DNA of 64,000 bases from Selaginella tamariscina. Lineage: Eukaryota; Streptophyta; Lycopodiopsida; Selaginellales; Selaginellaceae. Each line of letters opens with the position of its first letter. Position 1 is the first letter of the stretch. A program made the position numbers and the translations under genes. The stretch lies in NCBI GenBank assembly GCA_003024785.1, contig PUQB01000792.1, positions 33,160-97,159 of the forward strand. Reading direction: 5' to 3'. Positions 1 to 64,000 of this stretch are shown here, one piece after another. Below the pieces are notes generated by a model. The model had not been told where the DNA came from and made no database searches. It saw nothing but the letters and a program-made list of their open reading frames with translations.

Positions 1-167
1 ACTGATGTGTATGTGCATTATAATATTCTACTATTGTATTCTCTCTGTGGTGGTGTGAATGAATACTGATCATGCTTGGCATACTTTAAGTACGAATCTA
101 TGAGACAAATATATTAACAAGTTTAGTACAATACTTATGGTGTGTTTGTGTGTAACTTTGCTTTTAG

Positions 168-2497
168 ATAAACCAAGGCCGATTACGGCTGTGGATAAAA
201 AGAAGGAGAACGCACCTGCTGATGCAACTCCTGCCATTGCTGCTCAGACGTTCACGTTTCGGGAATTAGCAGCAGCTACAAAGAATTTCAAAGCTGAGTG
301 TCTTCTTGGTGAAGGTGGTTTTGGACGTGTGTACAAAGGACGCTTGGAAAGTGGACAGGTGTGGACATATATACTTATACATATATGTCTGCATACATGC
401 ATGTATGTACGTTATGTACGTTATGTATGTGTGTATGTATATGCACAGGTTGTAGCGGTAAAGCAGCTGGATAGAAATGGTATGCAAGGAAACAGGGAGT
501 TTTTGGTGGAGGTGTTGATGCTCAGCTTGCTACATCATTCCAATTTAGTTAATTTAATTGGATATTGCGCCGATGGCGATCAAAGACTATTAGTGTACGA
601 GTATATGCCTCTTGGGTGCTTGGAGGACCATTTGCACGGTACGTGTGTGTTGTCTGTGTGTTAGCGTGTACACATAAATGTAGAGAACGATTGTTTCTAG
701 AAGCAATATCATTCTTTCTCTCATTGAATATATAAAAGAGTTCAGGAAGTAGAGACAAAGTTGTTATTAACATGTACATATCTCTGTATGATATACATTT
801 GTGCATATACACATGCATTTTTATATTTTAATATTATATATATTCAGATGTTCCTCCGGAGAAAGCACCGTTGGATTGGAACACGCGTATGAAGATTGCG
901 GCAGGAGCCGCAATGGGACTGGAATATTTACACGACAAAGCAAATCCGCCAGTTATATACAGGGATTTCAAGTCCTCGAATATTCTCCTGGACGTCGGAT
1001 TCCATCCCAAGCTGTCCGACTTCGGACTGGCCAAGCTCGGGCCGGTGGGGGACAAGACCCACGTGTCGACACGTGTCATGGGGACATACGGATATTGTGC
1101 GCCGGAATATGCGATGACCGGACAACTAACTTTGAAGTCGGATGTGTACAGTTTTGGAGTTGTATTACTAGAGCTTATTACCGGTAGGAAAGCGATTGAT
1201 AACACCAGGCCTGCTGGCGAACACAACCTCGTAGCATGGGTAAGTACATATATACATAAACATACATTTACACACATATACACACACATGCATATGTACA
1301 GACGTTTAGAGTACGTGCTTTATGTACAAGTCCAGAGGCTGCATTTTCCACATATCTCAAGATAGATTTAGCATTATTAATATGCGCACTAAAACTCACG
1401 TACGTATACATATCTCTGACACAAATCCAGAGATGCATGTACCAACACCTGAGCATATATTTCTCGTATTAATGACATATATATACATACACGCACTTAC
1501 ATATACGCACGTACGTATATTTCACAGTGTATTTCTGAACAAATCCAGAGCTACTAAGTTCTCATGATTTTCCATGTATCTCACACGTGAGTAGTGTGTA
1601 TATATATCTCCCCGTGTATTTTATTAGCAACCTTTGCGTGTACATGTACTTTATTATACATACACGTACTAGGAACATGTATAAATAAAATAGGAAAGTA
1701 ATACTATGTTAAAGGGCATCAAAAAACTGTATAAGCAGAGAAACTAGCACACTAATGTGTGGGAGTATGTACTACTCACATTAAACACTATATAGAAGTC
1801 TTCTTAATTGAAGTATCAAAAAGGAATATTACCTGTCCTGACATATACAAATCTCACACATGCACACGCACACATACACACATGTACGCATTGACACTTG
1901 TGATTTGGCAGGCTAGGCCACTGTTCAAAGACAGGAGGAAGTTCCCTTCAATGGCAGACCCCTTACTTCAAGGCAGATACCCAATGAGAGGCCTCTACCA
2001 AGCCCTAGCTGTAGCTGCCATGTGTCTCCAGGAGCAAGCTGCCACCCGTCCCCTCATTGCTGACGTGGTCACTGCACTGAACTACCTGGCAAGCCAGACT
2101 TACGACCCCAACATGCATCCCCTGGCAGGGGGTCCTCAGGTACAAACCAAGGTAGTAACCGGAGACAAATGGGTAGTACCGCACCTGTAGAACCGGCTGC
2201 GCCCACCAGAGGAAATGTACCAGAGGGACATAAACCCAGCTTACAGGTGAATGGTACTGGAGATAAGTCTTCACCTGATTGTGTCAACCCATGGAACAAT
2301 AACCACGAGGATGACTGGGAGCGGTATGACAGGCACTCAATGAGTCCAGGGCATGCTAATAAGATATTTAAGGAGGGTTTAAGATACTTGATCATGACCG
2401 AGAACGAGCAGTGGCTGAGGCGAGAATATGGGGGGAGAACTACAGGGAGAAAAGGAAGGGAAATGTGCAGGGAGGGGATGGAGGTGGTAGTGGGTAA
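168..2497 (+). CDS. Receptor-like cytoplasmic kinase, PBS1-like (RLCK-VII), 3' part
   Basis: Ser/Thr kinase of the PBS1-like group, which relays signals from cell-surface immune and growth receptors at the plasma membrane. Exons read 168-358, 449-638, 848-1239 and 1912 onward, all with GT-AG borders; the N-terminus lies left of the window. Visible motifs in order: [11 protein letters not shown] nucleotide loop, VAVKQLD with the ATP-binding lysine, [14 protein letters not shown] catalytic loop (YRD in place of HRD, usual in this group), [10 protein letters not shown], the activation segment [19 protein letters not shown], and [21 protein letters not shown]. The kinase fold ends near [11 protein letters not shown]. 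After about 2138 the frame is lost: the direct frame stops at 2190, yet a different frame gives the clade's usual tail ([16 protein letters not shown]) up to a TAA at 2495-2497. A small unrecognised intron or two single-base losses would explain this. Family call is strong; the 3' end is uncertain. Confidence 0.88.
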
Positions 2498-3682
2498 AGT
2501 TTGGGATTCATGGGGTTTAAGGGGATGTTAAAGTTCTCTTTCTTTTCTGAGCTGTTGCAATAGCAGGCCAGGTAAGGTTATAGGTGTACAAAAACAAAAC
2601 ATTTGTAGATTTTTGAGTCTTAATTGTTATGGTTAATGTAATAATGAAGAAGATTTTATGAATATGTTTGTATTGAATTTTTCAATTTTATTAATTATCT
2701 TTATAATATTTTATAATTTTTTTTAATAATAATATATATTAAATATATCAAGAAGATTATTTATTTATGTTATTAAATTTTAATTATATTAATTTTTTAT
2801 GGTGGTTAGATTAAAATAAAAAATATAAATTATAAATAAACAAACTGATATGAATGGGTTTAATAAAGTAATTTATTAGAGTGTCCATCCACTTAATGTC
2901 CACATATCAACGCACTCAAAATTCCGGTTTATAAAATTCCCATTATTTCTTTTAATTAATAATTAATTTTGTTAAGCTCATTTATTTATAATCTATGTGT
3001 ATCTTTTGAAGTTAATATTCTGCTTATACTCTGTAGAGACACATACTCGTTTATGTATGTATATATATATATATATTGACATGTGTGTATTTAATTACTT
3101 TATTTATGTAACTCTAATGTTTTAGCATTGACTCGTTTATACATCATATATACACACACATGTAATCACAGTAAAGCTCTTGTATTGTGTGTTTGTGAGT
3201 AATTAATATCTATAAACAATCACCTTAATTATAAGTTTATCTCAAATGGAAGCTTTCAAATATATGTAGAGTATGTATAATATAATGTATATCATATGTG
3301 CTATATACTGTATACATGTAAAAATACTGAATACATTTATGCTAATATATGTATAACTATAGTGTTGTCTCACAATATTTTTTGTATAATATAACAATAT
3401 ATGTGTGCATATCAATTTGTGTGTGTTTAATAGATAATAATTTAAACCACAAGCAAGTAGACACATGTAAATCCATGATACATACATGATGTTATTTTAA
3501 CAATCTACAAAATATTATTTTAATGAAATAACATATACTATATATTACACATTTTAATAAAAGTAATTTTCTAGAGTTTATGTTATGTGTATATACACAT
3601 AGTAGTTATACATAGTTATCTTATCACACGCACACGCACACGCACACACATCGTGCAATATAATGTAAGTGGAACTTACAAC
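2498..3682. other. Intergenic AT-rich spacer
   Basis: No coding signal. It holds the probable 3' untranslated region of the kinase gene, AT-rich low-complexity sequence, a short (TA)n tract near 3058-3076 and a (CA/CG)n tract near 3626-3650. Short ORFs on the minus strand here have no recognisable composition or motif. Confidence 0.6.
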
Positions 3683-3749
3683 TAAGGGTACGTACCCTTA
3701 CATATGCGGCTGCCTTAGGGTTTAAGGTTAGGGTTAGTAGAGCCCTAAA
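3683..3749 (+). promoter_or_regulatory. Telo-box cluster and perfect 18-bp palindrome before the Fcf2 gene
   Basis: Directly upstream of the Fcf2 start are TTAGGGTTT (3715-3723), TTAGGGTTA (3728-3736) and the reverse-oriented GCCCTAAAA (about 3741-3749). Telo-boxes of the AAACCCTAA type are well known in promoters of plant ribosome-biogenesis and translation genes, matching the product call downstream. At 3683-3700 lies TAAGGGTACGTACCCTTA, a perfect 18-bp palindrome that also contains half telo-box-like arms. The promoter role is inferred from position and motif; no TATA box was assigned. Confidence 0.65.
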
Positions 3750-3758
3750 AACAGGGGA

Positions 3759-3770
3759 ATGCGACTATGA
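3759..3770 (+). other. Possible three-codon upstream ORF overlapping the Fcf2 start
   Basis: ATG CGA CTA TGA reads as a minimal upstream ORF whose TGA overlaps the chosen Fcf2 ATG at 3767 (ATGA). If transcribed it could reduce or gate initiation at the main start. The transcript start is unknown, so this is only a sequence observation. Confidence 0.35.
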
Positions 3771-5374
3771 AGAACACAGGTACAGATGCGGCAGATTCAT
3801 CGGATCGTGTTGATGTGCGGCCAAGCGTGAGGCTGAGACACAAGATTATGGATTTGCACAAGAAGGTAGATAGATTGCTCAATGTCAGGGCAAAGAAGGA
3901 CGTGCCTGTTCAATTGATCGATGAGAAGAGTAAGGAAGTCGAAGAACAGCCGCCTGAAGAAGCAAATTGTAAGATTTCACATGTGGTATGCCCATATGCA
4001 CACATTGCAGTATAATAAGCATATATATTAGTGCGTACATACATACGCATATATACACAGATATACATACTACACATTAAGGGATTTATTCTGCTTACAA
4101 TCTTATTTGTTCTATATCAGCATTATGTTTTTCATATATATTATTCCAGAGAAATCACACACACACACACACACACACCCATTTAGACGCGTCTGAATAT
4201 GCATACCGGTGTAAATATTACACGCACATATGTAACAGTATATTTGATATATCAGAGTAGAGATTTGTGTGTTTATTGTGCTTATGCTAATACATGTCAA
4301 AAGTTTTTTATGTTTAAAGAGTTTTCCAGTATACAGTCTTATGTTACTCTTGTCACATGTACATTCGTATGTGTATAGACGCGAGTGTATGCTAGTTTAT
4401 ATGCTCTGTTATATAAATAAATAAATTGTAATGTATATATCTTTATATAGATAATGCACGTGTGTGTTGAGAGAGAGAGAGAGGAGAGGGAGAGAGTGAA
4501 TGACTGAGTGATTAAGTATATCATTATATATACACTAGACAATTCTTTATACTTTTATATTTTCCAGCAGTGACGGATGATGAAGACGATGACGAGAATG
4601 AGAGTGATGAGGATTCTGAAGACGAGGAAATGGCAGAATTGCTGGTAAACTCGTTACACATGCATCACGCAATCACATCGTAAGTTTTTTTTGTTTAATC
4701 TTTTTGGGTACGGATATCATGTATATTATGGATGTGATTTGTAAATGACATTGTTATTTTAACCAAGCAAATTAAGTAACACTTTATTCTTGTCTGTCGT
4801 CTTGACAGTAAGCTGGATAGCCAACAAGCTATTGAACCTCGTCAGGAACAACTAGAGTAAGTGGATGATCTTTTGTTTGTGCGTGTTTATACGTGTCTGT
4901 ACGTGCACTTACAAACACCTGTATACATAAGTATATATATTTATAGTGTTCTTTACTTTTTGTTAAAGTGGGGTTTTTTGCAGCAGTAAAAACGAACAGA
5001 GTGAACACAAGGACAAAGAAAAGTAAGCATATATATACTACAGCTGTAACACACACAAAGACACACACATACACACACACGAGAGTTATACGCGTAATTT
5101 TGTATATTGCATTGTTTAACAATGTATGTTTATCTTTTTAATAGTTTGGAAGTATCATGGTGCCCAAAAACAGGCCTTCCTGTTGACCCAATTTCTGACA
5201 CAAAAAAACTACAAACTATGCTTAAGGACCCTCAGAATGTTCTCGAGGATAAACTGTTTGTGCCTTCTAAAAGTGTTCGACAACTAAACAAGCTTGCGAA
5301 GAAGAATATTCCAGACACAGCTGGTCCCAAATGGTGCGTGCGTGTGTTTTTGTGTGTATGTCTATCCGATATGT

Positions 5375-5406
<32 letters not shown>

Positions 5407-6144
5407 ATACATGTGTAGACATGCACACATGGTTATTACTTAATATGTTTAATTTACAGGTATAATATGCCTGCGAAAACTTTGACACCGGAGCTAAGAC
5501 GGGAACTACAGTTGATTAAGGTAATCAAGCAAATTATTTTGCTAGTGTAGATTAAGAATTTAATATGCTTTTGCAGTTAAGAGGAGTTTTGGATCCCAAA
5601 CACCACTATAAGCGGGAGGAGTCCAAAGCTCTACCAAAGTATTTCCAGGTTTGTATACATATCTATAACACCACGCACACACTCACAAAAATACAGACGT
5701 GTACATTTATATATAAGAACCAGACTTCTTATATATAGAACATCAGACTTCCATGTGTATCTATGTGGTTATATATATGATTGATTTTATTTTATACAGA
5801 TTGGAACTGTTGTAGAAGGGCCAGGAGAATTCTATTCAAGCAGGCTAACGAGAAAACAACGAAAAACATCGATTGCTGACGAGTTGCTTGCTGACAGCAA
5901 CGTGCAAGCTTACAGGTAGCTTATATACACATGGTGTACATGTATTCTAATGCATATTATTAGTTTTGTAATAACGTATTAGAGAGAGAGAGAGAGAGAG
6001 TATAATAAAAATGTGTGTTGTGTGTTTTGCAGGAAACGGAAATATGTTGAGATTATGGAGAAGAGTCAAGCGGGAGGAAAGAAGTATTTGAAGCAAAGGG
6101 ACCATCGTAAGAAGCCATCTTGGGCCAAAAAGTTTAAAGGATAG
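3767..6144 (+). CDS. FCF2: Fcf2-type pre-rRNA processing protein
   Basis: Nucleolar factor of the Fcf2/DNTTIP2 family, needed in yeast for early cleavages of pre-18S rRNA in the small-subunit processome. Nine exons with GT-AG borders keep one open frame: 3767-3968, 4568-4679, 4809-4856, 4984-5022, 5145-5333, 5460-5520, 5577-5648, 5800-5915, 6033-6144. They total 951 nt, giving 316 residues. The N-terminal part is charged, with an acidic run encoded near 4575-4635. The Fcf2 domain occupies about residues 197-295: WYNMPAKTLTPELRRELQ, then LRGVLDPKHHYKR, LPKYFQIGTVVEGPGEFY and RKTSIADELLAD. The tail is basic (KYLKQRDHRKKPSWAKKFKG), typical for nucleolar proteins. Exons 2 and 4 start at CAGCAG (NAGNAG) acceptors. 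This is the cleanest gene in the window; no frame break was seen. Confidence 0.9.
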
Positions 6145-6176
6145 CTTTTATAGCCATTTATTCGTACCTACGCACA

Positions 6177-6321
6177 TGTGTGCGTGTGCGTGTGCGTGTG
6201 CGTGTGCGTGTGCGTGTGCGTGTGCGTGTGCGTGTGCGTGTGCGTGTGCGTGTGCGTGTGCGTGTGCGTGTGCGTGTGCGTGTGCGTGTGCGTGTGCGTG
6301 TGCGTGTGCGTGTGCGTGTGT
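6177..6321. repeat. Long perfect (GTGTGC)n hexanucleotide array
   Basis: About 23-24 uninterrupted copies of GTGTGC begin some 33 bp after the Fcf2 stop codon, so it probably lies in the 3' untranslated region. It is an alternating purine-pyrimidine tract, a sequence type able to adopt Z-DNA. It opens all frames, yielding the artificial Cys-Val, Arg-Thr and His-Ala dipeptide ORFs. Confidence 0.97.
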
Positions 6322-7602
6322 GAAGTCTATTACTGTTTTGATGGTGTAACAGAGATGATAAAAATTCAAAATTCAAATAGGTAACCTTATAGGTTTCGGT
6401 TTTAAATACTAATATCTTAAATAAAACATAGTTTACAAAGCGTGACTGTTTTTGACATAAAATAAGTAGTATTTAAACAAGAAAACTTCAATAGAGATTA
6501 TGTAGGATGATTATATATTAAAAAATAAATACATTATGTAGGATGATTATATATTAAAAAATAAATACACTCTATATTTAGAAAAGGTTTTTCACATAAA
6601 GAATTTATCTGGAAAACTCTCTATCGACTGTGGTTATTTAGAAGAAACTACATAAACAAATATGAAAATACAATTTATTTTAAATGTTTTTAAATCCTCT
6701 TTTGTTGACTGAATTTAGATTGTTGAGGTTAATGATTTTAGACTTTGAATTCTTATGTTAATATAAATAACGTATTTTAAAACTAGTATTGGTTATTTAA
6801 GTAACCTTGATAACTAATATGTTTGATAATATTTAAGTAAAATATTATTGACATTAGATACACAATTTCATATAAGTCATTTTAATGCATGAAAATATTG
6901 TATTCAAATTTATATATTCAAAATGTAGGTTAAGTATATAAAGCATAAAACTTATAAAATTATTTAAACATAATATATAATAATATACTGTACGTATATT
7001 TTAGTGTACATAATGAGTTGGCATAATGCGCCACATCGGAGTTGACATGGAGCCACATAGGATAAACCTTTCCATTGAGTTAATTTATAAAAAAAAAAAA
7101 AAAAAAAACATCGTATATAAATGACGTACATCATTTTATTTTTTAAATTTATTAACCCCTCTGTTTTAGGGTTGCATATTTTTAGGGCAAACAATCGGCT
7201 TCTACATTTTGGTAAGCTACACCTGGATTTTGATACAGCGCTATATATACTGTTTTTAGTTTATTTTTATATTTCCTATAATAGATCAATTTATACATTT
7301 TGAATAAATATTTATATGTATTTAAGAATATGGAGATTTTCTATATATGATATACGCACTTAAATGACTCTATCCTTAGCATATCTACATAAAATGGACC
7401 ACTATATATAGTTCCGACACACACACATGCATTGTGTAGTCAGCATTTTATTTTATACTACAGCTAAACTGCTATAAACCAGTTTCATTTTTACATATAT
7501 TTATATGTTTGTTTTATATATAAGATTCTATTTGAAAATCTGCTCTCTCTCTCCCTCACACACACACACACACACACACAGTATATACAGGAATAAGGTT
7601 GG
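6322..7602. other. Intergenic spacer with small repeats
   Basis: AT-rich spacer. It contains a 36-bp unit repeated twice in tandem (6499-6534 and 6535-6570), an A20 homopolymer at 7089-7108, a telo-box-like TTTTAGGGTT at 7164-7173 and a (CA)n tract at about 7557-7580 just before the next gene. No coding content seen. Confidence 0.6.
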
Positions 7603-9233
7603 ATGGCACCCAAGAAGGGTGGAAAGGGCAAGAAGAAAGACGAAGGGCCAGTGGAAGACGAGGTTACGATATTGAAGAGGAAGGTTACGGAAGAGAAGCA
7701 GAGATTGCACAGCTTATTGAGAAGCTTAAGTTGCTTGAGGAGGAATCCAACAGCTTGCGGGGACCATCTTGCAAATACGTTCTGAGTCTGTGGAGCGTGG
7801 AGAGAAGCTAAATGACATCATGTATACTTGACTGGGTACGTACATGTGTATGTGTGTGCGTGTGTATACTTTGTATGTATGACTGTAGCATAGTTGATCA
7901 ATATGGATGTACACACACACAGATAAGGCACCACTTACATGATAATATGATGTATAGGTATAAACTTTGTATTCTATATATATAGATGTTTTATAAATAA
8001 ATTCTATCGTTAAATATGTAACTACATAAACTCTCGTTATATGTGCATTACTGGAGTTTTATATTTCACACACATACACACATTATAAATATCGCTATCC
8101 AATTGACAAATGTGAGATTGAATATATGTATGGAGTGTGTATAAGTATTTCTCTATGGGTTCACGCACACACAGGATATACAACAGATCTTAATACGACT
8201 TAACACACACAGACACTCATACATACACATTCACACACGCACGCACACAGACAACACATTATTTGCACACAGTTGTGGATTTATAGTTAATATTACTATT
8301 ATATATGTACATGTGTATGAAACTATATAACACTAATGCAAGAGCTTATTTGATATAATTATTATATTTTTTCTTGTTATAGAGAAGTGAAGATAAAGGC
8401 AGAGAAAAACAGCGGTTTTAGAAAAAGAGTTAACAACACTACAAGCAGAGCAGACAGAGTCAGCAGAGGCATTAAAGAAGGAAATAGAAGACTTAAGACA
8501 TGGCTACACATTTGCAATTGAGGACCTTCGTCTACAACTAGACAATGCCCAAGTTCAACTCCGGGACTTAAACGAGTTTACCATCACTAAACAGGCCCTT
8601 GAACAAGAGACCAAACGGTGTGTGTGTGGTGGGTGTGTAAACGTCCTTACCATCATAGAAGTGTGTGCGTGTGTGCATGTGTTATAAACAAGTTGACCAT
8701 CGCACAACCATCACTAGCTCTCTCTCTCTATATATGTGTGTGTGTGTTGTCTAACCGTGGTTAAACAAGAGCAGCGTGTGCCTCTTTGTATATGTGTTTA
8801 TTAACATGTTTTATCAAACTTCAATTGCTTATTTTATGATCAATAGCTTAAAGACCACAATACACATCATTACACTATGTATATACACATCCACGAACCG
8901 TATACTGCAGTAATATATACATTTTTATACTACACATTAATTTCGTGCTTTATATATACTATAAATAATAACCATAATTTTTTTACAGTTTAAAGGAGCA
9001 GCTAGAACGTGAGAAAAAAGAACACCAGGAAGCAATAAGTGATGTGGAGAGAGCAACACTGCAAGAAAGAGAGAGGCTTAAGAAGGAGATGGCTGCTCGT
9101 ATAGAGGACACTCGGAAAGAGATGATTAAGCAGGCTCATGAGCAGCTTCACACGGTAAAACTATCAATTTAATCTTAATTCCTAGTTTAATTAATTAACT
9201 AATATATATATTACTGCTATCTATAGTATCAAA

Positions 9234-9320
<87 letters not shown>

Positions 9321-11132
9321 TGTAGAGTATAGAGTATATCTTTGTATAACAGAAAACGAAGAAAACGATAATAGAGAATGAACATTTCAAGGGAGCTTGT
9401 GATACATATAAAACAAACAGAAGACTACTACACAAAAACGAGAAGCTGGTTGAAGAAAATATAAAAATGCATAGGCATCTTCTTCTAGCAAAGGAGGTGA
9501 ATATTCGCACCTTTATTTTACCTGGGTGAATATTCCATATGCAGGTAATAAAAATTCTTTTGATATGTTTTATGTTTTTAGCATTTTTAAGTTTTAAATT
9601 TTATAATTATTTGTTTTAATATTAAATGTTATATTGTTTTTCCAGCTTGAAGATGACTTGAAGAGAAGAAATGGAACATATCAGAAGACAATGAGGATGC
9701 TTGTGTTTAAACTCCGTGGTGAGTTATGAATGTGTTATTAAATATTTAACTTATAAAAACTGAATTAAATTAAATTGCTAATTAATTATTTTGTATATTA
9801 TTACCAGAAAAAATATCTTGCTAACAAAAATGGAGCGAAAAATGGAGGAAAATGAGCTGCAGCAGCTTATTGGCTCTAATGAAGCATTAAAAGAAGATGT
9901 TCAAGGAGAAAAGAAGGTGTGTTTCTATACTATAACTATTATAGCTTGGAACACTCTGTGTGTGGTGTGTGTGTGTGTGTGTGTGTTATAGTTATACATT
10001 ACTTAATTATGATTATTTATATAAATTTTTTATAGCAACTTGAAAAACTTAGAGAAGTAATTGAAGCAAAATCAGCAGCAGCAGAGTGTACAGGACCTGC
10101 AGAAGAAGCTACGAAGTTTTATATGCTTGTATTGAAGACTTGGAAGTGGAGAGATTATTTAAAGCTCGAACTGATGGATGCACTGGGTACATAAACTCAT
10201 TTTCACAAAAACAATTATAAATATCTTATAAATATTATGAAATATGTAACTTAAATACCTAATTATTTAACATAATTATTTAAAAATATTAATTTTTTAA
10301 TTACAGAGCTGATGAAGAGGTCGAGGCTTCTCCAGATCTCCCTGCGTCAGTGGATAAACTCAGTCTTCTGCAAAGAAAGGGCTTTCTAAAGTTAGTTTTA
10401 TTTTTTAACTAAAATATAAGTTTATAAATTATATATAAATTAAATTTATATACAAGGTAAACTTGATACATTTTATAAGTATGTGTGTGTGTGTGTGTGT
10501 GTGGTGTGTGTGTGTGTGCAGGCATTTGATAAGAACCGCGATATCTCTTCGTGCTGTGAGTCGGAATTTCGAGAGTTTGGATCCAGATGATAAACAAGAA
10601 CTTGAGGATTCATTTAATCTGTGGACGGAAGCAGAAAAGAAAGATATCAGTAAGAATATATATATATATATATATATATGTATAATATGGTAAATAAATA
10701 AAATATAAAATTTAAAAAAGAATTAGTATATAAATAAACCACCACCATCAAAGTAATGTCAAATATTTTTAATTGTTTAATGTTTTAATTGTTTAATTTT
10801 TATTTACAGAAATAAAAGCACCTCTTATATCGGTCGAGGATATTCTCTCTTTACCCTTGGGCTCAATGCAACTGGAAGACATGACTCTGCCAAGCACATG
10901 GATAAAGCCAGCGTCTGCCGGTGTCCAAACTGACATTAAGGTAATTCTCTCTATTTATATAACACGCACCACACGTATATGTGTATAAACATAAATATAT
11001 AATAATAATAATAACAATAACAAAGGATTTTATTATTTAATAGACTTATTATAAAAACAGAATTTATAATATATAAGTAACTTTTTTTTTTTGTTATAGG
11101 ATGTATTACCTCCACGGAGCCAGCTCTTTTGA
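7603..11132 (+). CDS. CFAP157-like ciliary coiled-coil protein
   Basis: Likely a CFAP157-type protein (the related BBOF1 is the alternative), coiled coils of basal bodies and motile cilia; in a plant it would serve the swimming sperm. Exons by splice sites: 7603-7821, 8393-8617, 8989-9154, 9353-9496, 9646-9718, 9808-9916, 10036-10186, 10307-10390, 10522-10649, 10810-10940, 11100-11132; about 1463 nt or 487 residues, near the family's ~520. The start MAPKKGGKGKKK is a basic leader like that of animal CFAP157. The core is all heptad-like, with ERLKKEMAARIEDTRKEM, then KTKKTIIENEHFK, RRLLHKNEKLVEENIKMH and YQKTMRMLVFKL, an order that follows CFAP157. The C-terminus ends GVQTDIKDVLPPRSQLF. Frame breaks: two in exon 1, one in exon 2, one at an A6 run starting exon 6, at least one in exon 7. 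Splice sites are intact, so these may be sequencing errors or early decay. Confidence 0.65.
9236..9322. repeat. Compound (TA)n-(GA)n microsatellite in an intron
   Basis: About 45 bp of alternating TA followed by GA repeats, within the third intron of the CFAP157-like gene, about 30 bp before the exon-4 acceptor at 9351-9352. Confidence 0.95.
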
Positions 11133-12149
11133 AATCTCAAGTGGTTATATGTGTGGAGATTATAAATAATATGAATGTCCTAATTAAAAATAAAGACAGA
11201 ATTATCTACCCTCTCTCTCCCTCTCTCCCACACACACGCACACGCACACGCACATGGAGATGTGTATAATTAAGTTTACAACTCTGTTCCTTGTTATAAT
11301 AATAATGTCATGTGTTCATTCCGGATTAAAAACTGACGTTCTGTTCCTACTTGCTGTAATAATAATAAAAAAATTTATTTAATGTTTATTTTGTGTTCGT
11401 TCCGGATAATAAACTATTATTAAATAATTAAGTCCACCAACAGTGGGCATGTGTACTTGTGTACACATATATTTTTAAATTTAACATTATGAAAGAATTT
11501 AGTTTTTTTTTGAAAAAAAATAATTGAAAATACATTAAATATGTAAAATTTAATTATAATTTTGCATATAAATATATTAGTGTATTCATAATAATATGTC
11601 TAGGTATTTGTATCAACAATCGTAGTGGTTATTCTAAACTCAATCCATTTATTACGTGTGTATGTATGTATCAACAACCATCAACAACCACCCTAAATTT
11701 TATATAATAGTTAATTATTTCATCCAACGGTTATTTTAAACTCATAAAGTTAAGTGGGTTCATGTCCAATTATACATAAGTTCATCAGTTTAAGGAGGTT
11801 AAGGGTTAAGTTAAAAATGACAATTGAATTAATGAATAGCTTAAAAATAAATTTATCAAGTTAAAGATAATAGTTAGATTAAATGTCCAGAATAAATAAA
11901 AGGATACTAGTTTAAAGGTTCAACTTATGCATAAACTCATTAAATTAAGGATAATAATTAAATTAATTTAGGAATAAGCTCATTAGTTTAAGGATAGCAA
12001 TTAGATTAAGGTTATTAAATAGTTAAACTTAAGCATGGGTAACCTCCATAGTAAGGATAATAATTAGATTAAAAAATCATTAAATAGTTAAGCCATATAT
12101 AAAATCTTAAGGATAAACTTATTAAGTTAAGAATAATTACTTATCATTA
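11133..12149. repeat. AT-rich spacer with a degenerate minisatellite-like tract
   Basis: From about 11,760 to 12,140 the motif AAGGATAATAATTAGATTAA and close variants recur several times with irregular spacing, mixed with TTAAGTTAA. It looks like an old, drifted tandem repeat. The part nearer 11,133 is probably the 3' untranslated region of the CFAP157-like gene, including AATAAA-like sequence near 11,187. No coding signal. Confidence 0.5.
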
Positions 12150-12159
12150 CCATCGAGAT

Positions 12160-12655
12160 TTTGGAACCCAAAAGGAATAATAAGTACTAGAAGATCCTCA
12201 TTAATGAAACTTATAAATAGTGGTTTCACCATTTCACAAGTGAAGTTGTTCTCAGCAAAGATGACATCAGGGCTAATGAGGGTGACTTTAAAGAGTGGAT
12301 CTCAAAGTTTATACCATTTGTAGTTACGTTCCTATAGCTTACATAGTCAATAAAGATAAACTTCTTACTTTTTATATCAAGTTTCTTTTACAATTGATAA
12401 GAAATGTGAGCAAATGATGAACAACCAAATGCACAAAGATGAGACACATCTAGCTTTCACATTTCTTTAGGCGTTTTCCCCTTCAATACAACAATAGAAA
12501 GTTAATTTTGCACATGTAATGCCACAACAATTACCTTTTATCAAAATTCCTTATCCAACTTTACATAAAGTAAGAGGCTTCGTGCTACATTTATCAATGT
12601 TCAAGTCTTTCATACAGCAACTCCATTCTATTGTGGGAGTGTAGCGTGTTGTGAC
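12160..12655 (-). pseudogene. copia integrase C-terminal part (decayed)
   Basis: The minus strand shows QHATLPQ followed by a stop and NGVAV, matching the conserved segment just after the catalytic core of copia integrases. Then come LINVARSLLLYVKLDKEF, GKTPKEMWKARCV and YKWYKL, then DPLFKVTLISPDVIFAENN near 12,235-12,320, the typical end of the integrase region. Several stops and frame shifts interrupt it. Confidence 0.82.
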
Positions 12656-12689
12656 TTCATGCTAGATCCCATATATGCGACAAACATCA

Positions 12690-13058
12690 CAAAAGGCGAA
12701 GATGGTGTGGGGTTAGACCTCATAAATAAGATCAACCCCAGTTTATGTGAGTATTGTGTGTAGGAAAACATCACCGACAGAATTTCACTGTTTCCAAATG
12801 TCAAGCAAGTCACCCTATTGAGTTCATTCACTCATATTTATGTGACTCCATGGATGTCCCTAACCATTTAGGTGCAAAGTATTTTATAACTCTCACCAAT
12901 GCCTTAACATGCAAGATGTGTGTCTTCTTTCTGAGGAGCAAAGATGAAGTTGTAAAGGCCTTCAAACATTTCAAAACCTTTGTAAAGACCCAATTGAACC
13001 GGAAAATCAAGACGCTAAAAATCGATGGGGTAAGGAATATTTTAATAATGTTATCACT
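12690..13058 (+). pseudogene. copia integrase zinc-binding and core segment, inverted
   Basis: The plus strand encodes INPSLCEYC (the CC half of the integrase zinc site), then GKHHRQNF, ASHPIEFIHSYLCDSM, GAKYFITLTNALT, FFLRSKDEVVKAFKHFKTF, KIKTLKIDG and, in a shifted frame, GKEYFNN. This is the start and centre of a copia integrase. The first catalytic Asp appears as HSYLCDS rather than HSDLCGP, so it is altered. A TG-repeat slip breaks the frame just before GKHHRQ. It sits opposite in strand to the rest of the element, exactly where the core is missing. Confidence 0.88.
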
Positions 13059-13059
13059 A

Positions 13060-13650
13060 ACTCTTGTAGTGCTTTGTAATTTGCATGTCCAAAACGACAA
13101 TGCTAAAGATAAGCATTAGGCTGCAACTATTCAATAAATGTTGCTTGATGCACATAAGCCAATACCTTGTATAAGTTCCTTTGGTGTTTCCCATTGAGCA
13201 TCCTTTTTCTAACCATGTGAAAACTTGTGAAAAACACGTTGTCATCATAAAAAATAACCATTGCACCATTATCACACACCTTAGCCACAAACATCAGGTT
13301 CGTTCTCAAATTAAGAACATGCATGGCATTTGAAAAATCATTTCATTTCCATCATCAAGAATGAAATGAAACTTCTCACTACCTTGGATTCTAAAGCAAG
13401 TATCATTACTTAGGACCACTCATTTGGCTCCTTGTACTAGCTTATATTGCTCAAAATGACTTATTCATACTCATGAGGTTAGTACATCTAGAATCAAGAA
13501 CTTATGTCTCGACTTCCACATTGTGACTTTTTTCTTTAATCTCCTCACTTGCTTCAATCAGGGGCTTGCTTAGGTTTGTAGCTATGCTACCCAAGCAATC
13601 TCGAGCCCAATAGTTAAACTCCCAACACAGCTTACACTAATCATAACAGA
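13060..13650 (-). pseudogene. copia gag zinc knuckle, protease and pre-integrase (decayed)
   Basis: On the minus strand 13636-13595 reads CKLCWEFNYWARDC, a CX2CX4-X4C knuckle in which the usual His is Tyr. Then follow ILD and CTNLMSMNKSF (damaged protease DSG site, about 13,510-13,440), WVVLSNDTCFRIQGSEKF after a stop, LDDGNEMIF, NLMFVAKVCDNGAMVIFYDD, then HCRFGHANYKALQEL ending near 13,060. This order is diagnostic of copia gag-pol. Stops and shifts make it non-functional. Confidence 0.85.
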
Positions 13651-14270
13651 TACGTCTCACTCCTCTTATTGGGGCTTGATTATGCCCTTTTGTAGTGGAG
13701 ATGCCTCGTCCAACAACATACTACACCTCCTTGGTTGTCAAGACCAACTCAACCTCCACACACATTATTGTGTCCACGGCCACTTTACCTTTCATTCCAT
13801 TCCACCAAAGCCCACATTGGCTCTCTCATGACATACATTGCACAATGCACTTCATACGTTTGAGTTTTCTCTTTGTGTAATAGGGAGGTATTCATTAGTT
13901 TTGTGGTTGCCTCGTCAAACAAGAGATTCATTTCATACATCATTACTTCGGCAACATCATCCATTCCAATGGAGTAACTTGTAAAGCTTCATTCTCTGCA
14001 TTAAATTAAGAACCTTGTGTTCCTTTTTCTGGGTAGCAAAATTTGCAAAACAACCAACTCAAAGAGTCTATATATTGCTGCATATCTTTGCCATCTTCAA
14101 AGAAGCAAACCTCCAAAGTTGAGTGAATTCTCTATGTTAACTTTAAATAAAAATATCATGGCTGAGATAGGCACAAATACACTTCATTATTTATTCCTTC
14201 CCGAACTTTTAATCTTTAAGAACCTTTTGAACCTCCAACCCATTAATCACATTAGGCTGTGTTTATGAAG
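13651..14270 (-). pseudogene. Probable copia gag remnant
   Basis: Minus-strand reading in the position expected for gag, upstream of the zinc knuckle. It shows only weak gag-like stretches (for example DEATTKLMNTSLLHKEK). The call rests mainly on position; the N-terminal limit is a guess. The plus-strand ORFs at 13,695-13,880 and 14,017-14,268 have no recognisable content. Confidence 0.45.
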
Positions 14271-14689
14271 ACTTATCAGGTGTGTACAATGTGTATGACA
14301 TAATTGATGGTTCTGAAAATCTTTCCATTGAAAGTAAAGGGTTGTTGCCATAGCTCTTCTTCAATTTCAAATCTCAATGTTGTATGGAAATTAGCTACGT
14401 CTTATATTGTTAAGAATCTTAAAACTCATTTTGGGTTAAAACTAAAATTAATTTTGACTTGCTCCATAGTATTTCATTTAAAATTTCAAAAGTGAATTCT
14501 AGCATAATTTATTAATATTTTAAAGTTAATAATAGATATAGATACATATATATACTTCCAAAATACATATATAATATATATCTTAAAATACCAATAATGG
14601 TGGAATATAATAGACGATGAATATGTATACAGGCACGTGGATACCAATGTTTACGATATTCTACTTTTTTAATTACATATATTATTAAT
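14271..14689. other. AT-rich spacer, nothing recognised
   Basis: Low-complexity TA-rich sequence between the copia relic and the duplicated region. No coding, RNA or clear repeat signal. Confidence 0.4.
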
Positions 14690-15620
14690 TAAGGGGAAAT
14701 AGTTGCTTTATCCTGTATGTACATGGATCATGCATCAACATTATGTATCAACATAAAAATGTTGATGCATACACACAAAATATAATCATTACTTGTTAAA
14801 ATGGTTTTTCTTATCATATAATAATAGAAGTTTTATATATATATAGAAGTTTTAATTATTAAATTAAATATTATTTAAGTTTCACATATTATCTTACATA
14901 TCAACTACCGCACGCCACTGTGAGTGTTACCCTGCGTAAGGGCAACTTAAGTATATTTTAACTGTAAATTAATTATTTTTAATAATATCTTTTGTTTTGT
15001 ACAAGGGGGTTTAAATAAAAACAATGATTAAGACTAAGATATGTTTCACATTTAAGTTTTTAATATTCTGTATTTTATTTATTATATATATAATGCTTTT
15101 AAGGATCTGTGTGTCCGTATGGAACTAAATTATGTTTCACCAGTATATACGTTTGACAATCGACTAGGACAAGAAATCGCTAATAATAATTTAATGTCAA
15201 GTGCAATACACACTTTCATTTTAATATATTTAAAAACTACTAGTAATTTTATAAATAACTTATTTATATGAATAATTTAAATAATTTTAATTTTTATAAA
15301 TGATTCAAATCAAAGTTATTACTGGGATCTCAAAGCTGCTTTTGATGAACATAAAATGAGTTTAATTTATATATAATTCTAATTTTTAAATGAATTTTAA
15401 AATAAAATCAAATCAAAACCATCCTATTCAAACATATTATTAATTTACAATTGTAAAATTATGGGCAATGGTTACACAACGAAGCATACAAGCATGTGTC
15501 CTTATAATAATGTGACGTGTCACATCATAACCATTGCCACGTGTTGCATCTCTCGAGTTTTTCCAATTGTAGTGTACATCTGTCAGGTTCATACTTACAC
15601 AGTAGACAAGTAATATGCTA
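14690..15620 (-). repeat. Duplicated block with ACGT-core motifs, copy 1 (inverted)
   Basis: Reverse complement of 26,230-27,180 and similar to 38,460-39,360, 47,510-48,370 and 63,770-64,000. Near 15,505-15,600 it contains TGACGTGTCACAT and GCCACGTGTTGC, ACGT-core motifs of the G-box/C-box type bound by plant bZIP/bHLH factors. Outside that core the copies drift by many indels. Confidence 0.75.
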
Positions 15621-15867
15621 TTTAGTTATAAATACATAAATGTATGTACAATGATATAAGTATGTGTTAGATATGTAAGCCATGATTCCACTACGGGTGT
15701 CACTTATTCTGCGTAAATTTAGAGGCGCACACACACACATATTCCAATATATACTAAGAATATTTCAAGACTTCGCTTTGTGCATTCCTTGTCCTAGAAT
15801 ATTGTATAAGTACAAAGAACTATAGTTTATATATAATTAATATTAATATTTATTAATACTTACCTCA

Positions 15868-15908
15868 ATTGTTTTCTTACTGTCAATTGTAAAACATAGT
15901 CTCCCCAC
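15868..15908 (-). pseudogene. 2OG-Fe(II) oxygenase exon-B tail fragment
   Basis: Minus strand reads ENVGRLCFTIDSKKTIEV followed by GTAAGT, matching the end of the second oxygenase exon (compare GVGRLFFTGRKKTIE at 21,040-21,092). Only the tail of the exon is kept. A shorter form is at 22,195-22,230. Confidence 0.65.
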
Positions 15909-16394
15909 ATTCTCTTCATGCATATATGGGTGTGTGTATATATACGGTAGATACATATATACATGCCCACATACATACAATCGCATAACATTTTGAACAG
16001 TAGTTACACCATATTCCACATAATCTTTCAGTATTATAAATTGACTCATAAGATTGCCTGAAAAGTTTTTAATTTCAGTATATTAAAGAATAATTTTTAG
16101 TATTTATATATAAATGCCTTCAAAATATGTTGATAATAATTTGTAGAGTTAGAAAATCTTTTAATATTTTTCTGTTCAATAGAGTTCCTTGGTGGTTTGA
16201 TAAACTATATATTTATTAGTCTAAATATATCATCATTATTTAACAAATATAATATAAACAAGTATTTAATCTATCAACATCTTCCAAATTATATTTTATT
16301 TTATTTTTTTTTTTTCTTTTCTTTATTAACAACCTACTAATGTCCTTTGAGCTTTTGTTGTTTTAATATGGTAACAAAATAAGTTTAACACCCC

Positions 16395-16490
16395 ATAAAT
16401 CCCATGTGTGTGTCTTGTCTACGCGAATACGCGCATTATTGAGGGTAGCCATGAAGCTTGCCAATGCAGAAGGGACGTATATAGGTGTGT
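16395..16490. repeat. Conserved unknown block, copy 1
   Basis: A less AT-rich stretch (around CGCGAATACGCGCATTATTG, then GGGTAGCCATGAAGC) that recurs at 22,715-22,810, 32,785-32,890 and 59,475-59,600, always leading into a shared GGGACGT/ACGT...ATAGGTGTG sequence, which also appears alone at 34,748 and 60,058. Possible short plus-strand reading in two copies: LRETMVETFKRGQIHKG. Origin not recognised; could be an exon fragment or a repeat core. Confidence 0.5.
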
Positions 16491-17830
16491 GTGTATTTAC
16501 GTGTAAGTTTATACATATGAACACAAAGCATGAACATGTACATATCTGTAGATGCACATGTACTTATGTGTGTGCTTATATACACGTACATTTGAGTAAA
16601 CCCATTAAATTTCACCAATATGCATATCTCAAGTTACAAATATTGAGCTCGAACATGTATATAAAATTTAAATCAACAATTTTGAAATTCTGATTCCAAC
16701 AAATCCAGTATTATTATTTTAAATTATTTAGAAATTAATAAACAACTTAATTTGTTTTAATGTGTCATATACAAGTGTCTTTAAAATCATTTTAAAAGCA
16801 TCAAATATATATTCTAACATTTACTTCTTTAACTTTAAAAAATGCTACTCAAGAGTGTATTTAAACTCAAATCTGTTTATACGGTCGTATACGTATATAT
16901 ACAATCAAAACTCTAAATTGCATATTTTTTGATGAATATGTGCATCATGGAGTAAACTAATCTGTATATACATAAAAAGTATATGTCTATATTAAACTCA
17001 TTTTATAACAATCAAAATAATGTATTTTCCTTCTCAATGAAATAAATATATAACTTTACTTTAAACCATGCACCGAATGCCAATTTTAAATCTATTTTCA
17101 GGATGATTAATGTTGTTTTTTATTTATGTACTGTACGATTATACCAAAAAATTATGGATTATATATATTAATTAAGTTTGGGATTTATATTATGGATTAT
17201 ATATTAATTAAGTTTGGGATTTATATCATTGAATTATTACATACAAGAGTGAAATCCAATAAACATTTTAAACTATAAACTTATAAGTTATTTATTAACG
17301 CTATTATCCTAATATAATAAAAATAAGCTTGTTAAAACTTAAGAGCTTCCTTCAAATCAAGTTATTATTAGTTTATTTTAATAATATTTCTTGAATAGAA
17401 GTTTTATATAAATATAAAATATTAAACCATATATATATAAGTCTCAAATGGTGGTGCATACGTTAAATAAAATCTAACCTATTGAATTACAATATATTCC
17501 TACTATATGATTTGGAGAGAATTACTTAATTATTATTATTTTTTAATTTTTAATTTTATACTTTTATATGTGCATGTACGAGGTGTGATTATACAGACTA
17601 AGGGTAATTTAAATGCATTGCTGATGCTTTGATTTAAATGGTTGAATTTCAAAAAGAATATTTATAAATGATATAGGATATTGTTTATTTGGAGTTTTAT
17701 TGTACGTAAGGGTAAATGCATTTAAATGCTTTTACTTATACTTTGTTTTTATCTATTCAAATTCAAACCATATTTACCATTAACCTTTCGAACGTGGGTT
17801 GGAAAGTTTAATGAATAAAATCTTAAAATG

Positions 17831-18560
17831 TAATTTTATAATTATATGAAATTTACTTACAATGATGTATACATATTGAATACACCTTGGAGACAAATAC
17901 ATATACATCGTTTGTTATATTCTACCACTATTGTGTATGTACATAGATATGTATTCTTTGCTATTTGTATACAAGTACAGTATATATATGTGTATCTATA
18001 TCCGTAATGCATTATGCAATGATAAATCTAACGAGGATAATCACCCGGATGTAAATAAATAAAAATAAATTACTTAGTGAGACAAATTCTCTCTTAACAT
18101 CTCAAATATATGTAACGTAAAATTTGTTGCTTTTAAATTCAATTGCCATTAATTTGAAACTGTATTGTAAATCATTTATTTTCTTGAATTCATACTTAGC
18201 TATTTAAAATTTGTGAAGCCGGTTTATCAAAGGCGATGGAGATGATAGATACTATTTGTACATCTTTGTATATAGCAATATAATTTATGAACTATGTAGT
18301 TATTTTTCCATATATTTATTTACATTATAATTTCTATTATATAGATATAATATCTTTCAATGATTAAGCAACTAGGCAAAGGTTATTATCCATGTACACA
18401 GTCGTGCAATCATATACACGTTTGATATCTCTTGACATGTCTTATTCCTCTTATATAGAATGCTTAAGAATATTTATATTACATATATTATGTACAAGAG
18501 ATTATATATAAAATATATAAACTTATTTACTAATTCATGTGTTTTTTTAGATTAATTTAA
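17831..18560 (+). repeat. Upstream flank of the oxygenase pseudogene, duplicated
   Basis: From about 17,890 to 18,440 it matches 27,170-27,690 in direct orientation (CATCGTTTGTTATATTCTAC, then CACTATTGTGTATGTA in both, and AATTTGTGAAGCCGGTTTAT). It precedes the oxygenase exons in both places, so it is likely the old promoter or intron flank of that gene. Confidence 0.65.
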
Positions 18561-18581
18561 TAGTGATTTATTTATTAAAGA

Positions 18582-19445
<864 letters not shown>

Positions 19446-19896
19446 AATAATATGTGATGTATGTCAGTGTGATTATAGCATCTGTGTTGCACAACAATCT
19501 GAAACCATTCAGATTTATATTTAATAACATCAAAAAAAAAAAAAACCATTTTAAATTAATTAATTTTTTGTTTTTCATGTAATTTTTAAAATTGTAATGC
19601 ATATAGTCTTTACATACATGTATTATGTCCGTGTATGTATAATTATATAGCATATTCGTGCTAAGTTCAAATTACTGTGTAAGTATACGATGTGATTGAA
19701 ATGGTTTCAAGGTTTTCTAACTGTTAGTTATACATCGGTAATATCACTGTTTATAAACATTTGTAGTTAAATATATATAAAATGTCGATACATCGCCATA
19801 TTATTTAAACAAGGGTAAGTAACCGCTACATCCTTTTTTATGTGGGATGTAAATAATTAAAAATACATTTCTTATGAGATAAACTCTCTCTTGACA

Positions 19897-19932
<36 letters not shown>

Positions 19933-20269
19933 CCGTATTGTAAATAATTGAACTGTATATATTTAAAATTTATAAACTGATTTGACACAGTGGTCTAAGG
20001 GATTTCAATTACAACAATAGTTCGATATAAATTACTAAACTATGTTTTATATTGTGTAATGTATGGATATCCAGAATTTGTGATATATTAAAATAATTTA
20101 TATAATGTAATTAAACTTGTATAGTTTAACATGAACTCAAATTAAGATCACATTTAATATTTAATATATATTGTTATATTAGTGTGTCTACTTATATATC
20201 TGCTGCCCACAATCAATTCTTTACCCCTGTATAATAACGGTACAATGCATTCGTTGTGATTTATTTCAA

Positions 20270-20336
<67 letters not shown>

Positions 20337-20454
20337 TAGGTGCAAGGACTGGGGATGGGTGTATTTGCATATTTATCCAAAATATTCTTGATATATCCTT
20401 AAATGTATATTTACCTTGTCACAGACAATAATTAAATTCATTTATTTTCTTACC
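19446..20454. other. AT-rich spacer with (AT)n tract
   Basis: Duplicated-looking AT-rich DNA: 19,800-20,160 resembles 31,000-31,400. A pure (AT)n tract of about 60 bp lies at 20,275-20,333. The sequence beside it (TCTAGGTGCAAGGACTGGG) recurs reversed near 31,510-31,535. No gene seen. Confidence 0.5.
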
Positions 20455-20605
20455 ATTGTAAAACACAATCTTCCCACCAACAAGCTGGTTCTCTTCTTCT
20501 TAACAAGTTTTATGATACTCAAAGCAACTTAATAGTGTATACTGACTCGAATACACTCGTCTATACATTGTCCAAAGTTTTGTGTGCGTTAAGTATACAC
20601 GTATA
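20455..20605 (-). pseudogene. 2OG-Fe(II) oxygenase exon-B fragment, reversed
   Basis: Minus strand reads FGQCIDEC (HID changed to CID), then after a stop SIIKLVKKKRTS and LLVGGKIVFYNGKK, matching the LVGG-TVF element that ends exon B in this family. It lies only about 310 bp from plus-strand copy B, so two exon-B copies face opposite ways. Confidence 0.7.
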
Positions 20606-20918
20606 CATTCATATAACGTTTGGCTAGAATTTAGACACATGGAATATAACATACACAAACACACACACACATGTGTGTGTGTGTTATATACGGTTTGGCT
20701 AGTAGATACATACATACTTGCACACACACACACACACACATATATATATGCAGAATATACACAGATTATATCACAGTTACATCATATTATATGCATTGTG
20801 GAATAAAGAAGTAGATCCGTACATATAACTTACCTATATCATACACAAAAGATATTGCTACAGTGTTTATGAAAGTTTTAAACTTAAGGTTGATATTTGT
20901 GTGTGTATGTGTGTGTAC

Positions 20919-21210
20919 AGGTATAGACAAGGACAACGCTTTGGCAGCATATACACGAGAGTGTATGACACACATATACGCTGTTGATATATTTAAATGC
21001 AGGAGTTGCTTCCAGTAACGTAGAACTTTCTAATAATCAGCTTGATGGTGTGGGGAGACTGTTTTTCACTGGTCGTAAGAAAACAATTGAGGTAAATATG
21101 TATTTAAAGTTAATAAATATTTCTATTAATTATATATGCACATATATAAAATGTATAAATTTATGATAATTAATATGTTAAACATGTGCCTCGTTCTGAT
21201 GAGATTTTTG
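20919..21210 (+). pseudogene. 2OG-Fe(II) oxygenase, copy B
   Basis: Starts after TACAG with the same YRQGQRFG as copy A, then a one-base loss and HID changed to HIH by GAC to CAC. It continues through a YTLLIYL-like stretch, GVASSNVELSNNQLDGVGRL and FFTGRKKTIE, ending GAG|GTAAAT at about 21,092. This copy keeps the segment that copy A lacks. Around 21,178-21,205 a trace of exon C remains (KHVPRSDEIF). Exon A is absent. Confidence 0.72.
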
Positions 21211-22079
21211 TTTAAGATTCTTGGTATATGCTGGATTATATAAATTTGATACATATTACACATACATATGTCTGTGCATGTGCATGTATGCCTATGTGTC
21301 ACATTGCGATTTAAATCTAAAACAATTCAGAATTATATTTAATAACGTAAAACAAAGAAATGCAGATTATGCTGGTCCGTATTTTATGTGACGTTTATTT
21401 GAAAAGTTAAATAATGGCAATTTCAATAATTATACAGCTTACATGTATGAATATTCTAGAATATACCATGAATATTTCAAGATGTTTTTAATTTGCGGAC
21501 TTACTTTTTAACACAAGCCACTCAACTAGAATATATATAAACTAAAAAAAGTTCTATTTATATAAATTAAATATCTACCTCAATTATTAACACACAATAT
21601 AACATATATATTCTACAATAACGTTTCAGTATTATACATCGACTTTTCTAAATTCTTTTAGTACATCATTATATTTAAAGAACATTCTTTATTAGAATTA
21701 TAAAACTTGGTGGTAAGTACGATTGTCTCTGTATGTAGTTTATATATATGTTTGTGGTTGACATTTACAAATGAAACTAATAGTGCTCTGAAAGATACAT
21801 GAAAGGATGATTAATTTATGATTCCAAAACCACAGAAGCATAGGAGCAATTGCAATATATATACCCACCGGGACTCATAGCTAATCCAACTTACTATTAT
21901 ATCAATGTTCATTAAATATTGTTAAGAATATTATAATTAAGTTAAGGGAATATTAATCTGTAAATTATAACAATCTACTACATAATATGCGACTTAAAGA
22001 TTTAAAATTCACATACGCAGATATACATATAACTACGTGAGTGTTTATGTTTATAATATTTATATACATTTAACCATAC
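21211..22079. other. AT-rich spacer, nothing recognised
   Basis: No coding signal. 21,730-22,040 resembles 33,470-33,800 and 59,850-59,990 (GTGGTTGACATTTACAAATG shared), so it is part of the duplicated mosaic. Confidence 0.45.
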
Positions 22080-24010
22080 ATATATGTATGTGTTATGTAA
22101 GCCATGATTCCACTAGGGGTGTCACTTATTCTACAGGCGCACACACACATATTCCATAGTTTATATATAATTAATATTTACTAATACTTACTTTTGTAAA
22201 AACAGTCTCCCCACATTCTCTTCGTGCATACATCAGACTCTACGGGTATATATGCGTTTGTGTATATATACGGTAGATATATATACATGCACATATACAT
22301 ACAATCACATAACATTTTGAACAGTAGTTACACCATATTCCACATAATCTTTCAGTATTATAAATTGACTCGTAAGATTGCCTGAGTAAATTCTAGACTT
22401 CATTAATCGATCAGTATATTTAAAAAATATTCTCTAGCATTTATATATAAAGTTATATAATTTCAAAATATGTTGATAATAATTTGTAGAGTTAGAAAAT
22501 CTTTTAATATTTTTCTGTTCAATAGAGTTCTTTGGTGATTTGAAAATTTATATATTTATTAATTTAAATATTTCATTATTATTTAACATAAACAAGTATT
22601 TAATCTATCAACATCTTCCAAATTATATTATATTTTATTTTTTTTTGTTTTTCCTTTCTTTATTAACAACCTACGAGCTTTTGTTGTTTTAAGATGGTAA
22701 CAAGATAATTTTTAACACCATGTGTGTGTCTTGTGTACGCGTATACACGCATTATTGAGGGTAGCCGTAAAGCCTGCCAAATGCAGAAGGTACGTATATA
22801 GGGGTGTGTGTGTGTATTTACGTGTAGGTATATACATATGAACACAAAGCATGAACATGCACATATCTGTAGATGCACATGTACTTATGTGTGTGCTTAT
22901 ATATACAAACATCACTAAATTTCACCCATATGCATAACTAAGCTCGAAAATTTAAATCAACAATTTTGAAATTTTGATTTTAAATTATTTAAAAATTAAT
23001 AAACAACTTAATTTGTTTTAATGTGTCATATACGATACTACATTGTAAGTGTCTTTAAAATCATTTTAAAAGAAATATATAATCTAACATATGTTACTCA
23101 AGAGTATATTTAAACTCAGATATAATTTGTTTTATTCATATTAATGTATATATACAATCAAACTCTAAAATGTATATTGTTTTGATGAATATGTGCATCG
23201 TGGACTAAACTAATTTGTATATACATAGAAAGTATATGTACCTATCTATCTATATATTGAACTCGTTTTATAACAATCAATATAATATATTCTCCTTCCT
23301 AATGTAAAAAAATCATGGCATGATGGCCAATTTTAAATCTATTTTCAGGATGATTAGTGTTGTTGTGTATGTTATGTACTGTACATGTAATATACCAAAC
23401 AATTATGAATTATATATATTAATTAAGTTTAGGATTTATATCATTGAATTATTTTAGAAATACTTTAATGATATAAACATTTTTAAATATTTTCAAAAAA
23501 AATTTAAATATAAACGTATCAGTTATTTATTAACGCTATTATCCTAATATAATAAAAATAAGCTTGTCAAGAGCCCTTCAAATGGAGAGTTTAGTTTAAT
23601 AATATTTCTTGAATATAAATTTTATATAAATATAAAATATTTAAAACCATGTGTGTTGTGTTATATATATATATAAGTCTCAAATGGTGGTGCATACCAA
23701 GTGTTAAATAAAATCTAACCTATTGAATTAAAATATATTCCTACTATATGATTTGGGGAGAATTACTTAATTATTATTAATTTTTAAACTTTAATTTTAT
23801 ACTTTTATACGTGCATGTGATTATACATAATAAGTGTAATTTAAATGCATTGCTGATACTTTGATTTAAATGGTTGAATTTCAAAAAGAATATTTATACT
23901 ATATATATTGTTTATTTGGAGTTTTCTTGTACATAAATGCATTTAAATGCTTTTACTTATATTTTGTTTTATTTATTCAAATTCAAACCGTATTTACCAC
24001 CAACCTTTGA
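22080..24010 (+). repeat. Duplicated segment, second copy of 15,650-17,830
   Basis: Same order of landmarks as the first copy, with many small indels, including the oxygenase exon tail (22,195-22,230, minus), the conserved unknown block (22,715-22,810) and the 23,400-24,010 AT-rich end. The divergence indicates an old duplication. Confidence 0.75.
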
Positions 24011-26229
24011 ACGCGATTTGAATGAATAAAATCTTAAAATATAATTTTATAATTTACTTCATATATCTACAAATGTATATATATGTATGTATACATATTG
24101 AATACACCTTGGAGATGCTTTTGTGTATATTTAAAAATGAATAAACTAAATTTTAATAATTTGTATAAATAGAGAGTATTCTTTGAGTCAAAGACTGGAG
24201 ATTCCATTGCTTGAAAACTAGCGTAAAATTTATTAAAACTTATTATGTACCTTATAGATGTGTGTGTTGTGATGTGTATCTTTGTATCAATATGTAATAA
24301 CATAATGTATATATATCAACTCGTGTTATTTAGTACTTTTGAAAGTTCTCCCTCAATAACACAAACATAGTGAAAATATTCATGACAAAGAAATGTATAA
24401 GCCAACCTGTGAAGAAAATCTATATTTTAAGACATATATATGTATGTTATCTTACTTATATATGTGCTTTTTATTTTAACATATATACACGTTGTATATA
24501 TACTCATACATGAGTGTAGGCCTTTCAATATTATACGCCTTTGCCTACTTATATAATGATTTTATTTTAATTTATTTAATTTTTAAAACTATTAAAAATG
24601 ATTTAAAGTAAACAAGAATAAGTTAAATTCATCACCTATGTATTCTATATATTATAGGAATGAACAGAAAATCCATTTGAATATTCTTAAACTTTTTCTT
24701 AGATGTAAACATTATAGCATTATATTATTTTTATATATCTATATATCCATATCTATGTTCTTATTACATAATTTGAAAATCTTTTTCTAAGGTAGCTATA
24801 CGTGTGAATTTTATAAATTATTTAACCTTTAAAATAACTCTAATAAAACATATAAAAAATTATCTTAATGATCATTATTAATATTAAAATATAATACATT
24901 GTATTTAGTCCTTATATTTTAGTTTATACATAATACTTGATTAACTTTTTAGGTTATTAAATGTTCTAAGTGACTGAAAATAAGAAAAAACAATTTAAAT
25001 TTTAGAAAAACTAATCATATATAAGCAAACAAGGTAAAAATAATAATAATAATAAATACTAACAAGAAATTGAAAATTTTTTAACCCAAAAAAGTTGCAA
25101 ACTTATTTCCATTTATTGGATATTAAATTTAATATTAATTGTTAATATAATTTATAGTATATATTATTTTACATTTTGTACATCTTCTTAATTAAAATTA
25201 CTAAAACCTCGTATTTATATACGTTTGTGGGTGTGTACGTTGTATGTTTGTATATGTTATTGTCTAATCTACACATTCACACATACATATAAAATTGTAC
25301 GAGTGTAAGAAATACATGTGAATATGTTACACATATACACGCACAATCTAATACATACAAATGTAAACATACAACAAGAACAAATTATTATGTCTTAATT
25401 ATATTAAGTTTTTTTCTAATTAATAACTAGATAGAAAAAGTGTACTGAGCAAAATAATATACTTAAAGAATTTAAATCAACGTTTAACACTAAATGTTTA
25501 AATTTAAATAATTAAGAAGAAGTTATACACTTAGTACAAAGAAAAATATATACATGTATCAACTAAATATTTTTGCTGGAATTAATTATATATTAAATAA
25601 AACCCTGTACCCTATACCCTAAACCGGTAATTAATTCTCATGGCTAATGTAAATTTAATGATAATATATTTTACTTCTTTATATAGATAGTAATTTAAAT
25701 AAATATATCGGTTGTTTGGAGCGTGTCTGCAATTTTAAACTCTAGTATTTAGTATTGACCAGTTTTTAAGGAACGATTATGGTAAACAATTAGTGGTGAT
25801 TATTTAATTAAGTAGTAAATATTAAAAACCAGGAAAAAAACATATATTTAAGAAAATTTATATATACTAAATCATGTATATAGATGAAATGCGTTTATAT
25901 CTTTTAAATATATATAACGTTAAAATAATTAATCTAATTAATTATAATTAAGAGAATGGATGTATAACAAAACCTACCCTTTAATTATGCTCCTAATAAT
26001 ACATATAACATATCTACATGTGAGGTTTTAAAATTATGAGATTTACTTAATTATTTTGGCAAATGCTACGCAAACTCTATATATACACGATTTAATATTC
26101 TTTAAATATACTCAAGTATTTTGGAATATGCTATGCAAGTAAATTCAAACACACACTATATATATACACGACGTAGATACATATATTTATGTTCATGTAT
26201 TTATAGTTAAATAGCATATTCGTGCTATA
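24011..26229. other. AT-rich duplicated DNA without genes
   Basis: 24,110-25,560 resembles 36,640-37,780 and 40,490-42,480 in direct orientation and 62,020-62,900 in reverse (shared ATAGATAGAAAAAG-type and TCTAATACATACA sequences). 25,600 carries a short CCCTATACCCTAAACC motif. 26,000-26,180 matches 38,330-38,440 (AATATGCTATGCAAGTAAAT). No coding signal. Confidence 0.5.
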
Positions 26230-27180
26230 ATATTCAAATTTACTTTGTAGGTATGAATATACAGAAACCTGATCAGAAGCTCGAGGGATGCAACACGTGG
26301 CAATGGTTTGATGTGACACGTCACATTCTTGTAGGTATTCGTAACAAAGACACATAGCTAATTTAACAATGGTAAATTAAGGTTTGGATGGTTTAGATTT
26401 TATTTTATTTTAAAAATTAAAATTTTATAAAAATTTAAATATTAGTATTCATTTTACGTTGATCAAGCAGATTCGAGTAAAAACTTTTGATTTGACCCAC
26501 TTGTAAAAATTAAATTATCTAAGGTATTTGAATTATTTAAATTATTCATATAAATCAGCTATTTAAAAAATTTCTAGTTTTTAAATATATTGAAATGAAA
26601 GTGTGTATTGCACCTGACATTAAATTATAATTAGCAGTGTCTTGTTTAATACGATTGTCAAACATATATACTGTGACATTATACACATATATGTATACAC
26701 AATATTAAAACTTAAATGGGAAACATATCTTAACCTTAATCATTATTTATATTAAACCCCCTTATACAAAATTAATATTTTTATTTTTTTAATATAATTA
26801 CATGCTTTCGTTTTAAAGTACAATACATTAAAATGTATATAAAAAATGTCTATATAGAATGATTAATTTACAGTTAAAATATACTTAAGTTGCCCTTAAG
26901 CAAGCGGGGTAACGGTCCCTGTGGCGTGGAAACCCCAGTTGATATGCAACATAACATGTGAAATTGAAATAATATTTTCTTCAAATAATTAAAACTTCTA
27001 TTATATATAATATTGCTGTTGAAGATGTTACTATGTTATTATATGATAAGAAAAAACCCTTCTGAAAAGTAATGATTATGTTTTGTGTGTATGCATTAAC
27101 TGTTATGTTAAACTGCTATCTATCAATTAATAATATATGTTAATTAATAAAGTAGAAAAGCTGCCTCTATGTACGTGCAT
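26230..27180 (+). repeat. Duplicated block with ACGT-core motifs, copy 2
   Basis: Plus-strand partner of 14,690-15,620. The core reads GGGATGCAACACGTGGCAAT, then GATGTGACACGTCACATTC, at about 26,285-26,330. It lies about 1.6 kb before the oxygenase copy C exons, on the same strand. Confidence 0.75.
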
Positions 27181-27667
27181 GTATACATATACATCGTTTG
27201 TTATATTCTACCACTATTGTGTATGTATATACATATGTATTCTTTGCTATTTATATAAGTACAGTATATATGTGTATCTACATCCATAGTGATAAATCTA
27301 AGACAAGGATAATTACTACACCCCATATATAGGATGTAAATAAATAAAAAACATTACCATTACTGTGCAAATTTTCTCTTAACATCTCAAATAAAATTTC
27401 TTGCTTTTAAATTCAAGTGCATTAATGTATTGTAAATAATTTATTTCTTGAATCATACTTAGCTATTTAAAATTTGTGAAGCCGGTTTATGAAGGGCGAT
27501 GGAGATGATATATACTATTTGTATATCAAAGATATATATCTAATATATAATTTATGAACTATGTAGTTATTTTCCATATATTTATTTACATTATAATTCG
27601 TATTATATAGATATAATATCTTTCAATGATTAAGAAACTAGGCAAAGTTATTATCCATGTACATGGT

Positions 27668-28290
27668 CATGCAATCATCAATCAGATTCTACAGGTATTA
27701 TGTATATGTACTGTAATACATACATCATATGTATGATATATTTTGTGCAAAGTGTTGTACGAGTGCAATATATGCTCGTGTGTGCACATATGTATATATG
27801 CTGCCTAAAACGAATGTGTGGGTGTGTATATATCTTAACATACATGTTTACATAACACATACGTACATATATATGATCTGATGTATGTATGTATGTATGT
27901 ATATGTACGTATATGTGTATGTATATACAGGTATAGACAACAACACTTTGGGCAGCACATAGACGAGAGTGTAGATATTGATGACACACATACGACTGAG
28001 TTATACTGTTGATATATTTTAAATACGGGAGTTGCTTCAAGTAACGTAAAACTTTCTAAGAAGAAGGTATTTCTAAAAGTTAATAAACATTACTATTAAT
28101 GTATATTTAAACTATAGTTTGTACATAGAATTATATATGTTTTACTAGGTGGTTCCGGTACAAGGAATGACTTTGTTACATTTGCATGGGGATGAATGTA
28201 TGTTGCAAGGTTGGTCCAAAGGTGTTAAATATGTGCGTCGTTCTGATGACAAAATATACTATCATACTGGAATATTTCGATTATAATTAA
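27668..28290 (+). pseudogene. 2OG-Fe(II) oxygenase, copy C
   Basis: Only the last bases of exon A remain (TCAGATTCTACAG at about 27,682). Exon B (about 27,930-28,070) has the acceptor TACAG and HIDESVDIDDTHTTE, with damage on both sides. Exon C (about 28,150-28,260) reads VVPVQGMTLLHLHGDECMLQ, then WSKGVKYVRRSDDKIYY. The short deletion after CML removes the expected distal Fe-binding His (MLHE), while the Arg before SD is kept. Non-functional as read. Confidence 0.78.
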
Positions 28291-31200
28291 AAATATTCTG
28301 GTATATTTGGAAACCATTTCAGAAATAATATTTAACAACGTCACATTGTCTTTAAATACCATTTTAAATTATCTATTTAGATTTTTTGGACACACCACCC
28401 ACTGATATGGGAAGACGTATATATGACTCATATGACATATGACCATTGTATTTATTATTGGCCAGTTTTGTGTGTGTATATATATATATGGGTTTAAAAC
28501 ATATATCTATCTTTTCAACGCAAAATTTTAATTAACTTTTTATTTGAAAATATTTTAAGAAAGTATATATTTTGTTATTGCACTCTCCATTCCTTGCATG
28601 ACTTTCAAGGCCATACATACTTCATATAATAGATAGATATAGAGAGAGAGGGGAAAATATATAATAATTATATTAGTATTGAATAATGGTTAATTTCCAA
28701 GAATATTCTTAATATAATATATAAAATTATATATAAAGGCCTATTCACATCACACATTAACTTATGAATATAATTAAATTTAATGTAATTGTTTTTACAC
28801 CAGCCTAAACATTACATTAAATTTTGAAAAAATAACATAATGTCATTTGTTAATGCAAATTTATTCACATCAGTCAAACATTAAATTAAAAAATAATGTT
28901 TAACTAATGTTTTTTTTTAATAAAATTTAGCATTAACTTAATGCCAAGATTTGTTGACATTAACTAATATCACAGGGTTTAGGGTTTACATTAGGGAATG
29001 GAAACAGTGATAGATCCAAATGCTCCTCCCACGTTGTAGATAGCTAATCATATATTAAATTAAAATTTTAAATTAAATATTTTAAATATTAAATATTATT
29101 TAAATCTCAATTTGTGTGTGTGCATGATGCAGAAATTAAAGGAAAATTCAAAATTTGTGGAATTTAAAATAATATTTAATATTTAAATATAATAAATTGA
29201 GCTTTTAATATAAAGTTAATGTAAAAATATATGTGAAAACACATATATGTTATAACTCTAAGGTAATATATGTGGAAGTCATTTACATTACATTAAATTA
29301 AGTTAGGTTATATTAAGTAAAATTTTTTAATGTTATGATTAACTAATACTGGTGTGAAAATCGATGACATTAATTAATAATTAAGCTAATAATAATTAAT
29401 GTAATGTTCACAATGTATAATGTGAATCAGCCCTAAAATTTGTAGTAAAACATTTTTTAATACCTAAAAATTAACTTGCACATTGTGTTGATGATTTGAA
29501 AGCAATTTTAAATATATCCTAATTAATCATATATACAATCATATATGTAAAAGTCATAGATATACAATTTTTTCTTTTTTCTCTATCTATTGTTTTTAAT
29601 AGTTTTTGTTATTTTAAGACGGTGACAAGAGAAGTTTAACAGAATCTCTTGAATATTCAAATGAACCATTTCTATATGTGCACACATGTATGTTTGTGTG
29701 TACTCTCATTATTAAAGAGAGGACAGGGATTATAGATTTGTTTCAAAAATTGGCCTTGTATATCAATACACAAGGGACTTATACACATGTGTAAATATAC
29801 TAAAGAATTTTATTATATATGGACAAAAAATTTATATTTACAATGAGATTCAATTTTCTTTTATAAAAGAAAAATCCATACTTAATGATAATTTAAATAT
29901 AAAATAATATTAATGTTTTTGTTTTTGTTATAGTTCTCACTTGTATTTTAAATCAAAATTATTAACTGCTTATAATTTTTACTGTGTAAAGAAACTTTTA
30001 AATAATGAATTTTAAAATAATGTGTGATTATCTTTTTTAAATTATATAAATCTATATAATTATTTCTCTTTTAATATAATGATAAACATATTTAATTATT
30101 TATATAAATAAAATTTGTATATATTATAATAATATTATTTCTATCATGCTTTTAAAGTTTTAATATTATTAAATATTACTGTATGTATATACATATATAT
30201 ATAATATATATAATATCTTACAAATCTTTAAGATAATTTTTCATTGTACTTGAAGTTCATTGTATATCTTCTTATCAAAGTAACTTCTAAATTTAATTAA
30301 AGTTATTAATTTAATTTTAAATAAAATAATGAAATTGCTAATCGCTAAAGCACACATACATGTGAACAGGACACAAATGCAAACATGTTTACACTCACAC
30401 ATTGCCCTAGATGTGTGTGCTAAAGAATTTAAATGAGCTTAGTGAATTCCATACATCAAATGAATTTAAAGTATATCCCAGTTAATAATAAATTTAAACA
30501 ATTGTGCAAATAAGTATTATTTAGAGAATTTTCCCTAAATTCCCTATATAAATTATTTTTTTTTTAATAAACTTAGCACTAAATTTAAAGCTACATTCAC
30601 ATGTGCATGGGTTCACGATCAAAGTTAAATCATTGAAAGATAAGGTTTACTTATCTTAATGTATAGACACACTTTAAGATAACTAACCTTATATATATAT
30701 ATATACATCACACACGTAAAAGAAAAAACATTTAAGAACATTCAAATAATATATTTCAGAATTCCTTATTTACTTTAAACCATGGCACGATGACCACTTT
30801 GATACGGTTCCACGGTTTCAATATGTTACTTACAATTTACAAGGGTATCACTAATATCAATGTATATAAAAATTTATAATTAAATATATATATAATGTCC
30901 ATACACCTCCATATTATCTAGGTTAATGCGTTGACAAAAACAATCTTATACAGTGTGCTGGTGTGCGTGTGTGTGCGTTGTGTGTATATATATTGAAACT
31001 GTATTTAAATAAGGGTAATTAACCGCTTTATGGGAAATAATTAAAGTTACATTACTTGTGAGATAAACTCTCTCTTAACATCTCAAATACATGTAACTTT
31101 GATGCTTGAAGTGCCAAAGTTTTACACCGTATTGTAAATAATTATTTTTCTTGAATTCACTATATATAAAATTTGAAAAGCACGTTTGTCAGAGTGGCAA

Positions 31201-32231
31201 GGGGATTTCAATTACAACAAGGACCAAGGGGATTTCAATTACAACAACAATAGTTAAATCAAATTTACAAAACGTATGTTTTATAGTGTAATCTATGAAT
31301 ATCCAAAATTTGTGATATATTAAAATAGTTTTATATAATGAGATATAAATTTAATTTAATAGTAACATAGTTTACTCAAATTAAGCCTCATTCACATTCA
31401 TTAATAATGCATCGTTGTGATTTAATTATATGGATAACCAAGAATATTTTTAAATAAGTATATATTTTGCTAATTTGCAGAAAAACATTAATACATTTGA
31501 CACAACTGCAGCCCAGTTCTTGCACCTAGAATATATATATATGTAAAATGAGCTATATTTTTTATATAATTATATTAATATTTATTAATTTTTAACTAAA
31601 TACTTACCTCACCATTCAGCAGGCTTAATGATGATGATTTACAAACAATATATTTATTCTTGTGAATCTACCATTATTATTGTACAAAAATAATATAAAC
31701 AACTAGTTAATCACATGTATGAGTGTAAATTTCTTAAATGTAAACATTTCTATATTTTTATATTTTATGTTCTTTTGCTACAATAGATTCAACAACCTAT
31801 GAATGAATGTCCTTGAGCTTTATGGTGGCAGCAGACCTTCTAGGTTGAGTATTTCAAATGTGTACATATGCACATATACACTGCATTATATACACATGTA
31901 CTAGCTTGGAGAAATATATATAGTTAAAAATTAACAATTTTGAAATTCTGATTCCAATAGACCTGGCAATATTTATTAATTTAGAAATTAATAAACAACT
32001 TAATTAACATCATTATTAATGCATAAAATATGGTGTATTCAATTACTGTTTTTAACATCAATTAAGGGTTTAAAATGTACTAAAAAACTAAAATGTGATA
32101 ACAAGAATACTTTTTGATGATATGTGCATTGTGGAACAAAATAAATATAATATAAAAGTAGATCCATACATATAATATAGCTATATATGCTTTATAATAT
32201 GTTTATGAAAGAAAAAATAATAATTTAATAC
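28291..32231. other. AT-rich region without genes
   Basis: No coding signal in about 3.9 kb. It holds a MITE-like element (listed separately), a short tandem duplication at about 31,199-31,250 (AAGGGGATTTCAATTACAAC twice) and traces shared with 19,800-20,500. ORFs here are short and of low complexity. Confidence 0.5.
28737..29434. mobile_element. MITE-like element with imperfect terminal inverted repeats
   Basis: The left end AAGGCCTATTCACAT and the right end ATGTGAATCAGCCCT are imperfect inverted repeats about 700 bp apart, and the interior is rich in ACATTAAATTAA. The pattern fits a non-autonomous DNA transposon. No clear target-site duplication was established. Confidence 0.5.
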
Positions 32232-32325
32232 AGTCTCCCTTTCTTCTTATTCAAAGCAACTTTTTATATTAATAGTGTATACTTAGTATGTCTTTCATTA
32301 ATCTCTACACAAATTTCCCATAACG
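32232..32325 (-). pseudogene. 2OG-Fe(II) oxygenase exon-B fragment, badly decayed
   Basis: Colinear in DNA with the clearer fragment at 58,861-59,010 (shared CAGTCTCCCTTTCTTCTTA and GTCTTTCATTAATCTCTACA). The protein signal itself is almost gone; the assignment depends on that alignment. Confidence 0.5.
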
Positions 32326-32329
32326 TTGT

Positions 32330-33007
32330 GTGTGTGTATATACATATTTACATATATACATATGGTTATATAACATCTCTACAAGTATATGCATGTATGT
32401 GTATAATATGGTTTGGCGACATATGACCAGTAGATACATATATACATGCATACATACAGACACAGTCGTATAACATTTAGGCAGAAATATATACACACAC
32501 AATATAACATATATTCTACATAATCTTTCAGTATTATACATTAACCTATATTAAATTCTATACTCCATAATTCATTATATTTTGAGTACAATTATAAAAC
32601 CTAAAACTAAACTGCTGTGACAACATGTTGTATGGTTTGAAAAATAATATATTTAGAATATCATTATTACTATCAAATATAATATGAACAAGTAGTTAAT
32701 CAGATATATGCGTGCGAGTGTAGTAAAGTTCTTAAATACAATTTATTTATTTATTTATTTTCTCTTATAGACTTAGTAACCTTTAACACCCTGTGTACTT
32801 GCGCGCGTCGTACGCGTGTACACGCATCATTGCGGAAAACCATGGAGGAATCTTTCAAAAGTGGCCAAATACACAAGGGACGTATATAGGTGTGTGCATA
32901 TGCATATACACATATACGTAGATGCAATGTACTCGACGTGTGTGTTTGTGTGTGTGTGTGTGTGTGTCTATATATATATATATATATAATATATATATAT
33001 ATTATTA

Positions 33008-33038
<31 letters not shown>

Positions 33039-36000
33039 GAGTTTAGAATTTGAAACTATATATAATATAAAAATAAACATTTTGAAATTCTGATTCCAAC
33101 TAAATTTGAGGTTTCATAATCAATATTAAATAAATGGTACAAGGATAACTTTAATATTTTAATTTATTATAGTTAATAATTATTAACTACTTTATGTATT
33201 TATATATATATATAATAGTTACTCTTTTATATATATATATATTCCTCTATTTCTTAATCACTTATAATGTAAATTTGTATAATATTTATGTGTTCTTTAT
33301 ACACACTGTGGACATAAATATATCTGTGTTTACTTAGCTAATACAGCTTTCTAATACATGTCATTAGGATACGGTAAGTAGGAACTTGTCATAATTTGTA
33401 ATAGGTCTAATCTTACATACACACAGAGATACTATATATTATAGGTGGATGGGTGTGGCTGTATGTAGTCTATACATTTTTTTGTGGTTGACATTTACAA
33501 ATGAAATTACAAATAGATTATATAGAAATAGAAAAATGAAAAAAATGAAAAATAAAAACTAAATTAGGTTACGATTCCACAACCAACCGGTTCCACGTTC
33601 AAAACATTCATTTTGTAAAAATCACAATTTCATTGGGACATTAGCAACCGAGATTATATATAATATGACTTATACTATTATATAAATGTTCATTGGATAT
33701 TGTTAAGAATATCTAATTAAGTTAAAGGGACACATTTAATGTGTAAATTATAGCACATCTATTGCATAACAGGCAACTTAAAGATCCAACATTCGCATAT
33801 TTGTGTTCTATATTTTTTTATAAACATATAACCATATATGTATTGGATATACTATATATTAGTCTATGTATAAACACACACGTTTGTGGAATATAATAAT
33901 ACAAGCAAATACATAATGATAAGAAAATTGTGGCGCCAAACGTACAAATATCACATACAATTTACAGACAGACACCCACACACGTGTGTGTGTGTGTGTT
34001 GTACACCCAAACCGTAAATATACACACACATATATATACCTGTAGAGTCTGATTTATGCATGCTAGTGTATGGACAAGTGTAGAGACAAGCTGTTTTGAG
34101 TACCATAAAACTTGTTAAAGACCAATGATATATGCCGTAGTAAAAAAATGCTACGGATTAGTAATTAAACTAAATTAGTAATTAAACATTTCCGTAGCAT
34201 TTTTTGACTACGGATTTAATCACTGTTAAAGACTGTGGTTTAAGTACGTATTTATTTAAACTTTAATAAATATTAACCTTTTCACTTTATATATATAGAT
34301 AGATTTTTATATAGATATTCAGGTGTTCTGGTTGAATTATTCTATATATATATATATATATATATCAACTAATATTTATTACCTTCTTATACATGTATAC
34401 ATACAGTCATATAACATTCTGAGTAGAATATAACATAGTTACATCATACTCCACATAATCTTTAGTATTATAGATTGACTCATAAGATTGTATGAAAGGT
34501 TTTAGTAATTTCTAAATTCCATCAATCCGATCATTATTATTTAAAGAAGATTCTTTAATATATTTATAAAAAGAAATTCAAAAAATATTAATAATAATTT
34601 GGATAGAGAGTTCTTTGCTGGTTCGAAGAAAAGAATATATTTATTCTTTAAACTTATCATTATTATTAAACGAATTAATATAACAAGTACTTAAATACTT
34701 ATTCAGATAAAAAGCAATTTATTTATTTATTTATATCTTTTTATTGTTGGACGTATATAGGTGTGTATACGTGCAGATATATGTGCATATCCGTAGATGC
34801 ACATGTACTTATGTGTGTCGCTTGTATTTACATACATTTGGTAGACCCGCTAGTTTTAATATCACCATGTATATCTGAAGTTACAAGTACTAAGCTTGAA
34901 AATATATATAAAATTTAAATCAGCAATTTTAAAATTCTGATTCCCACAAACCTAGTAATATTTATTTATTTATAAATTAATAAACAACTTGATTTGTTTT
35001 GACGTGTCATAGACGATACTACAGCGTTGTCTTTAAAATCATTTTAAAAAGTATAAAATATAACTTTTAACATGTACTGTTTTTAACATTAAAAGATGGC
35101 ACCGGTTTCACAGTCCACTGAGTCCAGCCCTCCCTTTGTGATAACGATAATTAATTAAGATTTAATTAACTGACAAATATTAAACATGAAAACATATATT
35201 TAAAAAAAAAATTTATATATAACAAATCGTGTATACAGATGAAATGCACTGAAGGTCTTTTTAATTTATATTCTCTAAATGCATATCAAATCATTTAAAT
35301 AATTAACTGTAATTAAGGAAGGTTGTGAAAACTTAACAAAAAAAATGTTACTCCAAAACTCAGATCTGTTTGTTTACACGGTGCATCGTGAAATAAACTA
35401 ATTTGTATATACATATAGAAAGTACCCACACTCATGTACACATAAAAAACTCAAAAAAGATTTTAGAAATAATATATGAAATAAATATGTGGAATGAATA
35501 AAGTTTACTATGGTGCAGAATTTCACTGTTATGGTTATAGCCAAGGTCGACGCAAACAGAATCTCCCAATCACATTTTCAGTTTTTAGTTTCGGAATGCG
35601 TTCTTGAACGTTATATTTATTAATTAAGTTTAACATTTATATTATTAATTTAAGTTTAATAATTAATACTTAATTTATTATCTTAAAAAACATTACATTT
35701 CAATAAACATTTTAAAATTATAAACTTATTATTTATTTATTAACACTCTAGGGTGTCTTCCCACTATTCGGTTAAACCCTGGGATCAGGTTCTCTCACAT
35801 GCTATTTAGCTAGATTTACAATTAACCATATTTGGTGTCCATAAATTTTAAAATAGTTTTGTTAAGCAAACTTAAATTATTTTTATCTTAATTTGATTAA
35901 CTTAACTATATTATATGTAAAGACATTTAATTAATTTTGAGTTAATTTATTACTTAATTCATAATTAATCAATTATAATGTGAAGATTATTTGTTAAGTG

Positions 36001-36600
36001 TTAATTAATATTAACCTAACCAAACCGTTATCCTAATATAATAATAATCATACCTTCAAATCAAGTTATTATTTTTATATTTTAATAATATTTCTTAAAT
36101 GAAATTTAAACACACACACACACACACACATATATATATGAAAGTCACACGTATCAAACGTTAAATGAAATCTAGCCTACATAATATCAGAACAATTATA
36201 ATATAATTATTTTTGGAAAAATCACTTAATGATAATTTTTTTTAATTTTATACGTGCATATGCGTGATTATACAGAAAAGGTTTAAGGGTAATTGAAATT
36301 TCATAAAATATGCTGACCATTATGATTTCGATTTAAATGGTTGAATTTCAAAAAGAATATTCATAAATGTGACAGTGTTGTTTATTTGGAGTTTTCTTGT
36401 ACATACAGGTAAATTAGTATATTATATTGGTGTACTGTATTGTCGTGAATTAAATGCTTTTACTTAAAATATAAGGTATTATAAAAATAAATGTGTAATA
36501 TATTTATTAATCAAAATTTAAAATTAAAATCAAGTTTACATTATATTTACCACCCAACGTTTCTTTTCGTTTGAATGAATAAAATCTTAAAATATAATCT
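32330..36600 (+). repeat. Duplicated segment (direct copy at 58,860-61,740)
   Basis: Landmarks in the same order in both: oxygenase fragment, conserved unknown block (32,785-32,890 versus 59,475-59,600), the ATAGGTGTGTATACGTGCAG sequence (34,752 versus 60,065), ACTCTAGGGTGT (35,746 versus 61,051) and GAAAGTCACACGTA near 36,140 and 61,545. The 32,330 copy is longer through insertions, including a TA tract at 32,970-33,040 and a MITE. Confidence 0.7.
34135..34213. mobile_element. Hairpin MITE, copy 1
   Basis: CCGTAGTAAAAAAATGCTAC at the left is mirrored by GTAGCATTTTTTGACTACGG at the right, with short inner AGTAATTAAAC repeats, giving a 79-bp near-perfect hairpin. A second copy is at 41,803-41,882. 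Two dispersed copies of a compact palindrome suggest a MITE. Confidence 0.65.
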
Positions 36601-36802
36601 TATAACTATATGAAATATACTTCATATATATTACATACATGAAAAAACACATCTTTTGGGCATATTTAAACACAACCAAACTAATTGAAATTTTGAATAT
36701 AATTACATTCATACAGCTTGAAAACTAACATAAATCTATTATAACACTATTATGTACGTTATAGATTTTGTCCATTCTTTATATAATATATATCTATGCT
36801 TG

Positions 36803-37040
36803 TGGCGTGTGCATGTGTATCTTTGTATCGATATGTAATAACATTGACTCCCTCAATAACTATAACACACACACACACATATAGATTTTTATTAATTTGA
36901 AACTGTATTTCCACGCACATAGTGGCGTGTGCATGTGTATCTTTGTATCGATATGTAATAACATTGACTCCCTCAATAACTATAACACACACACATATAG
37001 ATTTTTATTAATTTGAAACTGTATTTCCACGCACATAGAT
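36803..37040. repeat. Recent 120-bp tandem duplication
   Basis: The unit starting TGGCGTGTGCATGTGTATC and ending near CACGCACATAG is present twice at a 120-bp offset, nearly identical apart from (CA)n length. In this region of strongly diverged repeats, that identity means a recent event or an assembly artefact. 62,540-62,670 carries a single reverse-oriented related copy. Confidence 0.85.
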
Positions 37041-37795
37041 CGTATCCTTATCACCGTACACTATGGGAAAAAAAAAAGCATGTAAAACATTACCTTAGTA
37101 ACCATTATTAAAGAAATTTAGAGAATGTGAAACTTTAAAACATAATATTTTCATATATAATATTATACATTGTATTTAGTCCTTATGTTTTTAATTTGTA
37201 TATAATTACTTGATCTTGTGTGCGCTGATCATTAACATATATAGTTTTTTGGGTTAAATATTATGAATTTCTTACTTATACTTAAAATATATATTTATTA
37301 TTATTTCATTGTTGCATATATATATATTTCTCTTTTTTTAAATAAAAATTTAAATTATTTTTGCTAATTTTTACGACGCCCCTTAAACATAAATTAATAT
37401 TAAACTTAATATTAATCATTAATATAAATTTTTAATATTTTATAGTATACATCTTCTTACGAGGCTTACATACAATTTAAAAATTATTAAAACTCCTTCA
37501 AGTAATCATTTATACGATAACGTTTGTGTTGTCTACATATTCACATGTACATATACACACACAATCTAATACATACAGATGTATACACACGAACAAGACA
37601 AATTGGTTTCATATATTAAGAATGTCTTTATTATATTAACTTATTTTTTTCTAAATTAATAATTAGATAGAAAAAGAGTAATGAGCAAAATAATATACTT
37701 AAAGAATTTAAATCAATGGTTAACGTTAACATTAAAATTTTAAATTTAAATGAAAAGCTAAATACTTAGTATAAAGAAAATTATTAACTAAACAA

Positions 37796-37819
<24 letters not shown>
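37041..37819. other. AT-rich spacer, nothing recognised
   Basis: Part of the block that reappears reversed at 62,020-62,500. A (TA)n-(CA)n tract sits at about 37,796-37,832. No coding signal. Confidence 0.45.
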
Positions 37820-37831
<12 letters not shown>

Positions 37832-39600
37832 GCATTCATATGTGTATAAAAGAATATACGAATGTTGTACTTAATAACACATAGCATTTGGATTGTAAGT
37901 AATTTACATTTGAAATTAGCATATTGACCATAATATAATATCAACATTGACCAATTAAACACAAGTAAGTTTACTAGTTTTTAAATAAAAAGTATTGCAC
38001 GTATATAGACTTATACATTCATATATGTGTATATACAAAGTATGTATCAACAGTATATTAAAATGTATGTTCATGTGTATACCAGTTTATTGCTTTTTAT
38101 GCATTATATACCTAATACAGAGCGTATTTTGGTATGATGTAATACACCTTTATATGATGATTTTGTATACTGAGTATACGCTGTTGATATATTTAATGTA
38201 TACGGTATACTGTTGATATATTTAACGTATTTAACGTATAAATTTAATATATAAACCTATGAACGTTATGAGCTTTTTGAACCTATATATTATTATGCTC
38301 CTAATAATATATATACAGGTTTAAAACACATATCTACATGAGATTTCGTGAATGTACAACAGAGATTTCATATTCCTTAAATATACTTAAGTATGTTTCG
38401 AATATGCTATGCAAGTAAATTCAAACACACATATATATATGTCCATACATTTATGTATTTATAATTAAATAACATATTCGTTCTATAGAACTGTCTACTG
38501 TGTAAGTATGAACCTGATCAGATGTACACTACAATTGGAAAAGCTCGAGAGATGCAACACGTGGCAATGATATAATGTTATTATATCATACCGTAAGCAA
38601 GAGGACACACATGCTTGTATGCTTCGTTGTGTAACCATAAACTTGGTTCTGCCCATAATTTAACAATTGTAAATTAATAATATGTTTGAATTGGATGGTT
38701 TAGATTTATTTTATTTTAAAATTCATTTAAAATTCAAATTATATATAAATTAAACTATCCATTTCATGTTCATCAAAAGCAGCTTTAAGATCACAATATT
38801 TCAAAAGTGCAACTTTGATTGATCACTTGTAAAAAAATTTATTTAAATTATTCATATAAATAAGTTATTTATAAAATTACTAGTAGATTTTAAATATGTG
38901 TATTGCACCTGACATTAAATTATTATTAGCAGTTTCTTGTCTCATACGATTGTCAAACATATATACTGGTAGTTCCATCTGAACATACAAACTCCTTAAA
39001 AAATTGTACACGTATATATAATACATAAAATTTAAATGTGAAACAAACCATTATTTATTAAAAACCCTTTATACAAAACAAAAGATATTATTAAAAATAT
39101 TTAATTTATAATTAACATACTTAAATTGCCCTTAAGCGGGGTAACACTATGTGGAAACGGGTAGTTGATATGTAAGATAATATGTGAAACTTAAATTTAA
39201 TAATTAAAACTTCTATAATATTATTGCTGTTGAAGATATTAATATGTTATTATATGATAAGAAAAACCATTCTAAAAAGTAATGATTATATTTTGTGCAT
39301 GATATATGTACATACAAGTACATAAAGCAATTATTTCCCCTTAATTAATAATATATGTAAATTAAAAAAGTAGTAAAGCATAAACATTCCTATCCTCTTA
39401 TGTACGTGCGTGTATACATACATTTCTGTTGTGTATGTATATTATATATATATATATATATATTCTTTAAGTATATACATGTATCTTATCCGTTATGTAA
39501 TAGTAAAATATTAATAAATTATGTTAGACTTCACTTTTGAAATTTAAATGAGGATAATTAACCGTTACACCCTTATCACATTTTTATATCAGATGTAATA
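37820..39600 (+). repeat. Duplicated block with ACGT-core motifs, copy 3
   Basis: Direct matches at 47,020-48,560 and 63,120-64,000. At 38,155-38,205 it encodes TEYTLLIYL, a small plus-strand remnant of oxygenase exon B; poorer remnants occur at 47,385-47,415 and 63,385-63,425. The G-box-like GCAACACGTGGCAATG is at about 38,552-38,567, but the neighbouring GACACGTCACAT found in other copies is lost here. Confidence 0.7.
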
Positions 39601-42600
39601 AACATACATTACTAAAAATATATGCAATGTAAAATTTGTTGGTTTTAAATTAAGTGAAATTAAATTTTAAATCGTTTTGTACATATTCTCTTTTCTTAAA
39701 ATTCATATTTAATTATTTGAAGGACTAATATAAGGGGTTCAATTGCAACAATATTAAAATAAATTATATAATGAGATATAAATTTAACATAGATTACAAA
39801 GGAGGAGATTTAATTAAATTTGGGTATAGTTTAACATCAATTCAAATGAAGTCTCTTTTAAGAAAAAATCAGTTTTAATTTGCATTAAATATTACATTTA
39901 GTTTATAATTATTATATTAGTATGTCTATTTATATATCTGCTTACAATCAGTTCATTACCCAAGTTGCGGCTTTACGTCAAGGCACAAATATTTAATTAT
40001 TGTCTATATATTTTAAGATACACCAAGAATATTTCAAGATAAATATATATTTGTTAATTTGCAAAAGAACCATCTAACTCATACATGTATAATACATATA
40101 CACATTATGGCTAGAATATATATAAATAAAACATAGATAGATAGACAGATAGATAAATAGACACGCACACAACACATGAAATATACATCAGACTTTACGG
40201 TTTGGTATATGCATGCACACATACATACATTATACACAGTTTGAATCATATAACATTGACAAAATATAATATAACATAGTTATAATTATAAATTAATTTA
40301 TAAGATTATATACTAATTGCTAAATTCCATCATAACATATTAGAATTTTTATAACATAATGTATGTTTAAAACTCTTATGTTGTAAACCTTTTTTTTCTA
40401 AAATATTTTGAATATGATTAGTTCATGTGACATATATATTTATTTTTCTATGTAAGGACCCTGAAGTTCTAATTATATGAAATATACTTCGTATATATAC
40501 ATGTGAATACACCTTTTGTTATATTTAAACACAAACATATAAATGAAAACTCTTTGTAGACATAGAGCATGTAAGGTGTATATTCAACTACTTGAAAATT
40601 AAACATAAATTTATTAAAAATTAACATATATTATTATGTACTTAGATTTTGCTTTAATTTTCTATACATATAATATGTATAAAATAGTATATATACTACT
40701 TTTTGTTATTTGTTAGGCAAACGCTGTACAATAACATACACACATCATAAATAAATTTTTTTGAGCTGAGCTGTTGGATGTTACATTGTCATAGGGATAA
40801 AAACATAAAAAGTTTAAGATATTTTAGTGTATAAATAAGACATTTTTTAAATGTTTAAATATTTAAGAATTTAATTATATATTGGTCAACATACAAAATG
40901 ATCAAGTGTTTTACTTTTATTTAATATTAATACTGGATTAAAAAAAATATAATATATATTGTTTTGAAACCTAGCGAGAAACGACTAATTATGAAAAGAT
41001 TACTAACTCTATTAATATTTTTAAAGTTTATAATTTTGATTAGAAACATCTATATTGAAAACATATGTATACAAAGCCAACTTGCAAGACTGAAGAAAAT
41101 CTAAAATAAATAAATCACATGTACAACCTCATTTGTGTTCTTATATATATAGACGTATACTTGTTATATTTAAAGTTATACATATATATATTACATAAAT
41201 ACTTAAAGCACAATACGTTTGTACGTGTTTTATGTGTATACGCTTTTTATTCTTCTAATATGTATGCACGTGTTTATGCATATATTCATACACGAGTGTA
41301 GGTCTTTCAATATTACAATACATCTTGCCTATTTATCAATGATTTTCTTTTAATTTTATTAAAACTGCTGAAAACAATTTAAAGTAAATAAAACAATTTC
41401 ACTATTATATTCATTAAGAGGAAAGTGAAAATGAATATCATTTGATGTTCTTAAACTTTCATTTTTTTAGGCAATTTAAAATTTTATAATGTTATAAAGT
41501 TTGAATTAAAAAAAAGAAGTTAATAGTTTTTAAGATGCCGGTGCAGACTTCAATTTGTGTGAAAAAATAATTATTACATATATACGTGTGTGCGTGTATG
41601 TGAATGCTTATTCTTTGTATGTTCTTAGTTAAAATTTTTTATTTCTAATATATATATATATACATGTGAAATTTATAAATGATACAACCTCTCTTTATAA
41701 ATAGATGATATTAATACTTTTTTATTATTCAAAACTCCCTACATGTCTGAAATACAGAAAACTTACCTTTGTATTAATCGGTATATATAATTAATGATTA
41801 ATCCGTAGTTAAAAAATGCTAACAAAATGTTTAATTATTAATTTAGTTTAATTTACTAATCTGCAGCATTTTTTTACTACAGCATATATCACTGTATATA
41901 ATTACTTGACTTATGTTATCTAATCCTGTGGTTATGAAAATGTTAATTGAGTAAAACTTAAAGAAAAAATAATCAAAAAAATTAATTTTTTTTAAAAAAT
42001 TCAAGAATATGTATATAAGTAAACAATGAAGAAATAATAATAATAATAAAGATATAATAATATATTATTTATTTATTAAATAAGAAATTCATTCTTTTAA
42101 AACATAGAATCAGATGTTACTATTCTTATCATTTTTATAAGACAAAATTATCAAATTGACCTTTTAATCTTATTCAATTCTTAAATTATTTTAATAATTC
42201 TAAAAATATTAATCAACTTAATGACACATGAAATGTTCACACACACACAATGTCATATACATACGTACAGACACACACATATTAATTCCACACATTCACA
42301 TGTACACGTAAAATTGTGTACGTTAGTGAATCATTTATAAACATCTATAAAATATCTACACAAATACACACCTAATGTGTACACATAGCCTATACACGTA
42401 CTATACACTAAAATATGTGCAGTTCAATACACACATAATCTAATACATACAGATAATTAATTATATCAAGTTATTTCTAAATTAATAATTAGATGGAAAA
42501 GAATATAAACAAAATTATATATACATTTATTTAAATAAAATATATATATTATGTGCATAATTAACTATAAACATAACACTTAATTTATTGATAAATATTA

Positions 42601-42960
42601 ATAATTTTTATATTTATAGAAAACATATATATATAAAATATATTATTTATAGTGTTTTCACTTCTCCATTACTTAAATAATAAGTTACATTCTTTTAGTG
42701 CGGACATGTCCTAATTCATTTTTTTTAAATGAAAGAAAATTCAATCTCAACTCTCCATATTCTATTTAGTAAATTTACAAATAAACTTTACCAGATCAAT
42801 TTTATAAATTCATTGTTTGTTATTGAACCAGACCGAATATCAAAATGCTGAATTTGATAATAATAAGAAAGATAGAATCATCAAATAACTATCTATATTA
42901 TTATTTAAAATACTACTTTAAAGAATTTCATAATTAAATAATATGATACATAATAAGCAT
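39601..42960. other. AT-rich region without genes
   Basis: No coding signal in about 3.4 kb. 40,490-42,480 is a diverged copy of the 24,110-25,450 and 36,640-37,640 sequences. A GATA tract lies at about 40,133-40,158. Hairpin MITE copy 2 is listed separately. Confidence 0.5.
41803..41882. mobile_element. Hairpin MITE, copy 2
   Basis: CCGTAGTTAAAAAATGCTA at the left and GCAGCATTTTTTTACTACAG at the right form an inverted repeat matching the element at 34,135-34,213, with more mismatches. Confidence 0.55.
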
Positions 42961-42969
42961 ATACCAATA

Positions 42970-43590
42970 TCCTGCCAAGGGTGCTCGTAAGGTGGTCCAT
43001 ACTGGATTCGTGAAGCAGAAGAGCTTTAATCCACGGACGGGATGGATCCTTGGTGGTTGCACCAATATCGAAGGCCGCTACTATGCAGCGAGCGGACGTG
43101 CCGGACGAAAGTCCCCAAGTAAGTGTTTAGCTCGAGGACAACACGGTGCCGGAGATTCACGGCGGGCCAACTTGGGCAATATCGTGCTGATGCTCAAGAG
43201 CCTGGGGGTAAACTTCAAGAGTTCATACCGGTGGAGACACTTCTGGGAGCAGCCGTATGCTCGGGGTGAGCAAGTTACCTACTCGACTCGATGCTTTCTA
43301 AGCCGTACTCCGAGGAGATTATCAAACTTTATCATAAGGATAAGCAGGAAGTGCACGGATGAGGAACGTGGGTGACCATATCGTGTATACGAGAACTGGA
43401 AGGAGACCAACTACAGCTCAATTGGTGCTTCATAAGAGCATGTCAGGTTTCTTCTACTACACGGCTCAAATAGTGAAGAATCCCTAGACGGTGTACGTAC
43501 ACCCAAGTTTAAGGCTTGCACAGGTGGATTGTAAACGAGCGATTAAGAAATACGTAGGGAACGTGATAGAGATGACATATATTTATTCAT
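42970..43590 (+). pseudogene. DEAH-box RNA helicase pseudogene, intron-less fragment
   Basis: C-terminal part of a DEAH-box RNA helicase of the spliceosomal PRP type, in pieces across three frames: GFVKQKSFNPRTG, then in a shifted frame LVVAP and GRAGR (motif VI area), RANLGNIVLMLKSLGV, LQEFIPVETLL, MLSKPYSEEIIKLYHKDKQE, YENWKETNYS, GFFYYTAQIVKNP and TVYVHPS. These follow the family order from helicase motif VI through the HA2 and OB-fold region, with large internal gaps. No introns are visible, and base composition is far more GC-rich than its surroundings. This fits a retro-inserted copy, but no poly(A) tail or target duplication was seen. Many frame breaks make it non-functional. Confidence 0.8.
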
Positions 43591-44297
43591 ATTTACTTCA
43601 AAATCATAATTTTTATTAGCGGGTGATTATTGCATCGATCAATCAAATTAAAAGACATTATTTATTTTATTATGAATTAATTTTTGATTTGTTAATTATT
43701 TATTATTTATAATCCATATGGTGCCTACTTAACTTTTTTGGTAATAGTTAAAAGGCATATTACTTAATTAAATTTGATATTTTGAATTTCTAATGAAAAC
43801 AAAGTAATGTGCAGAGTTGTTTTTATTTTGTAAAAAGAATATTAACAAATGCATTAATGTAAACTGCAGAGTCTTTTAAGAATCTCTAGTATATAACACG
43901 TACACAATGCATGTGTATCTCCTTATATATAATTCATATTGTTTCGTTCAGACTTATAGTGTATTATTTAAAATGACATGAATTTATAAGAAATTATAAA
44001 ATTATGTATATGTTTATTTAATTTAATATATACATATACATGTATAACATTAGTTTATATATGTATAAAAATCTATATATTTATATATATAAAGAGAGAG
44101 TGAGAGAGAAAAGATCTTTTTATAAGTATAATTAATAAACAATCAAATAAATAATTTTTATATATAAATAGACCTACATATATATGTACACAACTATATA
44201 TTATAGATGTATGTATGATATATATACATATAATATGTAGAGTATGCAATAACTACATATCTTTCTTTTTCTCTACACATTCACATGTTTGTGTGTA

Positions 44298-44331
<34 letters not shown>

Positions 44332-45295
44332 TATATAAGAGAAACTAATAAATTTAATTAATAATTTTATATAAGAAAATAACAATGTAGCTGTTTAAGA
44401 GGGATTTAACATATTTTTTTAATTAAACATATTAAGTAGGTGCACCTTCATTACATACATTATGTATAACATATATATATAAAAACCCTATTTAATAATG
44501 GGGGTAAATCAAATTATGCATTAGTAATTTTCTTTTTTATTTAATTAACCATGTAATAGTAATAATTAATTATATGATATTTTTTTAATTTATTAAAGTC
44601 AAATAACCATATGCTACTTGGAAAGTGGGTATTAATATTATTGAGTTTATTTAATTATATCATGAATTTAATTCAAGTATATATGTTATTTATTATTATA
44701 AACATTTTTTATATTATAAACTACAAGAGATTAAAGGTGTGACACTCACAATTATTAAGTTATTTAGCATGATATGAAAGTTATTGGTATGTTAAAATTA
44801 AATATATATAATTTTAAAAACCAGTTACAGTCTTTTAAATGTGCAAAGTTTTTTATTCTAATATTCATAATACTCCTTTCATCTTCCATTTGTAATACAA
44901 GTTACAAAAATAAAAACACACAAACCAAATAAAGAGAATAACTTGAGCCATTATAACAAAAAAAGATGTTATAAAAGTTGAATTTCATTAATATATATTT
45001 ATAAAAGATTATACAAAAAATATTGAATTACATTTGTTTTATGATTTTAATTTATGAACCTGACAATCAATTATCAATTATTAATATTCTCGATTTTACA
45101 AATTAAGTTGGTTAATAAGTAAGAGTTAGACAATTTGTTAACAACCATAAAATTATATATAAATGACATTATTTTTAACAAATTAATACAAAATTATTTA
45201 GTAATTTTGAAATCTGGTCTACGGATGTGTGGATATAAATATATGCACATAATATATTGACTTATACACATATATATGTGTATACATGCACACAC
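43591..45295. other. AT-rich region without genes
   Basis: No coding signal. TA tracts at about 44,299-44,336 and AT-rich low complexity throughout. Confidence 0.5.
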
Positions 45296-45918
45296 ATAAT
45301 GTTTGTTTAGTTATTAAAAAATTAATTGAAAGCATATAATATTATATAAAATGCATGCACACACACACACATATATAAATACACACACATATTCATAAAT
45401 AACTCATGCAAGCACACACACACACCACACGTATATCATAAAGCATGTATAATTAAGGTATGTAATTGTACATTTGTGAATTTACCGGACTAGAGTTTTG
45501 AGTATATATGTTTCTGTATAAGTACATGCAATATCTACTAAGTTATAAATTTAATTTTAAAAATTTATATTTATAATAAAAAATTTAGGTGTTAATACTT
45601 ATAAATTAACTAAATTTCTTTAAAGTTGTAATATATAATAAATTATTGTTTAAGCTATTAAACTTATAAATCGTCATAAAATTAATTATTTAAGTTATAA
45701 TTTTATTGTCATATATATATCCATTCACAATCCGTATATGCTTTATCATATATGTGTGAATATGTGTGTGGATCCGTGGTTTGTGTGTGTGTGTGTAAAT
45801 ATACTTGTGAGCCTTTATATATTATGCTCATATGTATATGGTGCATGTGTGTGTGTCTATGCTGTGTATTGTATATGTATATATGTTATGTGTGTGTGTG
45901 TGTGTGTGTCTATATATA

Positions 45919-45964
<46 letters not shown>

Positions 45965-46073
45965 TCCATTTTATTCTTTTTTTTCATAATTAAACTAAAC
46001 TATATTTAAAGACACAAGATACACATTCATAATCTTATAAGATTTCATTTTTGGCCCGGGACGCACAACCACA

Positions 46074-46113
46074 GGTTTAGGGTTTAGGGTTCATGTAATT
46101 GGGGTTTAGGGTT
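46074..46113 (+). promoter_or_regulatory. Telo-box repeats before helicase copy 1
   Basis: GGTTTAGGGTTTAGGGTTC followed about 10 bp later by GGGGTTTAGGGTTC. The second copy of the gene has one such motif at 57,049-57,062. Telo-boxes are typical of plant genes for ribosome assembly and translation; the promoter role is inferred. Confidence 0.55.
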
Positions 46114-46530
46114 CATGCGGGGCATTCCCGATCCTCCAAGGCGAGTCCAGTCTCAAGAAGTCTCCTTGTCTCCTCAATTACAGTTTCCAGGCTGAGATTT
46201 ACACAGGATGAGCACGGCAAGGTGCACATCACATACGAGATCCATGGCTTCTACCAAGGTATCATCAGTTGCCACTACTGCATAGATTGCAATCAACCGG
46301 AAGCGCCTGAGAGGCTACATTGAATCCGCCGACAATGAAGAGAGCGAGGAAGAGGACGGCAAGGTACTGTATGAGTCTTCACAGGACGAGGATGAAGAAA
46401 TTGAAGATGAAGGGATCGAGGAAGAGTGGTGACAATGAGCTTTCAATTGCTAATTTGGGTGTTGCAAAAGAGATTGTTGTTGGGGCTTGCCGAACGTGGT
46501 ATCACTCAATTGTTCCCATTCAGGTACTCC
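46100..46530 (+). pseudogene. DEAD-box RNA helicase 5' exon, copy 1 (truncated)
   Basis: First exon of an RH3/RH9/RH53-like DEAD-box helicase. Across shifted frames it reads RSMASTKVSSVATT, RGYIESADNEESEEEDGKVL, DEDEEIEDEG and DNELSIANLGVAKEIV, where the SIANLGVAKEIV segment precedes the Q motif. The copy ends after the exon (about 46,525) and at about 46,590 runs into sequence related to 62,760-62,900, so all downstream exons are missing. Several frame breaks; not functional. Confidence 0.75.
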
Positions 46531-46599
46531 ATTATATATATATATCATATACATATTGCATTTTTGGTCTGTATCCATATTGCAGCGGAATATATAATT

Positions 46600-46860
46600 A
46601 TATTCAAGTTTTTAGTTAGTTAGTTTGTATTTAAATATACACAAAGATGTGCTCTGCATGTATTTAATATATATGAAGTATATTTCATAAAAATATAATT
46701 ATAAGATTATATTTTAAGATTTTATTCATTCAAACGAAAAAATGTTCGAAAGACATTGAAAGCTACATTTGAAACGTTGTGTGGTAAATACGGTGTGAAT
46801 TTGATTTTAATTTTAAATTCTATTTAATATATATATATATATTATATATATTATATATAT

Positions 46861-46898
<38 letters not shown>

Positions 46899-48560
46899 CA
46901 TATTTTAATTAAAAGCATTTAAATAACGACAATACAGTACACACTAATTTACCCGTATGTGCAAGAAAACTCCAAATAAACAACACTCTCTGACATTTAT
47001 GAATATTCTTTTTGAAATTCATATATTTATGTACGTATTCATATGTGTATAAAAGAATATATAAATGTCATACTTAATACACATAGCATTTGCATTGTAA
47101 GTAATTTACATCTGAAATTAGCATATTAACCATAATATATAAATGCAACATCAACATTGACAAAATTAGTTTATTAGTTTCTAAATAAATATATTGGTGT
47201 ATATCTGCACATATAGACTTATACAATATTATGTGTATATATAAAAGTATGTATCAACAGTATGTTAAAATGTATGTTCATGTGTATACCTGTTTATTGC
47301 GTTTTATGTTTACATTCTTCCATACATTATATACCTAATACAAGAGCGTATTTTATATGATGTAATACACCTTTATATGACGATTTTGTATGACTATGTA
47401 TACTGAGTATAGTAGTATGTAATATTCTTTTAAATATACTTAAGTATTTTTCGAATATGCTATGAAAGTAAATTCAAACACACACACACATATATATGTT
47501 CTATAGAACTTGTCTACTGTGTAAGTATGAACCTGATCAGATGTACACTACAATTAAGAAAGCTCAACACGTGGCAATGGTATGATGTGACACGTCACAT
47601 TATTAGCAAGATATGCTTCGTTGTGTAACCATAAACTTGGTTCTGCCCATAATTTAACAATTAAATTACTAATATGTTTGAATTGGATGGTTTAGATTTT
47701 ATTTTATTTAAAAATTCAAATTATATATAAATTAAATTATTCATTTTATGTTCATCAAAAGCAACTTCAAGAAGTGCAACTTTGATTTGAATCACTTGTA
47801 AAAATTAAATTATTTAAATTATTCATATAACTAAGTTATTTATAAAATTACTAGTAATTTAATATATTACACTTGACATTAAATTATTATTAACAGTTTC
47901 TTGTCTCATACGATTGTCAAACGTATATACTGGTGAAACATAATTTAGTTCCATCAAACTCCCTAAAAACATTATACAGGTATATATAATACATAAATAC
48001 AGAATATAAAAACTTAAATCTGAAACATATTCTTAATCTTAACCATTATTTATACAAAAACAAAAGATATTAATAAAATAATAATTTATAGTTAAAATTT
48101 ACTTAAGTTGGGGTAACACTCAATTGATATCTAAGATAATATGTGAAACTTAAATAATATTTAATTTAATAATTAAAACTTCTATAATATATATTGGTGT
48201 TGAAGTTATTAATATGTTATTATACAATAAGTAAAACCATTAAAAGTAATAATTATATTTTGTGTGTATGTATTAACATTTTTATGTTGATACATAATGT
48301 TGGATGCATGACTACATGTGGCTATAAAACAATTATTTCTCCTTAATTAATAATATATGTAAATTAAAAAAATAGGAAAGCATAAACATTGCTATCCTCC
48401 TATGTAATACCATCATATATTGTGTATGTATATTATATGTAAATTTTAAGTATATATATGTATTTATATCCGTTATGTTAAAATATTAATAAATTATGTT
48501 AGATTTCACTTTTGAAATTTAAAATGGAATACTATACCTATATAACAAGGATAATAACCC
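46600..48560 (+). repeat. Duplicated block, copy 4
   Basis: 46,600-47,010 matches 62,770-63,110 in direct orientation and 36,340-36,700 reversed; 47,020-48,560 matches 37,820-39,600. It includes a (TA)n tract at 46,828-46,895 and the CAACACGTGGCAATGG, then GTGACACGTCACATT, motifs at about 47,563-47,602. Confidence 0.7.
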
Positions 48561-48639
48561 TTACACCCTTTTATATAGGTAGGGATGTAAAAACATAAAA
48601 ATGCATTAACTTCTCTTGTGAGATAAATACAATATTATA

Positions 48640-49830
48640 ATAATATAATTAATTTGTATTTTATTATATTTAGTCCAAAATACAACCTATTAAACATATA
48701 TATCACAATATAATCATTTTTAAAAATATTTCATTTTTTACTATGACAGTTTTTTGACATTTAACACTTAAAAACTTTAATTATTTCATTTGTAATATAT
48801 TATGAATTAAAATATATTTTTAGTTAATATTGTTATTTTAAAGGGAAAATTACATTTATACTTTGAAATTTATTATATTTACATATATATGACTAAAGTT
48901 TTATTTATATATATACCCTTGAAATTTCAATTTAAAACTTCATAAATTTTAAAATTAAAAATTAAAAAATATTTTAAAAAATTAATAAAAATTTATAATT
49001 AATTTATAATTTTTATTTTAGGTTCAAAATACAATATTACATATATATCACAATAAAATAATTATTTTAAAAAATATTCACATATAAATAAAAAGAAATT
49101 TAATAAAGTAATTCTCCTCAACATAATCATAGAGTTGGTTTGATATTAAAATATATTTAATTAAATAAGTTAGAACTTATTTAACACTTTAATTATAAAT
49201 TTAAATCTATTTAATTAAATATATTCTTAATATCAAAATACTATATGATTATGCTATTTAAATTATTTTTAATAGGCTAACATATATTAACAATTTTAAA
49301 AGATAAATATATTGTTTTGCTAACCAAACTTTCATTCACATTGTATAATTTTTTATTTATGTGAATATTTTTAAAATAATATATTATATTGAAATATTTG
49401 TTTAATAGGTTGTATTTTGGACCTAAATATAATAAAATAAAATTAATTATAAATTTTTATTGATTTTTTAAAAATGATTTTTAAATTTTTAATTTTTAAT
49501 TTTTAATTTAAAATTTATGAAGTTTTAAATTGAAATTTGGTATATATATAAATATAAAACTTCTAGCATATATATGTAAATATGATAAATTTTAGGGTAT
49601 AAATGTAATTTTCCCTTTAAAATAACAATATTAACTAAAAATATATTTTCAATTCATAAATTATTACAAATGAAATAATTAAAGTTTATTAAGTGTTAAA
49701 TGTCAAAAAATTATCATAGTAAAAATGAATATATTTTAAAATAATTATATTATATTATGATATATATGTTTAATAGTTGTATTTGAACCTAAATATAATA
49801 AATAATAAATTAATTATAAATTTTTTAAAT
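48640..49830. repeat. Large fold-back (inverted-repeat) element, best copy
   Basis: Left and right halves are inverted copies: GGGAAAATTACATTTATA at 48,843 mirrors TATAAATGTAATTTTCCC ending at 49,615, and the symmetry continues outward (AATATTGTTATTTTAAAGGG against CCCTTTAAAATAACAATATT) and inward to a hairpin at 49,122-49,253. Arms are about 500 bp, imperfect, around an asymmetric centre near 49,190-49,230. Ends of the type GGGAAAATTACATTTATACC are common in plant non-autonomous DNA elements. No coding capacity. Confidence 0.75.
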
Positions 49831-49974
49831 TTTTTTAAAAATGATTTTTTATTTTGAAATTATGAAGTTTTAAATTAAGTTTCAGGGTATATATGTAAAT
49901 ATAAAACTTATAGGGATATATATGTAAATTATAAATTTTAGGGATATAAATGTAATTTTCCTTATTAATAAAGG

Positions 49975-50570
49975 GGAAATAGTTGCTTTATAACCACTTA
50001 CATGTTAATGATCAATTACTTTATGAAATCAAAAATATTGTTTTTGCTTAATTTAATTAATTCCTGACAGTTGACTATTGATTGTTAGGTAATCAAGATC
50101 ATGAAAAAATAAAATTCAATCTTCTTTACATGATCTTTTATGAAATATATTTATGTAATTCGACTTTCGTAATATCTTATTTTCTTATAATGACTCGTGT
50201 TATTTTCTTATGTATTTTTTTTTTCAATTTGTGTTACATACCGAAATGAAGCTAGAGAGTGATATAAACACTAACAATCGAAAATTCTGCACATTTGAAG
50301 TAATTAAGCTTGGTTCTCAAAATCATTTATATTTAATTTTAACATATTAATGGCTTTACTCATGCTGCAGTAAGTTTTAACAACTTAATAATTACGGGTG
50401 TGAATTTTTTAATTTTCATGTAGTTTATAGCATGAGTAGCATTTGCAACAAGAATAGCATGTGTTTAAATTAAAACCATGATACTAATTAAATAAACTCA
50501 ATATATTAAGTAATTATGATTTTTAAGTGTAATATGATTTTTTAAGTGTATATTCATATAATTAGAACTT
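49975..50570 (+). repeat. Direct repeat flanking the fold-back cluster, left copy
   Basis: Matches 55,347-55,890: both start GGGGAAATAGTT or GGGAAATAGTT followed by ...CTTTATA...CCAC and share TGCACATTTGAAGTAATT-like and CAGCATGAG-like stretches. The paired copies bracket the 50.8-55.3 kb repeat cluster. Confidence 0.65.
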
Positions 50571-51669
50571 CCACGTGGTCTTTGTATACGTCACATGAAC
50601 TAATCAAATTCAAATATTTAAAAAACATAATTTGTAACATAGAGTTTAAACATGCATAACTAAGTTGGTAAAGAATGGAGTGACTTGACTTAAATAAAGT
50701 TATTTCATACTTAAAATAACCACGTTATAATATGTTACCAAATGTAAAATCATAAGGACGTTAATAATATATAGATTATAAGCTATATACAATATGAAAT
50801 TAATTAAGTAAAATGCAACCTTTGCACATGTCATTTCTTACTATGACAACTTTTTGACATTTAACACTTAATAAACTTTAATTTAATATATTATAATTTA
50901 AAAATATATTTTTAGTTAATATTGTTATTTTAAAAAGTTAAAATATTACGATTAAAATTTTTCAAAAGTATATATGTAAATTTACAACATTTTAAAGGGG
51001 TATATAATGTAAATATAAAACTTCTAAGGTATATATGTAAATATGATAAATTTCAGGGGTTATAAATGTAAGTTTTTTCATTATTAAATAATATATGTAA
51101 ATTAAAAAAGTAAAAAGCATGTATATGCATGTCGTCGTTCTACCACTATTGTGTATGTAATTTTTTAAATATATATATATATATGTATTTATATCCGTTA
51201 TGTATAATAAAATATTAATAAATTATGTTAGAATTCACATTTCTTTAAATGGAATACTATACCCTTTTATATGGGATGTAAATAAATAAAAATTCATTAC
51301 TAGTGAAATAAATTCTCTTTTAATATCTAAAATATATGTAGCGTAAAACGTATTGTCCATGTTCTCTTTTTTTTAAATTCATATTTAACTATTTATCGGA
51401 GTGGTAATAAGGGTTTTTAATTGCAACAATCCTAAATTATGAAAAGTATGTTTTATATGTGTGATATTCAAATTTTGTTATATATTAAAATAAATTATAT
51501 AATGAGATATACGAATTTACCATAGATTATAGGAGGAGCCTTAATTAAATTTAGGTATGGTTTAACATGAATTCAAATGAGCCTTGTTAAGAAAAATTAA
51601 ATATCACATTTAGTTTACATTGTTTATATTAGTATGTCTATTTTATACATGCTCACAATCAATTATTTA
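50571..51669. other. AT-rich region with a partial fold-back arm
   Basis: 50,830-51,070 holds pieces of both arms of the fold-back family (TTTTTGACATTTAACACTTA and GGTTATAAATGTAAGTTTTT). 51,080-51,600 resembles 39,400-39,900. No gene seen. Confidence 0.5.
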
Positions 51670-52560
51670 CCCATTAATAATAGGAAAATTACATTTATAT
51701 CCTTGAAATTTATGATATTTACATATATACCCTTATAAGTTTTATATTTATATTATCCTTGAAATTTCAATTTAAAACTTTATAAATTTTAAAATTAAAA
51801 ATTAAAGTATTTTTCAAAAATTAATAAAATTTGTAATTAATTTATATTGTATTATATTTAGGTCCAAAATACAACCTATTAAACATATATATCACAATAT
51901 AATATAGTTATTTTTAAAAATATTCCTATGACAATTTTTGACATTTAACATTTAATAAACTTTAATTCTTTCATTTGTAAATATATTATGAATTGAAAAT
52001 ATATTTGTAGTTAATATTATTATTTTAAAGGGAAAATTACATTTACACCTTTGAAATTTATAATACTTACATATATATGCTTAGAAATATTATATTTATA
52101 TAAATTTTAATTTAAAACTTCATAAATTTTAAAATTAGAATTAAAAATTAAAAATCATTTTTAAAAAATCAATAAAAGTTTATAATTAATTTATTTTATT
52201 ATATTAGGTCCAAAATACAACTTATTAAACATATATATCACAATATAATATAATTATTTTTAAAAATATTCACATATAAATAGAAAAAAAATTAATTAAG
52301 TAATTCTCTTTAGCATAATCATATAGTTGGTTTGATATTAAGAATATATTTAAATAGGTTAGAACTTATTTAACACTTTAATTATAAATTTAAATCTATT
52401 TAATTAAATATATTCTTAATATCAAAATAGCTATAAAATTATGTTATTTAAACTATATTTAATAAGCTAACATAAATTAACAATTTTAAATAATAAATAT
52501 ATTATTTTTTCAAACCAAACTTTCATTCACTATACATTGTATAATCTTTAAACATTAAAA
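51670..52560. repeat. Fold-back family, nested left arms with hairpin
   Basis: Two left arms follow each other (GGAAAATTACATTTATATCC at 51,684 and GGGAAAATTACATTTACACC at 52,031). The second runs into the central hairpin at about 52,310-52,445, then ends without its right arm near 52,560, where unrelated TG-rich sequence begins. Confidence 0.65.
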
Positions 52561-52734
52561 GATTTTAATTATAATAATATGGTGTGTGTTTATATTTTGC
52601 CTGGTATAATATATGTGCGTGTGCATGCATGTAGAGTCTGATGTATGTATGTTATATTTCATGTGTATGTATATATATTCTTATAATGTGTATATGTATG
52701 TTACATGTACATCTTTTCTATAATTTATTATAGG

Positions 52735-53350
52735 GAAAATTACATTTATACTCCTAAAATTTATCATATTTACATATATACCTTAAAAATTTTATATTTA
52801 CATATATACCTTGAAAAACTTTAATTGTAAACATAATAAAATATACTCTTTTAAAATAACAATATTAACTAAAAATATATTTTTGATTTATGAATGAAAT
52901 AATTGAAATTTATTAAGTGTTAATATTAAAAAATGAATATTTTTAATAATTAATATTATATTGTGATATATATGTTTAATAGGTTTAATAGGACCTAAAT
53001 ATAATAAAATACAAATTAATTATAATTTTATTGATTTTCCAAAAATATTTTTTAATTTTTTTAATTTTGAAATTATGAAGTTTTGAATTAAAGTTTCAAG
53101 GGTACATATGTAAATATAAATTTTAATTAAAATTAGTTAATTCATAATATTTTAAATAAAATTATAAACATATATAAAAAATATTTTTAATTAATATTGT
53201 TATTTTAAAAGTCAAAATATTATGATTGAAGTTTTTCAAGGGTATAATGTAAATTTAAAACTTTTAAAGGGTATATATATAAATATAAAACTTTTACGGA
53301 TATGTATGTAAATATGATAAATTTCAAGGTATAAATGTAATTTTTCCTTA
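52735..53350. repeat. Fold-back family, short inverted copy
   Basis: Starts GGGAAAATTACATTTATACTCC at 52,735 and ends GGTATAAATGTAATTTTTCC at about 53,347, so a complete small element of about 610 bp that lacks the central hairpin. Confidence 0.6.
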
Positions 53351-53528
53351 ATTCAAACACATATGTTAATTGTTGTAAATGCTTCTCATGTTGTAAAACA
53401 GAGAGATTGAGGGAGCCACACTCGCAATTATTAAATAATATATTTAAAATTTAAATAATATTTAATTTAATAATTAAAACTTTATAATATTCACATATAA
53501 ATAACAAAAAATTTAATAAATAATCTCT

Positions 53529-53648
53529 CATAGAGTTGGTTTGATATTAAGAATATATTTAATTAAATAAGTTAAACTTATTTAACACTTTAATTATAAA
53601 TTTAAATCTATTTAATTAAATATATTCTTAATATCAAACAACTCTATG
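53529..53648. repeat. Near-perfect hairpin stem inside the fold-back family
   Basis: Arms 53,529-53,568 and 53,610-53,648 are reverse complements with about one mismatch or gap over 39-40 bp, around a 41-bp loop region that itself contains AAGTTAAACTT. Related hairpins lie at 49,122-49,253 and 52,310-52,445. The stem is much better preserved than surrounding repeat sequence. Confidence 0.8.
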
Positions 53649-53759
53649 ATTATGCTATTTAAATTATATTTAAAAGGCTAACATATATTAACAATTTTAA
53701 AAAATAAATATATTGGTTTTTCAAACCAAACTTTCATTCATTATACATTAATAATTTTT

Positions 53760-55345
53760 TTATTTATATGTGAATATTTTTATTTATATGTTTAATAGTT
53801 GTATTTTGGACCTAAATATAATAAAATAAAAATTAATTATAAATTTTTATTAATGTTTTAAAATGTTTTTTAATTTTGAAATTTTAAAATTTATGAAGTT
53901 TTAAATTGAAATTTCAAGAGTAAATATATATAATAAATTAAAACTTAAGGCATATATATGTAAATATGATAAATTTCAAGGGTATACATTAATTTTTCTT
54001 TAAAATAACAATATTAACTAAAAATATATTTTCAATCATAATATATTACAATGAAATAATTAAAGTTTATTAAGTGTTAAATGTTAAAAAATTGTCATAG
54101 TAAAAAATGGAATATTTTTAAAAATAAATATATTATATTGTGATATATATGTTTAATAAGTTATATTTTGGACCTAAATATAATAAAGTACAAATTAATT
54201 ATAATTTTTATTGATTTTTTAAAAATGTTTTATAATTTTGAATTTTGAAATTTATGAAGTTTTAAATTGAAATTCAAAGGTATATATATAATATAAAACT
54301 TCAGACATATATATAAATATGATAAATTTTAGGGGTATAAATATAAATTTTCCTTTAAATAACAATATTAACTAAAATATATTTTTAATTCATAATATAT
54401 TTCAAATGAAATAATTAAAGTTTATTAAGTGTTAAATGTTAAAAAATTACCATAGTAAAAAATGGAATATTTTAAAAATAATTATATTATATTGTGATAT
54501 ATATGTTTAATAGGTTTGTATTTTGGACTTAAATATAATAAAATACAAATTAATTATAAATTTTTTTTATTTTTTAAAAATGTTTTTTAATTTTAATTTT
54601 GAATGTTAAAATTTATGAAGTTTTAATTTGAAATTTCAGGGTTATATATAAATATAAAACTTTAGGTTATATATATAAATATGATCAATTTTAGGGGTAC
54701 AAATGTAATTTTCCCTTTAAAATAACAATGTTAAAACATTGTCATAGTAAAAAATGGAATATTTTTTAAAAATAATTATATTATATTATGATATATATGT
54801 TTAATAAGTTGTATTTTGGACCTAAATATAATAAAATAAAAATTAATTATAAATTTTATTGATTTTTAAAAATAAGTTTTAATTTTAATTTTGAAATTTA
54901 TGAAGTTTTAAATTGAAATTTCAGGGATATATATATAAATATAAACTTCAAGGCGTATATATGTAAATATGATAAATTTTAGGGGTATAAATGTAAATTT
55001 CCCTTTAAATAATAATATTAATTAATATACTTTCAATTTATAATATATTACAAATAAATAATTAAAGTTTATTAAGTATTAAATATCAAAAATTGTCATA
55101 GTAAAAAATGGAATATTTTTTAAAATAATTATATTATATTGTAATATATATGTTCAATAGGTTGTATTTTGGACCTAAATATAATCAAATAAAAATTAAT
55201 TATATAATTTTATTAATTTTCTTAAATGTTTTTTAATTTTAAATTTGAAATTTATAAAGTTTTTAATTGAAGTTTTAGGTTATATATATAGGGGTATATA
55301 TATAATATCATAAATTTCAGGGGTATAAATATAATTTTTCTTATT
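53760..55345. repeat. Tandem array of fold-back right arms
   Basis: About five successive copies of the right arm, each ending near GGGGTATAAATGTAATTTTCC or a variant (about 53,990, 54,345, 54,712, 55,003 and 55,335), so the period is about 290-370 bp. Each contains TTGTATTTTGGACCTAAATA and TTTATGAAGTTTTAAATTGA. The copies differ by many small changes. Confidence 0.75.
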
Positions 55346-55346
55346 A

Positions 55347-55890
55347 ATTAAGGGAAATAGTTACTTTATAGCCACATGTATGTTAATGATGAGCTTGTGT
55401 TATGAAATTGAAAATATTGTTCCTACTCAATTTGATTTTTATGAATATATATTTATGCAATTCAATTTTCGTAACATTTTATTTTTTTATAACGGCTCGT
55501 GTTATTCTCTGTGTATTTTTTATTAGTTTGTGTTGCATACCAAAATGAAGCGAGAGGTGGTTAAACATTGATAATAAAATATTTGTACATTTGAAGTAAT
55601 TGTGACTTTCAAAATTATATAAATTTAATTTTAACGTATGAATGGCCTACACATCATGCTGTAACAAGTTTAAATAACTTAATAATGTGGGTGTCTTCTT
55701 TAATTTCCTTATTATTTACAGCATGAGAAGTATTTGTAATAAAAATAGCATATGTATTTGAATTAAAACCATGCTATTAATTAAATAAACTCAATAATAT
55801 TAAGTAAAATTATGGTTTTTAAGTTTATATGAAATAGATTTTAAATATATATTTTAAGTGTATATTGCATATAATTAAACTTCCATTACA
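55347..55890 (+). repeat. Direct repeat flanking the fold-back cluster, right copy
   Basis: Partner of 49,975-50,570; same order of landmarks with indels. Confidence 0.65.
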
Positions 55891-56207
55891 TGCACACACA
55901 TAATGTATGTGTCCACAATATGTAATATGTATGTTTTATATTCTTTCATATATACATTATATACCAGAGTGTATGCTAAGGGAGGTTAGGTTTTATAATT
56001 AGATGTGCTAATTAGCACATTTGGCTAAAGGGTGTTTTTTTTAAGGATATAATTAATTTTTAAGTATTATATAATTTTCAAACTCTAAAATTTATTATTA
56101 GTATCTTTGATTTTTTATTATTTATATTGAATACACGATATTGAATGTAATAATAATATTCTTTAAATATACTGAATTACTTTCTGTTAAAAATTCTATT
56201 ATAAATT
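55891..56207. other. AT-rich spacer, nothing recognised
   Basis: No coding or repeat signal beyond low complexity. Confidence 0.4.
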
Positions 56208-57480
56208 GTTAGTTTAATTATTAAAAAATTAATTGAAACCATATTATATTATATAAAAAACACACATATATAAATACACACACATGTTCATAAATAACTC
56301 ATGCAAGCAACACACACACACACATGTATATCATAAAGCATGTAAATAAGGACGTATGTAAATGAATTTACGAGTATATATGTTTCTGTATAAGTACATG
56401 CAATACGTACTAAGTTATAATTTTAATTTTAAATAGTTATAATTTATAATAAAAAAAAGTGTTATAAATACCTATAAATTATAACTAAATTTCTTTAAAG
56501 TTGTAATATATAATAAAAATTATTATTTAAGCTATAAAATTTTTTAAATTGTAATAAAATAATTATTTAAGTTATAATTTTATTGTCACTATATATATTA
56601 TCCATTCACGAAAATATATAATATCCGTATATGCTTTTCATATATGTGATCACACACACATGCACCATCTACATATGAGTATAATATATAAAGGCTCATA
56701 AGTATATTTACAGACACACACAAACCACGGATCCACACACATATTCATCTATGCTGTGTATTGTATATGTATATGTATATATGTTATGTGTATATATTAT
56801 ATGCTTTGTAATTCCATTTTATTCTTTTTCATAATTAAACTAAATATAATTTAAGACAAAGATTCTTATAAGATTTGATTTTATGAAACAAAGCCCTAAA
56901 CCCGGGACACGTGGCACAACCAAGAACTCTTAATTTATGTAAAAGTGTCTCCATGTCATAAGGAATCAAGAAGTAACTGTGTATCTCAGTCGTCCACGTG
57001 GAACACATCGTGGAACACATCGGGACCGCTAAGTGCGATATATCAAGTGGGGTTTAGGGTTCATGCGCTCATTTCAATGCGGGCATTCCCGGCAGTGCAG
57101 CGAGTCCAGTCTCAGGAGATTTACACAGGAGGATGAGCACGGCAGGGCGCATAATACGAGATCCATGGCTTCTACCAAGGTATCATCAGTTGCCACTACT
57201 CATCAACCGGAGGCGCCTAGAGGCTACATTGAATCCGCCGACAATGAAGAGAGCGAGGAAGAGGACAAGGTACTGTATGAGTATGAAAAATTGAAGATGA
57301 AGATGAGGAACAGAGTGGTGACAATGAGCTTTCAATTGCTAATTTGGGTGTTGCAAAAGAGATTGTTGATGGGCTCGTCGAACGTGGTATCACTCAATTG
57401 TTCCCAATTCATGGACTCCATTATGTATGCATAGATATATATCATATACATCATCTTTTGTCTGTATCTATCGCAGCGGA
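56208..57480 (+). repeat. Direct duplication carrying the DEAD-box helicase 5' end, copy 2
   Basis: Partner of 45,300-46,590. The segment 56,650-56,745 (from CATGCACCATCTACATATGA to GGATCCACACACATATTCAT) is the reverse complement of 45,754-45,850, although sequence on both sides keeps the same order and strand. Confidence 0.8.
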
Positions 57481-57548
57481 ATGTGTATACAGTATATACG
57501 CCTATCTATATCTATATCCTCTCTCTCTCTCTCTCTCTGTCTCTGTCT

Positions 57549-57601
<53 letters not shown>

Positions 57602-58445
57602 ATATTTACACACACACACATAACTGTGCAAAAACTGGTACTGAGAAAACATTAGCATTTGGTATTCCCATCATGGACAACGTATACAAAACGTAAAACT
57701 TCCAAAAGGTACGTAATTGTCTCTATTAATTGTTGAAAACGTGTATGTGTGCATGCTTATATGTAATATGCTCAGGTAGAAGTTACTTATTCATACACGT
57801 ACATAATTAAGTAAATGTGGATTATATATTTGTATGTGCGTTACATGTGTACCATATATTCAATTCAAGACCTAGCATTCATATATTCAATCCTTCTATT
57901 TGATACATGCAGGAAATACTCTGCTGGACCTTTGCTTTGATATTGGGACCAACGAGAGCAAGTGGAGCAGGAGTTTTTGGTAAGACGTGTGTGTGCGTGT
58001 GTGTGTGTGAGAGAGAGAGGAGGGAGGGAGGGAGGGTTTACTGACATAGATGTACATGTATATAATACTGAATTTCATATACTTATATGATATAATGATA
58101 TAATCTATATACTGACAATGAATATTCAATAGAATCTGGAAAAGACCTTAAAACAGTATGTGTATACGGAGGCGTATCCATGATGTCACAGAAGCGTACA
58201 CTCTCTCGTGGTGTAGGAACACCCGGGAGAATAATCGACTTATTAGAACAGGGTTGCCTAGACTTAAGCAACGTCAAGTACATGGTTTTGGACGAGGCAG
58301 ATCGAATGCTGCCGTTGGATTCGAGGAGGATGTGGAGAGGATTATGGAGGAGCTGCTCTAGCTGCTCTTCTCTGCTACCATGCCTTCTTGGGTTCAGAAG
58401 TTGTCGAGGAAGTTTTTAAATAAGCCCGTTACGATAGATTTAGTA
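57060..58445 (+). pseudogene. DEAD-box RNA helicase, RH3/RH53-like, copy 2
   Basis: RNA helicase of the plant RH3/RH9/RH53 clade, organellar enzymes for intron splicing and ribosome assembly. Exon 1 (to about 57,418) has the acidic N-terminus and LGVAKEIVDGLVERGITQLF. A second piece (about 57,627-57,692) reads KTGTEKTLAFGIPIMDNVYK, where the Walker-A GxGKT is GTEKT. A third (about 57,912-57,980) holds LILGPTR (motif Ia). The fourth (about 58,133-58,441) holds [45 protein letters not shown] (the DEAD box), [13 protein letters not shown], then after a stop [18 protein letters not shown]. Missing: the exon between the first two pieces, four or so residues before GTPGR, and all of the second helicase domain. 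Splice borders at later exons look usable, but the mutated Walker A and losses indicate a pseudogene. Confidence 0.8.
57524..57621. repeat. (CT)n-(TG)n-(TA)n-(CA)n compound microsatellite
   Basis: Within the first intron of helicase copy 2; low-complexity ORFs across it are artefacts. Confidence 0.95.
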
Positions 58446-58860
58446 AGTGTTATATACACACATATCTATGGATGTGTATACATAAATGAATCCGTACGTA
58501 TTATGTGTGTCCGTGTCTTTGTGTATACTTGATATCTTCTAGATGTTCATCATTTAATAGTTGCATATGTGTATGTGATTGTCTGGGTGGGTGGGTGTAG
58601 GGAGTGAATGCGTTATTCTACAGTACATACATGTATGTATATGTTATCTATAAACACACACACACACACACAGGTTTGTGTATGTGTACATCAATACCAT
58701 TCATTAGATATATATCATACACAAAAGATATAGCTATAAGAAAAATAAATAATTTAAGGTTGATATTTGTTATATATATATATAAAGTAGAAAGGGCTAT
58801 AGTCATATAATTAATATTAATATTTATTATATTTATTAATGTTTAAATAAACATTTGTTT
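58446..58860. other. Spacer, nothing recognised
   Basis: Former intron downstream of the last recognisable helicase exon, running into duplicated sequence shared with 20,800-20,890 (ATATCATACACAAAAGATAT). No further helicase exon found. Confidence 0.45.
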
Positions 58861-59010
58861 TCTTACTGCCATTGTAATGCAGTCTCCCTTTCTTCTTAAC
58901 AAGTTTTATGGTATTTAAAGCAACTTTTGAATTTGAAAAGATATTGATAGTGTATACTGAGTCGTATGTCTTTCATTAATCTCTACATTATCTCCATAAA
59001 TTTCCCAGAA
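58861..59010 (-). pseudogene. 2OG-Fe(II) oxygenase exon-B fragment, reversed
   Basis: Minus strand reads FWEIYGDNVEINERHTTQYT, then LSI, which lines up with FGQHIDESVDIDDTHTTEYT, then LLI, of copy A; the Fe-binding HxD is lost. The exon tail (AGTCTCCCTTTCTTCTTAAC in the plus sense) is also present. Confidence 0.65.
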
Positions 59011-61740
59011 TATTACTATATACATATGGCTATATAACATACATACATCAAACTGTACAAGTATATGCATGTGTATGTGTGTATATATGGTTTGGGCGAC
59101 ATATGACCAGTAGATACATGCATACATGCATACACAGTCATATAACATTTAGGGCAGAAATACATACGCACACAATATAACATATATTCTACATAATCTT
59201 TCAGTATTATACATTGACTATATTAGTAATTTTTAAATCATGTAGTCCATTATTCATTATATTTTTAGTACAATTATAAAACCTCAAAAGATGTTAATAT
59301 TTCAAAACTAAACTTACTTTACAACAGGTTGAACGGTTTGAAAAATAACAATATATTTACAATATCATTATTACTATACAAACAAATAACATGAACGAGT
59401 AGTTAATCAGATATATGCGAGTGTAGTAAAGTTGTTAAATACAATTTATTAATTTTTCTTATAGACTTAATAACCTTTAACACCCTGTGTACGTGCGCGC
59501 GTGCGAGTGTCTTTATGTACGCGTGTACACGCATCATTGCGGGAAACCATGGTGGAAACTTTCAAACGTGGCCAAATACACAAGGGACGTGTATAGGTGT
59601 GTACATATGCATAGACACATATCCGTAGATGCAATGTACTTGACGTGTGTATTTGTGTGTGTTTATACACATACTGTGTACATAAATTTATCTGTTTTTA
59701 ATTAGCTTCATTTCTAATACATGTCATTTAACTTGTGATTTCAGCTAACAGACATAATTTGTATATAGGCAACATTCGTATATTCGGTCTAATCTTACAT
59801 ACACACGAGATACATATCACTGTTATGTGTTGTGTTATATATATATATATATTTGTGTTGACATTTACAAATAAAATTACTGAAATATAAATTATAAAAA
59901 AATAGAAAAATGAAAAATAAAAACTAAATTAGGTTATGATTCTTATGATATATAAAATCACAATTTCAAAATGACATTGACAACGGAGATTTTATATATA
60001 AAATACTTAATCAGTGTAAGTTCTCAATTTATTTATTTATTTTTCTTTCTTCGTTGGGACGTTTATAGGTGTGTATACGTGCAGATACATACATACGAAC
60101 ACAAAGCAGATACCAACATGAACATGCGCATATCCGTAGATGCACATGTACTTATGTGTGCGCTTGTATTACATACATTTGAGTAAACCCGCTAGTTCTA
60201 ATATCACCATGTATACTGAAGTTACAAACACTAACTTGAAAACATATAAAATTTAAATCAGCAAATTTGAAATTTCGATTCCCACAAACTCAGTAATATT
60301 TATTTATTTATTTATAAATTAATAAACATCTTCATTTGTTTTGACGTGCCATAGACGATACTACATCGTACGTGTCTTTAAAATCATTTTAAAAGCATAA
60401 AATATAAATTTTAACATGTGCTGTTTTTAACATTAAAAAATGTTACTCAAGGCATATTTTAAACTCAGATCTGTTTGTTTACACGGTGCATCGTGAAATA
60501 AACTAATTTGTATATGCATATAGAAAGTACACACACTCATATATATATACGAACTGCACACATAAAAAATCTTTTAAAGTTTTTAGAAATAATCAGTGTA
60601 ACGAGGCGCAATCGTTTTTACTGGCAACTCAAAATTAACATTTATCATAGTTAATTAAGACTAATTTAATTAGATGGCAATGCTAACGGTTTTATTTTAT
60701 AATTGTTAATTAGATTCATTAGCATATTATAAACAAATTTGGTAGCAAATCACTGTTTACAATTAATAATTCTTGCATCTCATTTCTCTGGAAATAATAT
60801 ATTCTCCCTTCTTAATGAAATAAATATATTGAATGAATAAAGTATACGATGGTGCAGAATTTCAGGATGATCCAGTGTTATGTGTTGTTTTATGATGTAT
60901 GTATGTACATGTTATACAAAATTATGGATTATATTATTAATTAAATTTAGCATTTATTATTAATTTAAGTTTAATAATTAATAATTAGTTTATTACATAC
61001 AAAGTGAATTCAATAAACATTTTAAAAGCTAAACTTACTCATTATTATTAACACTCTAGGGTGTGAGGATATTGTCTTCACATATAGTTAGTTTATTAAA
61101 TCTTAATTTATTGAAATTAATTATTTTTTAATTGAATCTTCTTTAACCGAGGTTCTTTCCTATATTATTTAGTTAAATTAATAATTAACCATGTAAAATC
61201 AATTTAAGTTTACCTATATGAACTAATTTTGGTATCCATCAATTTTAGGGTGATTAATTAAATAATTTTGTTAAGAAAAATAAAATTATTTTTATCTTAA
61301 TTATAACTATACGAAGAGAGATAGTGAAGTTAAACTTGGTTAAGTTTTATATAGTATGTGAAGATATTTTAATTAAATTTTAATTAAATTTATTGCTTAA
61401 TTCATTAATCAAGTATAATGTGAAGAAAAAAATTAATTATTTGTTAACTGTTTATCCTAATATAATATCAATAAGCTTGTTAAAAGCTCTCTCTCAAATT
61501 ATTATTCTTAATATTTCTTGAATAGAATTTAAAATATATATATATGAAAGTCACACGTACCAAGAGTTATATTATTATTAATTCTCCCAAGAATAATTAT
61601 ATTATAATTGTTTTGATATTATGTATAATTTATACGTGCATATACGTGATTATACAGAAACGGTTTAAGGTTAATTAAATTTCATAAAATATGTTACACG
61701 TACTGACCATTACTGATACTTTGATTTAAATGATTATATT
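59011..61740 (+). repeat. Duplicated segment, second copy of 32,330-36,600
   Basis: Landmarks in the same order as the first copy; includes the conserved unknown block at 59,475-59,600. Shorter than the first copy. No coding signal of its own. Confidence 0.7.
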
Positions 61741-62019
61741 TTGTTTAGTTGATAATTTTCTTTATACTAAGTATTAAGCTTCTTGTTAATTCATTTAAGT
61801 TTTAAATTTTAATGTTAAAGTTAACCATTTGATTTAAATTTCTTAAGTATATTATTTTTGCTCATTACTACTCTTTTCTATTTAATTATTAATTTAGAAA
61901 AAAAAATAACTTGATATAATAAAGACATTTTTAATATATGAACATACCAATTTGTCTTGTTCGTGTGTATACATATGTATGTATTAGATTGTGTGTGTAT
62001 ATGTACATGTGAATGTGTA

Positions 62020-62900
62020 GACAACACAAACGTATAAATGATTACTTAAGGAGGTTTTAGTAATTTTTAATTTGTATGTAAGCCTAGTAAGAAGAGTCAA
62101 AAGGTAAAAATTATATACTAAATATACCATAAAATATATATTAATGATTAATATTAATTTAATATCAATTTATGTTTATATAAATGATAAGGGTGTTGTG
62201 AACAGTTTTGTGGAAAATTAACAAGAACAATTTAAAAAATGTGCATTCACACGGTGAAATCTCTCTCCGAATTTCTTCAAAAGAAAATTAGTTTATATAT
62301 GCAAACATTGAAATAATAATAATAATAATATATTTTAGCATAAATAAGAAATTCATAATATTTAACCCCAAAACTATATATGTTAATGATCACAAGATCA
62401 AGTAGTTATATATAAACTAACAGGGTATATATTATAATTATGTTTTAAAGTTTTACATTCTTTAAATTTCTTTAATAATGGTTACTAAGGTAATGTTTTG
62501 TACATGCTTTTTTTCCATAATGTACTTGTGATAAGGATACGGTAGGAAATACAGTTTCAAATTAATAAAAAGTTGTGTGTATATGTGTTATAGTTATTGA
62601 GGGAGTCATATATATATACTGTTATTACATATCGATACAAAGATACACATGCACGCGCCACAAGAGCATAGATATATATTATATAAAGAATGGAGCCATA
62701 TCTATAACGTACATTATAGTGTTTTAATAGATTTTCAAGCAATTGCCTTCGGTTGTATTAGGAATATAATTATATTCAAAGTTTTAGTTTGTTTGTTTGT
62801 GTTTAAATATACACAAAAGATGTGTTCTGCATGTATTTAATATATATGAAGTATATTTCATAAAATTATAATTATAAGATTTTATTCATTCAAACGAAAA
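62020..62900 (-). repeat. Inverted copy of 36,560-37,560
   Basis: 62,480-62,680 reversed matches the 36,803-37,090 region (GTTACTAAGGTAATGTTTTG here, its complement near 37,090), and 62,700-62,900 reversed matches 36,580-36,770. Neighbouring blocks on both sides are in direct orientation, so this piece alone is flipped. Confidence 0.65.
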
Positions 62901-63119
62901 ATGTTGGAAAAGACATTGAAAGCTACATTTGAAACGTTGTGTGGTAAATACGGTGTGAATTTGATTTTAATTTTAAATTCTATTTAATAAAAGAATATAT
63001 ATTTTATAATACCTCATATTTTAAGTAAAAGCATTTAAATAACGACACAATATAATATACTAATTTACCCGTATGCAAGAAAACTCCAAATAAACAACAC
63101 TGACATTTAAAATTCTTTT

Positions 63120-64000
63120 TGAAATTCATATTTATGTACGTATTCATATATGTATAAAAGAATATATAAATGTCATACTGCAACATCAACATTGACAAAT
63201 TTAAGTTTATTAATTTTTAAATAAATATATTGGTGTATATCTGCACATATATAGACTTATGCATGTATATATGTGTATATATAAAAGTATGTATCAACAG
63301 TATGTTTAAATGTATGTTCATGTGTATACCTGTTTATTGCGTTTTATGTTTACATTCTTCCATACATTATATACCTACACCTTTATATGACGATTTTGTA
63401 CGACTGAGTATAAGCTGTTGATGTATACGGTATATTGTTGATATATTTAACGTATGAAATTTTTAAACTTATATATATTATGTTGATATATTGTTGAGTA
63501 TACTGTTGATATATATAACGTATTTACACAAATTTAATATATAAACCTATGAACATTATGCATTTTTTGACCTATATATTATTATGCTCTAATAATATAT
63601 ATACAGGTTTAAAACATATATCTATATATATTCTGAGATTTAGTGAATGTACAACAAAGATTTAATATTCTTTAAATATACTTAAGTATTTTCGAATATG
63701 CTATAGAAGTAAATTCAAACACACACTCCTCTATAATATGTATAATTTATATTAAGTAGCATATTCGTTCAATAGAACTTGTCTACTGTGTAAGTATGAA
63801 CCGGATCAGATGTACACTACAATTGGAATAGCTCAACACGTGGCAATGGTATGATGTGACACGTCACATTATTATACCGCAAGTAAGATATGCTTCGTTG
63901 TGTAACCATAAACTTGGTTCTGCCCGTAATTTAACAATTGTAAATTAATAATATTTTGATTAGATGGTTTAGATTTTTATTTTTATTTTAAAATTTGCTT
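63120..64000 (+). repeat. Duplicated block with ACGT-core motifs, copy 5 (runs off the window)
   Basis: Direct match to 47,020-47,720 and 37,820-38,720, including CAACACGTGGCAATGG, then ATGTGACACGTCACATT, at about 63,834-63,870, and a small oxygenase exon-B trace at 63,385-63,425. Confidence 0.7.

Follow-up and report, generated by a model that had tools for sequence, protein, structure and literature searches.

The closest described counterparts of the rearrangement reported here are short inversions in animal and chloroplast DNA and, for the DNA that carries it, retrotransposons of the Ty1/copia type. In the portions of the avian study available to us, 54 microinversions of 5–38 bp were found in 15.6 kb of alignment, at a rate of 0.39 per Mb per My, or 0.25 when hotspots are left out (PMC3123225). 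The accessible part of a human–chimpanzee comparison gives 59 inversions of 17–33 nt, all with flanking inverted repeats, and puts their frequency some five orders of magnitude below that of substitutions (PMC8755829). In chloroplast DNA, small inversions, as the same portions of the avian study cite them, recur and are mostly associated with palindromes (PMC3123225).

Here we describe a 353-bp stretch that has been inverted in place inside a dead copia element of Selaginella tamariscina. It resembles the avian microinversions in being a short in-place reversal in non-coding DNA (overlapping hotspot events without stem-loops, which the available avian text describes, are a further likeness), whereas the avian events measure only 5–38 bp (PMC3123225). 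The human–chimpanzee events, likewise short blocks reversed in place in non-coding DNA, differ in spanning 17–33 nt and, in the part of that report at hand, in having flanking inverted repeats, of which there are none at the edges of our block (PMC8755829). With the chloroplast inversions the locus shares the recurrence of small flips, but no palindrome of the kind cited for them lies at its edges (PMC3123225). The element itself has the pre-integrase region, integrase core and SH3 domain of a Ty1/copia retrotransposon, with RVT_2 next in related copies; unlike an intact one, it is truncated after SH3, contains many stops and carries its integrase core in reverse.

A literature search by title found, among the matches listed, no paper on small in-place inversions inside a dead copia family. 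One plant genome paper reportedly mentions an internal inversion once, a study of ancient viral insertions is said to mention a microinversion once, and one paper reportedly has end joining in maize as its subject.

Results

The window, by which we mean the whole stretch of 64,000 nt that was analysed (contig C1162, positions 33160–97159, in an assembly of 300.7 Mb and 1,391 contigs), contains what is, judged from its sequence, a truncated and dead Ty1/copia retrotransposon on the minus strand, extending from the upstream part through SH3. Its parts are as follows.

12143..12147, no strand: end of family similarity in the window copy; the RT half of other copies is absent beyond here
12145..12697, minus strand: C-terminal part of the integrase and SH3-like domain of the same element (blastn to family copies; SH3_retrovirus piece)
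12697..12698, no strand: left junction; 12,697 (C) and 13,050 (G) match one and the same base of normal copies, a gain of 1 bp
12698..13050, plus strand: inverted block, holding the end of the pre-integrase zinc region and the integrase core (orientation in family copies; tblastn to copia integrases)
13050..13051, no strand: right junction; one base of normal copies (A, in the direction of the core) is absent in the window
13051..14261, minus strand: the decayed element's upstream portion, where gag and protease would lie, as far as the pre-integrase region (blastn to family copies; gag_pre-integrs piece)

We searched ten short stop-free pieces of the element against Pfam. On the minus strand, a piece at 13,010–13,102 matched GAG-pre-integrase (E 0.0012, profile positions 28–43 of 67) below the curated cut-off, as did a short piece at 12,391–12,456 to SH3_retrovirus (E 0.0006); Pol_BBD reached only E 0.22. 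Three stop-free pieces at the position of gag gave no Pfam match to a gag family, and the label gag for the upstream part reflects its position together with a zinc-knuckle-like motif read by eye. The plus-strand piece gave no Pfam match to an integrase family. Translated, plus-strand positions 12,763–13,026 are 34% identical to the integrase core in two records of copia type (tblastn E 3e-10) and match copia integrases at E 2.6e-11 when the window alone is the target; the top PDB sequence match for this piece, a weak one, is the Ty1 integrase (E 0.33). With the Pfam pieces on the minus strand and the integrase core on the plus strand, the strand switch within a copia element that a preliminary description of this DNA had pointed out is real.

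Stops are frequent on both strands of the element, so the integrase is dead in any case. The copy ends near 12,145, without the RT half, while other family copies continue, and no paired long terminal repeats were recognised around it among the 20 of 56 repeat families listed. Just past the truncated end, positions 11838–12146 hold four imperfect copies of a 43-nt A+T-rich unit (repeat family D5).

Family copies were collected from the assembly with the integrase core as probe. The core has at least 39 matches, and the 36 loci that we fetched cover all 39. In relatives, the integrase is followed on the same strand by SH3_retrovirus (8.3e-26 in L024) and then by RVT_2 (3.4e-28 in L020; 5.6e-6, below the cut-off, in L024). 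With the integrase ahead of SH3 and RVT_2, the relatives, rather than the window copy, therefore have the Ty1/copia order. Two of them carry short direct repeats far apart (70 bp in L025, 117 bp in L038), which are possibly LTRs. Another repeat, the younger element B, borders or breaks into copia copies at a fixed terminus (from 3787 in L021, 4505 in L044 and 3883 in L039, and up to 4625 in L037).

In all 33 of the 33 loci elsewhere, representing about 23 insertion sites, blastn shows the core, or whatever portion of it is present, sharing its orientation with one or more neighbouring parts of the element; the window's core points the other way. When all loci were compared against all, the block lay reversed between collinear flanks, with nothing else moved, against 22, 22 and 23 loci for the three contigs that carry the window's site. 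The 353-bp stretch from 12,698 to 13,050 is inverted in place. The normal-orientation copies of the family supply the unbroken arrangement and so bear out the earlier reading of a clean in-situ inversion; the left and right coordinates given with that reading, 12,655 and 13,060, have to be shifted by 43 and 10 bp, respectively, to breakpoints taken from the family copies at 12,697/12,698 and 13,050/13,051.

The family copies also allow each junction to be read base by base. At the left junction, a single G of the normal copies matches both 12,697 and 13,050 in 13 of the 26 loci with a printed junction, and the remaining 13 show nearby mismatches or gaps. At the right junction, which is printed for 22 loci, 11 carry exactly one A that the window lacks, nine others have the A plus further unaligned bases, and two (L020 and L041) have no extra base. 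Put differently, the normal-copy counterparts of 12,697 and 13,050 are adjacent or one and the same base, and 12,698 corresponds to a base one removed from that of 13,051. The net change is +1 bp at one junction and −1 bp at the other, in keeping with the earlier remark that nothing large is missing or duplicated at either edge.

The junction alignments contain no microhomology at the joined ends. Short inverted repeats at the edges, a possibility raised in the preliminary description, are absent from the window's junctions; the nearest inverted pair that spans the block is 18 nt long, 78% complementary and about 100 and 85 bp outside it. Two normal copies, L022 and L024, have no inverted pair at the corresponding edges either, and a third, L015, has an 8-bp perfect pair close to both (2585–2592 and 2961–2968; E 3.4), which we take as chance. 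Flipping between inverted repeats was rejected on these grounds.

Among the 36 loci, the window's flip occurs at one insertion site only, on all three contigs there: C1162 (the window), C343 and C610, which can be aligned along the flanks and the element. Both junctions are base-identical on the three, with one inserted base in C610 nine bases into the block. Counting substitutions alone, with gaps left out, C610 is 98.6–99.2% identical to the window in the flanks and 98.7–99.7% in the element, and C343 is 100% identical in the element and at least 99.0% in the flanks covered; gapped BLAST identities to the window are 95.6–96.3% and 98.7%, respectively. By sequence comparison the three contigs are alleles or recent duplicates of one site.

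Trees were built from 19, 27, 10 and 28 of the 36 loci, leaving out loci whose match covered less than 60% of the region. They are star-like, with terminal branches mostly of 0.06–0.16 and two near 0.4, so the closest copies cannot be told. The branch of the window's site measures 0.149 for the upstream part, 0.152 for the integrase end with SH3 and 0.152 for the core (trees of 19, 27 and 28 loci), and such equality is expected if flanks and core belong to one old copy. Core and flanks match the same copies of one copia family, with similar branch lengths, and we therefore rejected a second insertion, as the preliminary description had done, along with the origin of the plus-strand piece in a different copia lineage, which it had named as what would undo its reading.

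Other copies of the family contain further reversed segments. Numbering the window's flip E1, we found three more definite in-place inversions of about 150–340 bp (E2, E3 and E5) and one probable case (E4):

E2, reversed: L032:2759–3098 and L035:2736–3069; about 334–340 bp; in place against 22 and 24 loci
E3, reversed: L038:2702–2890 and L039:2717–2903; about 187–189 bp; in place against 19 and 21 loci
E4, reversed: L014:1697–1770; about 74 bp; probable, not counted as definite; the neighbouring 74 bp are unexplained
E5, reversed: L016:4503–4651 and L025:804–972, also in L018 and L019; about 150–170 bp near the 3' end; in place against 6 to 7 loci

E2 is flush on one side and has lost about 13 bp (L035) or 29 bp (L032) on the other. 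E3 has lost about 10 bp relative to four of five reference copies (0 relative to L021) and 3–5 bp on its other side; at its left edge L038 has a 16-nt inverted pair with both arms on that side. Two further reversed segments are ambiguous: one of about 70 bp near the 3' end (L028:4249–4323 and L025:611–684), on which copies disagree with each other, and one of 45–48 bp in L036 (1497–1544) and L037, seen against L043 alone.

Where loci have an event in common, the DNA they share extends past the element at one end or both, and each event therefore looks confined to one old site that has since been duplicated. L038 and L039 have 1,017 bases in common at 97%, and L025 has DNA beyond the element in common with L016, L018 and L019. 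L032 and L035 were counted as one site because, at one end, a single uninterrupted match of about 83% crosses from the flank they share into the element; the confinement of E2 is the least certain among the events.

Three of the five blocks, E1, E2 and E3, overlap on the integrase. Random placement based on coverage gives such an overlap in 9% of 20,000 trials, and an inversion hotspot in the integrase was rejected (P about 0.09, not significant); using the core as probe in itself favours finding overlap there.

To express recurrence as a rate, we counted 66,423 site-bases over 25 groups, or 24 once L025 is joined with L016, L018 and L019. Multiplied by about 0.12 substitutions per site, as judged from the trees, this gives an estimated total of roughly 8,000 substitutions. 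Four definite events (three without the window's own, which prompted the search) over about 24 insertion sites and 66 kb thus amount to an estimated one per 2,000 substitutions, a figure not directly comparable with the avian and human–chimpanzee rates, because those studies sought shorter events. For element B, which the flanks of ten stretches share, the matches listed for three queries include no in-place inversion, a null result that is uninformative about rate in either direction because, on a rough estimate, little more than one event would be expected at the rate of the copia family.

Discussion

We favor, with a probability of about 0.78, an origin by two nearby double-strand breaks that struck a dead copy once the family had gone through its burst of transposition, followed by end joining of the fragment in reverse orientation. 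In such a sequence of events, the family would have transposed first and the flip would have followed, after insertion. Two breaks about 353 bp apart would have freed the piece, and end joining would have restored it reversed, with one overhanging base filled in at one break and one base trimmed at the other. The element, non-coding by then or later, would have had no function, and nothing would have removed the flip. Our reason for preferring two breaks and end joining is the combination of near-clean edges, a single-base gain and loss, the lack of edge repeats, and the short deletions at E2 and E3. End joining commonly brings such small losses, and the near-blunt junctions of the window (+1/−1 bp) and the small losses of E2 and E3 are of the kind that it leaves. 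The family's other in-place inversions may fit the same process.

The same outcome could be reached by a template switch: during repair or replication, the polymerase would have moved onto the other strand, synthesised 353 bases from it and then returned. The short human–chimpanzee inversions are explained in this way or, as the authors prefer in the part of their report available to us, by microhomology-mediated break-induced replication (PMC8755829). The 8-bp pair of L015 near both edges and the 16-nt pair of E3 in L038 lean in this direction, and a double switch would look no different if its microhomology had been short or had since mutated away, over a branch of about 0.15. However, the human–chimpanzee events, 17–33 nt long and, in that text, all flanked by inverted repeats (PMC8755829), have no parallel at the window's edges, and the window's block is ten times longer. 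Nor is there an inverted repeat in L022 or L024, or microhomology at either junction. We regard a template switch as unlikely.

The block may instead be a patch copied in backwards from another copy, with exact loss of the element's own piece, a reading on which the star-like phylogeny does not discriminate. That the flip was made during reverse transcription, so that the element inserted already inverted, strikes us as very improbable: presence on all three contigs of the site implies that the flip is not recent, which would suit such an origin, but the same flip is found at no second site among the 36 loci, and each of the other definite inversions likewise seems restricted to a single site. 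An assembly error, or a separate fragment nested there in the reverse direction, is scarcely credible and was rejected, since, although the evidence comes from contigs alone and C343, identical to the window over the whole element, is a weak independent witness, C610 is about 1% diverged and has the same base-exact junctions, and a nested fragment would sit poorly with single bases gained or lost and with a block and flanks of one family.

The window's flip is an ordinary mutation, part of the decay of dead DNA, and small inversions in decayed repeats are to be expected. It matters mainly because its limits are known with single-base precision against many unflipped control copies, and is mildly notable in that different blocks have flipped in other copies of the element. 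Only this recurrence in the copia family could become interesting. It is a tentative and on balance doubtful idea that decay in this genome, or in this copia family, commonly takes the form of inversions of about 150–350 bp that lack flanking repeats; if true, their frequency would point to unusual break repair. With several independent medium-sized inversions in one dead family, multi-copy dead retrotransposons would offer a convenient measure of double-strand break repair in this genome, provided that the rate in a control family is equal or lower.

Several observations concern the wider window and the family's distribution. Scanning the window for Rfam families and tRNAs gave no hits. On the plus strand at 8978–9169 lies an exon-like open frame for a coiled coil, with a sub-threshold match to SPATA24 (E 8e-4), perhaps part of a gene beside the element. 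The stretch from 48001 to 56000 is very A+T-rich (G+C 15–20%), and GC skew reaches 0.28 at 54,001–56,000. A search for related loci in viral contigs and in a collection of genome contigs found no relative, tblastn against phages gave weak matches only (E 0.5 to 0.7), and tblastn of two flank pieces against plasmids gave no match. Two Streptomycetaceae records labelled as plasmids, of 4.6 and 5.2 kb (NZ_CP115454.1 and NZ_CP115302.1), have under their match a gene that encodes a copia-type polyprotein, and we infer that they are DNA of a host plant or soil eukaryote deposited as plasmids.
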